Positions 1 through 59,561 of a DNA stretch of 59,561 nt are shown piece after piece. Below the pieces are notes generated by a model that was not told where the DNA came from, made no database searches, and was given only the letters and a program-made list of their open reading frames with translations. A program made the position numbers and the translations under genes. The stretch is from Pseudooctadecabacter sp. (GTDB taxonomy: Bacteria; Pseudomonadota; Alphaproteobacteria; Rhodobacterales; Rhodobacteraceae): positions 1 through 59,561 of the forward strand of contig NZ_JAHDGE010000013.1 of assembly GCF_020627745.1 (NCBI RefSeq), written 5' to 3'. Positions within the stretch are counted from its first letter, which is position 1. Every line of letters starts with the position of its first letter.

Positions 1-1271
1 TCATCGCGGCCTTCTTCGTAGACCCGCAGGAAACCGTCGAACAACACCACCTGACCGGTGGCGCGCAGTTCGACCTGACCATCGCCGCTCGCGATATCCA
101 CGGTCGTGCGTTCCATGCGCGCGGCCTCCATCTGGCTGGAGATCGTCCGCTTGTAGATCAGATCATAGAGCTTGCGCTGGTCAGGGTCCGCGATCTTGGC
201 GTCCTCGGCGGACAGGCCCAGATCGGTGGGGCGCACGCATTCGTGGGCCTCTTGCGCGTTCTTGGCTTTGTTCTTATAAATCCGCGGCTTATCGGGCACA
301 TACTCCGCGCCGTATTTGTCTTTGATGGCATCACGGGCGGCGGTGACGGCCTCCGGTGCCATGTCGATGCCGTCGGTCCGCATGTAGGTGATCAGGCCTG
401 CCTCATACAAACGTTGGGCCGCGTTCATGGTCATCCGCGCGCCAAAGCCGAACTTGCGCGACGCCTCTTGTTGCAGGGTCGAGGTCATGAACGGCGCGGA
501 GGGGTTGCGGTTTGCAGGTTTGGCCTCAACCGATTTGACGGTCAAATCCCGCGACATCACAGCCTGCTGGGCCAATTCCGCCTGCGTGGCGTTTTCCAGA
601 TCAAATTTTTCGAGCTTTTTGCCCGCTAGCACGGTCAAACGCGCCTCAACCTGCTGGTTGCGCGGCGTTTCAAGCTGGGCTTTGACGGACCAGTATTCGC
701 GGTTGTTGAACGCCTCGATCTCCATCTCGCGTTCGACGATCAGACGCAGGGTGACAGATTGCACGCGCCCTGCGGATTTCGCACCGGGCAGGCGACGCCA
801 CAACACGGGCGACAGTTTGAAGCCCACCAGATAGTCCAGCGCGCGGCGCGCCAGATAGGCGTCCACCAATGGCTGGTCCACCTGACGGGGATTTTTCATC
901 GCCTCGGTCACGGCGGCTTTGGTAATCGCGTTGAACACCACGCGGCTGACGGGGGTGTCTTTCTTGATCGACTTGCGTTTGCGCAGCGCCTCTTCAAGGT
1001 GCCAGCTGATGGCCTCCCCCTCACGGTCGGGGTCGGTGGCGAGGATCAGATTGTTGTCCTCGGCCAGTGCATCTGCGATGGCTTTGATGTGCTTTTTGCT
1101 GTCGGAGGCGACCTCCCACTGCATCTCGAAATCATCGTCCGGATCAACAGAGCCGTCCTTGGGCGGCAGGTCACGGACATGGCCGTATGAGGCAAGAACG
1201 GTGTAGTCGGACCCCAAATACTTGTTGATTGTCTTGGCCTTAGCCGGAGACTCTACGACAACAACGGGCAT
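1..1271 (-). CDS. topA: DNA topoisomerase I (3' end cut by window edge)
   Basis: Type IA topoisomerase that relaxes negative supercoils by single-strand passage. The reverse strand from 1271 reads MPVVVVESPAKAKTINKYLG, the classic TopA N terminus. About 423 codons are visible before the window ends, so the C-terminal part, including any zinc-binding repeats, is missing. The Toprim acidic motif TDPDREGEAISWHL lies near residue 80 and the active-site tyrosine motif LITYMRTDG is present in the second half, so the catalytic core looks intact. It lies downstream of dprA on the same strand, a common dprA-topA order in bacteria. I did not see a strong promoter in the 122 bp upstream. Confidence 0.97.
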   Translation of the reverse strand, partial: MPVVVVESPAKAKTINKYLGSDYTVLASYGHVRDLPPKDGSVDPDDDFEMQWEVASDSKKHIKAIADALAEDNNLILATDPDREGEAISWHLEEALRKRKSIKKDTPVSRVVFNAITKAAVTEAMKNPRQVDQPLVDAYLARRALDYLVGFKLSPVLWRRLPGAKSAGRVQSVTLRLIVEREMEIEAFNNREYWSVKAQLETPRNQQVEARLTVLAGKKLEKFDLENATQAELAQQAVMSRDLTVKSVEAKPANRNPSAPFMTSTLQQEASRKFGFGARMTMNAAQRLYEAGLITYMRTDGIDMAPEAVTAARDAIKDKYGAEYVPDKPRIYKNKAKNAQEAHECVRPTDLGLSAEDAKIADPDQRKLYDLIYKRTISSQMEAARMERTTVDIASGDGQVELRATGQVVLFDGFLRVYEEGRD

Positions 1272-1393
1272 GGGAATCCTTCCGAAATTCGAAAATGCAA
1301 TAAGTCGGCAAGATGTGGGCGCGGTTGCTGAATTGTCAATGGAGGTTCGTTGCGGGGAATTTTCAGCCCCCTGTCACCCCGCTGGATCGGGCC

Positions 1394-2551
1394 CTAGATC
1401 GTCCGTGCGAGGATGCCGCCTGATTGCCGGATCACCTTTCCGTCCAGTTCAAGATCGACAAGTGCGGGTGCGACGGTGTTCGCCGATGCCCCCAAGGCGC
1501 GGATCAGCTGATCTTCGGCCAACGGGCCGGGCAACAGACGATCCAGAATAGCATCGTGCAGGGCCGCAATATCGCGCAGGGGGCGGGGGGGCGCCGCAGG
1601 TGGCACATCAAGCGGCAGTTCCGGTTCAGAGGGTTTCGGATTGCCCAGATGTTCGATTATGTCCTGTGTGCCGCGGATCAAAGTGGCCCCGTCGCGGATC
1701 AACATGTTGCACCCCGCCACGCGCGCATCAAAGGGATGGCCCGGCACGGCCAATACGTCACGGCCCTGATCCAATGCGGTACGTGCGGTGCCCAGACTGC
1801 CGGATTTCGCCGCAGCCTCAACCACGACAACCGCCCGAACAAGGCCGGAGATGATACGATTGCGCGCCACAAAATGCCGTGCGCGGGGCTGAAACCCCAT
1901 GGGTTGGTCGCTAAGACACAGACCGTCACGGGCGATCTGTCGGGCAAGTTCCGCGTTTTCAGCAGGATAAAGGACATCGACCCCCCCTGCGACCACCGCA
2001 ATTGTGCCGGTGGACAGCGATTTAATATGCGCTGCTGCATCAACCCCGCGTGCCAGACCGGACACGATCGTGAACCCTGCTTCCCCCAGTTCTGCTGCCA
2101 GTTTTGACGCCATCCGCGTGCCGAGCGAGGACGCATTGCGCGCGCCGATCAAGGCGACCATCGGCGTGTTCAAAAGATCCGCGCGGCCTGTCATCCACAG
2201 CGCCACGGGCGCATCGTCTATATCATAAAGAGATTTGGGAAAGCCCGCCTCGCCCGCGAATACAAGGCGCGCACGCGCCAATCGTCCCGCCTTGAGTTCC
2301 GCATGTGCGACGCCTTCAGGACAGGCCCTGTAGCCCGCAATACCAGCATCGGCCGCAATCTGTGGAAGGGCATCAAGGGCGGCGTGTGCCGTTTTGTGTT
2401 CATTCAGCAAGCGCCTGTAGGTCGCAGGACCCACCCTGCGCGAGCGCAACAGACGGAGATGGGCAACGCGATCATCTTCCGTGGTGGGTGGGAGTGGGGG
2501 GTGAGTAGAAGACGTTTCGTCCAATGTCATCCGTGGCTCCGCCTGTTGCAA
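1394..2551 (-). CDS. dprA: DNA-processing protein DprA (Smf)
   Basis: DprA binds incoming single-stranded DNA and loads RecA during natural transformation; it is also widespread in bacteria not known to be competent. The 385-residue product has the Rossmann-like DprA core, with ALIGARNASSLGTR near the start of the fold, SGLARGVDAAAH, VLYPAENAEL, and RNRIISGL followed by a KSGSLGTA segment. A C-terminal winged-helix-like segment follows (LPGPLAEDQLIRALGASAN). An N-terminal helical region containing LRSRRVGPATYRRLL resembles the usual SAM/HhH-like extension. The start at 2551 is tentative because a second in-frame Met sits at codon 8. It is followed by topA and preceded by a small membrane-protein gene on the same strand. 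Confidence 0.93.
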   Translation of the reverse strand: MQQAEPRMTLDETSSTHPPLPPTTEDDRVAHLRLLRSRRVGPATYRRLLNEHKTAHAALDALPQIAADAGIAGYRACPEGVAHAELKAGRLARARLVFAGEAGFPKSLYDIDDAPVALWMTGRADLLNTPMVALIGARNASSLGTRMASKLAAELGEAGFTIVSGLARGVDAAAHIKSLSTGTIAVVAGGVDVLYPAENAELARQIARDGLCLSDQPMGFQPRARHFVARNRIISGLVRAVVVVEAAAKSGSLGTARTALDQGRDVLAVPGHPFDARVAGCNMLIRDGATLIRGTQDIIEHLGNPKPSEPELPLDVPPAAPPRPLRDIAALHDAILDRLLPGPLAEDQLIRALGASANTVAPALVDLELDGKVIRQSGGILARTI

Positions 2552-2605
2552 AACCAGAATTATGGCAACGAGGTTAACGAAAGGTTAGCGAAAAACCTTA
2601 ATTTT

Positions 2606-3085
2606 TCACCATTTATGGGGGGGCTGACGGGGGAAGGCCGCCGGTGCGGTCAGGCGCATGCCGAGCCAGAACAACATCGCCAATTCGGCCCCGAACACGC
2701 CCCCGATGACCAACGCCTCGGTCCAAGTGCCCGCGATCAGGCTGTAGATGACGGCCCCGACCGGAACGCCGACACCCACCGCCATCAGCCATCCCGCACG
2801 CCCTTGGCGTAATGCCACGCCTGCGGCGGGCAGGGCAACCAACAGTCCCACCCAGGAGATCATCGGAGAATAGAGCGTCATGAACCCGAACCCTTCGAGC
2901 ACGCTCATGGCAAGCCCCGATGGTCCCAGCACCTGAAGCGCGCTGTGTACGGTCAACAGCGCCGCACCCAGTAGCACAGCGCCGACCAGTGCGGCGACTA
3001 AGCCTGCCAGCAAGGGCCGCCACAGCGGCCAGCCCCCCGAAACGGGCACGGTGTGCACCGCAGGCCAGCCGCGCCGAGCCTGCAT
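2606..3085 (-). CDS. Small polytopic membrane protein, unknown function
   Basis: I do not recognise a named family for this 159-residue protein. The sequence shows about four hydrophobic segments: one starting near residue 25 (PLLAGLVAALVGAVLLGAAL), one near 65-90, one near 100-118 and one near 122-148. A short polar tail ends the protein. I chose the ATG at 3085 because it overlaps the tldD stop as TGATG, which suggests translational coupling; a longer open frame upstream only runs through the tldD coding sequence. It sits between tldD and dprA on the same strand. It is probably an inner-membrane protein; no catalytic motif is visible. Confidence 0.72.
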   Translation of the reverse strand: MQARRGWPAVHTVPVSGGWPLWRPLLAGLVAALVGAVLLGAALLTVHSALQVLGPSGLAMSVLEGFGFMTLYSPMISWVGLLVALPAAGVALRQGRAGWLMAVGVGVPVGAVIYSLIAGTWTEALVIGGVFGAELAMLFWLGMRLTAPAAFPRQPPHKW

Positions 3086-4506
3086 CAGGCGGCGGCCCCA
3101 CCCACGGTCAGCCCGCCGATCAACAGCGACGGCTGGCCCACGCCCACGGGCACCCATTGGCCGGCCTTGCCGCAATTGCCGATGCCGGGATCCAGCGCCA
3201 TATCATTGCCGATGCCCCGGATTTGTTTGAGCGCCGTGGCCCCGTCCCCGATCAGCGTTGCGCCCTTGACGGGCGCGCCGACCTTGCCGTTCTTGACGCG
3301 GTAGGCCTCGGTGCAGCTGAACACGAATTTGCCGTTGGTGATGTCCACCTGACCGCCGCCAAAGCCCACGGCGTAAATCCCGTCCTTAAGCCCCGCGAGC
3401 ATGTCTTTGGGGTCGGCATCGCCGCCCAACATATAGGTGTTGGTCATGCGCGGCATGGGGATGTGGGCGAAACTTTCGCGCCGCCCGTTGCCGGTTGGGT
3501 CAACCCCCATCAGACGCGCGTTCTGGCGGTCCTGCATGTAGCCCACCAGCACACCGTCTTCGATCAGCACGTTTTTGGCCGATGGCGTGCCTTCGTCATC
3601 CACGGTGATGGACCCGCGCCTGTCGGGGATGGTGCCATCGTCCAGAACGGTCACGCCCTTGGCCGCGACCTGCTGACCCATCAGACCGGCAAAGGCGGAG
3701 GTGCCCTTGCGGTTGAAATCCCCCTCAAGCCCATGGCCCACGGCCTCGTGCAGCAAGATACCGGGCCAGCCGGGGCCGAGCAGGACGTCCATGACACCGG
3801 CGGGCGCGGGTTCCGCATCAAGGTTCACCAATGCGATGCGCAATGCCTCGCGGGCGACCGGTTGCCAATGGTCGGGGGAGGTCAGGCCGATCAGCCCCGC
3901 ACGCCCGCCGCCGCCCATGCCGCCGCTTTCACGGCGCCCGTTGTCTTCGACGATGACAGAGATATTGAGCCGCGACATGGGCCGCGTGTCCGTGACCAGC
4001 GTGCCCTCGGGCCGCAGGATCAGCACCTCCTGATGGGAGGCCGCCAAGGTGGCGGAAACCTGAACGACCCGCGGGTCGAGGTCGCGACAAAAGGCGTCAA
4101 TTTCCTTCAGCAGGTCGATTTTCGCAGGAAACGTGGCCTCGGCCATGGGGTCGGCATCGGTATAAAGGACGGTGTTGGTGCCTTTGGGGCCATCGGCAAT
4201 CGTGCCGCCGCCATCGCCCACAGCCAGCCGGGCTGTGGCCACCGCACGTTTCAGCGCGTGTTCGTCGATGGTGGTGGAATGGGCGTAGCCTGCGACCTCA
4301 CCGCGTACGGCGCGCAACCCGAACCCTTCGGAGGCGTCGTAGCTGGCGGTGCGGATGCGCCCGTCATCAAAGGCCAGAACCTCGGACCGGCGACGTTCCA
4401 GAAACAGCTCCCCGTCATCGGCACCGTCCGTGGCCTCACGCACCAGGGACAAGGCGGTGTCGTGGTCCAGATTCGTTTCAAACGGGCGAAAGGGGTCGTG
4501 GGCCAT
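3085..4506 (-). CDS. tldD: Metalloprotease TldD
   Basis: TldD works with its partner TldE (PmbA) as a zinc peptidase that processes peptides, known from microcin B17 maturation and CcdA degradation. The 473-residue protein carries the family's metal site in the form HEAVGH, with His253, Glu254 and His258, within the segment GILLHEAVGHGLEGD. The C-terminal half contains GGGQVDITNGKFVFSC, typical of TldD rather than TldE, which lacks the metal motif. No tldE is in this window. It is divergent from ctaC, with 192 bp between the two starts, and its stop overlaps the start of the small membrane-protein gene. Confidence 0.96.
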   Translation of the reverse strand: MAHDPFRPFETNLDHDTALSLVREATDGADDGELFLERRRSEVLAFDDGRIRTASYDASEGFGLRAVRGEVAGYAHSTTIDEHALKRAVATARLAVGDGGGTIADGPKGTNTVLYTDADPMAEATFPAKIDLLKEIDAFCRDLDPRVVQVSATLAASHQEVLILRPEGTLVTDTRPMSRLNISVIVEDNGRRESGGMGGGGRAGLIGLTSPDHWQPVAREALRIALVNLDAEPAPAGVMDVLLGPGWPGILLHEAVGHGLEGDFNRKGTSAFAGLMGQQVAAKGVTVLDDGTIPDRRGSITVDDEGTPSAKNVLIEDGVLVGYMQDRQNARLMGVDPTGNGRRESFAHIPMPRMTNTYMLGGDADPKDMLAGLKDGIYAVGFGGGQVDITNGKFVFSCTEAYRVKNGKVGAPVKGATLIGDGATALKQIRGIGNDMALDPGIGNCGKAGQWVPVGVGQPSLLIGGLTVGGAAA

Positions 4507-4698
4507 GACAATTCCTGACTGTTTCTCGGATTTGGGTCAAAAAGCGACCGTTTGACACGTCTGGATCGCTTGAGTTGGTGGTCAGGATATGGGATGACCC
4601 GCCTCAAATACAATGGGATTCCGAATGGGGGATTCCATCCCGACTGTCCGGGAAACCACCAAGTCGGCGCACAGCCTTGCGCCTAAATAGGGATCGAT

Positions 4699-5559
4699 AT
4701 GCACATGATGAAGTTTGCAAAACGTTTTGGTCTGGCCGCTGCGGGTGCAGTGGCTGCGGGTGCCGCACAGGCACAGACCGCCATTGAGGACCTCGAGATC
4801 GTCGGCGCGCCAACCCCCGGTGCCACCGGGTTTCAGCCCGCCGCAACCGAACTGATGCGCGATCTGGTCTGGCTGGACGGCATGTTGCTGGTCATCATCA
4901 CGCTGATTTCGCTGTTCGTCACCGGCCTGCTGGCATGGGTCATCCTGCGCTACAACGCCAAGCGCAACCCTGAGCCTGCGACCTTCACCCACAATTCCCC
5001 GCTTGAGGTTGCGTGGACGGTGGTTCCGATCGTCATTCTGGTATTCATCGGCGCGTTCTCCCTTCCGGTGCTGTTCAAGCAGCAGGAAATCCCTGAAGGC
5101 GACATCAACATCACCGTCACCGGCTATCAGTGGTTCTGGTCCTATGAATACACCGATGAGGACGTGTTCTTCGAAAGCTACATGATTGGCTACAACGAAG
5201 GAAACCTGAACGACGATATCATCGCCCAGCTTGAAGAAGCCGGCTATTCCGAGGATGAATTCCGTCTGGCCACCGACACCGCCGTTGTCGTGCCCGTGGG
5301 TGCCACTGTTGTGATGACCGTGACGGGTGCCGATGTGATCCACTCCTGGACGATCCCGTCTTTCGGGGTGAAGCAGGACGCCGTGCCCGGTCGTTTTGCC
5401 CAGTTGTGGTTCAATGCCGAACGTGAAGGTGTTTATTTCGGCCAGTGTTCCGAACTCTGCGGTAAAGACCACGCCTATATGCCCATCACCGTCAAGGTCG
5501 TGGACCCTGCCGTCTACGAAGAATGGCTGGCCGGTGCGAAAGAGGAATTCCCCGCTTAA
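4699..5559 (+). CDS. ctaC: Cytochrome c oxidase subunit II (aa3-type)
   Basis: Subunit II accepts electrons from cytochrome c at the binuclear CuA centre and passes them to subunit I. The 286-residue precursor has an N-terminal signal peptide (to about residue 25, ending AAQA). Two transmembrane helices at roughly 52-74 and 97-118 are followed by the periplasmic cupredoxin domain. The CuA ligands are visible: His215 in VIHSW, then Cys250, Cys254, His258 and Met261 in GQCSELCGKDHAYM. Adjacent in-frame ATGs at codons 1, 3 and 4 leave the exact start open. It heads the oxidase cluster; subunit I is not encoded here, as is usual where ctaD is elsewhere in the genome. Confidence 0.97.
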   Translation: MHMMKFAKRFGLAAAGAVAAGAAQAQTAIEDLEIVGAPTPGATGFQPAATELMRDLVWLDGMLLVIITLISLFVTGLLAWVILRYNAKRNPEPATFTHNSPLEVAWTVVPIVILVFIGAFSLPVLFKQQEIPEGDINITVTGYQWFWSYEYTDEDVFFESYMIGYNEGNLNDDIIAQLEEAGYSEDEFRLATDTAVVVPVGATVVMTVTGADVIHSWTIPSFGVKQDAVPGRFAQLWFNAEREGVYFGQCSELCGKDHAYMPITVKVVDPAVYEEWLAGAKEEFPA

Positions 5560-5573
5560 TCGGCGGAAATTGC

Positions 5574-5601
5574 CGAAGGGCGGGACCAAACCCGCCCTTC
5601 G
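5574..5601 (+). terminator. 11-bp hairpin between ctaC and ctaB
   Basis: A perfect inverted repeat (CGAAGGGCGGG at 5574-5584, its complement at 5591-5601) with a 6-nt loop lies 14 bp after the ctaC stop. A short T-containing tract (ACCCTTTT) follows about 10 bp later rather than immediately. It may be a partial terminator or an mRNA-stabilising hairpin that leaves ctaC more expressed than the assembly genes. Confidence 0.6.
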
Positions 5602-5652
5602 ACCGTTACCCTTTTAGGCAGGTCTCGCCCTGCCATTTATCAAAGGACTGAC

Positions 5653-6594
5653 ATGACCGACGCCACACACCAGACGCAGACCAATGACGCACAGATGGGC
5701 GATTACTTTGCCCTCATGAAGCCGCGTGTCATGCAGTTGGTCGTTTTCACGGCTTTGGTCGGGTTGTTGGTCGCCCCCGTCGGGGTGAACCCCTTTGTGG
5801 GCTTCGTCGGCATTTTGTGCATCGCCGTGGGGGCAGGGGCCTCGGGTGCTTTGAACATGTGGTGGGACGCGGACATCGACGCCATCATGAAACGCACGAC
5901 CAACCGGCCGATCCCGTCGGGGGCCGTGCAGCCAGGTGAGGCGCTGGGCATCGGGCTGGCGCTGTCGTTCTTCTCGGTCATCTTGCTGTTTCTGGCGACC
6001 AACGCATTGGCCGCAGGTCTGCTGGCCTTCACCATCTTCTTTTACGCCGTCGTCTATTCCATGTGGCTGAAACGTTCGACCCCGCAGAACATCGTGATCG
6101 GTGGTGCGGCAGGGGCCTTCCCGCCCATGATCGGCTGGGCTGTCGCCACGGGCAGCGTGTCGATTGAAAGCGTGTTGATGTTTGCGCTGATCTTCATGTG
6201 GACACCGCCCCACTTCTGGGCGCTGGCGCTGTTTGTGAAATCCGACTACGGCAACGCCAATGTGCCCATGCTGACGGAAACCCACGGCCGCAGAACCACC
6301 CGCAACCATATTCTGGCCTATTGTGTGCCGCTGGTGCTCGTGGCGCTTGGCCTTGGCTTTACCTCTATTGGCGGGCCCTTCTATCTGGCCGTGGCTTTGG
6401 GCCTGAACGCATGGTTCCTCAAGGGGTGCTATGACATCTGGGCCCGCAGCGATGCGGACAGTGAGGCGGACAACCACGCCGTTGAAAAGCACACGTTCAA
6501 GGTCTCTCTCTATTATCTGTTCGGCCACTTCGGTGCCCTGCTGGTTGAGGCGCTTTTGCGCGCAAACGGCCTGACAGCTTGGGCGGGGTGGTAA
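5653..6594 (+). CDS. ctaB: Protoheme IX farnesyltransferase (haem O synthase)
   Basis: CtaB adds a farnesyl group to haem B to give haem O, the first step to the haem A used by aa3 oxidase. The 313-residue protein is a UbiA-family prenyltransferase with multiple hydrophobic helices. It carries the first Asp-rich motif, NMWWDADIDAIMKRTTNRP, near residues 73-92, and a second polar loop, DYGNANVPMLTETHGR, typical of the haem O synthase branch. A GGACTGAC-type ribosome binding region precedes the ATG. It lies 93 bp after ctaC, beyond a strong hairpin, and 3 bp before the next small gene. Confidence 0.97.
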   Translation: MTDATHQTQTNDAQMGDYFALMKPRVMQLVVFTALVGLLVAPVGVNPFVGFVGILCIAVGAGASGALNMWWDADIDAIMKRTTNRPIPSGAVQPGEALGIGLALSFFSVILLFLATNALAAGLLAFTIFFYAVVYSMWLKRSTPQNIVIGGAAGAFPPMIGWAVATGSVSIESVLMFALIFMWTPPHFWALALFVKSDYGNANVPMLTETHGRRTTRNHILAYCVPLVLVALGLGFTSIGGPFYLAVALGLNAWFLKGCYDIWARSDADSEADNHAVEKHTFKVSLYYLFGHFGALLVEALLRANGLTAWAGW

Positions 6595-6597
6595 GCC

Positions 6598-6867
6598 ATG
6601 GCGATGAAAGTCGAACATGAAATGCACGAACGCCGCAAAGGCCGGAACATGGGCGTTTTCGTTCTGTTGCTTGGCCTGATCGGTATTGTGTTTGGCCTGA
6701 CCGTTGTGAAGGTCCTTGGCCTGTCTGACATCCGCCAGATGGAACGCTTTGATCACGTGGCCCGCCCGGCACTGGAACCCGGCGCGCTTGAGGCCGCTGA
6801 GCGGCGCGCCGCAGAAATTGCCGCCGAGGCCGAAGCCAACGCTGCAACAACAGGGGGCGACAACTGA
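6598..6867 (+). CDS. Small one-helix protein of the cytochrome oxidase cluster (CoxF-like)
   Basis: An 89-residue protein with a charged N terminus (about 18 residues, rich in Lys, Arg, Glu and His), one transmembrane helix at roughly 20-40 (VFVLLLGLIGIVFGLTVVKV), and a periplasmic tail ending in an Ala/Glu-rich helix. Position is the main evidence. It lies between ctaB and ctaG with a 3-bp gap upstream and an ATGA-type overlap with ctaG, the place where related alphaproteobacteria carry a short CoxF or unnamed ORF. A role in oxidase assembly or as an accessory subunit is inferred, not shown. Confidence 0.8.
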   Translation: MAMKVEHEMHERRKGRNMGVFVLLLGLIGIVFGLTVVKVLGLSDIRQMERFDHVARPALEPGALEAAERRAAEIAAEAEANAATTGGDN

Positions 6868-7463
6868 TGTTTAATCCGTTCTCCCGCATCCCCGAAGGCC
6901 CGACCCGCACCGCGACCCAAGCGGTGAGCGTGGTGTTCCTGATGGGCGGCCTAGCTTGGGCGTCTGTGCCGTTTTACGACTGGTTCTGCCGCGTCACGGG
7001 CTTTGGCGGGGTGACCAACGTGGCCTCTACGGGGTCCGACGTGATCCTTGACCAGACCATCACAGTCCGCTTTGACAGTTCAACCGCGCGGGACATGCCG
7101 TGGACGTTCGAACCGGTACAACGCGAAATGGAAGTGCGCATCGGGGAAACAGCGCTGGCCTTTTATGAGGCCACGAACCCCACCGACCAACCCATCGCGG
7201 GGTCCGCGTCCTATAACGTCGCCCCCTATGAGGCTGGCGCGTTTTTCGACAAGATCGACTGTTTTTGTTTTGAACAGCAGGTCCTGCAACCGGGTGAAAC
7301 GATCAACATGCCGGTCACCTTCTTTGTGGACCCTGCCATCGTGGATGACCGCGAAGGACAGTATGTTCATACGATCACTTTGGGATATACGTTCCACCGG
7401 AACGACCTTCCCACCGAACAAGCCGCGCTGGACACACCGGCGCAACCGACCGAATTGAATTAA
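6867..7463 (+). CDS. ctaG: Cytochrome c oxidase assembly protein CtaG (Cox11)
   Basis: Cox11/CtaG delivers copper to the CuB site of subunit I. The 198-residue protein has one N-terminal membrane helix (about 18-35), a conserved cysteine just after it (FYDWFCRVTGFGG) and the copper-binding CFCF motif with Cys132 and Cys134 (DKIDCFCFEQQ). The following residues form the periplasmic immunoglobulin-like fold typical of the family (MPVTFFVDPAI). It overlaps the small gene before it by 1 bp and precedes ctaE by 27 bp. Confidence 0.96.
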   Translation: MFNPFSRIPEGPTRTATQAVSVVFLMGGLAWASVPFYDWFCRVTGFGGVTNVASTGSDVILDQTITVRFDSSTARDMPWTFEPVQREMEVRIGETALAFYEATNPTDQPIAGSASYNVAPYEAGAFFDKIDCFCFEQQVLQPGETINMPVTFFVDPAIVDDREGQYVHTITLGYTFHRNDLPTEQAALDTPAQPTELN

Positions 7464-7490
7464 GACCACACTCGTCAAGGGAACAAACGA

Positions 7491-8294
7491 ATGGCCCACG
7501 AAAAGAACCACGATTATCACATCCTGCCGCCATCCATCTGGCCGCTGCTGACCGGCGTTGCCGTGTTTGTCATGCTGTTTGGTGCCGTCATCTGGATGGA
7601 TACGAAAGACAACCCGTACATGTTCCTCATGGGCTTTGCCGGTGTGCTGTACTGTATGTATGCATGGTGGGCCGAGGTTATCGTTGAAAGCCATCAGGGG
7701 GATCACACGCCTGTTGTGCGCATCGGCCTGCGCTATGGTTTCATCATGTTCATCATGTCCGAAGTCATGTTCTTTGCCGCATGGTTCTGGTCCTTCTTCA
7801 AACACGCGATGTACCCCATGGGGCCACAATCCCCCGCCGTAGACGGCCAGTTCCCCCCTGCGGGCATTGAAACCTTCGACCCATGGCACCTGCCGCTGAT
7901 CAACACCCTCATCCTGCTGTGTTCCGGCGCTGCCGCCACTTGGGCACACCACGCGCTGGTGCATGAGGACAACAAGGAAGACGTGAAATCCGGCCTGATC
8001 CTTGCCGTGATCCTCGGCGTGATCTTCACGATTTTCCAAGCCTATGAATACAGCCACGCAGCCTTCGGCCTTGCCGGCAACATCTACGGCGCGAACTTCT
8101 TCATGGCGACGGGCTTTCACGGCTTTCACGTAATCATCGGCACGATCTTTTTGTTCGTGTGTTACCTGCGTGTCCGTCGCGGCCACTTCACTGCCGAAAA
8201 GCACATCGGGTTCGAAGCTGCAGCCTGGTACTGGCACTTCGTTGACGTCGTCTGGCTGTTCTTGTTCGCAGCCGTCTACGTCTGGGGCCAGTAA
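7491..8294 (+). CDS. ctaE: Cytochrome c oxidase subunit III
   Basis: Subunit III is an integral membrane subunit that stabilises the oxidase and supports proton uptake to subunit I. The 267-residue protein starts [20 protein letters not shown], typical of bacterial CtaE, and shows about seven hydrophobic helices. Characteristic pieces include [16 protein letters not shown]-like loop residues near 60-75, the [14 protein letters not shown] helix, and the C-terminal [14 protein letters not shown] helix. A near-perfect 12-bp hairpin with a T tract follows 39 bp after the stop and probably ends the oxidase transcript. Confidence 0.97.
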
Positions 8295-8332
8295 AACAGG
8301 CGGGGTCTTGACCTCCGCCAGTTGACAGGGAC

Positions 8333-8369
8333 AAAACGCGCGAGAGCCTTTGCCGCCCTCGCGCGTTTT
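8333..8369 (+). terminator. Rho-independent terminator after ctaE
   Basis: AAAACGCGCGAG at 8333-8344 pairs exactly with CTCGCGCGTTTT at 8358-8369, a 12-bp stem with a 13-nt loop. The stem ends in a TTTT run. It lies between ctaE and the SURF1 gene, only about 17 bp before the SURF1 start. Confidence 0.8.
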
Positions 8370-8385
8370 CCACATTCAGGACCAT

Positions 8386-9063
8386 ATGATGCGTAAGCTT
8401 CTGTTTCCTCTTCTGATCGGTGCCGGTGGCATCGCGATCCTGCTGTACTTGATGGTGTGGCAGTTGAACCGGCTCGACTGGAAAGAGGGCGTCATCGCCG
8501 AGATAGAGGCGCGTCTGGCCGCCGATCCAGTGCCCCTGCCTGAGGCGGTGACACCAGAGGCGGACAACTACCGCACCGTCATTATGCAAGGGTCTGCCAC
8601 GGGCGAAGAAATCCGGTTTCTGGACAGTGGCACCGCCGCAGGCACCGGCCACCGCATTATTTCCGCGTTTGAAACCCGCGAGGGGCGGCGCGTGATGCTG
8701 GATCAGGGCCTGTTGGAAATCAACGATGCCGCAGCGCAAGCCGCCGATCCGCTGACCGACACGGTGACCGTGCAGGGCAATCTGATCTGGCCCGATGACG
8801 TGTCCGAACAAGCGCCCGAAGGTGATGAGTGGTACGCCCGCGACGTGGCCGCCATGGCGCAGGCCCTCAACACGGAACCGGTGCTGGTGGTCTTGTCTGC
8901 CGCAACCGCCTACGATCCGCGGTTGGCCCCCTTACCGCTGAGCACGCGAAACATCAAAAACGACCATCTGGAATATGCCATCACATGGGGGCTTCTGGCG
9001 CTTGTGTGGTTGGCAATGACGATCTTTTACGTGGCGCGCGGGATGCGCCGGAAGGACGACTGA
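8386..9063 (+). CDS. SURF1 family oxidase-assembly protein
   Basis: SURF1 (Shy1) proteins help insert haem A into cytochrome oxidase subunit I. The 225-residue product has the two-helix layout of the family: an N-terminal helix (about 4-22) ending in the signature MVWQLNRLDWKEGV, a periplasmic domain, and a C-terminal helix (about 194-216) with the sequence GLLALVWLAMTIFYVARG. I chose the ATG at 8386, directly before MRKLL; an upstream GTG/ATG would run into the terminator hairpin. It follows ctaE but is separated from it by a strong terminator, and it sits 1 bp before thrC. Confidence 0.92.
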   Translation: MMRKLLFPLLIGAGGIAILLYLMVWQLNRLDWKEGVIAEIEARLAADPVPLPEAVTPEADNYRTVIMQGSATGEEIRFLDSGTAAGTGHRIISAFETREGRRVMLDQGLLEINDAAAQAADPLTDTVTVQGNLIWPDDVSEQAPEGDEWYARDVAAMAQALNTEPVLVVLSAATAYDPRLAPLPLSTRNIKNDHLEYAITWGLLALVWLAMTIFYVARGMRRKDD

Positions 9064-9064
9064 A

Positions 9065-10453
9065 ATGCACTATATTTCAACCCGTGGCACCGCCCCGAAA
9101 CTGACGTTCGAAGAGGCGATGATGACTGGCCTTGCCCGTGATGGCGGCCTGTATGTCCCCGAAGACATCCCCGGCCTGTCCCACGCACAGATCGCCGCTA
9201 TGGCGGGTCAATCCTATGAAGACGTGGCCTATGCCGTAATGCGCCCCTTTATTGGCGACACCTTCACCGACGATGAATTCCGGGGCCTGATTGACGCGGC
9301 CTATGCAGGGTTCAACCACGCGGCGCGCGCACCCCTGAAACAACTCGACAGCAACCACTTTTTGCTTGAGCTGTTCCACGGCCCCACGCTGGCGTTCAAA
9401 GACTTCGCCATGCAGCTGATCGGGCAGATGTTTCAAGCGTCGCTCACGCGGTCCGGCAAGCGCATCACGATTGTCGGGGCCACCTCCGGCGACACGGGAT
9501 CGGCGGCGATTGAGGCGTTTCGCGGCCTCAGCAACGTGGATGTTTTCATCCTCTTCCCCCATGGTCGCGTGTCCGAGGTGCAGCGCCGCCAGATGACAAC
9601 GCCCACCGAAGACAACGTGCACGCGCTGGCGCTGGATGGTGATTTTGACGACTGCCAAGCCGCCCTGAAAGACATGTTCAACGATTTCGACTTCCGCGAT
9701 GGGGTGAACCTTGCCGGTGTAAATTCCATCAACTGGGGCCGCGTTTTGGCGCAGGTGGTCTATTTCTTCACCTCCGCCGTGGCTGTGGGTGCACCGCACC
9801 GGCCCGTCAGTTTCACCGTGCCCACGGGCAACTTTGGCGACATTTTTGCAGGCTACATCGCCAAGCGTATGGGGCTGCCCATCGACAAGCTGGTGATTGC
9901 CACGAACCAGAACGACATCCTGCACCGGACGCTGGAAACCGGCGCGCAGGTGAAGGAAGGGGTTACGCCCTCCATCAGCCCGTCCATGGACATTCAGGTG
10001 TCGTCCAATTTCGAACGCGCCCTGTTTGAAGCCTACGGGCGCGATGGGGTCACGGTGGCCGAACAGATGGATGACCTCAAATCCAAGGGCAGCTTTACGA
10101 TCAGCCAAGGGGCGATTGACATGCTGCGCGACACCTTCGCCTCTGGCCGCGCGTCCGAGGAGGAAACCTATCATGCCATCACGTCAGAACTGACGCGGTC
10201 GGGTGAATTGCTTTGCCCCCATTCGGCCGTCGGCGTACACGTGGCGGACGCCCACCAGTCCGATGTGCCCATGATCACACTGGCCACGGCGCACCCCGCG
10301 AAATTCCCCGCCGCTGTGGAAAAGGCCACGGGCATTCATCCCCCCTTGCCGCCGCACATGGCCGACCTGTATGACCGGCCCGAACGCGTTGAACGGGTCC
10401 CCAATGATCTGGCCGCGCTGCAAACCCTCATTAAGGAGCGGATCGCCAAGTGA
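9065..10453 (+). CDS. thrC: Threonine synthase
   Basis: Converts O-phospho-L-homoserine to L-threonine with pyridoxal phosphate. The 462-residue protein starts with the expected MHYISTRGTAPKLTFEEAM. The PLP lysine is Lys112 in PTLAFKDFAMQL, the phosphate loop lies in VGATSGDTGSAAIEAF, and the length fits the longer class of threonine synthase. It starts one base after the SURF1 stop, and its TGA overlaps the GTG start of the M16 peptidase gene, so the three are probably read together. Confidence 0.96.
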   Translation: MHYISTRGTAPKLTFEEAMMTGLARDGGLYVPEDIPGLSHAQIAAMAGQSYEDVAYAVMRPFIGDTFTDDEFRGLIDAAYAGFNHAARAPLKQLDSNHFLLELFHGPTLAFKDFAMQLIGQMFQASLTRSGKRITIVGATSGDTGSAAIEAFRGLSNVDVFILFPHGRVSEVQRRQMTTPTEDNVHALALDGDFDDCQAALKDMFNDFDFRDGVNLAGVNSINWGRVLAQVVYFFTSAVAVGAPHRPVSFTVPTGNFGDIFAGYIAKRMGLPIDKLVIATNQNDILHRTLETGAQVKEGVTPSISPSMDIQVSSNFERALFEAYGRDGVTVAEQMDDLKSKGSFTISQGAIDMLRDTFASGRASEEETYHAITSELTRSGELLCPHSAVGVHVADAHQSDVPMITLATAHPAKFPAAVEKATGIHPPLPPHMADLYDRPERVERVPNDLAALQTLIKERIAK

Positions 10454-11715
10454 CCGTCCAACACCACACGCTGTCCAACGGCTTTCGCATTGTCACAGAA
10501 CAGATGCCCGGCCTGAAATCGGCCTCCATCGGGATCTGGGTCATGGCAGGCGGGCGGCATGAACGCCCCGACCAGAACGGCATTGCGCATTTTCTGGAAC
10601 ACATGGCGTTCAAGGGCACCCAGCGCCGCAGTGCCTTGCAGATCGCCGAAGAGATTGAGGACGTGGGCGGCTACATCAACGCCTATACCTCGCGTGAGAT
10701 GACGGCCTATTACGCACGCGTGCTGGAAAATGACGTACCGCTGGCCTTGGACGTGATCGCGGACATCCTGCTGAACCCTGTCTTTGATCCCGCTGAGATC
10801 GAGGTAGAACGAGGCGTGATCCTGCAAGAGATTGGCCAGTCCCTCGATACACCTGACGACATCATCTTCGACTGGCTTCAGGAAGAGGCTTTCCCCGATC
10901 AGGCGCTTGGCCGCACGATCCTTGGCCCCACCGAACGCGTCAGCAATTTCGCCAAATCCGACCTGAGCGATTTTGTCGGTGAACATTACGGCCCCGACCA
11001 GATGATCCTGTCTGCGGCAGGCGCCGTTGATCCGGATGCGCTGTTGGTGCTGGCAGAAAAGCTGTTTGGCCATCTGCCCAGCCGGTCCCAGCCCCATGCG
11101 GCAGAGCCTGCGGCCTTTTCGGGCGGCGAACGGCGGGTCGTGAAGGGTCTGGAACAGGCGCATTTTGCACTGGCGTTTGAATCGCCCAACTACCGCGATC
11201 CAGGGATTTATGCGGCCCAAATCCACGCCATCGCCATGGGCGGCGGCATGTCGAGCCGCCTGTTTCAGGAACTGCGCGAAAACCGTGGCCTGTGCTACAC
11301 GATCTTTGCCCAAGCGGGGGCCTACGCCGACACGGGCATGATGACCGTCTATGCGGGCACCTCGGCTGAACAGCTTGGTGAATTGGCAACCTTGACCATG
11401 GACGAGTTGAAGCGCGCCGCCGACGATATGACCGCCGAAGAAGTTGCCCGGGCGCGTGCGCAGATGAAGGCGGGGATGTTGATGGGGCTGGAAAGCCCGT
11501 CCAACCGCGCCGAACGGCTGGCCCGCATGGTCGCGATCTGGGGTGAGGTCCCCACGATCGACGACACCATCGCGCGCATTGATGCGGTGACCACCGGTGA
11601 TGTACGCGATTTCGGTGCCGGATTGATCACCGACGCCGGATCGGCGCTGGCGCTTTATGGTCCGGTGGAAGACGCGCCCGCACTTGAGGCGCTGAAGGCG
11701 CGACTGGTCGCCTGA
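10450..11715 (+). CDS. M16 family zinc peptidase (mitochondrial processing peptidase-like)
   Basis: A 421-residue member of the pitrilysin/M16B family related to the beta subunit of mitochondrial processing peptidase. The inverted zinc motif is HFLEH (His47, Glu50, His51), with the distal glutamate in the segment VERGVILQEIGQ. The second half holds the usual inactive homologous domain, with FALAFESPNYRD and the Gly-rich GGGMSSRLFQELRENRGL loop. Translation starts at a GTG (10450) that overlaps the thrC stop as GTGA. Neighbours thrC and a GNAT gene are usual for this family in Rhodobacteraceae. The natural substrate is unknown. Confidence 0.93.
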   Translation: MTVQHHTLSNGFRIVTEQMPGLKSASIGIWVMAGGRHERPDQNGIAHFLEHMAFKGTQRRSALQIAEEIEDVGGYINAYTSREMTAYYARVLENDVPLALDVIADILLNPVFDPAEIEVERGVILQEIGQSLDTPDDIIFDWLQEEAFPDQALGRTILGPTERVSNFAKSDLSDFVGEHYGPDQMILSAAGAVDPDALLVLAEKLFGHLPSRSQPHAAEPAAFSGGERRVVKGLEQAHFALAFESPNYRDPGIYAAQIHAIAMGGGMSSRLFQELRENRGLCYTIFAQAGAYADTGMMTVYAGTSAEQLGELATLTMDELKRAADDMTAEEVARARAQMKAGMLMGLESPSNRAERLARMVAIWGEVPTIDDTIARIDAVTTGDVRDFGAGLITDAGSALALYGPVEDAPALEALKARLVA

Positions 11716-12299
11716 TGCTTCGGACGCGGCGCAAGGTCCGGCTGGAGACAGAGCGGCTGACGCTGCGGCCCCCGTCCCATGCCGATTTCCGCCAATGGGC
11801 CGCGTTGCGACAGGAGTCCGCCGAATTCCTGCAACCGTGGGAGCCCACATGGGCCGGCGATCACCTGACCCGCAAAAGCTTTACAAACCGCGTTTATTGG
11901 GCCCAGCGGTCCATCGCCAATGGCACCGCCGTGCCGCTGTTTTTGATCCGTCGCAGTGATGAGAGCGTTTTGGGGGCGATCACGCTGGATCACATCCGCC
12001 GTGGCCCCGCGCAGGCGGGCACCACCGGTTATTGGATCGGGGAGGCTTTTGCGCGGCAGGGCTACATGCGTGAGGCCATTGAGGCTGTGGTGCATTATGC
12101 CTTCACCACGTTGGATCTGAGTCGTATCGAGGCGGGCTGTCTGCCGGAAAACACGCCCTCACGCGGGTTGCTGGAGAGCTGCGGCTATAAATACGAGGGC
12201 GTGGCGCAGGCCTATTTGCAGATCAACGGACGCTGGCGGAACCATGTTCTCTATGCCAATTTGCGTCATGACCGGCGCGGAAAGACCGACGTCGGATAA
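11715..12299 (+). CDS. GNAT N-acetyltransferase, RimJ/RimL-like
   Basis: A 194-residue acetyltransferase. The N terminus VRLETERLTLRPPSHADF and the C-terminal LSRIEAGCLPENTPSRGLLESCG, with an acetyl-CoA-binding helix following IGEAFARQGYM, match the RimJ/RimL group that acetylates protein N termini, often of ribosomal proteins. The substrate here is inferred from family only. The ATG overlaps the stop of the M16 peptidase gene by 1 bp as TGATG. Confidence 0.88.
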   Translation: MLRTRRKVRLETERLTLRPPSHADFRQWAALRQESAEFLQPWEPTWAGDHLTRKSFTNRVYWAQRSIANGTAVPLFLIRRSDESVLGAITLDHIRRGPAQAGTTGYWIGEAFARQGYMREAIEAVVHYAFTTLDLSRIEAGCLPENTPSRGLLESCGYKYEGVAQAYLQINGRWRNHVLYANLRHDRRGKTDVG

Positions 12300-12390
12300 G
12301 GGCGATCTGACGATCGGGTCCTGCGGACGGCGGGGGGCGCCCCTGCGGGGCGCTGGTGGATGTGAGTGGGGTTTCGGTCTAGGTCGGGAC

Positions 12391-12448
12391 GGAGGAGGGG
12401 GCGCTGCCCCCCGGCCCTTCGGGTCCGTCCCCCGGGATATTTTTGAGA
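12391..12448 (+). repeat. GC-rich intergenic repeat, copy 1
   Basis: The 173-bp gap after the GNAT gene holds a palindromic GGGGGCGCTGCCCCC core, a second inverted pair (GGGACGGAGG near 12386 and its partner in the GTCC run), then CCCCCGGGATATTTTTGAGA. The same core and CCCCCGG-TATT tail recur near 35721, and a degenerate reverse copy lies near 49401. The element ends just before the ribosome binding site of the next gene. A terminator function for the GNAT transcript is possible because the CCGGG stem is followed by a T run. Confidence 0.65.
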
Positions 12449-12472
12449 CAAAGAGACAAGGAGCGTGCGGCT

Positions 12473-13882
12473 ATGGAAACCCTGTCATCTGCAACGGGTG
12501 CTGTGTTGGAGCGGATCAGGGCGGCGTTGCCCGAGGCGGCGTTTCAGGCTGAGACGGCCGCGTTCCTGGAAGAGCCGCGGGGCCGGTGGCGCGGGCAGGG
12601 TGTGGTGGTGTCGCCTGCCTCTGTGGATGAGGTGTCTGCCTTGATGGCGGTTTGTCATGCGGCGCGGGTGCCCGTGGTGCCCTATTCCGGCGGGACCGGT
12701 TTGGTTGGTGGGCAGCTGTCGGAGAGCGGTGCGGTGCCTGTGGTTCTGTCGTTGGCGCGGATGGCGCGTATTCGCGCGGTTCATGCGGATGAGAACGTAA
12801 TCGAGGTTGATGCGGGCGTCATTTTGGCGGATGTGCAGCGGGCGGCGGCGGATGTGGGGCGGTTGTTTCCCCTGTCGCTTGCGTCCGAAGGGTCGGCGCG
12901 GATTGGCGGGCTTATGGCCACAAACGCGGGCGGGTTGAATGTGATCCGTTATGGCAATGCGCGCGCGCAATGTCTGGGGTTGGAGGTTGTTCTGGCCGAT
13001 GGCACGATCTGGAACGGGATGAGCCGGTTGCGCAAAGACAACACCGGGTATGATCTGCGCGATCTGATGATCGGATCCGAGGGGACATTGGGGATCATCA
13101 CCGGCGCATCGCTGCGCATGATGCCGCGTCCGGCAGAAGAGGCAACGGCGATGTTCGTGGTCCCATCGCCGCGCGCGGCAGTGTCGCTGCTGGGGGTGGC
13201 GGGCGCGCGTTTGGGCGAGGTGATCAGCGGGTTCGAATTGATCCATCGGCAAGGGTTTGATTTTCTGGATGAAACGGGCCTGAGCTATCATGCGCCTTTC
13301 GCCCAAACGCCGGAATGGTCGGTCTTGATGAAGGTCGGGATGGGGGCGGGCAGCGACCCGACGGACGCGCTGGCAGGGGTGTTCGAGGCGGCGGGTGAGT
13401 TGGTTCTTGATGGTGTGATTGCGCAGTCCCAACAGCAGGCAGACAACCTTTGGACGATCCGCGAGATGATCCCCGAAGGCAACCGGCGGATCGGGTCGGT
13501 GTCGTCCCACGACATATCCGTGCCGATTTCCTGCGTGCCGGAGTTTATTGACCGCGCGCCCGCTTTGCTGGCCGAAATCGACACCTTCCGCATCAATTGT
13601 TTCGGCCATCTGGGCGACGGCAACCTGCACTACAACGTATTCCCGATGCCCGGAAAAACCCGTGCGGATCACGAGCATCAACGTGATGCGGTCAAGACGA
13701 CTGTGCATGATCTGGCGGCGTCCCTTGGCGGGTCCGTCAGTGCAGAACATGGCATCGGGCGGCTGAAGGTGGGCGATCTGGAAACCTATGCCGATCCCGC
13801 CAAACTGACGATGATGCGCGCGATCAAGCAGGCGTTGGACCCGCGTGGCATCCTCAACCCTGGTGCGGTTTTGCGGGCCTGA
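12473..13882 (+). CDS. FAD-linked oxidase, D-2-hydroxyacid/D-lactate dehydrogenase-like
   Basis: A 469-residue flavoprotein of the GlcD/D-LDH type with an N-terminal PCMH FAD-binding domain. Motifs include VPYSGGTGLVGGQL near residues 70-85, ATNAGGLNVIRYGNAR and GSEGTLGIIT. A C-terminal substrate/FAD-linked C domain contains FGHLGDGNLHYN and the closing SAEHGIGRLK and LDPRGILNPG. Likely substrates are 2-hydroxyacids such as D-lactate, D-2-hydroxyglutarate or glycolate; the sequence does not settle which. The ATG at 12473 has an AAGGAG ribosome site at 12458-12463; an upstream TTG start is rejected because it lies inside the repeat. Confidence 0.88.
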   Translation: METLSSATGAVLERIRAALPEAAFQAETAAFLEEPRGRWRGQGVVVSPASVDEVSALMAVCHAARVPVVPYSGGTGLVGGQLSESGAVPVVLSLARMARIRAVHADENVIEVDAGVILADVQRAAADVGRLFPLSLASEGSARIGGLMATNAGGLNVIRYGNARAQCLGLEVVLADGTIWNGMSRLRKDNTGYDLRDLMIGSEGTLGIITGASLRMMPRPAEEATAMFVVPSPRAAVSLLGVAGARLGEVISGFELIHRQGFDFLDETGLSYHAPFAQTPEWSVLMKVGMGAGSDPTDALAGVFEAAGELVLDGVIAQSQQQADNLWTIREMIPEGNRRIGSVSSHDISVPISCVPEFIDRAPALLAEIDTFRINCFGHLGDGNLHYNVFPMPGKTRADHEHQRDAVKTTVHDLAASLGGSVSAEHGIGRLKVGDLETYADPAKLTMMRAIKQALDPRGILNPGAVLRA

Positions 13883-13940
13883 CCTTGCGTCCATGGCCCC
13901 CGCAGAATAAAGGGGGCGCGAACATGCGACAGGGAAGACT

Positions 13941-15179
13941 ATGCCAGTTCTGGTGATGAAATTCGGCGGCACATCGGTCGCCACATTGGACCGCATCAAA
14001 CGCGCCGCCAAACGGGTGGGCGTCGAGGTTGCCAAGGGCTACGACGTGATCGTCATCGTGTCCGCGATGTCGGGCGAAACCAACAAGTTGGTGGGCTTTG
14101 TGGGCGAAACATCGCCCCTGTACGATGCGCGCGAATATGATGCGGTGGTGTCGTCGGGTGAGAACGTGACCGCGGGTCTGATGGCGCTGACCCTGCAGGA
14201 AATGGACGTCCCGGCGCGCAGCTGGCAGGGCTGGCAGGTGCCGGTCAAAACCACCTCCGCCCATTCCTCCGCCCGGATTGAGGAAATCCCCACGGACAAC
14301 ATCATGGCCAAATTCGGTGAGGGCATGAAGGTGGCCGTCGTCGCGGGCTTCCAAGGGGTCAGTCCCGAGGGCCGGATCACCACGCTGGGGCGCGGCGGGT
14401 CCGATACGACTGCTGTGGCTTTTGCGGCGGCCTTCGAGGCGGAACGCTGCGACATTTATACGGACGTCGATGGCGTCTACACCACCGATCCGCGTGTGAC
14501 CGACAAGGCCCGCAAGCTTGATAGAATCGCGTTTGAGGAAATGCTGGAATTGGCGTCCTTGGGGGCCAAGGTGTTGCAGACACGGTCGGTCGAACTGGCC
14601 ATGCGGTACAAGGTGCGCCTGCGCGTGCTGTCATCATTTGAAGAACAATCCGACGAGGCCGGAACCCTCGTTTGTGCGGAGGAAGAGATTATGGAATCCA
14701 ACGTGGTGGCCGGTGTGGCCTTCAGCCGTGACGAAGCAAAGATGACGCTTATTTCTGTGGCGGACCGCCCCGGCATTGCCGCTGCGATCTTTGGTCCGCT
14801 GTCTGAGGCGGGGGTGAATGTCGATATGATCGTGCAGAACATCTCGGAAGAGGGGCGGACGGATATGACGTTCTCTTGCCCTGTCGATCAGGTGGCGCGC
14901 GCCGAAAAGGCGATGGAAGAGGCCAAGGCCGCAGGCAACATCAATTTCCATGATCTGGTGGCCGATCAGAACGTGGCGAAAGTGTCGATCGTGGGCATCG
15001 GCATGCGGTCCCACGCAGGCGTTGCGGCCAAGATGTTCGAAACCCTGCGCGACGAAGGCGTCAACATCAAGGTGATCACCACCTCTGAGATCAAAGTCAG
15101 CGTGTTGATCGACCGCAAGTATATGGAACTGGCCGTGCAGGCCCTTCACGATGCCTTTGGGCTCGACCGCGCGGCATGA
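13941..15179 (+). CDS. lysC: Aspartokinase
   Basis: Phosphorylates L-aspartate, the entry step to lysine, methionine, threonine and isoleucine. The 412-residue protein opens with the kinase motif VMKFGGTSVAT (residues 4-14). It contains the catalytic/regulatory segments GRGGSDTTAVAFAAA and CDIYTDVDGVYTTDPR. Two C-terminal ACT domains (about 265-410) include ISVADRPGIAAAIFGPL and VSIVGIGMRSHAGVAAKMF, which bind feedback inhibitors. Length and layout fit the single-chain lysC type. The next gene starts inside its stop codon. Confidence 0.97.
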   Translation: MPVLVMKFGGTSVATLDRIKRAAKRVGVEVAKGYDVIVIVSAMSGETNKLVGFVGETSPLYDAREYDAVVSSGENVTAGLMALTLQEMDVPARSWQGWQVPVKTTSAHSSARIEEIPTDNIMAKFGEGMKVAVVAGFQGVSPEGRITTLGRGGSDTTAVAFAAAFEAERCDIYTDVDGVYTTDPRVTDKARKLDRIAFEEMLELASLGAKVLQTRSVELAMRYKVRLRVLSSFEEQSDEAGTLVCAEEEIMESNVVAGVAFSRDEAKMTLISVADRPGIAAAIFGPLSEAGVNVDMIVQNISEEGRTDMTFSCPVDQVARAEKAMEEAKAAGNINFHDLVADQNVAKVSIVGIGMRSHAGVAAKMFETLRDEGVNIKVITTSEIKVSVLIDRKYMELAVQALHDAFGLDRAA

Positions 15180-15613
15180 TTGTCCGGCCTGTCACGCAGG
15201 CGGACAGGTCCGCTTGGGACGCGCTTTATGCAGATTACGCGGCCTTTTATGATGCCGCACAAACCCCGCAAATGCGCGCGCGGGTCTGGGATTGGATCAT
15301 GGACCCAGCCCATGAGGTCGACGGGCTGGTCGCTGATGCGGATGGCACCTTGATCGGGTTTGCCCATATCCGGCCCTTTGCAAGGCCCCTTGCGTCCACT
15401 ACGGGCCTTTTTCTGGATGATCTGTTCGTGGCGGAAACCGCCCGTGGCACAGGGGCTGCACAGGCCTTGATTGAGGCTGTGCGCCAGCACGCCGAGGACG
15501 CGGGCCATACCTCTGTGCGGTGGATGACAGCCCATGACAATGTCCGTGCGCGCAAGGTTTATGATCAGGTCGCAGCCCCGATCCCTTTTACGACCTACGA
15601 TATGGACGTCTGA
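15176..15613 (+). CDS. GNAT N-acetyltransferase
   Basis: A 145-residue acetyltransferase. The acetyl-CoA-binding stretch is LDDLFVAETARGTGAAQALI (about 77-96), matching the R/Q-x-x-G-x-G/A motif A of the family, and the end has DNVRARKVYDQVA, the usual motif B. The substrate is unknown. The ATG overlaps the lysC stop as ATGA, suggesting coupled translation. Confidence 0.88.
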   Translation: MIVRPVTQADRSAWDALYADYAAFYDAAQTPQMRARVWDWIMDPAHEVDGLVADADGTLIGFAHIRPFARPLASTTGLFLDDLFVAETARGTGAAQALIEAVRQHAEDAGHTSVRWMTAHDNVRARKVYDQVAAPIPFTTYDMDV

Positions 15614-15688
15614 CGCAAAGGCGTACAATCCATGATTGCGGGGGCCAGTTTGCGCAGATAGTCTGGCGGCGAGGACACGAGGAACACC

Positions 15689-17929
15689 ATGCCAGCCAGT
15701 TTTGAGACCGAAAGCCGCAAACTGCTCGGCCGTCTCCGCGATGTCATGGCATCGGGGGGCGAAGGGCAGGCGCGTTTGGACGAAATCGTGCGTCTGATCG
15801 CATCGTCCATGAAAGCCGAGGTCTGTTCGATCTATCTGTTCCGTGACGCCGAAACGCTGGAACTTTGCGCCACCGAAGGGTTGGAGCAGGAGGCCGTGCA
15901 CCAAACGCGGATGCGTCTGGGGGAAGGTCTGGTGGGCCGCGTGGCGACCACCAAACAGGTGGTAAACACCGCCGATGCCCCTGCCGCGCGCGGGTTCCGC
16001 TATATGCCCGAGACAGGCGAAGAACGGTATTCCAGCTTCTGTGGTATTCCCGTCCAGCGGTTGGGCACCACCATGGGCGTTTTGGTTGTGCAAAGCCGCG
16101 CCAGCCGCGAATTTACCGCAGATGAGGTTTACGCGCTTGAGGTTGTGGCCATGGTTCTGGCCGAGATGACCGAACTGGGCGCTTTTGTGGGGGAGGGCGC
16201 TGCCCTCAAGGCGCGCCATCAGGAACCGGTCATGTTCCGGGGCAATGTGGGACAGGAAGGGGCCGCAGGGGGCAACGTCTATCTGCACGAACCCCGTGTG
16301 GTCGTGACCAATGTGATCGCCGATGACCCCGAGGCCGAACTGGCCCGCCTGCGCGAGGCCGTCGATACCCTGCGGGTGTCTGTGGATGATATGCTGACCC
16401 AGACGACGACGGTGAATAGCGACCAAAAACAGGTGCTTGAAGCCTACCGCATGTTCGCCAATTCACGCGGCTGGATGCGCCGGATGGAGGCCGACATCGC
16501 CCAAGGCCTGTCGGCTGAGGCCGCCGTGGAAAAGGAACAATCGCTGGCGCGCAACCGCATGGGGCAGGCCGACAGCTATCTTCGGGACCGGCTGCACGAT
16601 CTTGATGATCTGTCCAACCGCCTGTTGCGCATCCTGACGGGGCAGGGGTCGGATACGGGCGCTGAAATGCCCGCCAACCCTGTGCTGGTGGCGCGCAATA
16701 TCGGCCCGGGTGAACTGTTGGACTATGGCAAAGCGCTGAAAGGAATTGTTCTTGAAGAAGGCTCTGTCGGGTCGCACGCGGCCATTGTAGCGCGGGCTTG
16801 GGCAATCCCGCTGGTGATCCGCGCCCAAGGCATCACGACCGAGGCCCTGAACGGCGATCCGATCCTTGTGGACGGGGAACAGGGCATTGTGCACCTGCGT
16901 CCGGACGAACAGGTGCAATCGGCCTTCAAAGACAAAATCGCCATGCAGACCGAGGCGCAGCTACGCTACGCCAGCATCCGCGATCTGCCCGCGCAGGCGC
17001 GGTGCGGGTCGGTGGTGTCTTTGCACATGAACGCAGGCCTGATGGCGGATTTGCCGTCGTTGGAAAATTCCGGTGCCGAAGGCGTCGGGCTGTTCCGCAC
17101 GGAACTGCAGTTCCTCGTGCGCAGCCAGATGCCCCGCCGCGCTGAATTGTCGGCGCTTTATTCACGGGTCATGGATGCAGCCCAAGGCCGCCGCGTTGCC
17201 TTTCGCACCTTGGACATCGGGTCGGACAAGGTGCTGACCTATATGAAGCCCAACGATGAACCCAACCCCGCCATGGGCTGGCGCGCAATCCGTGTAGGTC
17301 TGGAAAAGCCCGGCGTGCTGCGCATGCAGTTGCAGGCGCTGATCCGGGCGGCCAACGGGCGGCCCTTGACGGTGATGTTTCCCTTTGTGGCCCAATTGGA
17401 GGAATTCCGGCTGGCCCGTGCGGAATTCGACAAGGCGATGGAACGCGAACGCATTCTGGGCCATCCGCTGCCAGCGTCGGTGGAAATCGGCGCGATGCTG
17501 GAGACCCCCAGCCTCGCCTTTGCACCGGATGTGTTCTTTCAGGAGGTCGATTTTATCTCCATCGGGGGCAATGACCTTAAACAATTCTTCTTTGCGGCGG
17601 ACCGTGAAAACGAACGGGTGCGCCGCCGCTATGACACCCTGAATGTCAGTTTCCTGACCTTCTTGGAAAACCTGATCGCGCGCTGTCACGCCCATAACAC
17701 CCCCGTCAGCTTTTGCGGGGAAGACGCAGGCCGCCCGATTGAGGCCGTGGCCTTTGCCGCCCTCGGGTTGCGCAGCCTGTCCATGCGTCCGGCGTCCATC
17801 GGGCCGGTCAAACACCTGCTGCGGCGGCTGAACCTCGATGATGTGCGCGATGTCATCCACGAGGCGCGCGTGCGGGGCGACATGTCCGTGCGCAGCGCCA
17901 TCAGCGACCATCTGCGCGAACAGATTTAG
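15689..17929 (+). CDS. ptsP: Phosphoenolpyruvate-protein phosphotransferase PtsP (enzyme I-Ntr)
   Basis: First component of the nitrogen-related phosphotransfer system: it autophosphorylates from PEP and passes phosphate to NPr (PtsO). The 746-residue protein has an N-terminal GAF domain (about 20-165, with RLGEGLVGRVATTKQVVNT), which in studied proteins senses nitrogen status. The phospho-histidine domain has GSVGSHAAIVAR with His363, and the C-terminal PEP-binding barrel has GVGLFRTELQFL, SIGGNDLKQFFF and a VSFCGEDAGRP loop with the catalytic cysteine. It follows lysC and a GNAT gene, a common alphaproteobacterial arrangement. No ptsO or ptsN is in this window. Confidence 0.96.
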   Translation: MPASFETESRKLLGRLRDVMASGGEGQARLDEIVRLIASSMKAEVCSIYLFRDAETLELCATEGLEQEAVHQTRMRLGEGLVGRVATTKQVVNTADAPAARGFRYMPETGEERYSSFCGIPVQRLGTTMGVLVVQSRASREFTADEVYALEVVAMVLAEMTELGAFVGEGAALKARHQEPVMFRGNVGQEGAAGGNVYLHEPRVVVTNVIADDPEAELARLREAVDTLRVSVDDMLTQTTTVNSDQKQVLEAYRMFANSRGWMRRMEADIAQGLSAEAAVEKEQSLARNRMGQADSYLRDRLHDLDDLSNRLLRILTGQGSDTGAEMPANPVLVARNIGPGELLDYGKALKGIVLEEGSVGSHAAIVARAWAIPLVIRAQGITTEALNGDPILVDGEQGIVHLRPDEQVQSAFKDKIAMQTEAQLRYASIRDLPAQARCGSVVSLHMNAGLMADLPSLENSGAEGVGLFRTELQFLVRSQMPRRAELSALYSRVMDAAQGRRVAFRTLDIGSDKVLTYMKPNDEPNPAMGWRAIRVGLEKPGVLRMQLQALIRAANGRPLTVMFPFVAQLEEFRLARAEFDKAMERERILGHPLPASVEIGAMLETPSLAFAPDVFFQEVDFISIGGNDLKQFFFAADRENERVRRRYDTLNVSFLTFLENLIARCHAHNTPVSFCGEDAGRPIEAVAFAALGLRSLSMRPASIGPVKHLLRRLNLDDVRDVIHEARVRGDMSVRSAISDHLREQI

Positions 17930-18045
17930 CCTTCGCTGCAAATTTATTTTGCGCGCGCTGAAACTCTCGGCGGCGGAGGTCCGTGTCTTCCTGCATACCG
18001 CCCCAAGGATTGGGGACCGGATGACACAGTCTTGAAAGGACTCAC

Positions 18046-18900
18046 ATGTTTACGCGCCTTATGACAACCACCGCCGCCCTGACCTTGACCGCTGGTATTG
18101 CTGCCGCAGACGGCCACGCCTCAACCATGGGCTACGCCCTTGCCAATGACGGTATGACACTGGTGACGATGGACAGCATCGCCGCCCCGGCTGAGGCACA
18201 GATGTTCGATCTGGCACAAAAGGTCGACGCCATTGCCTATCGTCCGGTAACGGGCGATCTGTTGGGCTACACCAATGGCGCGATTTTCAAGATCAACCCT
18301 GCGACCGGCGAATTGACCGATCTGGGCGCGGCCTTTGCCGATGACGCCATGATCATGGAAGGTGCAACCGTCGCCTTTGATTTCAACAATGCGATTGATG
18401 CGGTCCGCGCTGTGGCGACATCGGGTGAGAACCTTGTCTATTTCCCCGAAGGCTTCGGTGACAATGACGAGCGTGCCAATTCGGTGCTGCGGTTCACCGA
18501 TCTGGCCTATGCAGAGGGCGACGTGAACGCCGATGTCACACCAGGCGTCTATGCAAACGCCTACACCAACGCCATTGCCGGTGCGACCGCCGAAAGCACT
18601 TTTCAGTATGCGCTGGACTACAACGCCAATGCCTTGATTTCACTGGCCAACAATGCCGGCACGTTGGAGACGGTGGCTTACGTGACCGTAGACGGCGAGA
18701 CCGTTGATCTGTCCTCCATGGGTGGGTTCGACATCGTGTCGCCCGAGGTCGGGACCGACGCGGCCTATGCCATCTTGCAGATGGACGGCGCTGAGACCGC
18801 TGGCCTTTATGCCATCGACCTTGAAAGCGGTGCGGCCACGTTGCTGAGCGATCTTGGGATGGGTGGCATCACCAGCTTTGCCGTTTCCATGGGGATGTAA
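18046..18900 (+). CDS. Exported DUF4394 domain protein
   Basis: A 284-residue protein with an N-terminal signal peptide (about residues 1-22, ending in IAAADGH-like small residues). The DUF4394 beta-propeller-like repeat region follows, recognised by VDAIAYRPVTGDLLGYTNG followed by IFKINPATGELTDLG, and the later ALDYNANALISLANNAGTLE. The family has no settled function; it is exported and may bind a surface or ligand. It carries a good GAAAGGA ribosome site before the ATG and is followed by two hairpins, so it is likely expressed alone. Confidence 0.85.
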   Translation: MFTRLMTTTAALTLTAGIAAADGHASTMGYALANDGMTLVTMDSIAAPAEAQMFDLAQKVDAIAYRPVTGDLLGYTNGAIFKINPATGELTDLGAAFADDAMIMEGATVAFDFNNAIDAVRAVATSGENLVYFPEGFGDNDERANSVLRFTDLAYAEGDVNADVTPGVYANAYTNAIAGATAESTFQYALDYNANALISLANNAGTLETVAYVTVDGETVDLSSMGGFDIVSPEVGTDAAYAILQMDGAETAGLYAIDLESGAATLLSDLGMGGITSFAVSMGM

Positions 18901-18913
18901 TCCTCACTGGATA

Positions 18914-18933
18914 GAGGCGGGGGAACCCGCCTC
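18914..18933 (+). terminator. Hairpin after the DUF4394 gene
   Basis: GAGGCGGG at 18914-18921 pairs with CCCGCCTC at 18926-18933 over a 4-nt loop. It begins 14 bp after the stop codon and lies directly before a second, longer hairpin. No T run follows this one. Confidence 0.55.
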
Positions 18934-18935
18934 GG

Positions 18936-18971
18936 ATGGCGGCGCAACTGGGGAGGGTGCGCCGCCATTTT
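18936..18971 (+). terminator. Terminator hairpin with TTTT tail
   Basis: ATGGCGGCGCA at 18936-18946 pairs exactly with TGCGCCGCCAT at 18958-18968, an 11-bp stem ending in TTTT. It probably ends the DUF4394 transcript. It also lies just past the stop codon of the convergent DUF3179 gene, so it may act on both strands. Confidence 0.75.
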
Positions 18972-20348
18972 CTATGGCATCCACAGCGCCGTATCAGGAT
19001 GGAACTGTGACCACGCAAACCAGAAGGCCTGATGCGATCCAAGGTCTTCGCCGTCCTGCCCCACGGCGCGAATGCCGCCCGCGTCCAGCGCCAGGCGCAC
19101 GTTTTCAAATGTCACCTCCGCACCCGATTGCAACGCCAACTGTGCTGCACCCCGTTCAAACGCCACCGGCGTACCAGAGGCTGTGACCACGCCGATCACG
19201 TCATCCTGCACGGCCAATCGCGGGTCCACATCGCCCACCGGAAAGATCGGCCCGTCTGCATCGCGTCCGTTGCGAAAGTCAAAATCGCGGCCCAAGGCCA
19301 GGTCTTCGACCAAAACCGTGGTGTCCGGATGCGCCTCTTTCCATGCGCCCCATGTGGTCGTCAGAACGGTCGCTTGGTCCAGCACGACACCGGCTTCAGC
19401 CAAGGGGCCTGTCACGGCGCGGCCCAGAAAGGTGTCAAACACCGACCACGTCGCGCGGTCATACATGACCTTGTTGGACCGGATCAAAAGGCCCGAGGTG
19501 CGCAGCACGGGGCGGGTCACAGCACCCGGCACATCATCTGTGAAATAGGCCTGCATGGCGCCACACAGCGTACAATAGGGGATGCCCAGATCACGCCCGC
19601 CCAAGGTGTCGTTCACCATCTCGCGGACTTCCATGATCTGGCGCGGATAGGCGCGGGCCTCCCCGTTGATTTCAATGCCGAAGACGACGTCATCCTCATC
19701 CAGCCACGTGGCCTCGGCTGCGGTTTCCACCTCAGGGTTGTCGACGGCGGGGATGCAATTGCACAGCTCATCCATGCCAAAAGGGCGGTCATCAATCAGC
19801 ACACCACCCCAGCTGACCATGCGCCAGTCAATGTCGCCTTCCACAAAAATGCGGTCCCAGCCGGGCACGAAATGGGTGAAAATCCCGCGTTTGTGGGCCA
19901 GATAACCGGGGTAGGCGGGGATGTCCCATGCGATCAGGTGGTTCGTCAGTTCGTCCCAGCGGCGAAAGGCCGTGTATTCAATGCCCAGCAGGTCGGCTGC
20001 GGCCTGCGCCAGCGCATCGTCAAAATCGCGCCGCCATGTGAACCGCATCATGTCGCTGATCAGCCACGCCAGACGGGGGTCACCTGCGGCCACGATATCG
20101 GCCAAAGCCTCTTCCTGGTTGGTGGTCCACAACGACTGGGCGAGGCTTTCGACAAAGACGACGGCCACGGCCTGTTGCAGATCGGGGGACAAGTCGCCGG
20201 TCGGAATGGCGGGCGGCGTGCCGAATTCGGCAATGACATAATCCGGCAGATCGGCCTGCGCGCTGGCGGCCTGCGGCCCGATGAGGGCGAGGCCCAAAAG
20301 CGATACATCCAAAAGCGTGCGAAACCGGGAACGGGTAGGGCGGGACAT
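18972..20348 (-). CDS. Exported DUF3179 domain protein
   Basis: A 458-residue protein with an N-terminal signal sequence (SLLGLALIGPQAASAQ) and a long DUF3179 domain. The family marker is the cysteine-containing segment DLGIPYCTLCGAMQAYFTDD, preceded by VVFGIEINGEARAYPRQIM and followed by RTSGLLIRSNKVMYDRATWSVFDTF-like residues. Function is unknown; the conserved CxxC suggests metal or redox chemistry but this is not shown. I chose the ATG at 20348, just before SRPTRSRFRT. It converges on the DUF4394 gene across a shared terminator. Confidence 0.87.
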   Translation of the reverse strand: MSRPTRSRFRTLLDVSLLGLALIGPQAASAQADLPDYVIAEFGTPPAIPTGDLSPDLQQAVAVVFVESLAQSLWTTNQEEALADIVAAGDPRLAWLISDMMRFTWRRDFDDALAQAAADLLGIEYTAFRRWDELTNHLIAWDIPAYPGYLAHKRGIFTHFVPGWDRIFVEGDIDWRMVSWGGVLIDDRPFGMDELCNCIPAVDNPEVETAAEATWLDEDDVVFGIEINGEARAYPRQIMEVREMVNDTLGGRDLGIPYCTLCGAMQAYFTDDVPGAVTRPVLRTSGLLIRSNKVMYDRATWSVFDTFLGRAVTGPLAEAGVVLDQATVLTTTWGAWKEAHPDTTVLVEDLALGRDFDFRNGRDADGPIFPVGDVDPRLAVQDDVIGVVTASGTPVAFERGAAQLALQSGAEVTFENVRLALDAGGIRAVGQDGEDLGSHQAFWFAWSQFHPDTALWMP

Positions 20349-20428
20349 CAAAACAACCTTTCGATCAGGACTGCGCGCACCATCACCGATCACACGCTCG
20401 CGCGCCAATCAAACTCTCGTCAGTCTGT

Positions 20429-21241
20429 TCAGATGCGCGACACCGGCGCGGGTTTGATCCTTGCCAGCTCTTCGTGAAAGGCATCCTCGACCGCATCGGC
20501 CCCGTGTTCGCGCGCAAGGGCACGCAGACCGAAGTGGACATGGGCCAAATCGGTGTAATAGCTGACAAAGGTGTAATTTGTGCCCGCCCCTGCCGCGGCC
20601 CCCAGAAGAGGCACCGTCTGGCTGGCCAGCTTCTGGCCAAGCACGGTTGCAAAGCGGGGGGCGACCCGACTGATCAAGGCATTGATGGCACTGCCGGACA
20701 GTCCAAGCCGTGCGCCGATAAAGGTGGTGTCGACTCCGTCATCCTCACCCCCGGGTCCGCCCTTGCCGAACACATGCAGGCATTGGGCGCGGGTTTCGGC
20801 GGACATGGGATCCTCGCCGTGATGTTCTGCAATTTGCTGAACTGCGCGGAAAATGACCGTCGTGGCCAGCGGCAATTCAGCAAGCGCGGTCGGCAATCCA
20901 CCCAGTCCACCCAATGCGCCCGAGACCGAGGCCAGCGCCTTGTGCGCGCGGTCCGTCGCGACCAGACGGCCCAATCCGCCCTGCGTGCGACCCGCCGCGT
21001 CATAACTGCTGCGTAAGGCGCGGGTGGCGGCCCCGTCTAGGCGCGCCCGCGCGTAAGACGGCAACAGCTTCATCCCGTCCTCAACCTGGCCGCCCAGGTA
21101 GGTGATCAATTGCATCATGATGCCGGATGCGTCCTGTTGGCGTTTGGCGATGGCCCTGATTGCGTCGCGCGCTTGAGGCGTCAACGGAGCAGGGGAGGTG
21201 TCGGAGAGAGCGTCGTGCGGCGGGGTGGGTTGGGATGTCAT
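20429..21241 (-). CDS. EcsC family protein
   Basis: A 270-residue protein related to EcsC of Bacillus. Matching parts are the N-terminal helix LTPQARDAIRAIAKRQQDASG, a mid-section rich in Gly and Ala (ALGGLGGLPTALAELPLATTV), and the C-terminal amphipathic GAAAGAGTNYTFVSYYTDLAHVHFGLRAL that is conserved in the family. EcsC proteins are weakly characterised membrane-associated proteins sometimes linked to protein secretion. It stands alone here, 81 bp from the DUF3179 gene start and 31 bp from a GNAT gene on the same strand. Confidence 0.85.
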   Translation of the reverse strand: MTSQPTPPHDALSDTSPAPLTPQARDAIRAIAKRQQDASGIMMQLITYLGGQVEDGMKLLPSYARARLDGAATRALRSSYDAAGRTQGGLGRLVATDRAHKALASVSGALGGLGGLPTALAELPLATTVIFRAVQQIAEHHGEDPMSAETRAQCLHVFGKGGPGGEDDGVDTTFIGARLGLSGSAINALISRVAPRFATVLGQKLASQTVPLLGAAAGAGTNYTFVSYYTDLAHVHFGLRALAREHGADAVEDAFHEELARIKPAPVSRI

Positions 21242-21271
21242 AATCTATATTTGGGGGCGGGGGCCGTGTTT

Positions 21272-21754
21272 TCAATCCGGCAATGCCTCAAGCCGTTTGC
21301 GCACGCGGCCCCGGATACCAGCCCACGGGCCGAACCCAAGAACACGGTCGGGATTTGTGGGCGCAGGCATCACGACCCCATTCAGCCGCCGGAACCCGAA
21401 GCGTTCGTAATAGGGCGCGTCCCCCACCAGCAACACGCGCGGCCATCCGGCCCCGCCTGCACGCGCGAGCACATCACGGATCATCAGTCCGCCCAGCCCT
21501 TCGCCCTGACGGGTGGGGTGAACGGCGACGGGGCCCAGCAACAGCGCGTCGTGGTCCTCCACCCGGATCGGCCAGCACCGGATGGCACCGCCGACGATGT
21601 CGCCGTCCCGAATGACACTGCAAAAGGCGGGAACCGGAGGGACCTCATCGCGGAGCCGGTAGGACGACAGCGCCTTGCGACCGGGGGCAAAGCACAGATC
21701 GTATAATGATTCGACCTGTGGCGTGTCGGCGTCGGTTTCAGGCGTCAGTTCCAT
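21272..21754 (-). CDS. GNAT N-acetyltransferase
   Basis: A 160-residue acetyltransferase. It has the beta-strand pair GAIRCWPIRVEDHDALLLGPVA, motif A (VHPTRQGEGLGGLMIRDVL, about 97-115), and VLLVGDAPYYERFGF, which resembles the YhbS/predicted N-acetyltransferase group. The substrate is unknown. It sits 31 bp upstream of the EcsC-family gene and is divergent from the flavin reductase gene. Confidence 0.87.
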   Translation of the reverse strand: MELTPETDADTPQVESLYDLCFAPGRKALSSYRLRDEVPPVPAFCSVIRDGDIVGGAIRCWPIRVEDHDALLLGPVAVHPTRQGEGLGGLMIRDVLARAGGAGWPRVLLVGDAPYYERFGFRRLNGVVMPAPTNPDRVLGFGPWAGIRGRVRKRLEALPD

Positions 21755-21826
21755 GAACTTGGTTGAACCGATGTTTCACCCGCATTGCAATGGGGTTATC
21801 ACGAGGCACGCAACCGGAGCCCCGCG

Positions 21827-22429
21827 ATGTTCTATGAACCCAAAGACGGCCATGGCCTGCCGCACAACCCGTTCAACGCCGTTGTGGCCCCGCGCCCCAT
21901 TGGCTGGATTTCCACCCGTGGGGCGGATGGTGCGGATAATCTGGCGCCCTATTCGTTCTTTAACGCCGTGGCTTACGTGCCGCCGCAGGTGATGTTTGCA
22001 TCGACCTCTGCCAAAGAGGATCGCGGGGATACGAAGGATTCGGTGGCCAACATCCGCGAAACGGGCGTCTTTACGGTCAATATCGTCGAATACGCCATGA
22101 AGGATGTGATGAACCGGTCCAGTGGCCCGTGGGCACGCGATGTGGATGAGTTTGATGATGCGGGGATCGCAAAGGCCGCGTGTCAGACGATTGATTGCGC
22201 CCGCGTGGCGGATGCGCCGGCGGCTTTGGAATGCCGGATGACCCAGATCGTGAAGATCGAAGGGGAAGCGAATTTTGTGGTCTTCGGGGAGGTCACGGGC
22301 GTCCATCTGCGCGACGATTGCATGATGGAGGGCAAGTTCGATGTGACCCGTTTCACGCCACTGGCGCGGATGGGGTATCAGGACTACACCGCCGTGCGCG
22401 AGGTGTTCCCCCTCAAACGGCCCGAATAG
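21827..22429 (+). CDS. Flavin reductase-like (FMN-binding) protein
   Basis: A 200-residue flavin-reductase-like domain protein. The core shows NPFNAVVAPRPIGWISTRG near residues 12-30, the flavin-phosphate segment AYVPPQVMFASTSAKEDRGD-type loop and ETGVFTVNIVEYAM. The family reduces FMN or FAD for two-component monooxygenases, or works as an uncharacterised flavoprotein. The ATG at 21827 has a GGAG at 21816-21819; an earlier ATG in the frame lies in the divergent promoter region. No partner monooxygenase is adjacent. Confidence 0.88.
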   Translation: MFYEPKDGHGLPHNPFNAVVAPRPIGWISTRGADGADNLAPYSFFNAVAYVPPQVMFASTSAKEDRGDTKDSVANIRETGVFTVNIVEYAMKDVMNRSSGPWARDVDEFDDAGIAKAACQTIDCARVADAPAALECRMTQIVKIEGEANFVVFGEVTGVHLRDDCMMEGKFDVTRFTPLARMGYQDYTAVREVFPLKRPE

Positions 22430-22493
22430 GATCGGCGGGGCGGGACTGTTTGGCCCTGCGGCCCAAAGGCGCCCGCCCACCGACCCGTTTGGT

Positions 22494-24107
22494 TTAATGC
22501 CCGCCGATGATGCCCGTACGCACTGAATAATCCACGGCGATTTCGTAGTCGGGGTCATCGTCGCTGTCGACCACAAGGTGTCCGGCTTTCGACAGCAATG
22601 CGTGACAGTCGCGGGTCAGATGGCGCAGTTGCACGGCTTTGCCCTGTTCTTCGTATTTGGCGGCCACGGCCTCAATCGCCTGAAGCGCCGATTGGTCGGC
22701 CACGCGGCTGCCTTCAAAGTCGATGATCACGGTTTTGGGGTCTGCTTCGACCTGAAACAGTTCCATGAACCCGTCGGAGGAGCCGAAGAACAAGGGGCCA
22801 TTGATTTTATAGACCTTCGCGCCTTCAGGCGTGGTGTAGGTGCTGGCGTAGATGCGTTTCGCGTTCGACCAGGCGTAGGCCAAGGCGGACACGATGACAC
22901 CCACGACCACGGCGGTGGCAAGGTCTGTCATCACGGTGACGATTGTGACCAGAACGATGACGAAGGCATCGGTGCGTGGCACCTTGGTCATGATCTTGAA
23001 GCTGTTCCACGCAAAGGTGCCGATCACGACCATGAACATCACGCCGACCAAGGCGGCCAGCGGGATTTGTTCGATCAGGCCGGAGGCGAACAGGATGAAC
23101 GCCAGCAAAAACAGGGCCGCGACCGTGCCCGCGATCCGTGTGCGACCACCGGATTTCACGTTGATCATGGACTGGCCGATCATCGCACAGCCGCCCATGC
23201 CGCCAAAGAAACCGGTGACCGTGTTGGCCACACCTTGGGCGATACATTCCTGGCTCGCGCCGCCGCGTTTGCCGACGATTTCGCCCACAAGGTTCAGGGT
23301 CAGCAGGCTTTCGATCAGGCCGATGGCAGCCAGTATCAGCGCGTAAGGCAGGATAATGTAGAACGTCTCGAGCGTGAACGGCACGGCCGGAATGTGGAAC
23401 GGTGGCAGGCCGCCTTCGATGCTGGCAAGATCGCCCACCAGCGGCACATCCAGACCCAAGGCGATGACCAGAATGGCCACGATGCCGATGCCCGCCAAAG
23501 GCGCGGGGATCAGGTTGGTGACACGCGGCCAGACCCAGATGATCGCCATGGTCAGTGCCGTCAGCGCCAACATCAGATAGAGTTTCGACCCGGACAGCCA
23601 TTCACCGCCCGACACGCCGTGTCCCGTGACCTCGCCCGATCCGGGCACCTGGAATTGTGTCAGCTGGGCCAGGAAAATCACGATCGCCAGACCGTTCACA
23701 AAGCCCAACATCACCGGATGCGGCACCAGACGGATGAATTTGCCCCAGCGCATGAACCCGACGATAAGCTGGATAATCCCCATCAGGACCACCGTCGCGA
23801 ACAGGTATTCAACCCCGTGGACAGCCACCAGCGACACCATCACGACCGCCAAGGCCCCCGTGGCACCGGAAATCATCCCCGGACGCCCCCCGATCAGCGC
23901 TGTGATCAGACCGACAATGAACGCCGCATACAGCCCGACCAGCGGTTCCACCCCGGCCACAAAGGCAAAGGCCACGGCCTCTGGCACCAAGGCCAGTGCC
24001 ACGGTCAGACCGGAGAGAACCTCAATCCTGAGCCGGTCAGGCGTCAGATTGCGGGACGAAGGCTTCAGATCGGCGTCTTCAAGACGACCGACGAGATTGG
24101 CGAACAT
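22494..24107 (-). CDS. SulP family anion transporter with STAS domain
   Basis: A secondary transporter of the SulP/SLC26 family that moves sulfate, bicarbonate or related anions. About 10-12 hydrophobic helices run from residue 30 to 400, including the family segments VALVPEAVAFAFVAGVEPL and TGFFGGMGGCAMIGQSMINV. A C-terminal STAS domain follows (VIIDFEGSRVADQSALQAIE). The start is uncertain: MFANLVGRLEDADL at 24107 gives 537 residues, while an ATG at 24179 would add 24 residues and has a better GGGGG-type ribosome site. The GFFGGMGGCAMIGQS stretch resembles bicarbonate/sulfate carriers; the ion is not settled. Confidence 0.9.
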   Translation of the reverse strand: MFANLVGRLEDADLKPSSRNLTPDRLRIEVLSGLTVALALVPEAVAFAFVAGVEPLVGLYAAFIVGLITALIGGRPGMISGATGALAVVMVSLVAVHGVEYLFATVVLMGIIQLIVGFMRWGKFIRLVPHPVMLGFVNGLAIVIFLAQLTQFQVPGSGEVTGHGVSGGEWLSGSKLYLMLALTALTMAIIWVWPRVTNLIPAPLAGIGIVAILVIALGLDVPLVGDLASIEGGLPPFHIPAVPFTLETFYIILPYALILAAIGLIESLLTLNLVGEIVGKRGGASQECIAQGVANTVTGFFGGMGGCAMIGQSMINVKSGGRTRIAGTVAALFLLAFILFASGLIEQIPLAALVGVMFMVVIGTFAWNSFKIMTKVPRTDAFVIVLVTIVTVMTDLATAVVVGVIVSALAYAWSNAKRIYASTYTTPEGAKVYKINGPLFFGSSDGFMELFQVEADPKTVIIDFEGSRVADQSALQAIEAVAAKYEEQGKAVQLRHLTRDCHALLSKAGHLVVDSDDDPDYEIAVDYSVRTGIIGGH

Positions 24108-24267
24108 GGATTGACGCAACGGATCACCTAAGAAAGTTGAGGGGTGTTTTCGGGCCGTGTACCGGAGGCGCGCAGGCATGTCACCCCCCGCAGCGGAGCG
24201 GCAATGGTCTGTTGCGTCTTCACAAGCCCTGCATCACACGGCTAGGTTGCGACAAGGTTAAGGCAGG

Positions 24268-25143
24268 ATGCATATGCAGACGAAAATCGGAATTATCGGC
24301 GGGTCGGGGCTTTATGACATTGACGGGTTGCACGATGCGGCGTGGCAAACGGTGGAAACACCGTGGGGTGCGCCGTCGGACCAAATCCGCACCGGCACGT
24401 TGAACGGGACGCCAATGGCGTTTCTGCCGCGTCACGGGCGCGGTCATGTGCATTCACCCTCAACCGTGCCCTACCGCGCCAATATTGATGCGCTTAAACG
24501 GTTGGGGTGTACGGATATCATTGCCGTCAGCGCCTGCGGGTCGTTTCGGGACGACATGGCACCGGGGGATTTTGTGATCGTCAGCGATTTCATCGACCGC
24601 ACCTTCGCGCGCGAAAAATCCTTTTTCGGCACCGGCTGCGTGGCGCATGTCAGTGTGGCCCATCCGGTCTGCGCGCGCCTTGGCGATGCCGCAGAGGCCG
24701 CTGCCCGTGCCGCCGGTGTCACCACACACCGCGGGGGCACCTATCTGGCCATGGAAGGCCCGCAATTTTCCTCCGTCGCAGAAAGCCGGCTCTACCGCGA
24801 TGTCTGGGGTTGCGATGTGATCGGGATGACCAATATGCCTGAGGCGAAACTCGCCCGTGAGGCTGAGATCTGCTATGCCTCCGTCGCGATGATCACGGAT
24901 TATGACAGCTGGCATCCGGATCACGGGACCGTTGATATCTCAGATATTATAAAGACTTTGGGCGGCAACTCGGCGGCGGCGAAAACCATGGTCGCGGATA
25001 TTCCCGCCCGTCTTGGCCGCGACCGTGCCCCGTGCCCGTGTGGCTGCGACCGCGCGTTGGAGCATGCCATTATGACAGCCCCCGACGCCCGCGATGCAGC
25101 GCTGGTTGCCAAACTCGACGCTGTTGCAGGCCGCGTGCTGTGA
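24268..25143 (+). CDS. mtnP: S-methyl-5'-thioadenosine phosphorylase
   Basis: Phosphorolyses methylthioadenosine to adenine and methylthioribose-1-phosphate in methionine salvage. The 291-residue protein has the purine nucleoside phosphorylase family 2 signatures [35 protein letters not shown] and [16 protein letters not shown]. It continues with [18 protein letters not shown], where the Asn-Met-Pro-Glu residues are shared with MTAPs. The start is at 24268 or 24274; both fit the AAGG/AGGA upstream. The product adenine can be used by the next gene, apt, 37 bp downstream. Confidence 0.93.
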
Positions 25144-25180
25144 TCTGCGTACCACGCCCCACCCGAACAAGGACCGCCCC

Positions 25181-25711
25181 ATGAAAACCGTTCAGGATTA
25201 TATCCGCACGATCCCCGATTTCCCCCATGAGGGGATCATGTTCCGCGATGTCACGACGCTCTTTGCCGACCCGCGCGGGTTTCGGATGGCGGTGGATCAG
25301 TTGCTGCATCCCCATGCGGGCGCGGACATTGATGTGGTTGTCGGGCTTGAGGCACGGGGGTTCATTCTTGGCGGGGCAATTGCGCACCAGCTGGGGAAGG
25401 GCTTCGTGCCGATCCGCAAGAAGGGCAAGCTGCCGGGCAAGACCATCGAACAGGCCTATACGCTGGAATACGGTGAGGCCGTGATGGAACTGCACGACGA
25501 CGCGATTGAGGCGGGGGCCAAGGTGCTGGTGGTCGACGATCTGCTGGCCACGGGTGGCACCGCAGAGGCGGGGATCAAGTTGATCGAACGATTGGGCGGG
25601 GTCGTCGTGGGCTGCGCCTTCGTGATCGACCTGCCGGACTTGGGCGGCCGCAAGAAACTGGAAGGGATGGGGATGGACGTCCACATCCTGTGTGAATTCG
25701 AAGGCGACTAG
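25181..25711 (+). CDS. apt: Adenine phosphoribosyltransferase
   Basis: Makes AMP from adenine and PRPP. The 176-residue protein opens [20 protein letters not shown], as expected for bacterial Apt. It contains [20 protein letters not shown] and the PRPP-binding motif [17 protein letters not shown] near residue 120. The ATG at 25181 has AAGGA at 25169-25173; an upstream in-frame ATG inside mtnP is rejected. Together with mtnP it recycles the adenine released from methylthioadenosine. Confidence 0.96.
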
Positions 25712-25722
25712 CCCGCCACGGA

Positions 25723-26361
25723 TCAAGCGGGATGGGCTTGGCCGTCGTAGGTTTCAAACAGCCCCGTGTTGGTGATGTTCAGCGCGTCAAAACGGGCGAT
25801 CAGCCCTGCGGCGCTGTCCTCAGGCGAGACGGCGGCGGAGGCACCGCCCATATCCGTGCGCACCCAGCCGGGGTGATAGGCCCCCACGGCCACGCCATCT
25901 GACCTAAGGTCCGTGGCCAGATTGAACGCCAAATTCGTCGCTGCAGCCTTGGACGCGCGGTAGATATAGCCACCACCGGAGGCTTTGGTCGACGCGCCCA
26001 TCTGGCTTGAGATGATGGCGATTTTACCCTTGGCCGCCCGCAAATTCGGCAGCAAAGCCTGCACCGTCAGGAACACGCCTGTTACGTTGATCGCGAAAAC
26101 CTCTGCCCACATGTCGGCAGGAAAACCCGTGCTCAGGTCTTCGCCCCGATCCGGGAAGACGCCGGCATTGCACACCAGCAAATCCAGCGGTTTGTCACCA
26201 AAGGCATCGGCCATGGCGCGGATGGACGCCGCATCAGACACATCCACCGCGATATCGCGCCCGTATCGCGCCACAGCCGTGACCGTATCGCCCCGCGCCT
26301 CAAGCTGTGCGGTCATCTGTGCGCCAATGCCGCGGCTCGCCCCTGTGATCAAAACCTGCAT
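25723..26361 (-). CDS. Short-chain dehydrogenase/reductase
   Basis: A 212-residue SDR. It has the NAD(P)-binding motif VLITGASRGIGAQM (residues 3-16), the NAG segment LLVCNAGVFPDRG, the catalytic serine region IAIISSQMGAST, and the Tyr-x3-Lys motif in YIYRASKAAATNLA. It is C-terminally short for the family, ending soon after the cofactor-proximal YHPGWVRTDMGG. Substrate is unknown. Its ATG overlaps the stop of the DUF1178 gene as TAATG, so the two are likely cotranscribed. Confidence 0.88.
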   Translation of the reverse strand: MQVLITGASRGIGAQMTAQLEARGDTVTAVARYGRDIAVDVSDAASIRAMADAFGDKPLDLLVCNAGVFPDRGEDLSTGFPADMWAEVFAINVTGVFLTVQALLPNLRAAKGKIAIISSQMGASTKASGGGYIYRASKAAATNLAFNLATDLRSDGVAVGAYHPGWVRTDMGGASAAVSPEDSAAGLIARFDALNITNTGLFETYDGQAHPA

Positions 26362-26777
26362 TAGTTCGTCTTTCGTTTGGGCATAAAGGGAAGGGGGGCC
26401 ACGGGGATCCCGTCCTCGATCAGCTTTTTGGCGTCGTCCAACTTGGCCTCACCGTAGATGGCCCGTTCAGGGGCATCACCGTCATGCATTTTGCGCGCTT
26501 CGGTGGCAAAGGACATGCCGACGTAGTCGCTGTTGTCCTCGACGTGTTTGCGCATTTTTGTCACTGCGTCCTCGGCGTCCGACATCGGGGCTGCCAAGTC
26601 CGCTGTGTTGGATTTCGCGGGCACGGACGGGGCCATAAGGCTGCGTGTCACCTGTGCCGACCCGCAGACCGCGCAGGCCAGATGACCGGCCTTTTCCAGC
26701 GCATCAAACGCGGACGAGGATGCGAACCAGCTTTCGAACCGGTGGTCTTGGTCGCAGGTGAGGGTGTAGCGGATCAA
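26361..26777 (-). CDS. DUF1178 family protein
   Basis: A 138-residue protein of a family common in alphaproteobacteria. The N terminus LIRYTLTCDQDHRFESWF and the CAVCGS zinc-ribbon-like pair near residue 39 are the family hallmarks, and the C-terminal region YGEAKLDDAKKLIEDGIPVAPLPF is also typical. I chose the TTG at 26777 because DUF1178 proteins start MIRYxLxCD and because an AAGGGG ribosome site lies 6-7 bp upstream; an ATG at 26801 would add eight residues. Function is unknown. Confidence 0.86.
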   Translation of the reverse strand: MIRYTLTCDQDHRFESWFASSSAFDALEKAGHLACAVCGSAQVTRSLMAPSVPAKSNTADLAAPMSDAEDAVTKMRKHVEDNSDYVGMSFATEARKMHDGDAPERAIYGEAKLDDAKKLIEDGIPVAPLPFMPKRKTN

Positions 26778-26852
26778 TGATAGCCCCTTTGGTCTGCCCA
26801 ATAGATAGGGCGCGACCGATGGCAGAGCAATATGGCGCGGTCCTGTCGGGTG

Positions 26853-27317
26853 TTAGGCAGGCTGAAAGCGCAGGATAATTTCACCCAGTTCCGCATCGCT
26901 GACCATGGCGGCGGCTTTCTTGCGCGACACCCACTTGCGCTGACGTTCCTTTTTCTCGGGCCAGCGGCTGTGTACCTTTTTGACCTTGAGGGCGTAAAGA
27001 ACCGCCATGCAGGGCAATTCGTCCTCCGTGCGGACCTTGTAATAGCTGAACACGCCTACGGGCTGGGGCGATATTTTGCCTTCGACGCCCGCCTCTTCAA
27101 AGGCTTCGGTTGCGGCGGCGTCCATGGGGGTTTCGCCATTCATCGGCCAGCCTTTGGGCACGATCCAGCGGCCCGACCGGCGCGAGGTGACCAGACAGAA
27201 TTGCAGTTTATCGTTCTTGATGCGGTAGCACAGCGCCGCAAACTGGGTGCGAAGATCGGTTTTGGCGGCATCGCCCAAATCAATCTCTTGCTGTTGCAAA
27301 CCTTTCATGTTTGCCAT
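26853..27317 (-). CDS. Nudix hydrolase
   Basis: A 154-residue Nudix-fold hydrolase. The Nudix box is GWPMNGETPMDAAATEAFEEAGV, with G, first E and the EAFEEAGV core matching; the usual Arg before the second Glu is replaced by Thr. The N-terminal FCLVTSRRSGRWIVPKGWPM is typical of the diphosphoinositol polyphosphate phosphohydrolase-like group in bacteria. The substrate is a nucleoside or dinucleoside diphosphate type by family only. It is divergent from modA with about 58 bp between the proposed starts. Confidence 0.87.
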   Translation of the reverse strand: MANMKGLQQQEIDLGDAAKTDLRTQFAALCYRIKNDKLQFCLVTSRRSGRWIVPKGWPMNGETPMDAAATEAFEEAGVEGKISPQPVGVFSYYKVRTEDELPCMAVLYALKVKKVHSRWPEKKERQRKWVSRKKAAAMVSDAELGEIILRFQPA

Positions 27318-27375
27318 GGGTACGGTTCTTCTTCTTAACTCTTTTTGGCGTCCTCAATGCCTTCAACCTAGACTG

Positions 27376-28134
27376 GTGCCCTCAAAATTGCAACGAATCG
27401 TGCAAAAACTCCTTTATTTGCTGTGCGCGGCGGGTCTTTTGACGGGCGCTGCGGCGGCGGAGCCTATCACCGTCTTCGCCGCCTCGTCGCTGCGCGATGC
27501 GGTTGAGGAGATGGCCGAAGATTTTGAGGCCGCAACGGGGGCCGATGTGGTGACGGTCTATGCCGCAAGTTCCGCGCTTGCGCGGCAGGTGGCCTTGGGC
27601 GCGCCTGCGGATGTGGTGTTGCTGGCGGACCGCGATTGGGCCGATTGGCTGGTGTCCGAAGGGGTCGTGTCGCAGGCACAGGATTTTGCCTCCAACCGGT
27701 TGGTCCTGTTGACCCGAGACGGACAAGCCGTTGATGACATGTCGGAATTTCCCGACATTTTGGACGACGGCCTGCTCGCCATGGCCCAGATTGAGGCTGT
27801 CCCCGCAGGACGATACGGACGTCAGGCGCTGGGGGAGCTGGGCCTGTGGTCCACCCTTGAGGCGCGCGTCATTCAGGCCGCCAATGTCCGCGCCGCCCTG
27901 CGTTTTGTCGACCTTGGTGAGGCCACCTATGGCATCGGCTACGCCAGCGATCTGGTGGCCTTTCCGACCTTGGTTGAGGCCTATGCCTTCCCCACCGACA
28001 GTCACATTCCGATCACCTATGCCGGCGCGGCCGTCACCATGGAGGGGGCGGCGATGATGGCCTTTGTGCTGTCGCCTGACGGACAATCCGTTCTTGCACG
28101 ATGGGGCTTTTTGCCCCCGCCGGAGGGATCATGA
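27376..28134 (+). CDS. modA: Molybdate ABC transporter, periplasmic binding protein
   Basis: Binds molybdate (or tungstate) in the periplasm for ModBC. The frame from a GTG at 27376 gives 252 residues with a signal peptide ending GAAAAEP, then ITVFAASSLRDAVEEMAEDF, the family's N-terminal motif, and ANVRAALRFVDLGEATYGIGYASDL. The exact start is uncertain: GTG at 27376, TTG at 27388 and GTG at 27400 are all possible and no clear ribosome site stands out; a start nearer 27316 would overlap the divergent Nudix gene. The stop overlaps modB as ATGA. Confidence 0.9.
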   Translation: MPSKLQRIVQKLLYLLCAAGLLTGAAAAEPITVFAASSLRDAVEEMAEDFEAATGADVVTVYAASSALARQVALGAPADVVLLADRDWADWLVSEGVVSQAQDFASNRLVLLTRDGQAVDDMSEFPDILDDGLLAMAQIEAVPAGRYGRQALGELGLWSTLEARVIQAANVRAALRFVDLGEATYGIGYASDLVAFPTLVEAYAFPTDSHIPITYAGAAVTMEGAAMMAFVLSPDGQSVLARWGFLPPPEGS

Positions 28135-28826
28135 CCGATTGGCTGGGCCCTGCGGAATGGACTGCGTTGTGGCTGTCCCTGAAGGTCGCGTTCTGGGCGA
28201 CTTTGTTCAGCCTGCCGGTGGGCTTTGGTGTGGCCTATGCCCTGTCACGGGGCGATTTCTGGGGGCGTCAGGCGCTGAACGTGCTGGTGCATTTGCCGCT
28301 TGTCATGCCGCCGGTGGTCACGGGCTATCTGCTGCTGTTGGGCTTTGGCCGCACCGGCCCGTTGGGTGAGGCGTTTGAGGCGCTGTTCGGTCTGGTCTTT
28401 GCCTTTCGCTGGACGGGGGCCGCATTGGCCGCCGCAATCATGGGTTTTCCGCTGATGGTCCGTGCGATCCGATTGTCGCTGGACGCCATTGATCCGGGGT
28501 TGGAGGAGGCCGCAAGCGGGCTGGGTGCCACGCGCCTGCGGGTGTTGCGGACGGTGACCTTGCCACTGGCCTGGCCTGGCATTTTGGCGGGGGCGGTGTT
28601 GGGCTTTGCCAAAGGCATGGGCGAGTTTGGCGCGACGGTGACGTTTGTGTCCAACATTCCCGGTCAGACGCAAACGCTGGCACTGTCCATCGACACGCTG
28701 CTTGAAGTTCCGGGGGGTGAACCTTTGGCCCTGCGCCTTGCGGTCGTGTCCATCGCCATCGCTGCCGTCGCCCTGATGGTGTCCGAGGGTTTGGCCAGCC
28801 GCGCTGCGCGGCGCAGGGGGCGGTGA
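28131..28826 (+). CDS. modB: Molybdate ABC transporter, permease
   Basis: Integral membrane channel of the molybdate importer. The 231-residue protein has about five to six hydrophobic helices. The permease EAA loop sits in LEEAASGLGATRLRVLRTVTLPLAWPGI, which contacts ModC. The ATG at 28131 overlaps the modA stop, with a GGAGGG ribosome site. The next gene, modC, starts inside the modB stop codon. Confidence 0.95.
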   Translation: MTDWLGPAEWTALWLSLKVAFWATLFSLPVGFGVAYALSRGDFWGRQALNVLVHLPLVMPPVVTGYLLLLGFGRTGPLGEAFEALFGLVFAFRWTGAALAAAIMGFPLMVRAIRLSLDAIDPGLEEAASGLGATRLRVLRTVTLPLAWPGILAGAVLGFAKGMGEFGATVTFVSNIPGQTQTLALSIDTLLEVPGGEPLALRLAVVSIAIAAVALMVSEGLASRAARRRGR

Positions 28827-29863
28827 TGTTGCAGGTGGATGTCCGCAAAACCTTTGACGCCTTCACGCTTGACGCCGCGTTCGATGTGCCTGCGGGGATC
28901 ACGGCGGTTTTTGGCCCCTCAGGGTCGGGCAAGACCAGCCTGATCCGCGCCATTGCGGGCTTTCTGCGGTGCGATCAAAACACCGTCACCCTTGATGGCC
29001 GCGCCCTGTCCGCCTTGCCGCCGCACCGGCGCAACATCGGATACGTCTACCAAGACGCCCGTCTTTTTCCGCATATGACGGTCCTGCAAAACCTGCGCTA
29101 CGGGGGCCGCGTGGATGAGGAGAAGATCATCGCGCTGCTGGGGCTTGAGGCGCTGTTGGATCGCACCCCAGCCACCTTGTCAGGGGGCGAAGCGCAGCGC
29201 GTGGCCTTGGGCCGTGCTCTGATGTCGGGGCCGGATGTGTTGCTGTTGGATGAACCCCTGTCGGCATTGGACGCGCCGCGCAAGGCGGAGGTCCTGCCCT
29301 ATCTTGAGGCGCTGCGCGACCAGACCGCAATCCCGATGCTTTACGTCAGCCATGACATGGCCGAGGTCGCACGCCTTGCCGGCCAGATCGTCGTGTTGGA
29401 CCGGGGTCAGATCGTGGTGTCGGGGCCGGTCGATCGCGTGCTGTCGGACCCCGCTGCCGTGCCCTTCATCGGTGTGCAGGACGCAGGTGCCGTCTTGACG
29501 GGCCGTGTGGTGGGCCATGCGGATGATGGTCTGACCAAGGTTGAAACCGACGCCGGTGCCCTTTGGGTGCCCGGCCCCGTAGGCCGCGCGGGGGGCACCG
29601 TGCGCGTGCGGGTGCCCGCGCAGGACGTGATCCTGTCGCGCACAGCGCCTGAGGGGATGTCGGCGCTCAATATCTTGGCCGTGCAGATTTCTGCGGTGGA
29701 TCAGGGGCAAGGCAATGGTGTGGTTGTGGGACTGCAAGCCGGTGAAGCGCGGCTGCTTGCGCGGGTGACACAGCGGTCGGCCAAGGCCATGGGCTTGGCT
29801 GTGGGCGAGCGCATCTATGCGATCGTGAAAACCACAGCCATCGCCTCTGCCCGCGTCAGTTAG
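28826..29863 (+). CDS. modC: Molybdate ABC transporter, ATPase
   Basis: ATPase subunit of the molybdate importer, 345 residues. Visible motifs are Walker A GPSGSGKTS (30-38), the signature LSGGEAQRVALGR, Walker B LLLDEPLSALD and the switch His in LYVSHDM. The C-terminal part (about 225-345) carries the TOBE/Mop-like region with ALNILAVQISAVDQGQGNG and RLLARVTQRSAKAM, which in ModC binds molybdate and may give feedback control. ATG at 28826 overlaps the modB stop as TGATG. It overlaps the convergent S58 peptidase gene by 8 bp. Confidence 0.95.
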   Translation: MLQVDVRKTFDAFTLDAAFDVPAGITAVFGPSGSGKTSLIRAIAGFLRCDQNTVTLDGRALSALPPHRRNIGYVYQDARLFPHMTVLQNLRYGGRVDEEKIIALLGLEALLDRTPATLSGGEAQRVALGRALMSGPDVLLLDEPLSALDAPRKAEVLPYLEALRDQTAIPMLYVSHDMAEVARLAGQIVVLDRGQIVVSGPVDRVLSDPAAVPFIGVQDAGAVLTGRVVGHADDGLTKVETDAGALWVPGPVGRAGGTVRVRVPAQDVILSRTAPEGMSALNILAVQISAVDQGQGNGVVVGLQAGEARLLARVTQRSAKAMGLAVGERIYAIVKTTAIASARVS

Positions 29864-30881
29864 CGGCCCCATAGGTCGGGATCAGGTCGCCCGCGGCCGG
29901 TGTCGCCGCATAAACCGCACGCGCAATCGCGCGGCTGAGGCAGGTGGCAGCTGCCGCCCCCACAGGCGCATAGCCCGCCACATCCAAGGGCGCGCCGGTG
30001 CCCGTGGACACGCCAAACACCAAATCCCCATCAAGTGGCGTATGGGACGGTACAATCGCGCGGGCCATCCCGTCATGGGCGTTGACCGCCAGCCTGTGAC
30101 ATTGGGTTTTTGTCAGCGGCGCATCGGTGGCGACAATGGCGATTGTCGTGTTTGCCCCTTTGGCGGCGTGCAGGCCCATGGCCTGTTCTTTCAGGCTGGG
30201 GTCAGGCGTGGTGTAGGCCACATCGGGGTCCGGGCCGAACCCGCCAAACTCATCGCCCATCTCGAACGGGGCGGCCCAGAAATGACGGTCGCCGGGTGTC
30301 GTGACCGACCCCAACGCGTTGACCACCACCAGCGCACCGACCGTCGTGCCATCCGGCAAAACCACCGAGGCGGACCCCAGCCCGCCTTTCTGACGCGCAG
30401 CCATGGCCCCCGTGCCCGCACCGGCGGTGCCAATGGCAAAGTCGACCCCAGCCGCATTGTACGCAGCACGCCCCAAATCCGGATAGGGGTTGGCCCCCCA
30501 CGCCTTGTCGCCCCCGTTGATCAGGTCAAACACGATGGCACCTGGTACAATCGGCACGGTCACATTGCCCACCGCAAAACCGCGTCCGGCGTCTCGCAGG
30601 GCGTCGGCCACGCCCGAACAGGCGTCCAGACCAAAGGCGGACCCGCCCGACAGCACCAGCGCGTCCACCTGTTGGACGGTCTTGTCGGGGGCCAGAAGGT
30701 CCGTTTCCCGCGTGCCGGGCCCACCACCCATCACATGGACCGACGCCGTAAACGGCACGTCCCCCAGCAACACCGTGCTGCCGGATTTCAGGGTTTCGTC
30801 CTGTGCATTCCCCACCGTCAGGCCGGACACATCGGTGATCAGGTTTCGGGGGCCGGTGGTGTAGGTCATTGTGTCATCCAT
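29856..30881 (-). CDS. S58/P1 family aminopeptidase (DmpA-like)
   Basis: A 341-residue member of the DmpA/BapA/P1 family of N-terminal nucleophile aminopeptidases, several of which act on D-amino-acid or beta-amino-acid peptides. Family parts seen are NLITDVSGLTVGNAQD near the N terminus, GGSAFGLDACSGVADAL, GAGTGAMAARQKGGLGSASV and GTTVGALVVVNALG, where self-cleavage should free a Ser/Thr nucleophile. Which residue that is here is not certain. Its start overlaps the aldehyde dehydrogenase stop by 8 bp, so it is probably the last gene of the peptide-import operon. Confidence 0.86.
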   Translation of the reverse strand: MDDTMTYTTGPRNLITDVSGLTVGNAQDETLKSGSTVLLGDVPFTASVHVMGGGPGTRETDLLAPDKTVQQVDALVLSGGSAFGLDACSGVADALRDAGRGFAVGNVTVPIVPGAIVFDLINGGDKAWGANPYPDLGRAAYNAAGVDFAIGTAGAGTGAMAARQKGGLGSASVVLPDGTTVGALVVVNALGSVTTPGDRHFWAAPFEMGDEFGGFGPDPDVAYTTPDPSLKEQAMGLHAAKGANTTIAIVATDAPLTKTQCHRLAVNAHDGMARAIVPSHTPLDGDLVFGVSTGTGAPLDVAGYAPVGAAAATCLSRAIARAVYAATPAAGDLIPTYGAAN

Positions 30882-32316
30882 GATAGGCCGCAACGGTTTT
30901 GAGGGTGGAAAAGCCGTAGAGCGCTTCGAACCCTTTTTCGCGACCATGGCCTGATTTGCCCACGCCGCCAAAGGGCAATTCCACACCGCCGCCTGCGCCG
31001 TAGTTGTTGATAAAGACCTGACCGGACTTCAGCGCCCGCGCCAGCCGCATCTGTCGCGCGCCGTTTTCCGACCAGACGGAGGCCACGAGGCCAAAGTCGG
31101 TTCCGTTTGCGATTTCAACGGCTTGGGCTTCATCATCAAAGGGAATGAGGACCTGCACAGGTCCAAAGATTTCGCGCTGGGCTAAGGCGTGATCCGGGGG
31201 CACGTCGTCAAACAATGTGGGCGCCACATAGTGCCCCGCCGCGTCGGTGACGATCTGGCCTTGGGCCGCGATGGTCAGGTCCGCACCTTGATCCAAAAAC
31301 CCCTCAACGATGGATTTTTGTTTGGCTGAGATCAGCGGGCCCACGTTGAAATCCTCAAGCGCGGGGCCTGTGCGCAGGCGTCGGTAGGCGTCGGCCATGC
31401 GGTCGCGGACACGGGCGTAAATGCCGCGCTGCACCAAGATGCGCGAGGAGGCAGAGCAGGTCTGGCCTGCGTTCTGAATACCCGCGTTCACAAGAAACGG
31501 CAGGGCACGGTCCAGATCGGCGTCATCAAACACCAGTTGCGGGGATTTGCCGCCCAGTTCCAGCGTGACGGGGATGACGTTTTTGGCGGCAGCGGCCTGT
31601 ATTGCTTCGCCCGTTGCGACAGATCCCGTGAAGGACATGTGCTGGATGCCGGGATGTGCGGCGAGGGCCGCACCGGCCTCTGCCCCCAGCCCCGTGACCA
31701 CGTTCAGCGCCCCGTCAGGCAGGCCCGCGTCTGTGGCGATCTGGGCGAAGGCCAGTGCCGTCAGGCAGGCGTCTTCGGCGGGTTTCAGAACGCAGGCATT
31801 GCCCATGGCCAGCGCCGCCCCGACGGAGCGTCCGATGATCTGCATGGGGTAGTTCCACGGGATGATATGGCCTGTGACGCCATGGGGTTCGCGCAGGGTA
31901 TAAACGGTGTAGCCGTCCAGATAAGGGATGGTTTCGCCTGTGATTTTATCCGCCGCCCCGCCGTAGAATTCCAGATAGCGGGCCAGCGCCACAGCGTCTG
32001 CACGCGCCTGCGTCAGCGGCTTGCCCACGTCGCGGGATTCGAGCTGGGCCAGCGTATCAACATGGGTCAACACGGCCTGCCCGATGCGGGTGAGGATGCG
32101 GCCCCGGTCCAGCGCGGTCATGGCGCCCCACGCACCGTCACGGGCTGTCTGGGCGGCGGCCACCGCACGGTCGATGTCGGCGGCGGTGCCGCGTCCGATG
32201 GTGGTCAGCGGGCTGTTGTCGGAGGGGTCGGTCACGGGGAGCGTATCTGCGGCCTGCACCCATGCGCCCCCGATCAGGTGGTGGGCTTGGGGGATGTTAA
32301 AGGGGGTCAGCGGCAT
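30874..32316 (-). CDS. Aldehyde dehydrogenase family protein
   Basis: A 480-residue NAD(P)-linked aldehyde dehydrogenase. The catalytic glutamate lies in VTLELGGKSPQLVFDD and the nucleophile is Cys287 in NAGQTCSASSRILV. The N terminus is close to the betaine/gamma-aminobutyraldehyde group, with DPSDNSPLTTIGRGTAADID and DVGKPLTQARADAVALARYLEFYGG. The real aldehyde is not shown. I chose the ATG at 32316 (MPLTPFN); the longer frame upstream runs through the ABC ATPase. The gap to that ATPase gene is a single base and the S58 peptidase gene overlaps its end, so it is part of one transcription unit. Confidence 0.92.
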   Translation of the reverse strand: MPLTPFNIPQAHHLIGGAWVQAADTLPVTDPSDNSPLTTIGRGTAADIDRAVAAAQTARDGAWGAMTALDRGRILTRIGQAVLTHVDTLAQLESRDVGKPLTQARADAVALARYLEFYGGAADKITGETIPYLDGYTVYTLREPHGVTGHIIPWNYPMQIIGRSVGAALAMGNACVLKPAEDACLTALAFAQIATDAGLPDGALNVVTGLGAEAGAALAAHPGIQHMSFTGSVATGEAIQAAAAKNVIPVTLELGGKSPQLVFDDADLDRALPFLVNAGIQNAGQTCSASSRILVQRGIYARVRDRMADAYRRLRTGPALEDFNVGPLISAKQKSIVEGFLDQGADLTIAAQGQIVTDAAGHYVAPTLFDDVPPDHALAQREIFGPVQVLIPFDDEAQAVEIANGTDFGLVASVWSENGARQMRLARALKSGQVFINNYGAGGGVELPFGGVGKSGHGREKGFEALYGFSTLKTVAAYHG

Positions 32317-32317
32317 A

Positions 32318-33907
32318 TCAAACCTCAGCAAAATCGGGGAGGTGCGGGGCGGCGGCCAGCAACTCTTTGGTGTAGGGATGTTGGGGGGTGTCGTAGACTT
32401 GGGCGGTTGGTCCGTCCTCAACAATGCGGCCCTTTTGCATGACCAGAACACGGTCGGTCACAGCGCGAACGACGTGCAGATCGTGAGAGATAAAGAGATA
32501 GGCCAGCCGCCGCTTTGTCCCAAGATCGGCAATCAGATCAAGGATTTGCGCTCGCACGGAGACATCAAGGGCCGAGACGGCTTCGTCGAAAATGATCAAA
32601 TCCGGCTGGGTGATCAGCGCACGGGCAATGGCGATGCGCTGACGTTGGCCGCCGGAAAATTCGTGGATGTATTTGTCGGCATCAGACGGGGTGAGGCCCA
32701 CGTCGGTCAGGGCCTGCGCGATCAGGTCAGGGCCGTTTGGTGGCTTGGTTTCCAGCAGGTGCCACGGTTCCGACACCAGCCGCCCCACGCGGTGGCGCGG
32801 GTTGAACGACCCATAGGGGTCTTGGAACACCACCTGCATCTTGCGCCGCACGGTCAGGTTGGGGCGGTTGCCGGTAAACACCGGATCACCGTCGAGTGTG
32901 ATGGTCCCCGCCTGCACATCCTCCAACCCCAGAATGGCCCGTGTGAGGGTGGATTTGCCGCAGCCGGATTCCCCCACAAGGCCCACGCGCTCCCCCGGTG
33001 CAATCGTCAGGCTGACGTTATCAAGGGCGCGGAAATGGGCGCGGCGGCCTAGGATAGTCTGGCGCGGCAGGGGATAGGTGCGGGTGACGTTTTGAACGAC
33101 GAGGCCGGGGGTGGCGGGTGTCTGGCTGGCGTATGGCTCTCGTGTGGCTGGCTGATGGCTGGACGCGGCCAGAAGGGCCTTGGTGTAGGGGTGCTGTGTC
33201 TGGGTCAGCACGCGGGTCGCGGGGCCGCTTTCCACCACGCGGCCTTTTTTCATGACAGTGATCGTATCCGCCACATCGGCCACCACGGCGAGGTCATGGG
33301 TGATCAGGATCAACCCCATCTGAAATTCATTCACCAGCGATTGCAGCAGGGTCAGGATGCGCGCCTGCGTGGTCACATCCAGCGCCGTTGTGGGTTCATC
33401 CGCGATCAGCAGCTTGGGACGCAGGGCGATGGCCATGGCAATCACAACGCGCTGGCGCTGGCCGCCGGAAAGTTCATGCGGATAGCGGTCGGGCGGCACA
33501 TCCAGCCCCACGCGTTTCAGCATCGTCGCGGCCTGCGCCATGGCGTCGGTTTTTGAAGCTTTGGTGTGGATGCGGATGGTTTCGGCCACTTGGCTGCCGA
33601 TGGTGTGCACCGGGTTCAGCGCGGTCATGGGTTCTTGGAACACCATGCCGATGTCATTGCCACGGATGTCACACAAGTCCGGTTCGGATGTTTGCAGCAG
33701 GTCGCCGCCTTCGAAGGTAATCGTGCCGGTGGTGTTGGCGCCCTTGGGCAACAGGCCCATGATGGCCAGCGCCGTCATGGATTTGCCGGACCCGCTTTCG
33801 CCCGTGATGGCGGTGATCTTGCCCGCCTCAACGGTCAGGTCCACGTCATGAAGGATCGGGTGGGGGCCGATATTGAGGGTCAGGTTCTTCACGCCGAGCA
33901 GGGTCAT
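32318..33907 (-). CDS. Peptide-type ABC transporter, fused double ATPase
   Basis: A 529-residue ATPase with two full ABC modules joined in one chain, the usual DppD-DppF fusion (YejF-like). The first half has Walker A GESGSGKS (36-43), [13 protein letters not shown] and [12 protein letters not shown]. The second half has GESGCGKS near residue 315, [13 protein letters not shown] and [20 protein letters not shown]. It drives import of peptides or a related small substrate. Its start overlaps the preceding permease gene by 4 bp. Confidence 0.94.
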
Positions 33908-34719
33908 GTGCGGTCCACCCTCAGGCGCGGGTCAAGCCAATCGCGTAACCCGTCGCCCAACAGGTTCAGCCCCAGCACCATGGCGATGATCGTACAGCCG
34001 GGGATCAGCGCGGTGTGCGGGGCGATCGCCGTCAGGGTCTGGGCATCGGCCAGCATCCGGCCCCAGCTGGCTGTGGGCGGCTGCGCGCCAAGACCGATAT
34101 AGGACAGCGCGGCCTCAGCCAGAATACCAAGGCTGAACTGGATGGTGCCTTGGACGATCATCAGGTTGGTGATGTTGGGCAGGATATGTTCGGCGGAGAT
34201 GCGGGCAGGGCCTTTGCCCGCCACGCGGGCGGCGAGGATGAAATCGCGTTCCCACAGCGGCAGGGCCGCACCACGGCTGAGGCGCGCAAAGACGGGGATG
34301 TTGAAGATGCCGATGGCGATGATCGCATTGGTGGCCGACGCGCCGTAGACGGCGGTGATCAGGATGGCGATAACAAGGCTGGGGAAGGCGAAGACCAGAT
34401 CATTGCCGCGCATAATGACTTCGTCCAACCACGTTCCCCGCCGGGCGGCGGCCAGCAGGCCAAGGGGCACACCCGCCGCGATGCCGATGCCCACGGCCAG
34501 CAGCGCCACGGCAATAGAGGTGCGCGCGCCCATCATGATCATGCTGAGGATGTCGCGCCCGAATTGGTCAGTGCCCAGCAGGTAGGTGGCATTGGGGCGT
34601 TGCAGTTTGTTGGGAATATCGAGGGACTGGATGTCATAGGGCGTCCAGACAAACGACAGCGCGGCCAGCGCAAGGAACAGCGCCGTAAGTGCTGCCCCGA
34701 TGTAGAACGACAGTTTCAT
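33904..34719 (-). CDS. Peptide-type ABC transporter, permease (DppC-like)
   Basis: A 271-residue permease of the oligopeptide type with about six helices. The N-terminal LLGTDQFGRDILSMIMMGAR near residues 47-66 and the EAA loop AARVAGKGPARISAEHILPN mark the DppC/OppC branch. It overlaps the permease before it and the ATPase after it by 4 bp each, indicating tight translational coupling. Confidence 0.93.
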   Translation of the reverse strand: MKLSFYIGAALTALFLALAALSFVWTPYDIQSLDIPNKLQRPNATYLLGTDQFGRDILSMIMMGARTSIAVALLAVGIGIAAGVPLGLLAAARRGTWLDEVIMRGNDLVFAFPSLVIAILITAVYGASATNAIIAIGIFNIPVFARLSRGAALPLWERDFILAARVAGKGPARISAEHILPNITNLMIVQGTIQFSLGILAEAALSYIGLGAQPPTASWGRMLADAQTLTAIAPHTALIPGCTIIAMVLGLNLLGDGLRDWLDPRLRVDRT

Positions 34720-35660
34720 GCGCGCCGCCTGAGGCGCGGGTCGACAGCGGCATAGGCCAGATCGACGGCGAAATTCACCACGATGACGGTGAAGACCAAC
34801 AGCATCACCACACTTTCCACCACAATCAAATCACGGGCGGAGATGCTTTGGAAAATGAGCCGTCCGAGGCCGGGCAAAAAGAACACCTGTTCGATGATGA
34901 TGCCACCGGCCAGCAGGAAGGAGAATTGCAAGCCAATGATGGTGAGCACCGGGATCAGCGCATTGCGCACAGCGTGCCGCCAGAGCGCTTGGCGGCGGCT
35001 GAGGCCCTTGGCGCGGGCAGTGCGGATAAAATCCTCCCCCAGCATATCCAGCAAGGACGAGCGCATGACACGGGCCAGAATAGCGGCCTGCGGCAGGGCG
35101 AGCGCTATGGCAGGCAGGGTGAGGGATTTGAGCGCCAGCGCGGGGTCCTCCCACCCCGGAAAACCACCGGCGGAAAACCAACGCAGATTGATCGCAAAGA
35201 TCAGCACAAGGATCATAGCGAACCAGAAATTGGGGATGGCCACGCCCAGCTGCGTGGCCCCCATGATGGTGACATCCGCAGGCCCGCCGCGACGGGATGC
35301 GGCAATGATGCCTGCGGGAAAGGCAATAAGGGTGGACAGCGTCAGCGCGTAGATCGCCAGCGGCAGGGACACCCAGATGCGGTCGGCCACCAGATCGGCC
35401 ACGGGGGTCTTGTAGGTCCACGACGTGCCAAGGTCGCCGGTCAGCAGGCCGGTGACCCAGTTGAGATAGCGCACGGGCAGCGGGTCATTCAGACCCATCT
35501 GGTCACGCAGGGCGGCCAGCGTGTCTTCGCGGGCGTTGACGCCCAACATGAAGGACGCAGGATCGCCGGGGATGACTTCGATCACGGCAAAGATCACGAT
35601 GGAGGCGGCGATGAGGCTGAGGATGAGGGACGCAAGGCGACCGGCGGTGTAGCGGATCAT
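34716..35660 (-). CDS. Peptide-type ABC transporter, permease (DppB-like)
   Basis: A 314-residue permease of the DppB/OppB branch. It starts MIRYTAGRLASLILSLIAAS, has a periplasmic loop with PGDPASFMLG and the typical MGLNDPLPVRYLNWVTGLLTGDLG, and carries the EAA loop FIRTARAKGLSRRQALWRHA. The ATG at 35660 replaces a longer frame that would run through the repeat element. The gap to the binding-protein gene (160 bp) contains that repeat. Confidence 0.92.
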   Translation of the reverse strand: MIRYTAGRLASLILSLIAASIVIFAVIEVIPGDPASFMLGVNAREDTLAALRDQMGLNDPLPVRYLNWVTGLLTGDLGTSWTYKTPVADLVADRIWVSLPLAIYALTLSTLIAFPAGIIAASRRGGPADVTIMGATQLGVAIPNFWFAMILVLIFAINLRWFSAGGFPGWEDPALALKSLTLPAIALALPQAAILARVMRSSLLDMLGEDFIRTARAKGLSRRQALWRHAVRNALIPVLTIIGLQFSFLLAGGIIIEQVFFLPGLGRLIFQSISARDLIVVESVVMLLVFTVIVVNFAVDLAYAAVDPRLRRRA

Positions 35661-35720
35661 GGACGGATCTGCGCCTGCGGCGAATGGGGGGCCAAAATTC
35701 CGGAATTTTGGCGCGGCAAG

Positions 35721-35776
35721 AGGGGGGCGCTGCCCCCGTCGCGTGACCGCGCCTCCCCCGGAGTATTGAGGGCAAA
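35721..35776 (+). repeat. GC-rich intergenic repeat, copy 2
   Basis: Located between the binding-protein and DppB-like genes. GGGGGCGCTGCCCCC at 35722-35737 repeats the palindrome of the copy near 12391, followed after a spacer by CCTCCCCCGGAGTATTGAGGGCAAAA, which matches the tail CCCCCGG-TATT-G-ACAAA of the first copy. It may fold into hairpins that affect the mRNA between the two genes. Confidence 0.65.
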
Positions 35777-35820
35777 ACGAAACAGGGCGGCGGGGTGGCA
35801 CCGCCCTGTCTGATGCTTGT

Positions 35821-37296
35821 TCATTCGGACCAAGATACGCCTGTCAGATCAACAGCCGCTGTGGGCTGGTCCGTCCACAGGCCATTCAGGCCGGCCTGCG
35901 CCACTGTGGGCACGGCGAGCTGGAAGAGGTAGCCGTTGACATAATCCTCGGAAATGATGGTCTGGGCTGCCGCCATCAGTTCGGAGCGCATAGCGGGATC
36001 CGTGGTCGCGTTCAGCTTTTCCATCACCGCCTGGAAGACGATGTTGTCGTACTGGAAATAGTAGTCCGGGTTCGCATAGATGCCGATATCCATGGGTTCG
36101 GTGTGGCTCACGATGGTCAGGCCGAAGTCCTTGGCTTTGAACACCTCTTCGAGCCATTGGGCCCATTCGAGGTTGGTAATCTCAGCCTCGATCCCGACCT
36201 CACGCAGCTGGGCTGCGATGATTTCCCCGCCACGGCGCGCGTAAGACGGGGGCGGCAGTTTCAGTGTCGTGGTGAAGCCGTCGGCAAAGCCCGCTTCGGC
36301 CAGCAGTTCGCGGGCGCGGTCGGGATCGTGGGGGGAGTTGCCCAACAGATCCACGTAGTCGGGGTTGTGAGGGGCAAAGTGCGTGCCGATGGGCGTGCCG
36401 TAGCCGAACATCGCGCCGTCGATGATGGCTTGGCGGTCGATGGCCAATGCCACGGCTTCACGCACCAGCACATTGTCGAAGGGCGGCATCTGGTTGTTGG
36501 TGGACAGGATCGTCTCACCTTCGGTGTTGCCGACGAGCACTTGGAACCGTGGGTCCGCTTCAAACTGGGGAAGATTTTCGGGGGCGGGGAAGCCCACGAA
36601 GACGTCCACGTCTTCGGCCATCACCGCCGCAAACGCAGCCGTCGGGTCGGAGATGAAGCGGAAGGTCGCGGTTTCCAACGCCGGGGCATCACCCCAATAT
36701 GCGTCATTGCGGGTGAGTTCCAGACGGTCGCCCTGCACCCAGTCGGTGAAGGTGAACGCACCGGTGCCCACGGGGTTGGAGGCGATGGTTTCGATGCTTT
36801 CGGGGGCCACGATCACGGCGTCACCCCAAGCCATATTAAACAGGAACGACCCGTTTTGTTGGGACAAGGTCACTTCGACCGTTTGGGGGTCGATCACTGT
36901 GACCTCTGCGATGTCAGCGAAGAGGCCCTTCTGGGCATTCGTGCTGTCCTCGGCGCGGGCGCGGTCGAGGGAGAATTTGACATCTTCGGCGTCCATTGCT
37001 GTGCCGTCATGGAAGGTCACGCCTGAGCGCAGGGCGAAGGTGTAGGTCAGCCCGTCTTCGGAAATGTCCCAGCTTTCCGCCAGGCCCGGCACGACGGAGC
37101 CGTCGGCCATGAAACGCGTCAGGCCCTCGAACACGTTGGAATACAGAACGCTGTCGATGGCTTGGGCGGCGCCCCCCGTCGGGTCAAGGTTTGGCGGCTC
37201 AAGCTGGATGGCGACGGTGATGTCGGTCTGGGCGGTTGCGGTCGTCGCCATCAGGGCGAAGGCTGACACGGCAGTCAGGCGGGTGAGAAAGGTCAT
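35821..37296 (-). CDS. Peptide-type ABC transporter, substrate-binding protein (SBP family 5)
   Basis: A 491-residue periplasmic binding protein with a signal peptide ending TATAQT. The N-terminal core VAIQLEPPNLDPTGGAAQAIDSVLYSNVFEGL is typical of SBP family 5 (DppA/OppA). The long C-terminal lobe contains the repeated FADGFTTTLKLPPPSYARRG-type segment. It is likely to bind di- or oligopeptides or similar molecules; no ligand can be read from sequence. It starts 88 bp after the M20 gene on the same strand. Confidence 0.92.
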   Translation of the reverse strand: MTFLTRLTAVSAFALMATTATAQTDITVAIQLEPPNLDPTGGAAQAIDSVLYSNVFEGLTRFMADGSVVPGLAESWDISEDGLTYTFALRSGVTFHDGTAMDAEDVKFSLDRARAEDSTNAQKGLFADIAEVTVIDPQTVEVTLSQQNGSFLFNMAWGDAVIVAPESIETIASNPVGTGAFTFTDWVQGDRLELTRNDAYWGDAPALETATFRFISDPTAAFAAVMAEDVDVFVGFPAPENLPQFEADPRFQVLVGNTEGETILSTNNQMPPFDNVLVREAVALAIDRQAIIDGAMFGYGTPIGTHFAPHNPDYVDLLGNSPHDPDRARELLAEAGFADGFTTTLKLPPPSYARRGGEIIAAQLREVGIEAEITNLEWAQWLEEVFKAKDFGLTIVSHTEPMDIGIYANPDYYFQYDNIVFQAVMEKLNATTDPAMRSELMAAAQTIISEDYVNGYLFQLAVPTVAQAGLNGLWTDQPTAAVDLTGVSWSE

Positions 37297-37384
37297 GGTA
37301 GGTCCCCTGTTTTCGATTGCGCACAGTCTTTACGTGCAGGCGCGGAAATTCAAGCAGTTGGTTCGTGTGACGTTGGGCGCGGCC

Positions 37385-38674
37385 TTACGGCAAAAGAATG
37401 GTCGTAAGGCTGAGCGCCATGACCTTGGCGGAGGCCACCATATCGGCCACGTCGATATATTCATCGGGTTTATGGGCCAGTTCCAGAATGCCCGGCCCAT
37501 AGGCGATGCAGTTTTTCAGCCGCCCGATCCGGTCAATGTGTTTTTGGTCGTAGGTGCCGGGGGAGGCCACGTAGTCGGGCGTCTTGCCCATCACGTCGCG
37601 GATGGCCTGTGTCACGGTTTGGACCACGGGCGCGTGTTTGTCTGTCATCGAGGGCAGGACGGAATTGAGTTCGCGCAGGGCGTAGGTGAAATTCGGCCGG
37701 TCGGATTTAAGTCCCTCCAACATCGCTGTGATTTCTCCGCGCACGGTGTCGAGGGGCTCTTCGACGAGAAAGCGGCGGTCGATGACGATGCGGCAGCTGT
37801 CCGGCACGCAATGGGCGGGCAGGCCGGTAAAGTCATCGGCCTGTTCGGCCTGACCGCCGTGGATGGAATTGATGTTCATGGTGGATTGCCGCGCGCCTTC
37901 GGGGACGACGGGCATATCTGTGCGGCGCTTGGCCATGGCGGGGAACAGCTCGGCCTCGAATTTCTCGAGCACGGCCCCCATGTGACGCACCGCGCAATCG
38001 CCCAAGAACGGCATGGAGCCATGGGCAATTTCGCCAAAGGTTTCGATTTCGGCCCACCAGCCGCCACGATGGCCCAGACAGATGCGGTCATGGCCTAGCG
38101 GTTCGGGAATGATCACGTGTTGCACGCGCGTAGGGTCAAAATAGCCCTGTTCGGCCAGATAGGCGACACCGCCGTAGCCGCCTGATTCCTCATCCGCCGT
38201 GCCGGAAATTTCGATGGCACCCGCGAAGTCGGGATATTCTTCCAAGAACGCTTCGGCGGCGATGACGGAGGTGGCAAGGCCCCCTTTCATATCGCAGGCC
38301 CCGCGCCCGTAGACGCGTCCGTCGATGAGGGCGCCGCCAAAAGGATCTTGCGTCCAGCCTTGGCCGACCTCAACCACATCCGTATGGCTGTTGAAATGCA
38401 CGGTGTCGCCGGGGGACGTGCCCTCGCGGCGGGCGACGATGTTCCAGCGGGGGTATCTGTCGCTGTCACCGGGGGTGCCGTGGGCGCGGATCAGTTGGGT
38501 GGCAAAGCCCGCAGCGCCCAAGCGACGGTCGAGATAATCGCAGATGTCGCGGTAGCAATCACCCGGTGGATTCAGTGTCGGAATGCGGATCAGATCCTGT
38601 GTCAGCGCGATCAGGTCGTCGGTTTTTGCATCTATGCGCGCCAGCAGGGCGCTGTGGGGATCAGGAGGGGTCAT
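37385..38674 (-). CDS. M20 family metallopeptidase/deacylase (ArgE/DapE-like)
   Basis: A 429-residue dinuclear zinc hydrolase of the M20 family, which removes acyl groups from amino acids or cleaves small peptides. The metal site is visible as FNSHTDVVEVGQGW (H-x-D), the second ligand in GRGACDMKGGLATSVIAAE, and the catalytic Glu pair in ISGTADEESGGYGG. The dimerisation domain follows in the middle. The pattern fits ArgE/succinyl-DapE-like enzymes, but the substrate is open. It is divergent from the plus-strand binding protein, with 164 bp between the starts. Confidence 0.9.
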   Translation of the reverse strand: MTPPDPHSALLARIDAKTDDLIALTQDLIRIPTLNPPGDCYRDICDYLDRRLGAAGFATQLIRAHGTPGDSDRYPRWNIVARREGTSPGDTVHFNSHTDVVEVGQGWTQDPFGGALIDGRVYGRGACDMKGGLATSVIAAEAFLEEYPDFAGAIEISGTADEESGGYGGVAYLAEQGYFDPTRVQHVIIPEPLGHDRICLGHRGGWWAEIETFGEIAHGSMPFLGDCAVRHMGAVLEKFEAELFPAMAKRRTDMPVVPEGARQSTMNINSIHGGQAEQADDFTGLPAHCVPDSCRIVIDRRFLVEEPLDTVRGEITAMLEGLKSDRPNFTYALRELNSVLPSMTDKHAPVVQTVTQAIRDVMGKTPDYVASPGTYDQKHIDRIGRLKNCIAYGPGILELAHKPDEYIDVADMVASAKVMALSLTTILLP

Positions 38675-38838
38675 CGGGTCAGACTGGCGCGGAACGGCTG
38701 GCGCTGCAAGCGGCAGCGCGGCAGAACGTTTAGCCGATTTGCTAAGCGATCAAACTTTCTACAAATGCGGTGCGGCGGCTTGACGCGGGGGGGAAACACG
38801 CCACTCTTTCCCGAAAGTCTGACCTTGGAGGGATCACT

Positions 38839-40419
38839 ATGACGCGACGCAATCTTGGCACAACGGCATTGATGGGGGCGGCGTTTGCAACGTTTGCCAT
38901 GGGGGCTCATGCGGAAACCCTGCGCTGGGCATCCACGACCGACCCGCAGACAATGGACCCCCATGCGGTCAATTCCGCACCGGTTCTGTCCTTTTTGAAC
39001 AACGTCTATGAAGGTCTGGTGCGCCGTGGTGAGGACATGTCGATCGAGCCGTCCTTGGCCACATCGTGGGAACCGCTGGAGGGCGAAAACGGCTGGCGTT
39101 TCACGCTGCGTGAAGGCGTGACCTTTCAGGACGGGTCGGATTTCACCGCCGAAGACGTGTTGTTTTCGTACCAGCGCGCATCTGATGAGGCCGCTGATGT
39201 GCGGTCGTGGTTCGCGCCTGTAAGTGACGTGCGGGTGGTCGATGACTTCACGATTGATTTTGTGACCACAGCGCCGAACCCGCTGTTTCCCGACAGCATC
39301 GCGAACTTCATGATCCTCGACAAAGACTGGGCCGAAGGCAACGATGCCGCCTTGCCTGCGCGCGACGCGGAAAACTTTGCGACCATGAACGTCAACGGCA
39401 CAGGGCCCTTCACGCTGGCCGGTCGTGACCCTGGTGTCCGCACCGTTCTGGTCCCGTTTGAGGGCTGGTGGGACGACGCCCAGCACAATGTGACCGAGGC
39501 CGTGTTTACGCCCATCGGCAATTCCGCGACCGGATTGGCAGCCCTTCTGTCAGGTGAGATTGATTTTATCCAGCCGATCCCCTTGCAGGACGTGGCGCAG
39601 GTCGAGGGCCGCGACGGGTTCAAGGTGCTGGAAGGCGAGGAAACCCGCGTGATCATGTTCGGCTTTGGTCATGAACATGATGCGCTTCTCTATTCCGCAG
39701 ACGTGACCGACGCCAATCCGTTCCAAGACCCACGTGTGCGACTGGCCGCCGCCCACGCGCTGGACATTGACAGCATCGACCGCGTGTTGTTCCGTGGCAA
39801 GATCGAGGCCGCCAACCAGTTGGTGCCCGAAGGCATTTCCGGCTATTCGGAGGCCAACACCGACCGTCCCGCCTATGATCCCGACCGCGCCCGCGAACTG
39901 CTGGCCGAGGCGGGCTATCCTGACGGGTTCTCCTTTGGTCTGAAGTGCACGAACGACCGCTACATCAACGATGAGGCGCTGTGCCGTGCGGCGGCGTCGA
40001 TGTTCGCAGCTGTGGGTCTGGATGCGGAGCTGACGACAGGCCCCGTGCGCGATTACTGGACGCAGTTGCGTGAGGACGATTTCGATATGTACCTGCTGGG
40101 CTGGTCGCCCGGCACCTTCGACATGGAACACCCCATTCGTTTCCTGATGCATTCTCAGGATGATGAGGCCAAGCTGGGGTCGTGGAACTTCGGCAATTAT
40201 TCAAACGCGCGCGTGGATGAATTGCTGCCGATGATCCAGCAAGAGATCGACCCCGCCGCCCGTCAGGCGATGATCGACGAGGTCGTGGCGATCACGCAAG
40301 AGGAGGTCGCCTATATCCCGCTCTATACCCAGCCGCTGATCTGGGCTGCCAAGGACAATATCGATCTGGTGCAACGTGCGGACAACTTCTTCATGTTGCG
40401 GTGGGTCACGGTCAACTGA
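38839..40419 (+). CDS. Second peptide-type ABC transporter, substrate-binding protein
   Basis: A 526-residue SBP family 5 protein with a signal peptide ending MGAHAE. The N terminus has TLRWASTTDPQTMDPHAVNS and FLNNVYEGLVRRGEDMS, typical of dipeptide-binding proteins. The lobe contains the DRVLFRGKIEAANQLVPEGISG segment and YDPDRARELLAEAGYPDGF, both family-typical. The ATG at 38839 has TTGGAGGG 8-10 bp upstream. It is the first gene of the plus-strand transporter operon and shares the divergent region with the M20 gene. Confidence 0.93.
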   Translation: MTRRNLGTTALMGAAFATFAMGAHAETLRWASTTDPQTMDPHAVNSAPVLSFLNNVYEGLVRRGEDMSIEPSLATSWEPLEGENGWRFTLREGVTFQDGSDFTAEDVLFSYQRASDEAADVRSWFAPVSDVRVVDDFTIDFVTTAPNPLFPDSIANFMILDKDWAEGNDAALPARDAENFATMNVNGTGPFTLAGRDPGVRTVLVPFEGWWDDAQHNVTEAVFTPIGNSATGLAALLSGEIDFIQPIPLQDVAQVEGRDGFKVLEGEETRVIMFGFGHEHDALLYSADVTDANPFQDPRVRLAAAHALDIDSIDRVLFRGKIEAANQLVPEGISGYSEANTDRPAYDPDRARELLAEAGYPDGFSFGLKCTNDRYINDEALCRAAASMFAAVGLDAELTTGPVRDYWTQLREDDFDMYLLGWSPGTFDMEHPIRFLMHSQDDEAKLGSWNFGNYSNARVDELLPMIQQEIDPAARQAMIDEVVAITQEEVAYIPLYTQPLIWAAKDNIDLVQRADNFFMLRWVTVN

Positions 40420-40442
40420 CCGGATAGAAAAGCAAACAGGCG

Positions 40443-41414
40443 ATGGTCTATTTCATCCTCAAACGGCTGGTTCAGTCGGTCTTTGTGATGCTGGCCGTCG
40501 CCTTTTTGGCGTTTTCGCTGTTCCGGTTCGTGGGCGATCCGGTCAGCCAGATGACGGGGGTGGAAACCTCTGTCGCGGATCAGGAAAAGCTGCGCGACGA
40601 TCTGGGGTTGAATGACCCGTTTGTTGTGCAATTTTATCGGTTCACGACCGATCTGTTGCAGGGCGATTTCGGGTTTTCCTACCGCACGCGCCAGCCTGTG
40701 GCGGATATGATCGCGGACCGGATTCCCGCGACGTTGGAATTAGGGATTGTGGCGCTGCTGATATCGCTCATCGTGGGGATACCGGCGGGGGTCTATACCG
40801 CGCTCAGGCCGAGGGGCGTGGCCACGCAGGCCATTTTGATGACCACGTTGGTGGGCGTGTCGATCCCCACCTTTGTCATTGGCATCATGTTGATTTTCAT
40901 CTTCGGGGTGCAGCTGGGCTGGTTGCCGACCTTTGGGCGCAGTGGCACGGTGCAGATCGGCGGCTGGGAAAGTTCGCTGTTCACCATCGAAGGATGGCGG
41001 TCGCTGCTGCTGCCGGCGATCACGCTGGGGGTCTATCAACTGACCCTGACCATGCGCCTTGTGCGCGCCGAGATGATGGAGGTTATGCGGTCCGACTACA
41101 TCCGGTTCGGCATGGCGCGCGGGGTGCCCATGGGGCGGCTGCATTACCGTCACGCGCTGGCCAATACGATGGTGCCGGTGATTACCATTATCGGGTTGCA
41201 GTTCGGCGGCGTCATCGCCTTTTCCATCGTCACCGAAAGCGTCTTTCAATGGCCCGGCATGGGGCTGCTGTTTCTGGAATCCATCCGCTTTGTCGATATC
41301 CCTGTCATGGGCGTCTATCTGGTCGTCATCGCGTTTTTCTTTGTGTTGGTGAACTTGGTCGTGGACCTGCTTTACGTGGCCATTGACCCGCGCTTGCGGG
41401 TGAGGGACGTGTGA
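40443..41414 (+). CDS. Second peptide-type ABC transporter, permease (DppB-like)
   Basis: A 323-residue permease of the DppB/OppB branch with about six helices. Signature parts are the N-terminal MVYFILKRLVQSVFVMLAVA, the periplasmic LGLNDPFVVQFYRFTTDLLQGDFG, and the EAA loop RFGMARGVPMGRLHYRHALANTM. It follows the binding-protein gene by 23 bp. Its stop overlaps the next start as TGATG. Confidence 0.94.
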   Translation: MVYFILKRLVQSVFVMLAVAFLAFSLFRFVGDPVSQMTGVETSVADQEKLRDDLGLNDPFVVQFYRFTTDLLQGDFGFSYRTRQPVADMIADRIPATLELGIVALLISLIVGIPAGVYTALRPRGVATQAILMTTLVGVSIPTFVIGIMLIFIFGVQLGWLPTFGRSGTVQIGGWESSLFTIEGWRSLLLPAITLGVYQLTLTMRLVRAEMMEVMRSDYIRFGMARGVPMGRLHYRHALANTMVPVITIIGLQFGGVIAFSIVTESVFQWPGMGLLFLESIRFVDIPVMGVYLVVIAFFFVLVNLVVDLLYVAIDPRLRVRDV

Positions 41415-42319
41415 TGGTGGACTGGCTCAAACGCCGCGAAGGGGTGTGGTTGTTCGTTCATTCCCCCGCTGCGATTGTTGCGGCGATTGTGGCGCTTGCG
41501 ATCATTCTGGGGGCGGTCTTCGCGCCGTGGATTGCGCAAGTCGACCCCTATGATTTGTCGTCGTTCAGCCTGTTTGACGGGCTGCTGCCGCCTGTGTGGG
41601 AAGACGGCGCGAACCCCAAGTACCTGCTGGGCACGGACGATCAGGGGCGGGATATGATCTCGTCGATCCTGTACGGGGCACGACTGTCGCTGGTCATCGG
41701 GATTTCCGCGCTGACCATTGCCGCCGTATTGGGGGTGGGGCTGGGCCTTGCCGCAGGGTTCTACGGCGGACGGTTTGACGCGGTGGTCATGCGGATTGCC
41801 GATGTGCAGCTGGCGCTGCCCGCGATCCTGACGGCACTGTTGATTGACGGCATCGCGCGGGGCGTGTTGCCTGCATCGGTGCAGGCGGACCTGCGGGTCG
41901 CGGTGCTGACGCTGGCGATTGCGTTGTCGCTTTGGGTGAATTTTGCACGCACGGCGCGGGCGTCCACCTTTGTGCAGATGCAAAAGGAATACGTGCAGGC
42001 GGCGATCATGATGGGCCAGCGGCCCGTGCGGATCATGTTTGTGCACATTCTGCCCAACATCCTTGGGCCTTTGCTGGTGATCATGACCGTCGATCTGGCC
42101 AGCGCCATCTTGCTGGAGGCCACACTGTCGTTCCTTGGCATCGGCCTGCCTGCGGACAGCCCCAGCCTTGGCACGCTGATCCGCATCGGAATGCAGTTCT
42201 TGCTGTCGGGGGAATGGTGGATTTTGTGGATTCCGACGCTGTTTCTGGTCGCCTTGGTCGTGTCCATTAACATCCTTGGCGACTTCCTGCGCGATGTCTT
42301 TAACCCGAGGCTGCGCTGA
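41414..42319 (+). CDS. Second peptide-type ABC transporter, permease (DppC-like)
   Basis: A 301-residue permease of the DppC/OppC branch. The LLGTDDQGRDMISSILYGAR segment (about 74-93) and the EAA loop QAAIMMGQRPVRIMFVHILPNI are the family markers. I chose the ATG at 41414; an adjacent GTG at 41411 would add one residue. It ends inside the ATG of the following ATPase gene. Confidence 0.93.
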   Translation: MVDWLKRREGVWLFVHSPAAIVAAIVALAIILGAVFAPWIAQVDPYDLSSFSLFDGLLPPVWEDGANPKYLLGTDDQGRDMISSILYGARLSLVIGISALTIAAVLGVGLGLAAGFYGGRFDAVVMRIADVQLALPAILTALLIDGIARGVLPASVQADLRVAVLTLAIALSLWVNFARTARASTFVQMQKEYVQAAIMMGQRPVRIMFVHILPNILGPLLVIMTVDLASAILLEATLSFLGIGLPADSPSLGTLIRIGMQFLLSGEWWILWIPTLFLVALVVSINILGDFLRDVFNPRLR

Positions 42320-44016
42320 TGTTGGTGATCAAGGATCTGGCCGTAAAGTTCCCGTCGCGGTTTGGCGATTTTACCGCGATTGAGGACGTGGATATGGTCA
42401 TCCGTCCCGGTGAAATTCACGGGTTGGTGGGGGAAAGCGGTGCGGGGAAATCGACCGTTGGGGCCGCCGTCATCGGGCTGTTGTCCAGCCCCGGATATAT
42501 CGCGGGGGGTGAGATTTCGCTGGGTGACACCGACCTTCGCACGCTGACCCCGTCCGAGGCCCACGCCGTGCGCGGCGACCGGATTTCGATGATCTTTCAG
42601 GACCCGCAGACATCCCTCAACCCGCTGATGACGATTGAAGATCAGCTGATTGAGACCATTCAGGCCCATTCCGATGTGACCCATGCAGAGGCCCTTAAAC
42701 GCGCCGTTGATTTATTGGAGGAGATCGGGATTAAGGATGCGGCCAAACGCATCAAGGCCTATCCGCACCAGTTTTCGGGGGGCATGCGCCAGCGGGTCGT
42801 GATCGCTCTGGCCATTTGCACGGACCCCGAACTGATTATCGCGGATGAACCCACAACGGCGCTGGATGTTGCGGTGCAATCCCAAGTGCTGGACCTGATC
42901 AAACGATTGGCGCGGGACCGCGATATCGCCTTCATGCTGATCACCCACGACATCGGCGTGATTGCGCAAGTGGCCGACCGCGTGACGGTCATGCGCCATG
43001 GCAAAGTCATGGAAAGCGGGGAGACGCGGCAGGTGCTGGGCGCGCCGGAACACCCCTATACCCGCGCGCTGATGGATGCGGTCCCGCCGCTGGACCGCCG
43101 GATTGATCGGTTTCGCGTGCCCGAAGAGGCGCCGATTGCGGGCGATGGCCCGACGGGGAACCTGGCGGAAGACTGGTTGCTGGAGGGCCAACGGTCCGAC
43201 CTGTTGGGCCTGAAACTCACCGACCTGACCGTCACCTTTGCCGCCCCGCGCACGTCGATTTTCCGCAAACCGGACCCTTACGTGGCCCTAGATAACGTGA
43301 GCCTGACGGTGCGTCCCGGCACGATTATGGGGCTGGTGGGTGAAAGCGGGTCGGGCAAATCCACGCTCGCCAAGGCCATCACCGGGCTGGTCAGCCCTGC
43401 GTCCGGTGAGATGCGTTTAGGGGATGCGGAATTGCCCTATGGCAAGACACGCAGCCGCTATCACCCGTCGCGGCAACTGATCCAGATGGTGTTTCAGGAC
43501 CCGTATTCGAGCCTGAATTCCCGCCACCGGATCGGGGATATCTTGGAGGAGCCTTTGTGGTTCTATGGGTTTGTCACCGAGAGGGCAGAGCGGCGGCGGC
43601 TGGCGGCGGCCATGCTGGAACTGGTGGGCATGGCGCCGGATGCGATTGACAAATACCCCCATCAGTTTTCGGGGGGTCAGCGGCAACGGATCGCTGTGGC
43701 GCGTGCGCTTTTGGCGCGGCCACGGTTCTTGATTTGTGACGAGCCGACGTCGGCGCTGGATGTGTCGATACAGGCGGAAATCCTGAACCTGCTAAAGGAT
43801 TTGCAATCGACCTTTGGCCTGACGATCCTGTTCATCAGCCACAATCTGGCTGTGGTGCGCCAGATGGCCGATGACACGGCAGTGTTGCGGGCCGGACGGA
43901 TCGAAGAGGTGTCTTCGACCGAGAACCTTTATGAAAACCCGCAGGCCGATTACACGCGGTCGCTGCTGTCGCTGACGCCGGTGATGCCCAAGGACTGGGT
44001 CGCGCGCGGGTCCTGA
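42319..44016 (+). CDS. Second peptide-type ABC transporter, fused double ATPase
   Basis: A 565-residue fused double ABC ATPase. First module: GESGAGKS near residue 39, [33 protein letters not shown]. Second module: GESGSGKS near residue 342, [32 protein letters not shown], and ILFISHNLAVVRQMADD. It completes the plus-strand importer. The operon does not contain an outer-membrane component, as is usual. Confidence 0.95.
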   Translation: MLVIKDLAVKFPSRFGDFTAIEDVDMVIRPGEIHGLVGESGAGKSTVGAAVIGLLSSPGYIAGGEISLGDTDLRTLTPSEAHAVRGDRISMIFQDPQTSLNPLMTIEDQLIETIQAHSDVTHAEALKRAVDLLEEIGIKDAAKRIKAYPHQFSGGMRQRVVIALAICTDPELIIADEPTTALDVAVQSQVLDLIKRLARDRDIAFMLITHDIGVIAQVADRVTVMRHGKVMESGETRQVLGAPEHPYTRALMDAVPPLDRRIDRFRVPEEAPIAGDGPTGNLAEDWLLEGQRSDLLGLKLTDLTVTFAAPRTSIFRKPDPYVALDNVSLTVRPGTIMGLVGESGSGKSTLAKAITGLVSPASGEMRLGDAELPYGKTRSRYHPSRQLIQMVFQDPYSSLNSRHRIGDILEEPLWFYGFVTERAERRRLAAAMLELVGMAPDAIDKYPHQFSGGQRQRIAVARALLARPRFLICDEPTSALDVSIQAEILNLLKDLQSTFGLTILFISHNLAVVRQMADDTAVLRAGRIEEVSSTENLYENPQADYTRSLLSLTPVMPKDWVARGS

Positions 44017-44334
44017 TATCTGGACAGGACAGGCTGTCTGGTGGCCATGACACCCTTAATTTGCTGCGTATTCAAGGGCGTCCGTTGGGGCGAAACATTC
44101 TTTCAACATAATTCTTGCAACCGGTTGCAAACTCTCTAGAGTGATCAGTGGCGAAAGTGGGAATCGCTTAGTGCCGCGGCGAGGAGGCCGCAGCATTCAG
44201 GGAACGAACATCAGGTTGGGAGACCTGAGATGTCCGCTTTCAACATGAAACGGCCTTGTCATGCGCAGGTGTGGCAGGGCTCCGGTGAGATCAAAAATGA
44301 GGCGCGCCGGACGCCTGTTCCTAGGGAGGACACC
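44017..44334 (+). promoter_or_regulatory. Control region and long leader upstream of the sugar/cyclitol ABC operon
   Basis: 318 bp without a convincing gene. It holds the LacI-type operator (44115-44130), a candidate promoter where the operator's first half, TTGCAA at 44115-44120, serves as a -35 element with a weak TAGAGT at 44137-44142 (16-bp spacer), and then a leader of about 190 nt before the binding-protein start. The leader has two small hairpins, GCGGC/GCCGC near 44174-44190 and CAGGT/ACCTG near 44211-44226, and a GGAGGA ribosome site at 44325-44330. The promoter assignment is a guess from spacing. Confidence 0.5.
44115..44130. promoter_or_regulatory. LacI-type operator upstream of the ABC operon
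   Basis: Perfect 16-bp palindrome TTGCAACCGGTTGCAA with a central CG step, the layout of LacI/GalR-family operators. It lies 204 bp upstream of the binding-protein start. The same 16 bp recurs upstream of the minus-strand Gfo/Idh gene near 51465. The LacI-type gene between them is the obvious candidate regulator. Confidence 0.85.
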
Positions 44335-45270
44335 ATGAACAAACTTATCCTTGCGACCGGTATCACGGCACTGATGGCAACATCCGCCATGGCCCAGACC
44401 ATCGGCGCATCCATTGCCCGTTTTGACGACAACGGCCTGACCATCATGCGCAACGGCATGACCGACCACATCGGCACGCTGGACGGTGTTGAACTGCAGA
44501 TGGAAGACGCCCAGGACGACGTGGCGCGCCAGCTGGACCAGATCAACAACTTCATCGCCGCTGGCGTGGACGCGATCATCGTGAACGCTGTTGACACCAA
44601 CGCGACCGAGGCAATGTCCAACGCAGCCGCCTCTGCCGGTGTGCCGCTGGTTTACGTCAACCGTCAGCCCATCAACATGGACACGTTGCCCGAAGGTCAG
44701 GCGTTTGTTGCGTCTAACGAGATCGAATCCGGCACGCTTCAGGCGTTCCAGATTTGCCGCAACCTGCGCGCTGAAGGCAAATCCGGTGGTGCAACCGGCT
44801 ATCTGATGAACGGTCAGCTGTCCAACCAGGCCGCCGTGCAGCGGTCCAAGGACGTCTATGACGTGATCGGCATGGACATGTGTAACTTCATGACCCTGAT
44901 CGACGAGCAGACAGCAAACTGGTCCCGCGACGAAGCACAAGACCTTATGACCAACTGGATGTCCTCCGGTGAGCCCTTCGATTTCGTCATCGCCAACAAC
45001 GACGAAATGGCTGTGGGTGCGATCCAGGCCATGAAGGCAAACGGCATCGACATGGCTGACGTGCAGGTCGGTGGCGTGGACGCGACACCTGACGCGCTGG
45101 TGGCGATGTCTGCTGGTGATCTGGACGTGACCGTGTTCCAGGACCTTGCAGGTCAGGGCGCGGGCTCCATCGACACTGCGCTGGCGCTGGCCGCGGGTGA
45201 GGACGTGGACAAGACAGTCTTCATCCCGTTCATCCTGGTCACACCTGAGAACGCTGCTGAATACCAGTAA
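44335..45270 (+). CDS. Sugar/cyclitol ABC transporter, periplasmic binding protein
   Basis: A 311-residue periplasmic binding protein of the ribose/inositol class (peripla_BP_4 type). The signal peptide ends TSAMAQT. The mature N terminus (IGASIARFDDNGLTIMRNGM) and RQLDQINNFIAAGVDAIIVN match inositol- and ribose-type binding proteins, with IDMADVQVGGVDATPDAL later. I chose the ATG at 44335, with GGAGGA before it; the frame is open further upstream but that part is leader. It is followed by a hairpin that may protect this cistron. Confidence 0.92.
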   Translation: MNKLILATGITALMATSAMAQTIGASIARFDDNGLTIMRNGMTDHIGTLDGVELQMEDAQDDVARQLDQINNFIAAGVDAIIVNAVDTNATEAMSNAAASAGVPLVYVNRQPINMDTLPEGQAFVASNEIESGTLQAFQICRNLRAEGKSGGATGYLMNGQLSNQAAVQRSKDVYDVIGMDMCNFMTLIDEQTANWSRDEAQDLMTNWMSSGEPFDFVIANNDEMAVGAIQAMKANGIDMADVQVGGVDATPDALVAMSAGDLDVTVFQDLAGQGAGSIDTALALAAGEDVDKTVFIPFILVTPENAAEYQ

Positions 45271-45289
45271 GCCTATCGGCACATGATCC

Positions 45290-45315
45290 GAGGCGGCGCG
45301 TTTCAGCGCCGCCTC
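45290..45315 (+). terminator. Intercistronic hairpin after the binding-protein gene
   Basis: GAGGCGGCGC at 45290-45299 and its complement at 45306-45315 form a 10-bp stem with a 6-nt loop, 20 bp after the stop. No T run follows, so it more likely stabilises the binding-protein mRNA than stops transcription fully. High binding-protein to permease ratios are common in such importers. Confidence 0.65.
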
Positions 45316-45362
45316 ACCCCATAAAATTCCCCGAAAAATGCTGAGGACATAAGGAGCAACCG

Positions 45363-46442
45363 ATGGCGGATACGTCCCACGGAACAGGCGGGCTGACGTT
45401 CGACAAGACAAAGCGGTCCTTGCCCGGTGAGATCAACATCTTCCTGGCTTTGATCATCATTGTGGTGATCTTTGAGGTTCTGGGGCAGGTGCTGCCCTAT
45501 ATGAACGGGCAGAGCTTTCTGTTCGACACTCAAGACCGGTTCGACAGCATTTTCAACGAAGCGCGCTTGCGCATCATTATCCTTCAGGTGTCGATCATCG
45601 GCATCATCGCGCTGGGGGTCACACAGGTGATTATCCTCGGCGGGATTGATCTGTCTTCCGGCCCCTTGGTGGGGGCGACGGCGATGATCGTGATGTCCTT
45701 TGCGCAGACCGAACTGGTCAACGGCAACCCTAACCCCAAGGCGGTGTTTGATTGGGCTTTTGATCTGCCGGTGATCCTGCCGGTGCTGGTGGGCCTTGCC
45801 TTTGGTGCGTTCATCGGGGCGATCAACGGATCGCTCATTGCCTTCACCCGCATCCCGCCGTTCATCGCGACCTTGGGCATGTTCCTGATCTGTCGCGGCA
45901 TCGCACAGGCGTGGACACGCGGCCAGCCGGTTTCCTTCCCGACAGAAAGCTACGCGACTTTGGGCAAATCCATGAATCCGGTGTTCTGGTTCATCGGCCT
46001 CGCCATCGTGCTCCACTTTGTGATGAAATATACGCTTTACGGCAAACACACCTATGCGATCGGATCAAACGAGGACGCAGCCCGGATGTCCGGCATCAAC
46101 GTCCAGCGCCACAAGGTGCGGGTCTATATGGTGGCGTCGATGCTGGCGGCTTTTGCGGCGATCATCCTGTCGTCCAAGAACCTCACAGCGCAATCCGGCA
46201 TGGGCATCTTTTACGAACTTTACGCCATCGCCATGGCCGTCATCGGGGGCGTGTCCCTGACCGGCGGGCGCGGGTCGATTGTGGGCACAGTGCTGGGGGC
46301 GATGGTCTTTGGCGTCATCCAGTCGGGCTTTACCTACGTCAAACTGGACGCCTTCTATCAGCTGATGGCCATGGGGGCGATCATCATCAGCGCCGTGGTC
46401 CTTGATAAAATGCGCCAAGAGCGCGCAACATCCAGACGTTAA
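45363..46442 (+). CDS. Sugar/cyclitol ABC transporter, permease (RbsC-like)
   Basis: A 359-residue permease of the branched ribose/xylose/inositol class with about ten hydrophobic segments. Markers are IIALGVTQVIILGGIDLSSGP in the N-terminal third, RIPPFIATLGMFLICRGIA in the middle, and IYGSNEDAARMSGIN-type plus GVSLTGGRGSIVGTVLGAM in the last third. The start has GGAG upstream (AAGGAGC). It belongs with the ATPase that starts 11 bp downstream. Confidence 0.93.
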   Translation: MADTSHGTGGLTFDKTKRSLPGEINIFLALIIIVVIFEVLGQVLPYMNGQSFLFDTQDRFDSIFNEARLRIIILQVSIIGIIALGVTQVIILGGIDLSSGPLVGATAMIVMSFAQTELVNGNPNPKAVFDWAFDLPVILPVLVGLAFGAFIGAINGSLIAFTRIPPFIATLGMFLICRGIAQAWTRGQPVSFPTESYATLGKSMNPVFWFIGLAIVLHFVMKYTLYGKHTYAIGSNEDAARMSGINVQRHKVRVYMVASMLAAFAAIILSSKNLTAQSGMGIFYELYAIAMAVIGGVSLTGGRGSIVGTVLGAMVFGVIQSGFTYVKLDAFYQLMAMGAIIISAVVLDKMRQERATSRR

Positions 46443-46453
46443 GGGAGGCCGAC

Positions 46454-47227
46454 ATGGCAGATGTTATTCTTGAGACTAAAGGCCTGACCAAACACTATGG
46501 CGGGGTTCATGCCCTTGAGGGGGCGGATTTCCTCCTCCACAAGGGGGAACACGTGGCGATTATGGGCGACAACGGGGCGGGCAAATCTACCTTCGTGCGC
46601 CAGATCACCGGGGTCGAACAGCGCACCAGCGGCGACATCATCTTTGACGGCAAGCCGGTGCACTTTTCAGGCCCGATTGATGCCCGTGAGGCAGGGATCG
46701 AAACCGTGTTCCAGACGCTGGCCCTGGCCGACGATCTGGATGTGCCGGACAATCTGTTTCTGGGCCGCGAGATCACCAAATGGAACTGGCTGGGGCCGTT
46801 CCGCGTGCTGGACTACAAAGCCATGCGCGAGGCCACCATCGAAGGATTGCAGCGCACGGCGGTGAAAATCCCCAACATCCGCAACACGATCCAGAACATG
46901 TCGGGCGGCCAGCGACAGTGCGTGGCGATTGCACGGACGGCGACCTTTGCCTCCAAGCTGACGATCATGGACGAACCCACGGCGGCCTTGGGTGTGCAGG
47001 AAACCGAACAGGTGGAAAACATCATCCGCACCCTGAAAGAGGCGGGCGAGCCCCTGATCCTTGTCAGCCACAACATGCGGCAGGTCATGGACCTTATGGA
47101 CCGGATCGTTGTATTCCGGCGCGGACGGATCGTTGCTGATCTGCGCAAGGAAGAAACGGACGGTCAGGACATCGTCGCCTATATCACGGGCGCGAAGACC
47201 CAGCCGCAATTTGAGGGCGCTGCCTAA
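46454..47227 (+). CDS. Sugar/cyclitol ABC transporter, single-domain ATPase (FrcA-like)
   Basis: A 257-residue ABC ATPase with one nucleotide-binding module, not the double RbsA type. Walker A is GDNGAGKS (38-45), the signature is MSGGQRQCVAIAR, and Walker B is LTIMDEPTAALGVQET. The binding protein and permease upstream complete the importer. The last codons (FEGAA) end two bases before the GTG of the LacI gene, so the regulator is likely cotranscribed with the transporter. Confidence 0.94.
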   Translation: MADVILETKGLTKHYGGVHALEGADFLLHKGEHVAIMGDNGAGKSTFVRQITGVEQRTSGDIIFDGKPVHFSGPIDAREAGIETVFQTLALADDLDVPDNLFLGREITKWNWLGPFRVLDYKAMREATIEGLQRTAVKIPNIRNTIQNMSGGQRQCVAIARTATFASKLTIMDEPTAALGVQETEQVENIIRTLKEAGEPLILVSHNMRQVMDLMDRIVVFRRGRIVADLRKEETDGQDIVAYITGAKTQPQFEGAA

Positions 47228-47228
47228 G

Positions 47229-48233
47229 GTGGTTGTAACACTGAAAGATGTGGCCGAACGGGCAGGCGTATCCCGGTCGGCCGTATCACGAACCTTTACC
47301 GAAGGCGCATCCGTGTCCGCGCGGACCCGCGAAAAGGTGGAAAAGGCCGCATCGGCCTTGGGCTACAGCCCCAATGCTCTGGCCTCGTCGCTGACCACGG
47401 GGCGCACCAAGATGATCGGGGTTGTGTCGAACAACTTTCACAACCCGATCTTTTTGCAGGTCTTTGATCTGGTCACCAAAGAGCTTCAGAACCGCGGGCT
47501 GCGGCCCTTGCTGGTGAACCTCAGCGATGAAACGGACCCCGCGAAATCCTTAGCGATGCTGCGCCAGTATTCCGTGGATGGTGCGATTGTGGCATCCTCA
47601 ACCCTGCCGGTCACCTTCGCAGAGGCCTTTCAGGAGGCCGGATTGACGGTGGTGCATCCATTCGGTCGTCAGACGGCGCACCCCAAGGTCACGACCATCG
47701 GCATCGACAATCACGCCGCGGGGGCGCTGGCGGCGTCCACTTTGATTGCACGGGGATATCGCCGGATCGCCTTTCTGGGTGGCCCCGAAAGCGCCACATC
47801 CACCCAAGACCGCCACGCGGGCTTCCTTGATGAGGTGGCGAAACATTCGGATGTGGAGGCCAGTGTCTCCTATGCCGCCAGCTATTCGTTCAACGGCGGG
47901 CGCGACGAGATGCAGCGCCTGATCGGCGCCGATCTGGCCGAGGCCTATTTCTGCGGCGATGATGTGGTTAGCATCGGCGCGCTGTCCGCATTGCAATCGG
48001 CAGGCATCGACGTGCCGGGGCAGGTGGGGCTGATCGGGTTGAATGACATGGAAATGGCCGGTTGGGCGAACATCAACCTGACGACCATTCACAACCCCAT
48101 CGGGGACATCATCCGCGAAAGCGTCGATTTGATCGCCCAGCAGGTGGGCTGCGACCCGAGCCCGCCCGAAGGGCGTCTGCATTCAGGCTGGATCGTGGAA
48201 CGCGGCACCCTGCGACCTTTGCCGCAGGGCTAG
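47229..48233 (+). CDS. LacI-family transcriptional regulator
   Basis: A 334-residue repressor. The N-terminal helix-turn-helix is VTLKDVAERAGVSRSAVSRTF, with the hinge region SPNALASSLTTGRTKMIGVV, and a periplasmic-binding-like effector domain follows with VDGAIVASSTLPV, YRRIAFLGGPESATSTQDRH and LIGLNDMEMAGWANI. The GTG at 47229 starts directly after the ATPase stop, with GAGGG about 11 bp upstream. The likely targets are the two identical operators at 44115 and 51464. The effector is inferred to be the imported sugar/cyclitol or a metabolite. Confidence 0.91.
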   Translation: MVVTLKDVAERAGVSRSAVSRTFTEGASVSARTREKVEKAASALGYSPNALASSLTTGRTKMIGVVSNNFHNPIFLQVFDLVTKELQNRGLRPLLVNLSDETDPAKSLAMLRQYSVDGAIVASSTLPVTFAEAFQEAGLTVVHPFGRQTAHPKVTTIGIDNHAAGALAASTLIARGYRRIAFLGGPESATSTQDRHAGFLDEVAKHSDVEASVSYAASYSFNGGRDEMQRLIGADLAEAYFCGDDVVSIGALSALQSAGIDVPGQVGLIGLNDMEMAGWANINLTTIHNPIGDIIRESVDLIAQQVGCDPSPPEGRLHSGWIVERGTLRPLPQG

Positions 48234-48237
48234 AAGT

Positions 48238-49371
48238 TTAGCGGAACATCGGCGGGCGGGCATCGACCCAGGCGCCGCCCTGTTTGGCCGAGGCCACCGA
48301 TTGATGCACAGCCGCCATGGACCGCAGGCCGTCTTCGGCGGTGGGGTAGGCGCCATGGGCCTCGCCACGGATCGCGGCGGCCAGATCGACATAGATATTG
48401 GCCACTGCCATGGGGAAGCCTTCGGGGTGGGCGATGGCCACACGGCTGAGGCGGCTGGCCTCATCCGACAGGCCGCCTTCGCCCTTTTCCATGATCTGCG
48501 TGCGCCCGCCCACGGGCGTATACATCACTTGGTTGGGCTGTTCGGCCCACCATTTCAAACCACCCGTTTCGCCGAAGACCTGAATGTCGAAACCGTGCTG
48601 GCGGCCAATGGCCACGGATGAGGTCCAAAGCCGCCCCACGGTGCCGCCTTCCATGCGGAAGTTGACCATAGCGTCGTCTTCCAACTCGCGGCTGGCAATG
48701 GTTGAGGCAAAATCGGCAGACAGCGAAGCAACCTCATCGCCTGCAATGAAACTTGCCATGTGCATCGCATGGATGCCGCAATCGGCAAACTGGCCGGACG
48801 CACCGGCCATGGCCGGATCGTAACGCCAGCGCACGCGCGGGTTGTCGGCATCAGTGGCATCGCCGTGGTGGCCGTGGCTGAAATTGGCGACGATCAGACG
48901 GACCTTGCCAATCCCGCCCGAGGCCACCATGTGCCGCATTTCGCGCACCATGGGATAAGCGGAATAGCAATAGTTCACCGCACAGATTTTGCCTGTGGCC
49001 CGCGCGATCTTCACGATCTCCTCACCCTCTTCGACGGTCACGGTCATGGGCTTTTCACACAGTACATTGAACCCCGCCTCAAGGAAGGATTTGGTGATCT
49101 CGAAGTGGGTGGAATTGGGCGTGGCTACAGTCACCAGATCAACGCGGTCATCGCGCTTTTGCTCGCCCTCCAGCATCTCGCGCCAGTCGCCATAGGCGCG
49201 GTCGGCGGCCACCCCAAGACGCTGGGCATATTCACGCCCACGGTCCGCGTCGTGATCCAGCGCGCCTGCGGCCAGCACAAAGTTGCCATCGGCCTGTGCG
49301 CCCAAACGGTGCGCCGGCCCGATCTGGCTGCCTTCGCCGCCGCCAATCATGCCCCAGTTCAATCGTGTCAT
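48238..49371 (-). CDS. Gfo/Idh/MocA family oxidoreductase, first copy
   Basis: A 377-residue NAD(P)-dependent dehydrogenase. The N-terminal Rossmann region has GMIGGGEGSQIGPAHRLGA and the conserved NVLCEKPMTVTVEEGEEI, with the catalytic lysine in the EKP motif. The C-terminal part shows the GTVGRLWTSSVAIGRQHG-type sheet of the family, and GQFADCGIHAMHMASFI marks the His-containing active-site region. The substrate is a sugar or cyclitol by family and context. It converges on the LacI gene across 4 bp, and its upstream side holds a degenerate intergenic repeat. Confidence 0.9.
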   Translation of the reverse strand: MTRLNWGMIGGGEGSQIGPAHRLGAQADGNFVLAAGALDHDADRGREYAQRLGVAADRAYGDWREMLEGEQKRDDRVDLVTVATPNSTHFEITKSFLEAGFNVLCEKPMTVTVEEGEEIVKIARATGKICAVNYCYSAYPMVREMRHMVASGGIGKVRLIVANFSHGHHGDATDADNPRVRWRYDPAMAGASGQFADCGIHAMHMASFIAGDEVASLSADFASTIASRELEDDAMVNFRMEGGTVGRLWTSSVAIGRQHGFDIQVFGETGGLKWWAEQPNQVMYTPVGGRTQIMEKGEGGLSDEASRLSRVAIAHPEGFPMAVANIYVDLAAAIRGEAHGAYPTAEDGLRSMAAVHQSVASAKQGGAWVDARPPMFR

Positions 49372-49400
49372 TCTCGGTCTCCCTCAGGGCGTGTCCCCTG

Positions 49401-49435
49401 CTTCATCTTGGTAAATACAACTCCCCCCGGAGGGT
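49401..49435 (-). repeat. GC-rich intergenic repeat, degenerate copy 3
   Basis: Reading the minus strand, TCCGGGGGGAGTTGTATTTACC followed by AAGATGAAG resembles the CCGGGAGTATTTTTG-type tail of the copies near 12391 and 35721, but lacks the GGGGGCGCTGCCCCC palindrome. It lies between two minus-strand genes of the regulon. Confidence 0.4.
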
Positions 49436-49444
49436 CGGTCTGCG

Positions 49445-50332
49445 TCAAAATCCGATGCTCTGCAAATAGGCGCGGTTCAGTTTGGCGTCGTGCAGGGGCG
49501 AGGTGTCGCCCTCTGGGTCGCAGTCCTGTTCCACCGTGCACCAGCCCTCAAATCCGGCATCCAGCAGCACCTGCCGCACGGCAGGGAAATCCACATCGCC
49601 GTCACCCAGATTGCAGAAAATGCCCTGACCGCAGGCTTCGTAGAAATCGGTGCGGTTGGCGACCACATGGGCCTTCACCGTGGGGTCGATGTCTTTGAAG
49701 TGCATGTAGCTGATGCGGTCGATGTGCTTTTTCATAAAGGCCACGGGGTCAAACCCCGCATAGGAATGATGGCCCGTGTCAAAACAGATTTTCAGAATGG
49801 CCTCGTCGACCTCACCCAGCAAACGTTCCAGTTCGGGTTCGAAATCAATGAAACCTGCGGCATGGGCGTGCATGCCCACGGTCAGACCGTATTCTTCAGC
49901 GCCCATTTTGGCGACGGTCGCGATGCGGTCGCGAAAGGCGGCCCATTCGGCGGCGTCCATCTGCTCGGCTTCATCCGCGCGGCCAGCGGTGGGCGCGCGA
50001 CGGGGGGAGATGCTGTCGATCAGCACCAGATGCTGCGCGCCATGCGCCTTGAGGGCTTTGCAGGTGCGCACGGCCCCGTCCATCACATCATCCCAGGCGT
50101 CTGGGTCGTGAAACGGGCGGAAGACCACGCCGCCGACGAGTTCCTGATCGAATTCTTCCAGCGCATCCGCAAGGATCGCGGGGTCCTCGGGCATAAAGCC
50201 CACGGGGCCGAGCTCAATCCCCTTGAAACCTGCTTTGGCGTTTTCTTCCAAAACCTTGCGCCAAGCCGGGTTGCGGGGGTCGTCTGCGAATTCCACACCC
50301 CAGGAACAGGGCGCATTTCCGATTTTAATCAT
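49445..50332 (-). CDS. IolE-like TIM-barrel sugar isomerase/dehydratase
   Basis: A 295-residue protein of the xylose-isomerase-like TIM-barrel superfamily, closest in feel to inosose dehydratase IolE and related sugar epimerases. The N terminus MIKIGNAPCSWGVEFADDPR and GFKGIELGPVGFMPEDP match IolE-type proteins. Metal-binding parts are ILKICFDTGHHSYAG, ISYMHFKDIDPTVKA and GWCTVEQDCDPEGDTS. The role is inferred: dehydration or isomerisation of an oxidised cyclitol or keto-sugar made by the adjacent Gfo/Idh enzymes. The gap to the next minus-strand gene upstream is 13 bp. Confidence 0.82.
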   Translation of the reverse strand: MIKIGNAPCSWGVEFADDPRNPAWRKVLEENAKAGFKGIELGPVGFMPEDPAILADALEEFDQELVGGVVFRPFHDPDAWDDVMDGAVRTCKALKAHGAQHLVLIDSISPRRAPTAGRADEAEQMDAAEWAAFRDRIATVAKMGAEEYGLTVGMHAHAAGFIDFEPELERLLGEVDEAILKICFDTGHHSYAGFDPVAFMKKHIDRISYMHFKDIDPTVKAHVVANRTDFYEACGQGIFCNLGDGDVDFPAVRQVLLDAGFEGWCTVEQDCDPEGDTSPLHDAKLNRAYLQSIGF

Positions 50333-50345
50333 GTCTGTTGTACCT

Positions 50346-51446
50346 TTAGTAATCTGCGACGTTGACCCAAGTACCCGCAGCACTTGAGGCGAATGTGGCG
50401 GCCACGATGCGGTTGACCTCAAGCCCTTCGCGGAACGTGGGCCAGACGGGGCGCTTTTCGGCGATGGCTGTCAGGAAATCCTTGGCCTCGATGATGATCT
50501 GGTCCTGATAGCCGGTGCCGTGGCCCGGTCCCTGACAAAACGGCAGGTAATCGGGGTGTTCCGGCCCGGTGAGGATTTTGCGAAAGCCGCGTTCGGCCTC
50601 GGGCCCTTCGGTGGTGTACAGCCACAGGGCGTTCTGATCTTCCTGATCAAAGCGGATATGGCCGTGGGTGCCGTGGATTTCATAGGCGTAGCCCATCTTG
50701 CGGCCCGTGGCGACGCGGCTGAAGAACATGTGCCCCTGCACGCCGCTTTCAAAGGTGCACATCATCTGCGCCTGATCGTCGTTGGTGACAGGTTCACCGG
50801 CGCGGGTCGGGTGGACGGTTTGCACCATCGCGTTAAGCGTCGTGATCGGCCCCATCAAGGCGCGTGCGCAGTTGATCATGTGGGGGGCCAGATCGCCCAT
50901 GCAGCCGTTGGCGGCGCCTTGTCCGCGCCAGCCGCCGATGTCTGGATCTGCGAAGAAATCTTCGGTCATTTCACCCCGAAACCACGTCACTTTGCCGATG
51001 CGGCCTTCGTCCAACAGCTTGCGCACGTATTGCGTGGCCGGGGTGCGCACGTAGTTGAAACCGACCATGTTGGCCACGCCCGCAGCCTCTGCTGCGTCCA
51101 CCATCGACTGGCTTTGGGCCACGGATACGCCCAGCGGTTTTTCACACAGCACCGGTTTTCCGGCGGCAAAGGCGGCTAGTGCGATGTCGTGGTGGGTCGC
51201 TTGGGGGGAGGCGATGACAATGGCCTCAACCTCAGGGTCGGCCACCATGACACGCCAGTCGGATGTGGCCTTTTCGAAGCCGTACGTCTGGCGGTAGCGT
51301 TCGGCGCTTTCGTCGCTGGATGCGCAGATGTGCACCAGTTTCGGGCGCAGCGCGGTGTCGAAGACACTGGCCACGGCGGCAAAGGCCACGGAGTGCGCTT
51401 TGCCCATGTAACCGCCACCGACGACGCCAATTCCGATGTCTGTCAT
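50346..51446 (-). CDS. Gfo/Idh/MocA family oxidoreductase, second copy
   Basis: A 366-residue dehydrogenase of the inositol/sugar type. The N terminus has IGIGVVGGGYMGKAHSVAFA, then VLCEKPLGVSVAQSQSMVDA, and the active-site region MGDLAPHMINCARALMG. It is not a close copy of the other Gfo/Idh gene in this cluster. The ATG at 51446 has GAGGG upstream and a LacI-type operator 18-35 bp before it, so it heads the minus-strand unit Gfo/Idh - IolE-like - Gfo/Idh. myo-Inositol or a related cyclitol is the most likely substrate class. Confidence 0.9.
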   Translation of the reverse strand: MTDIGIGVVGGGYMGKAHSVAFAAVASVFDTALRPKLVHICASSDESAERYRQTYGFEKATSDWRVMVADPEVEAIVIASPQATHHDIALAAFAAGKPVLCEKPLGVSVAQSQSMVDAAEAAGVANMVGFNYVRTPATQYVRKLLDEGRIGKVTWFRGEMTEDFFADPDIGGWRGQGAANGCMGDLAPHMINCARALMGPITTLNAMVQTVHPTRAGEPVTNDDQAQMMCTFESGVQGHMFFSRVATGRKMGYAYEIHGTHGHIRFDQEDQNALWLYTTEGPEAERGFRKILTGPEHPDYLPFCQGPGHGTGYQDQIIIEAKDFLTAIAEKRPVWPTFREGLEVNRIVAATFASSAAGTWVNVADY

Positions 51447-51463
51447 GATGCCCTCGATCCTAC

Positions 51464-51481
51464 TTTGCAACCGGTTGCAAA
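51464..51481. promoter_or_regulatory. LacI-type operator upstream of the Gfo/Idh unit
   Basis: Perfect 18-bp palindrome TTTGCAACCGGTTGCAAA, containing the same 16-bp core as the operator near 44115. It sits between a candidate minus-strand -10 element and the start codon, so binding there would block initiation. Two identical operators in one 7.4-kb stretch around one LacI gene strongly suggest one regulon. Confidence 0.87.
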
Positions 51482-51482
51482 A

Positions 51483-51512
51483 TGCGTATCTGGCTTTGTG
51501 GTATCGGGTCAA
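51483..51512 (-). promoter_or_regulatory. Candidate sigma70-type promoter of the Gfo/Idh unit
   Basis: On the minus strand, TTGACC (51512-51507) is followed after 18 bp by TACGCA (51488-51483). The operator begins 2 bp downstream of this -10, where the transcription start is expected. The -10 match is weak, so the call rests on the good -35 and on the operator position. Confidence 0.5.
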
Positions 51513-51662
51513 TAGCAATAATGCGTGGCGGCGCAGACGAAGGGTGTGTGAAGAGGCGGCACAGGCCGGTCATGTGCCCAAATTTCATGCGCAAGAAATT
51601 GAATTTTCGACCGATTTTGACGGCGGCCTTGCGTTTTGCGACGAATGATCCGAGGCTGGGGC

Positions 51663-53087
51663 ATGGATAAGCCGAAGACCTTTTTCAATGAGATGATCGG
51701 CAATGGGACCCCGCGTGCGCCTTATGCCAAATACGGGTCCTGGTTTTCGGCGCAGAATGGCGACCGATTGGCCCAGAAAAGCCAAGAGGCCGAGGGTTTT
51801 TTCCGCCGCGCGGGAATCACGTTCAATGTTTATGGTCAGGCGGACGCCGAAGAACGGCTGATCCCGTTTGATCTGGTGCCGCGCATTTTGTCGAACAGCG
51901 AATGGACCAAACTGGCCAAGGGTGTTGAACAACGGGTCCGTGCCATTAATGCGTTTTTGCACGACATTTATAACCGGCAGGAAATTCTGCGTGCGGGCGT
52001 CGTGCCGACACGGCTGATTGCGCAAAACGATGCGTTCCTGCCGCAGATGATGGATTTTGTTCCGCCCGGCGGCGTTTACACCCACATTGTCGGGACGGAT
52101 ATCGTGCGCACCGGTGCGGACGAATTTTTCGTGCTGGAGGACAATGCGCGGACGCCCTCGGGGGTGAGCTATATGCTGGAAAACCGCGAGACGATGTTGC
52201 AGATGTTTCCCGAGCTGTTCAGCCAGATCAAGGTGCAGCGCGTCAGCGATTACCCCAAAAACCTGCGTGCGTCGCTTGAGGCGTCGGCCCCGCCGAACTG
52301 CGAAGGGCGCCCGTTTGTGGTGGTCCTGACGCCGGGTATTCACAATTCGGCCTATTATGAGCACAGCTTTCTGGCGGACCAGATGGGGGTTGAACTGGTC
52401 GAGGGGCATGACCTGCGGATTGTGGATGGCAAAATCGCCGTGCGCACCACGCGCGGCTATCGCACGGTGGACGTGATTTACCGGCGGGTGGATGACGATT
52501 TTCTGGACCCGCTGACGTTCAACCCCACGTCGATGCTGGGCGTGCCGGGCATCATGGATGTGTACCGCGCGGGCAACATCACCATCGCCAACGCCCCTGG
52601 CACAGGCGTGGCGGACGACAAGGCGATTTACAGCTATATGCCGCAAATTGTCGAATTCTACACCGGCGAAAAGGCGATCCTGAAGAACGTGGAAACGCAC
52701 CGCTGTTCCGAGCCTGAGGCGTTGAAATACGTGCTCGACAATCTGGCTGATCTGGTTGTCAAAGAGGTGCACGGATCGGGCGGCTACGGGATGTTGGTGG
52801 GGCCTGCGGCCTCCCGCCAGGAGATTGAGGATTTCCGCGCCAAACTTAAAGCGCGGCCTGCCAATTATATCGCCCAGCCCACGTTGAGCCTGTCCACCGT
52901 GCCTATTTTCACCGACGCCGGTCTGGCCCCGCGCCATGTGGATTTGCGGCCTTTCGCGCTGATGTCGCCGGGGTCGGTTGATATCGCGCCGGGCGGGCTG
53001 ACGCGCGTGGCCCTGACCGAAGGCAGCCTTGTGGTGAATTCCAGCCAAGGGGGCGGCACCAAGGACACCTGGGTGCTGGAGGACTGA
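51663..53087 (+). CDS. Circularly permuted ATP-grasp protein (DUF404/407 type)
   Basis: A 474-residue protein of the circularly permuted ATP-grasp family, whose members ligate amino-acid or peptide-like substrates using ATP. Family parts are LSNSEWTKLAKGVEQRVRAINA-type residues, GVYTHIVGTDIVRTGADEF and FVLEDNARTPSGVSYMLENRE, then NVETHRCSEPEALKYVLDNL and VVKEVHGSGGYGMLVGP. A closing SQGGGTKDTWVLED follows. The ATG at 51663 is chosen over an in-frame start nine codons upstream because a GAGGCTGGGG purine-rich site precedes it. It is the first of four genes with a 1-bp gap, a 0-bp gap and a 31-bp gap. Confidence 0.9.
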   Translation: MDKPKTFFNEMIGNGTPRAPYAKYGSWFSAQNGDRLAQKSQEAEGFFRRAGITFNVYGQADAEERLIPFDLVPRILSNSEWTKLAKGVEQRVRAINAFLHDIYNRQEILRAGVVPTRLIAQNDAFLPQMMDFVPPGGVYTHIVGTDIVRTGADEFFVLEDNARTPSGVSYMLENRETMLQMFPELFSQIKVQRVSDYPKNLRASLEASAPPNCEGRPFVVVLTPGIHNSAYYEHSFLADQMGVELVEGHDLRIVDGKIAVRTTRGYRTVDVIYRRVDDDFLDPLTFNPTSMLGVPGIMDVYRAGNITIANAPGTGVADDKAIYSYMPQIVEFYTGEKAILKNVETHRCSEPEALKYVLDNLADLVVKEVHGSGGYGMLVGPAASRQEIEDFRAKLKARPANYIAQPTLSLSTVPIFTDAGLAPRHVDLRPFALMSPGSVDIAPGGLTRVALTEGSLVVNSSQGGGTKDTWVLED

Positions 53088-53088
53088 T

Positions 53089-54030
53089 ATGCTGGGCAAG
53101 ACCGCAGGTGGATTATACTGGATGTTCAGGGGGTTGGAACGCGCCGAGAATACCGCGCGCCTGATCGAGGCGGGCTTTCGGATTGCTCTCACGCGCTCTT
53201 CCGACCCCACGTCGGACTGGCAGTCTGTCATCGTCACCTCGGCCCAGCAGGGGGCATATCTGGCGCAATATGACACCTACACCAGCCAGAACGTCTGCGA
53301 TTTTCTCCTGCGGGAACCGTCAAACCCAAGTTCGGTCCTATCGGTCGTCAAAGCGGCCCGTGACAACGCACGGTTGGTGCGCACGGCGCTGACGACAGAG
53401 GTCTGGTGCGCGGTCAACGAGACATGGATGGTCCTGACGGAGCTGTTGAAAAAGCCCATCGCGGAAGAGGACGTGCCCCAGACGCTGGAGGCCATTCGCC
53501 AGCAATCGGCGCTGGTGCGTGGGGCGTTGCATGGCACAATGCTGCGCAATGACATCTACAATTTCTGCCGCTTGGGGACGTTCATTGAACGGGCCGACAG
53601 CACCGCGCGGATCATTGATGTGAAATACCACGCGCTGTTGCCGTCACCGTCCTTTGTGGGCAGCCGGCTGGACAATGTGCAATGGGAAATGGTGCTGCGG
53701 TCTGTGTCGGGCCACCGGTCGTTCCGCCACGCGGTCGAGGGCGAATATAACGCCGCCAATATCGTGCAGTTCCTGATGCTGGATGCACGGTTTCCGCGGT
53801 CTTTGGCGTTTTGCGCGGCGGCGATTGTAGAGAACCTTGATCTTTTGGCGCAGGACTACGGCGGGGAGAGCCGCAGCCTTGCAGCGGCGCAAGCCATGCT
53901 GGGGCGGTGCGCAGGGCGGGATGTGTCGTCGATTTTCGAGGAGGGTTTGCATGAATATACCACCCAGATCCTGCGTGACCTTACCATGTTGGGTGCCATG
54001 ATCGAACAACAATACAGGTTCATTCAATAG
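53089..54030 (+). CDS. Alpha-E domain protein
   Basis: A 313-residue, almost all-helical protein of the alpha-E family. Recognisable parts are the N-terminal GGLYWMFRGLERAENTARLIEA, the central DIYNFCRLGTFIERADSTARIIDVKY, and the SLAFCAAAIVENLDLLAQDYG region. Its molecular role is unknown; it nearly always sits beside a circularly permuted ATP-grasp gene and a transglutaminase-like gene, as here. It starts one base after the ATP-grasp stop and ends directly against the next start. Confidence 0.9.
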   Translation: MLGKTAGGLYWMFRGLERAENTARLIEAGFRIALTRSSDPTSDWQSVIVTSAQQGAYLAQYDTYTSQNVCDFLLREPSNPSSVLSVVKAARDNARLVRTALTTEVWCAVNETWMVLTELLKKPIAEEDVPQTLEAIRQQSALVRGALHGTMLRNDIYNFCRLGTFIERADSTARIIDVKYHALLPSPSFVGSRLDNVQWEMVLRSVSGHRSFRHAVEGEYNAANIVQFLMLDARFPRSLAFCAAAIVENLDLLAQDYGGESRSLAAAQAMLGRCAGRDVSSIFEEGLHEYTTQILRDLTMLGAMIEQQYRFIQ

Positions 54031-54828
54031 ATGCGCATCAAGGTTTCCCACCAAACGGAATACACCTACGCCGAACCCGTGTCCGGTGCGCTGCAACAGG
54101 TGCGGCTGTGGCCGGTGGACAGCCCCATGCAACGGGTTACGGATTGGGCGGTGACCGTTGACGGCGGCCGGGTAGAGGCGGGCTACAGCGATCATCACGG
54201 CAATCAGGTGCGGCTTGTCTGTGCCGACGAAGGGGTGCAGGCGTTGACGATTTCCGTCGAGGGGGAGGTCGAGACGGCCGATACCTCGGGAATACTGGGT
54301 CCGGTCTATGGCCGTGCGCCGTTGTGGTATTTCCAGCAGCCCACCGCCCTGACCACCGCAGGCGACGGTGTGACGGCGCTGGCCGACAGCGTGCGCAATG
54401 TCACGGGTGATCTGGACAGATATCACGCGCTGTCGGGCGCCATTCTGGACAAGGTTGCCTATGTGCTGAACCAGACGGACATGGCCACCACCGCCGAGGG
54501 GGCGGTGTCGCAAGGCAGTGGCGTATGTCAGGACCACGCCAATATTTTTGTGGCCGCCGCCCGCCATCTGGGGGCACCGGCGCGCTATGTCAGCGGGTAT
54601 CTGTTCATGGACGACCGGATCGAGCAGGACGCAAGCCATGCGTGGGCCGAGGTGCATCTGGACGGGCTTGGCTGGGTCGGTTTTGATGTGTCGAACCAGA
54701 TCAGCCCCGATGAACGTTACGTCCGCCTTGCTATTGGACGCGATGCCAAGGATGCAGCCCCCATATCCGGGCTGCGGATGGGGCAGGGGGATGAGAACCT
54801 CGTTGTGTCTTTGCAGGTGCAGCAATAG
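54031..54828 (+). CDS. Transglutaminase-like cysteine peptidase
   Basis: A 265-residue protein with the bacterial transglutaminase N-terminal domain (about 1-85, starting MRIKVSHQTEYTYAEPVSGA) and a papain-like transglutaminase core. The catalytic triad is visible: Cys166 in GSGVCQDHANIF, His203 in ASHAWAEVHLDGLGW, and Asp219 in GFDVSNQISPDE. Such proteins are thought to be proteases or amidases, not cross-linkers. No signal peptide is evident. It follows the alpha-E gene with no gap and precedes the Anbu gene by 31 bp. Confidence 0.91.
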   Translation: MRIKVSHQTEYTYAEPVSGALQQVRLWPVDSPMQRVTDWAVTVDGGRVEAGYSDHHGNQVRLVCADEGVQALTISVEGEVETADTSGILGPVYGRAPLWYFQQPTALTTAGDGVTALADSVRNVTGDLDRYHALSGAILDKVAYVLNQTDMATTAEGAVSQGSGVCQDHANIFVAAARHLGAPARYVSGYLFMDDRIEQDASHAWAEVHLDGLGWVGFDVSNQISPDERYVRLAIGRDAKDAAPISGLRMGQGDENLVVSLQVQQ

Positions 54829-54859
54829 GGTGGCTGCCAGACTGATTTAGGGAATCCAG

Positions 54860-55606
54860 ATGACATATTGCGTCGCCATGCGCCTGAACCGCGGCCTTGT
54901 GTTCATGTCCGACACACGGACCAACGCAGGCGTCGACAACTTCGCCTCAACCCGCAAAATGTTTACCTTTACCGTTGAAGGCGAACGCAACATCACATTG
55001 ATGACAGCCGGCAATCTGGCGACCACGCAGGCGATGATCAGCCTGCTTGAGGAACGCACGCAAGCCGCAGATGACCGCGATCCGTCTATCCTGAGCCAGC
55101 CCACGATGTTTCAGGTCGCGCGGCTTGTGGGGGCCACCCTGAAAGAGGTGATTTCCTATTCCGCGCCGGGTGGCCCGGCCTCTGCCGATGCGTTCGGGGC
55201 ATCGGTGATCGTCGGCGGGCAGATCGCGGGCGGCAAGCCCACCATCTTTCTGGTCTATCCGGAAGGCAATTTCATCGAAGTGTCCGAAGACACCCCGTTT
55301 TTCCAGATCGGAGAAACGAAGTACGGCAAGCCCATTCTGGTGCGCGCCTTCGATCCGGATTTGACGTTTGAGGACGCGATGAAGCTGTTGCTTGTGTCCT
55401 TTGACAGCACCGTAAAATCCAACCTCTCGGTGGGGCTGCCCTTTGACGTGCATCTGTTCGAAGACGGACAGTTTGATGCATCGCGCCGGGGCCGGGTCGA
55501 GGTGGATGATCCGGTTTATCGTACCATTTCAACAGGGTGGGGTGAGGCGTTAAAGACAGCACTGGATCAGCTGCCCGCCTACAAGATCACCTCAGACGAG
55601 GTCTGA
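54860..55606 (+). CDS. Anbu-type proteasome-like peptidase
   Basis: A 248-residue member of the proteasome beta-subunit superfamily, the Anbu (ancestral beta subunit/bacterial proteasome homologue) branch. After Met removal Thr would be residue 1 (MTYCVAMRL); the catalytic partners fit the family with Asp17 in MSDTRTNAG and Lys32 in STRKMF, counting from that Thr. The body holds ITLMTAGNLATTQAMISLLEE and the GASVIVGGQI strand. It is not HslV: HslV starts TTI/TTV and needs HslU, which is absent here. Anbu is known to cluster with ATP-grasp, alpha-E and transglutaminase genes, exactly as here. Its substrate is unsettled. Confidence 0.92.
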   Translation: MTYCVAMRLNRGLVFMSDTRTNAGVDNFASTRKMFTFTVEGERNITLMTAGNLATTQAMISLLEERTQAADDRDPSILSQPTMFQVARLVGATLKEVISYSAPGGPASADAFGASVIVGGQIAGGKPTIFLVYPEGNFIEVSEDTPFFQIGETKYGKPILVRAFDPDLTFEDAMKLLLVSFDSTVKSNLSVGLPFDVHLFEDGQFDASRRGRVEVDDPVYRTISTGWGEALKTALDQLPAYKITSDEV

Positions 55607-56074
55607 CAGTTTCAACCGCTGGATTTTCCCTGACGGGCCCTTGGGCAGTTCGGGCAGAAAGTCGATGCAGTCGGGGGATTTGAACGCGCCCAGACGGTCG
55701 TGGCACAGGGCGATCAATACAGCCTCCGACAGGATAGAGCCGCTGCGGATCGCCCCGGCAGCCACAACTGCATCGCGATAGCTTTTGCAGGGCCGCGTCA
55801 AGGCTGCGGCTTCGATGACGTCAGGTTCGGAATAAAGGACTTCGTCGATTTTGCGCGGGGCGATGTTTTCTCCGTCCTTGATGATCAACTCCTTCAAGCG
55901 ACCGGTGACGTCGACATAGCCGTCGGCGTCCATATGTCCCTGATCGCCGGTGCGCAGCCAGTCACCTGCAAAAGTTTTGGCCGTGGCGTCGGGATTGTGC
56001 AGATATTCGGCCAACACATTAGGGCCACGCACGGCGATTTCACCGCTGTGCAAGGGTGGGGCGAGGGCCGCCGT
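55592..56074 (-). pseudogene. AMP-binding acyl-CoA ligase, C-terminal remnant
   Basis: About 160 codons of an AMP-forming ligase C-terminal domain: SGEIAVRGPNVLAEYLHNP, WLRTGDQGHMDADGYVDVTG and GRLKELIIKDGENIAPRKID, then the end with LPKGPSGKIQRLKL and its catalytic lysine. The N-terminal two thirds of the enzyme, including the AMP-binding motif, are missing and an in-frame stop lies at 56077-56075. Its 3' end overlaps the Anbu gene end by 15 bp. It looks like a truncation made when the island on the right formed. Confidence 0.85.
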
Positions 56075-56192
56075 TCAGCCACCTGTCAGAAGGCTCGCAT
56101 GCGTATGAACGACCTCCTTGGGCGTGAAGCGCTTTTCGTGCAACATCCGACAATTCCGATAGTGCCCAGCTCATGGGGTTGAACAACCACAT

Positions 56193-56489
56193 GTGTTTGG
56201 GATGGCCACGGCGCTGGCCTTCGCGGTGACGGCCATTGCGGGTATCCTGCTGGGCGTGCGCACCAGCTTTGGTCTGTCCGCGGGTGGTGTGCGCCTGATA
56301 ATTGGGGGCGAGGATGGGATTATAGGGTGGCTCGGCTATGGTTGGGGCACGATCGTGCGTGGCGTCATTCTAAAGGTCGCGCAGACCCTGGCTCAAAATG
56401 CGCGCCGGTCACATCGCGATTCTAGTCGCCTCGGCCATCCACCCGCAGGGCCCGTTTCCGAGGGTGGAATATTGAGCGCGCGCTGTTAG
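56193..56489 (+). pseudogene. Hydrophobic protein remnant, possibly DUF2975-like
   Basis: A 98-codon open frame with one clear hydrophobic helix (about residues 3-24) and a second, weaker one near 42-64 (GIIGWLGYGWGTIVRGVIL). The piece GVRLIIGGEDGIIGWLGYGWG faintly recalls DUF2975-type membrane proteins. The C-terminal 30 codons look like random low-complexity reading. It lies in the decayed island with no ribosome site, so I treat it as a remnant, not an active gene. Confidence 0.35.
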
Positions 56490-56643
56490 AACCAGCCGCC
56501 TTGCTTAATCGGCCACCGTCATCACGCTCAAGGCACCCAAATCCGTTTGGGGTCTGATCCGCAGCCGCTTGATCTGGAACTTTTCCCCTCAGCTACCGCG
56601 TCCGCACCGACGCCGACGAAGGACCCTAACCCTTGGCCGAACA

Positions 56644-57210
56644 TAGCGCACCATCATCATCTGTTCGGTCAAAGGCGCGATCCATACGCCAACAATGTCG
56701 GATGCTTTGCGCTACACCTATGATGACATCACCGCCCGAGCGATCGAAGCGGTAGAGGCCGGAGCCTTGATCTTGCTCCTTCATACCCGCGACAATAAGA
56801 CGGGCGCGCCTTCAGTGAACCATGACGATAACAGCCCCTTTCTGGGCTGCATCAAACAGGCCAGTGATGTTGTGATGAACATTTTTAACCGGTCAATCGC
56901 TCACACTGTCCATTCAAGACCGGATCAAGCCCGCAGCCACGTTCAGCGCAGAAATGCGCCGCATGAACATGGGGTCGATGAATTTCAGCTTTAACCCGCT
57001 CGCCAGACGCGTCGGCGATGACGATTGAGGGTTCGACTGGGAAAAGGATTATGTCGCAAATCCCCACGGCGACCACCGGCAGCCAGATGGGAGGTCACGT
57101 GGGCGTGGGGCTAGACAACAGCTTGTTCATCTCGCGCGGGGAACGAGCCGAAATCAACGCCCGACGGATGGCGAACGTCAGACCCATATTAGGCCGACGC
57201 GAACATACAG
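56644..57210 (+). pseudogene. Beta-keto acid cleavage enzyme (BKACE, DUF849) pseudogene
   Basis: Pieces of one BKACE protein can be read in order across three frames. In the frame of 56650: IIICSVKGAIHTPTMSD, ITARAIEAVEAGALILLLHT and RDNKTGAPSVNHDDNSPFLG. In the frame of 56921: RIKPAATFSAEMRRMNMGSM and NFSFNPLARRV, then an in-frame stop. In the frame of 57018: GGHVGVGLDNSLFISRGERA followed by a truncated C terminus. At least two frameshifts and one stop are visible, and the HLHAR zinc motif has become LLHTR. Intact relatives convert beta-keto acids with acetyl-CoA. It is dead here. Confidence 0.82.
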
Positions 57211-58115
57211 AGGTTGCCCCTAAAGGATGTTTGGAGCCGCAGCGCCATTGATCCAACTGGTGCCCCAAAGGCCGCGAAAGAGCAGTTGTATATTCTGGAC
57301 GATCTAGCCTTTGGTGCAACATCGAAGGTCGCGCCGAAATTCACATCTCATCCTGCCCGCGCCAGTCTATGGACAGCAGCCTGTAAAGGCCCTGCGTTCC
57401 TCAGTTATTCAACCAATTACCTGATCGACGCCGACAACAGCGTCATCGCTGACGTGGAAGGGACGCGGTCGATACGACAGGGTAAAGTCGGGGCCGTGCG
57501 CGTTTTATTGGATCGTATCAACTAACAGCATGACACCGGCTCTGAGCGTTGGATCGCAGATACAGCGTCCGGTTCTGACCCAGCGCTGGGTTGGCTCGTT
57601 GAGTGGGATATCAAACCTTACATTGCTGTTCTGGAAAAAGGGGGTCGTACCAACGGCACCTGGTTTCGTGCTGACTTTGAATGTGATCCAGAAGATAACA
57701 AATACATGCGCCCCGAAGGTGAGCCGTTAAAGCACTTCTGACGGAATTACTCGGACCCAAACCGTGGCTCAACCGGCAAGGGCGTTGCCCGGCATCAGGC
57801 GTCAAAGCAGACCTGTCAGGCCTGCCCATCGAAGATAAAGTGCGGCCAGACAGATGCGGCGAAGATCACCCGAGAAGAGCATTGCGACGCCCGGCAGGTC
57901 GCCGGGCATATTTAATAAATCAGGCAATGCGCAATCTTTATGCGGCTTCGAAGAAAGGACCAGATGCTTTTCGCCCACCTCAAACGCATCCTTGGGCTGG
58001 GAAGGCTCCGATTGCGCGGCCCATGTGGTACAAATGACGAATTCCCGCCCGCGGCCACCACACAGAACCTCCGGACACTGGCGAAGATATGTCCTGCACC
58101 GTAGCAAACGCGAAA
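57211..58115 (+). pseudogene. IS1182-type transposase pseudogene
   Basis: A degraded IS transposase missing its N-terminal third. In one frame: DDLAFGATSKVAPKFTSHPA and KGPAFLSYSTNYLIDADNSV, then an internal stop at 57523-57525. Continuing after it: RWIADTASGSDPALGWLVEW, GGRTNGTWFRADFECDPEDN, then another stop. In a third frame: DQMLFAHLKRILGLGRLRLR and a FPPAATTQNLRTLAKICPAP end. The STNYLID and MLFAHLKRILGL pieces and the closing LLAATAQNLRKLAK-type end are typical of IS1182-like elements. No terminal inverted repeat could be assigned with confidence, and both flanking genes are cut, so the element is old. Confidence 0.8.
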
Positions 58116-58285
58116 AGCTGAAAAGAAAGACGCTCGCTTTCTACTCTGGAGCGCCACTATTTGCGCCAGCGGCACTTTGTTTTTTACACAATCGGTGGGA
58201 AGCGAATTTTTGCTGCAATTGCAAAGTGTTCGGGATGAAGTTTCCAATGCGGACCTATCGCATATTCAAACGTTTCATTTTTTGA

Positions 58286-58867
58286 GAAACCCACCGCTTG
58301 CTTCCTCGCGAGGCGGCGGAGTTTGCCAAAGCGGTCGAACCTGTCGGGCTCTATTGGCTTGAAGACCCGACACCTGCCGAAGATCAGAATGCCCTGAAAC
58401 TTATCCGCCAGCATTCCACCACGCCCATCGCCATCGGCGAGGTGTTCAATTCCATCTGGGATTGTAACGCGCTGATCGAACGTGAACTGATCGATTTTAT
58501 CCGTATTGCCGTGACCTACGGTGGGGGCATCACGCCTGTCAAACGTATCGTCGACCTTGCCGGATTGCACCACGTCCGGACGGGTTTTCACGGCGCCCCC
58601 AGCCATTCGCCTATTTCCATGGCGGCACAGCACCACTTGAACGCATGGGCTCCGAATTTCGGCATTCAGGAATACCTCGTGCTCGGCACGCCCGAATGTG
58701 ACGCTTTGTTCCCATCCGATCATGTTATGGAAAACGGAATGGTCTACGTCAGCGATGCGCCGGGGCTTGGTGTTGATTTTGATGAAACCGAGGCTGCGAA
58801 ATATGAATACCAAGCGGGCAGCCATCCGGTCGTGCGATTGCAGGACGGGACACTATGGAATTATTAA
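58286..58867 (+). pseudogene. Mannonate-dehydratase-type enolase superfamily, C-terminal fragment
   Basis: About 193 codons of clean reading frame covering the C-terminal half of a ManD/RspA-type enolase-superfamily enzyme. Matching parts are HRLLPREAAEFAKAVEPVGL, YWLEDPTPAEDQNALKLIRQ, IAIGEVFNSIWDCNALIERE, GGGITPVKRIVDLAGL, then the family end GVDFDETEAAKYEYQAG and LQDGTLWNY. The N-terminal capping domain and the first metal ligands are missing, and an in-frame stop lies at 58283-58285. No ribosome site precedes the first TTG/ATG, so it should not be active. The transposase remnant directly upstream suggests the truncation is insertion-related. Confidence 0.87.
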
Positions 58868-59517
58868 AGGCGGTGTCACCTAACGAGGCATCGAACGGAT
58901 GGCCGTTCATAAATGTATGAAAGCAAAGTTTGATTTTTGACGACCGCGAAGCAGGGTGACACGAGGATACGCGGTCGGCAGATAGGTGAAGACGTTGCAA
59001 ACTTGCGATAGATCGGCGCACCAGCCAGACGGCAATTGCCGGTCGTGAGGTCTCGTTCCTCTTCAAATGATACGCCGCCGGTTCCGAGCGCGAATATGAG
59101 GCGCGGCGTGCGGCGTCACCTTTTGAGGCGGACGCACCGAGAAATTGTTGAGCCTGTATGGCTGACGACAAAAAACATGGACCAAACGCTGGGCCGACAC
59201 GTCTGAGTGTATTGAAATTTTGAGGCAGCTTGGCTGGCTGCATGCAACAACTCTCGGGTCGTTCGAACGGCAGTTATGGGCCGATCCTTTTCGATCAGGG
59301 GCTAGTGCCAGTCAGTTGGCAGCCGTCTTTAAATGAACGCAAAAGCATGCGACCGTGATGATTGAGGTCTAAGCGGTGGTTGGATCAGTCAAAACCGACA
59401 AGATTTTAGAGCTTTACGCAGAGGCGGAAAAGAACGCCGCTCGAACGTAACCGTAAAATGCCCTGAAAAATGGCGCCCTGGAAATCGACGCCCGAACAGA
59501 TAAGTGCTTGATTTTAT
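58868..59517. other. 650 bp with no supported gene, beside tRNA-Cys
   Basis: I see no gene with credible family features on either strand. Codon use is poor and stops are frequent. A short plus-strand stretch at about 59129-59194 reads EIVEPVWLTTKNMDQTLGRH and weakly resembles the VEPIWTTKTETASRVRGR core of P4-type tyrosine integrases, which would fit the tRNA end next to it; this is a hint only. Confidence 0.5.
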
Positions 59518-59561
59518 TGGAGGCGAGTACCGGAATCGAACCGGTGTACACGGATTTGCAA
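59518..59561 (-). tRNA. tRNA-Cys (GCA), 3' half, cut by window edge
   Basis: On the minus strand the window begins in the anticodon loop (TTGCAAA, anticodon GCA) and continues through the anticodon stem, T arm (ACCGG-TTCGATT-CCGGT), acceptor strand ACTCGCC, the U73 discriminator typical of tRNA-Cys, and an encoded CCA. The 5' half lies beyond the edge. Its 3' end faces the decayed island, the side where tRNA-targeting elements insert. Confidence 0.9.

Follow-up and report, generated by a model that had tools for sequence, protein, structure and literature searches.

A complete Anbu operon in Pseudooctadecabacter sp. and a possible link between Anbu and the catalytic cysteine of its transglutaminase-like partner

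What does Anbu do together with the genes beside it? Structures of this proteasome-like protein have been solved, but it has no known substrate; the latter point had rightly been made by a sequence-only reading of the present locus. We analyzed a stretch of 59,561 nucleotides from Pseudooctadecabacter sp. (the window) and compared its Anbu locus with those of relatives. The comparison gives a testable order, with a ligase core first and the transglutaminase-like protein (TG) and Anbu as optional members.

The four genes and their products

As presented in Table 1, the genes for ATP-grasp, alpha-E, TG and Anbu follow each other on one strand, with intergenic gaps of 1, 0 and 31 bp by ORF coordinates, and the identical gene order was found again in relatives' loci. 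The coordinates and the Pfam matches for all four genes agree with the gaps, family names and order given by the sequence-only reading. Chance ORFs were ruled out by Pfam and structure-sequence matches far beyond chance. The locus is a complete canonical Anbu operon, which is a known kind of operon.

Table 1. Features of the Anbu locus in the window.
Feature	Positions	Strand	Family or basis
ATP-grasp, circularly permuted type 2, putative C-N ligase, 474 aa	51663-53087	+	PF14403/PF04174, 3n6x
Alpha-E, 313 aa, internal tandem duplication	53089-54030	+	PF04168; N-part vs C-part profiles
TG-like cysteine peptidase/amidase (putative), 265 aa, C166-H203-D219	54031-54828	+	PF08379 + PF01841, 3isr
Anbu, proteasome-like Ntn-hydrolase, 248 aa	54860-55606	+	PF00227, Anbu structures
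Divergent intergenic region before the operon	51447-51662	.	upstream gene start inferred

The ATP-grasp protein covers the full-length CP_ATPgrasp_2 profile (1-374 of 374, E 1.8e-163) and is the sole PF04174 match in the organism's assembly, which is 89.84% complete. The only solved relative found was 3n6x (residues 5-474, E 1.8e-186), labelled putative glutathionylspermidine synthase; a 17-row ATP-grasp profile searched against solved structures up to E 10 retrieved no other ATP-grasp structure, its other two matches being short chains named P57-M4 and P57-M5. The window protein has the motifs that are invariant in 138 aligned rows, e.g. E159-D160-N161, D318-D319-K320 and K367, and release of phosphate from ATP has been reported for a Yersinia ATP-grasp (PMC6376114). 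The C-terminus is also conserved (K467 in 136, D468 in 137 and W470 in 136 of the 138 rows); since this set includes Anbu-less operons, the conservation does not look Anbu-specific, and an Anbu-specific docking tail was rejected. Positions conserved in Anbu operons also change in a few Anbu-less rows; in L052 numbering, the C-terminal W463 does so in 4 of 10 such rows with a dead TG as neighbour, and D263 in 4 of 41 whose TG is intact.

The alpha-E protein matched PF04168 at E 1.4e-85 and carries ER motifs at E17-R18 and E167-R168, each residue being present in at least 145 of 147 aligned rows. Judged by comparison of the N-part and C-part profiles (98.6% probability, E 8.2e-16, 106 columns), alpha-E is an internal duplication, and the two ER motifs of this duplicated helical protein may form a two-fold substrate site. 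No solved relative was found at E up to 10, and the operon copy was the sole alpha-E match in the 89.84% complete assembly. Our literature search returned no account of the duplication in the available texts, its sole match concerning archaeal pseudomurein, and we do not claim that it is absent from print.

The TG protein matched Transglut_core (E 1.3e-21), Bact_transglu_N (E 3.9e-20) and the solved structure 3isr (E 7.9e-14). Families with a transglutaminase-like domain are often peptidases or amidases. The Cys-His-Asp triad of the superfamily, which the sequence-only reading had described as intact, can be read in the window protein as C166, H203 and D219.

Anbu matched the Pfam Proteasome family (PF00227) at E 2.6e-10, and its best solved relatives were 5loy, 5nyj, 5nyf, 5nyw and 5lox (E 9e-83 to 6e-63). 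All five PDB sequences found at E < 0.001 are of Anbu type; two bear only the name 'Peptidase' and 5loy is labelled a designed Anbu. By sequence it is distinct from HslV and the 20S proteasome: it scored far under the cut-off of the curated proteasome models, and the genome encodes HslV elsewhere. The protein starts Met-Thr without a propeptide, so Thr would be N-terminal once Met is removed, as had been proposed; at the sequence level this residue is Thr in 125 and Ser in 1 of 126 aligned rows. The catalytic residues Asp17 and Lys32/33 were found as Asp17 and Lys32 (Met removed) in all 126 rows, the window included. When ten ORFs adjoining solitary Anbu genes were scanned, the matches were mutS, an alpha/beta hydrolase, a phasin, TPR proteins, a regulator, a histidine kinase and an NMT1-like protein, and these neighbours were dropped as a clue to the substrate.

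Anbu and the TG cysteine across genomes

In two genome samples that share at least 10 Anbu genomes, alpha-E was present in 84 of 85 and in 53 of 54 genomes with Anbu. The exceptions were G382, from the class sample, where the ATP-grasp match begins 123 bases from a contig end, and G094, where Anbu is present and matches to alpha-E and ATP-grasp are absent. An ATP-grasp gene adjoins 224 of 227 standalone alpha-E genes, and the remaining three begin no more than 211 bases from where the stretch is cut off. As 48 of 132 and 17 of 70 alpha-E genomes had no Anbu match, the ligase core occurs without Anbu, where absence refers to a single protein query that found copies down to 31% identity, in genomes some of which are incomplete. 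Nor does TG always accompany Anbu: of 126 alpha-E genes whose locus includes Anbu, 17 had no TG within 2.5 kb downstream, and for 7 of the 17 the whole stretch contained no TG match.

We then compared the TG catalytic cysteine in 162 relatives' operons, counting the nearest TG match in an ORF of at most 800 aa, no more than 2.5 kb downstream on the same strand, with matches within one ORF merged. The cysteine was kept in 109 of 109 operons with Anbu in the locus; without Anbu it was kept in 42 and lost in 11 of 53 (Fisher 2e-6, uncorrected for relatedness). An earlier table with a stricter TG rule gave 108 kept and 0 lost with Anbu, and 41 kept and 10 lost without. A search of the genomes carrying the 11 Cys-less TGs gave no Anbu match. 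The loss falls in G164-V165-C166-Q167, and His203, Asp219, Trp205 and Trp215 are kept in all 11 proteins; the TG of locus L147 is truncated, without the His/Asp region. Our literature search on pseudo-enzyme TGs found nothing, and absence from print is not claimed.

On the tree, the losses amount to five, all five forced by supported branches. As Anbu-less branches make up 37% of the tree length, the rough chance of all five falling there is 0.007, a value that treats branch length as the sole exposure on a quick LG+G4 tree with flagged long branches. A stricter sister-pair test gave 4 to 0 (p 0.125), which is not significant, the pairs being too few to reach 0.05. The loci were partly selected by Anbu status and Anbu-positive genomes sampled only in part; the 80 named loci were picked as those that match the window alpha-E best, some species may occur in both the named and the unnamed set, and the two samples include 63 distinct genomes with alpha-E and without Anbu, 56 of which were retrieved. 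Each of the 19 Anbu-less named genomes had, in addition, an alpha-E gene within a long frame (about 740-890 aa), which is a possible confounder.

Since 42 of 53 Anbu-less operons retain the cysteine, loss of Anbu by itself does not free it. Overall, TG was seen to lose its predicted cutting residue only in sampled genomes without Anbu, and this pattern suggests that TG and Anbu may work together.

Nitrogen, a proposed pathway and its rivals

Sigma-54-like sites were more frequent upstream of the operons of relatives (51 of 218) than in control upstreams (33 of 1500, stretches drawn at random from in front of stop-to-stop ORFs of at least 250 aa, some of which are not genes). Such sites preceded 1 of 18 operons in Rhodobacterales and 1 of 6 in the window's family group. 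Before the window operon the best score was 8 of 12, which does not place it in an NtrC/sigma-54 regulon, and region 51447-51662 contains zero inverted repeats of 12 bp or more and zero NtrC-like boxes with up to one mismatch. The exact box GCAC-N7-GTGC preceded 5 of 217 operons vs 11 of 1500 controls, and the box with one mismatch 57 of 217 vs 302 of 1500; this weak enrichment was not relied upon as evidence for regulation. Between 51300 and 55800 we observed one sigma-70-type match, inside Anbu (54933-54960), vs 1.5 in shuffles, and three terminator-like sites vs 4.3.

Expression data come from relatives. Under nitrogen limitation, P. putida PP_2686-2688 rose 11 to 15-fold, and still 14 to 20-fold in an rpoN mutant, showing that RpoN was dispensable for induction in this study; Anbu (PP_2685) rose only 1.12-fold in the wild type (PMC7801951). 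PP_2685 and PP_2688 were higher on nitrate than on ammonium, and the PP_2685 promoter gave no response to nitrogen (PMC8050072). In B. cenocepacia, I35_5080-83 depended strongly on NtrC (PMC5491218). Another study found unchanged expression under several other conditions (PMC5666114).

The sequence-only reading had proposed that ATP-grasp and alpha-E ligate a peptide or tag which TG and Anbu then process. Its shared pathway is supported by the loss of the TG cysteine only without Anbu in our sample; a peptide or tag is a candidate product. We know of no ligated product. The ligate-and-cleave idea is plausible and not new, being credited to Iyer et al. 2009 (PMC6376114, PMC5666114). It is favoured by the invariant ATP-grasp motifs, the Yersinia phosphate release and the pattern of TG loss, and disfavoured by the inactivity of purified Anbu on standard peptides and by pull-downs of operon proteins in which specific interaction was not detected (PMC6376114).

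We tentatively prefer, at somewhat short of an even chance, a nitrogen-linked ligase core of ATP-grasp and alpha-E with TG and Anbu as two optional hydrolases on one product. In its favour are the presence of alpha-E in nearly all Anbu genomes, the ATP-grasp neighbours of alpha-E, the cysteine pattern, the sigma-54-like sites of relatives and the nitrogen-linked expression. Against it stand the sister-pair result, the Anbu-less operons that keep the cysteine, the Anbu loci lacking TG, genome G094, the second alpha-E, the departing ATP-grasp positions, the inactivity of purified Anbu, the window upstream region lacking a sigma-54-like site, and the expression results on the rpoN mutant, on PP_2685 and under other conditions. 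ATP-grasp would turn a carboxylate into an acyl phosphate and then join an amine, with alpha-E as constant partner holding the substrate or completing the site. The resulting amide-type product, whose making or turnover would matter when nitrogen is short, could be acted on by both hydrolases. Since TG catalysis is kept where the operon is shared with Anbu, TG probably readies the substrate for Anbu. It is possible, with the same guarded confidence, that TG and Anbu hydrolyse the core product in succession or each depend on the other, that TG becomes a pseudo-enzyme after Anbu loss and that alpha-E offers a two-fold site. With Anbu present, selection would hold the TG nucleophile; after Anbu loss, TG catalysis would be dispensable in some lineages, the protein repeatedly turning into a pseudo-enzyme that stays with the core in a binding or structural role.

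Other readings were weighed against this one. The link between the TG cysteine and Anbu might reflect chance or a hidden third factor, the substrates of the two hydrolases being unrelated. The small number of losses, the sister-pair result, the partial selection of loci by Anbu status and the long-frame second alpha-E all favour this, but 0 losses in 109 against 11 in 53 and the tree-length chance speak against it. So do at least 11 genomes with an operon Anbu and at least two alpha-E matches, which retain the cysteine (L062, L073, L077, L079, L082, L084, L086, L089, L260, L265, L270); we hold this explanation to be rather unlikely. ATP-grasp and alpha-E might also tag proteins with a peptide, Anbu degrading or editing the tagged proteins and TG removing the tag. 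Tagging has been proposed in print (PMC6376114), the proteasome fold of Anbu includes a Thr-Asp-Lys site that hardly varies, and proteasome inhibitors bind Thr1 in P. aeruginosa (PMC5666114). However, no AAA unfoldase partner is known, and the purified protein failed to cleave any standard proteasome peptide (PMC6376114, PMC5666114). The core also occurs alone in the genomes without an Anbu match, and we judge tagging improbable.

We give as little weight to a small-molecule conjugate cycle, in which ATP-grasp would couple a peptide with an amine and the two hydrolases, as amidases, would later release it, by a possible analogy with glutathionylspermidine synthetase/amidase (GspSA). Nitrogen-linked expression (PMC8050072, PMC5491218, PMC7801951) would fit such a cycle. 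So would the label of 3n6x; against the cycle, the 17-row profile retrieved no other ATP-grasp structure. Finally, TG might be a genuine transglutaminase, crosslinking proteins or releasing ammonia, with peptides supplied by Anbu. This would suit nitrogen-linked expression, but the domain's families are often peptidases or amidases, and it would not account for ATP-grasp and alpha-E, which are the genes that can be present when the other two are not; we regard it as very improbable, although it is one of several ideas in print (PMC6376114). For the preferred ligase core with optional hydrolases, the tie between TG catalysis and Anbu and the published nitrogen-limitation data indicate where to look: nitrogen-limited P. 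putida.

Comparison with known systems

RloABC of P. aeruginosa and RimB/RimK also pair an ATP-grasp with a peptidase, and Rlo includes a transglutaminase-domain protein; they belong to other families (an aspartic peptidase and a membrane-bound inactive transglutaminase), and alpha-E and Anbu are not named for them in the available text (PMC12239564). A further system, in which ATP-grasp and alpha-E are fused and a long protein contains the TG domain, has homologous domains and often occurs in the same genomes as the operon type. In the loci seen, the fusion is about 800-900 aa and the TG protein about 700-1230 aa; unlike in the operon, its domains are fused and more diverged, and the window genome assembly has no second alpha-E. 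The Anbu-less operons of Rhizobium, Sinorhizobium, Devosia and Burkholderia lata share the first three genes and their order with the window, and a search of 19 genomes yielded no Anbu match; the TG cysteine is lost in the Devosia-type and B. lata copies and kept in the Rhizobium-type copies. The P. putida operon is reported to be nitrogen-regulated, whereas no sigma-54-like or NtrC-like site was detected upstream of the window operon. The Anbu operons of Pseudomonas (P. putida PP_2685-2688) and Yersinia bercovieri have the same four families and the same Anbu active-site residues as the operon described here.

The window operon and its neighbourhood

The sequence-only reading had described four ORFs, their coordinates and gaps (1, 0 and 31 bp) and several residues, among them the C166-H203-D219 triad of the transglutaminase-like protein (TG). 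All were confirmed when read from the window sequence. By Pfam and PDB matches, the proteins were assigned to CP_ATPgrasp_2, Alpha-E, transglutaminase-like and Anbu. ATP-grasp and alpha-E each gave a single match in the window genome (89.84% complete), where HslV is encoded by a gene separate from Anbu. With its family membership, gene order and intact residues established, the window operon is complete and an unremarkable example of an operon type already known. No hint of a substrate was found among the window genes flanking it. Downstream, 55592-58867 holds apparent gene remnants, including the lone AMP-binding domain, a beta-keto acid cleavage enzyme fragment and an enolase-like C-terminal domain.

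Features of the operon and its surroundings in the window
Feature	Coordinates	Strand	Position
ATP-grasp	51663-53087	+	operon
Alpha-E	53089-54030	+	operon
TG	54031-54828	+	operon
Anbu	54860-55606	+	operon
Two oxidoreductase genes and a TIM-barrel gene		-	upstream of operon
Short ORF, AMP-binding C-terminal domain alone	within 55592-58867	-	downstream of operon

The ATP-grasp/alpha-E core and Anbu

Alpha-E was detected in 132 and Anbu in 85 of the 249 genomes of a phylum sample, and 84 of these 85 Anbu genomes also carried alpha-E. A class sample of 190 genomes, sharing at least 10 with the former, gave 70 with alpha-E, 54 with Anbu and 53 with both. Anbu is thus almost constantly accompanied by the core. 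Concerning the Anbu genomes without alpha-E, the ATP-grasp match of one (G382) begins 123 bases from a contig end, and neither alpha-E nor a permuted ATP-grasp was found in the other (G094, locus L046). Since alpha-E often occurs without an Anbu match (48/132 and 17/70 genomes, respectively) and an ATP-grasp gene adjoins 224 of the 227 standalone alpha-E genes examined, the remaining three lying at the edge of their sequence stretch, the core is primary and Anbu accessory.

Several other arrangements were observed. Anbu lies apart from alpha-E in group f29 (L032-L037), flanked by the same two neighbours in L032, L033 and L034 (mutS and an alpha/beta hydrolase in L032). A divergent Anbu-like group of the class sample (e.g. 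G279, G283, G292, G408; sharing about 31-39% identity with the window Anbu) is also apart from the alpha-E gene of the same genomes. In L074, L078, L083, L090 and L093, a divergently oriented Anbu gene stands between a long TG-containing protein and a fused ATP-grasp/alpha-E gene, next to an unfused pair. An additional TG-like ORF immediately precedes the ATP-grasp gene in L053, L114 and L115.

Alpha-E itself is, by profile comparison, an internal duplication: its N- and C-terminal parts matched with 98.6% probability (E 8.2e-16, 106 columns), against 0.3% for an ATP-grasp versus alpha-E C-part control, and its two ER motifs align to one another. No structure of an alpha-E relative was found in the PDB copy searched.

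The TG catalytic cysteine and Anbu

We scored the nearest TG downstream of each standalone alpha-E (240 loci, 162 TGs). All 109 TGs whose locus includes Anbu kept the catalytic Cys, as did 42 of the 53 others. Per genome, it was kept in 109 and lost in none with Anbu in the locus (17 without TG), kept in three and lost in none with Anbu elsewhere (22 without TG), and kept in 39 and lost in 11 where no Anbu was found (26 without TG). Within this sample, the TG Cys is therefore lost in Anbu-free genomes only. A genome-wide Anbu query matched 0/19 named Anbu-less records; the same query does match in the phylum and class samples.

The 11 Cys-less TGs comprise four in Devosia-type operons (three Devosia, one unclassified alphaproteobacterium), four from one genus (f6/g19) and one each from f17, f2 and Burkholderia lata. 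The ATP-grasp plus alpha-E tree requires five losses, at least five also being forced by supported branches, and Anbu presence changes 17 times on it. Anbu-less branches make up 37% of its length, giving 0.007 for all five losses landing there. When sister pairs were compared on an ATP-grasp tree of slightly smaller size (151 rows, of which 8 were Cys-less), the result was 4 to 0 (p 0.125), with too few pairs to reach 0.05. A possible confounder is a second alpha-E gene, present in a long frame in all 19 Anbu-less named genomes. However, the TG Cys persists in at least 11 examined genomes whose operon includes Anbu and which have at least two alpha-E matches, so a second alpha-E gene by itself does not free it.

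In the Cys-less TGs, the Cys is replaced by Ser, Ala, Thr, Gly, Met or Pro, or the loop is deleted, while His203 and Asp219 are kept in 11/11. Other conserved positions (164-167 omitted) depart in 35/297 cases, versus 112/1134 in Cys-bearing Anbu-less rows; the Cys-less TGs therefore resemble pseudo-enzymes that have been retained, not genes in decay. Beside them, five of the 112 ATP-grasp positions that Anbu operons conserve depart in some row, most frequently W463 (4/10 rows), as does one of 15 such alpha-E positions (F159, 2/11). Where Anbu is missing but the TG is intact, departures affect more ATP-grasp/alpha-E positions, in a few rows each.

Regulation and relation to the published Anbu system

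Using the sigma-54 consensus (at least 10 of 12 letters, GG and GC fixed), candidate sites preceded 51/218 operons (window counted) versus 33/1500 controls; first-order random sequences gave a mean of 4.65. Such sigma-54-like sites are enriched before the relatives' operons. They spread across several groups but are rare in Rhodobacterales (1/18), Sphingomonadales (0/16) and the window's own family group (1/6). They occurred in 22/119 operons with Anbu versus 29/98 without, and in 3/9 with a Cys-less TG. None was found upstream of the window operon at this threshold.

In a B. cenocepacia ntrC mutant, I35_5080-83 are reported down by log2 6.0 to 9.4 (PMC5491218). In P. putida, nitrate raises PP_2685 (Anbu) and PP_2688; of the two promoters, only that of PP_2688 responds to nitrogen limitation (PMC8050072). 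As reported in PMC7801951, nitrogen limitation raises the other operon genes, PP_2686-2688, 11 to 15-fold in the wild type and also 14 to 20-fold in an rpoN mutant, with PP_2685 up only 1.12-fold. Co-occurrence with urea genes in marine data (PMC3597751) and a listing of COG3484 in a sigma-54 regulon survey (PMC12316311) are also reported. A nitrogen link is thus well supported for the relatives, as distinct from the window; strict sigma-54 control is not supported.

We suggest that ATP-grasp and alpha-E would form a ligase core, with two hydrolases, TG and Anbu, acting on one common product, TG possibly before Anbu or jointly with it. The RpoN and PP_2685-promoter results leave the odds of this mechanism unchanged, because it rests mainly on gene content and the Cys data.

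The operon was already described in PMC5666114 and PMC6376114, which report no Anbu activity on standard peptides and no specific interaction in Yersinia pull-downs. Proteasome inhibitors bind P. aeruginosa Anbu at Thr1 (PMC5666114), and the Yersinia ATP-grasp shows ATP-dependent phosphate release (PMC6376114). The ligate-and-cleave pathway put forward in the sequence-only reading is not new, because Iyer et al. 2009 (cited in both papers) had proposed a system for peptide synthesis or tagging in which Anbu would be the peptidase; the comparative TG/Anbu coupling is the part deserving follow-up.
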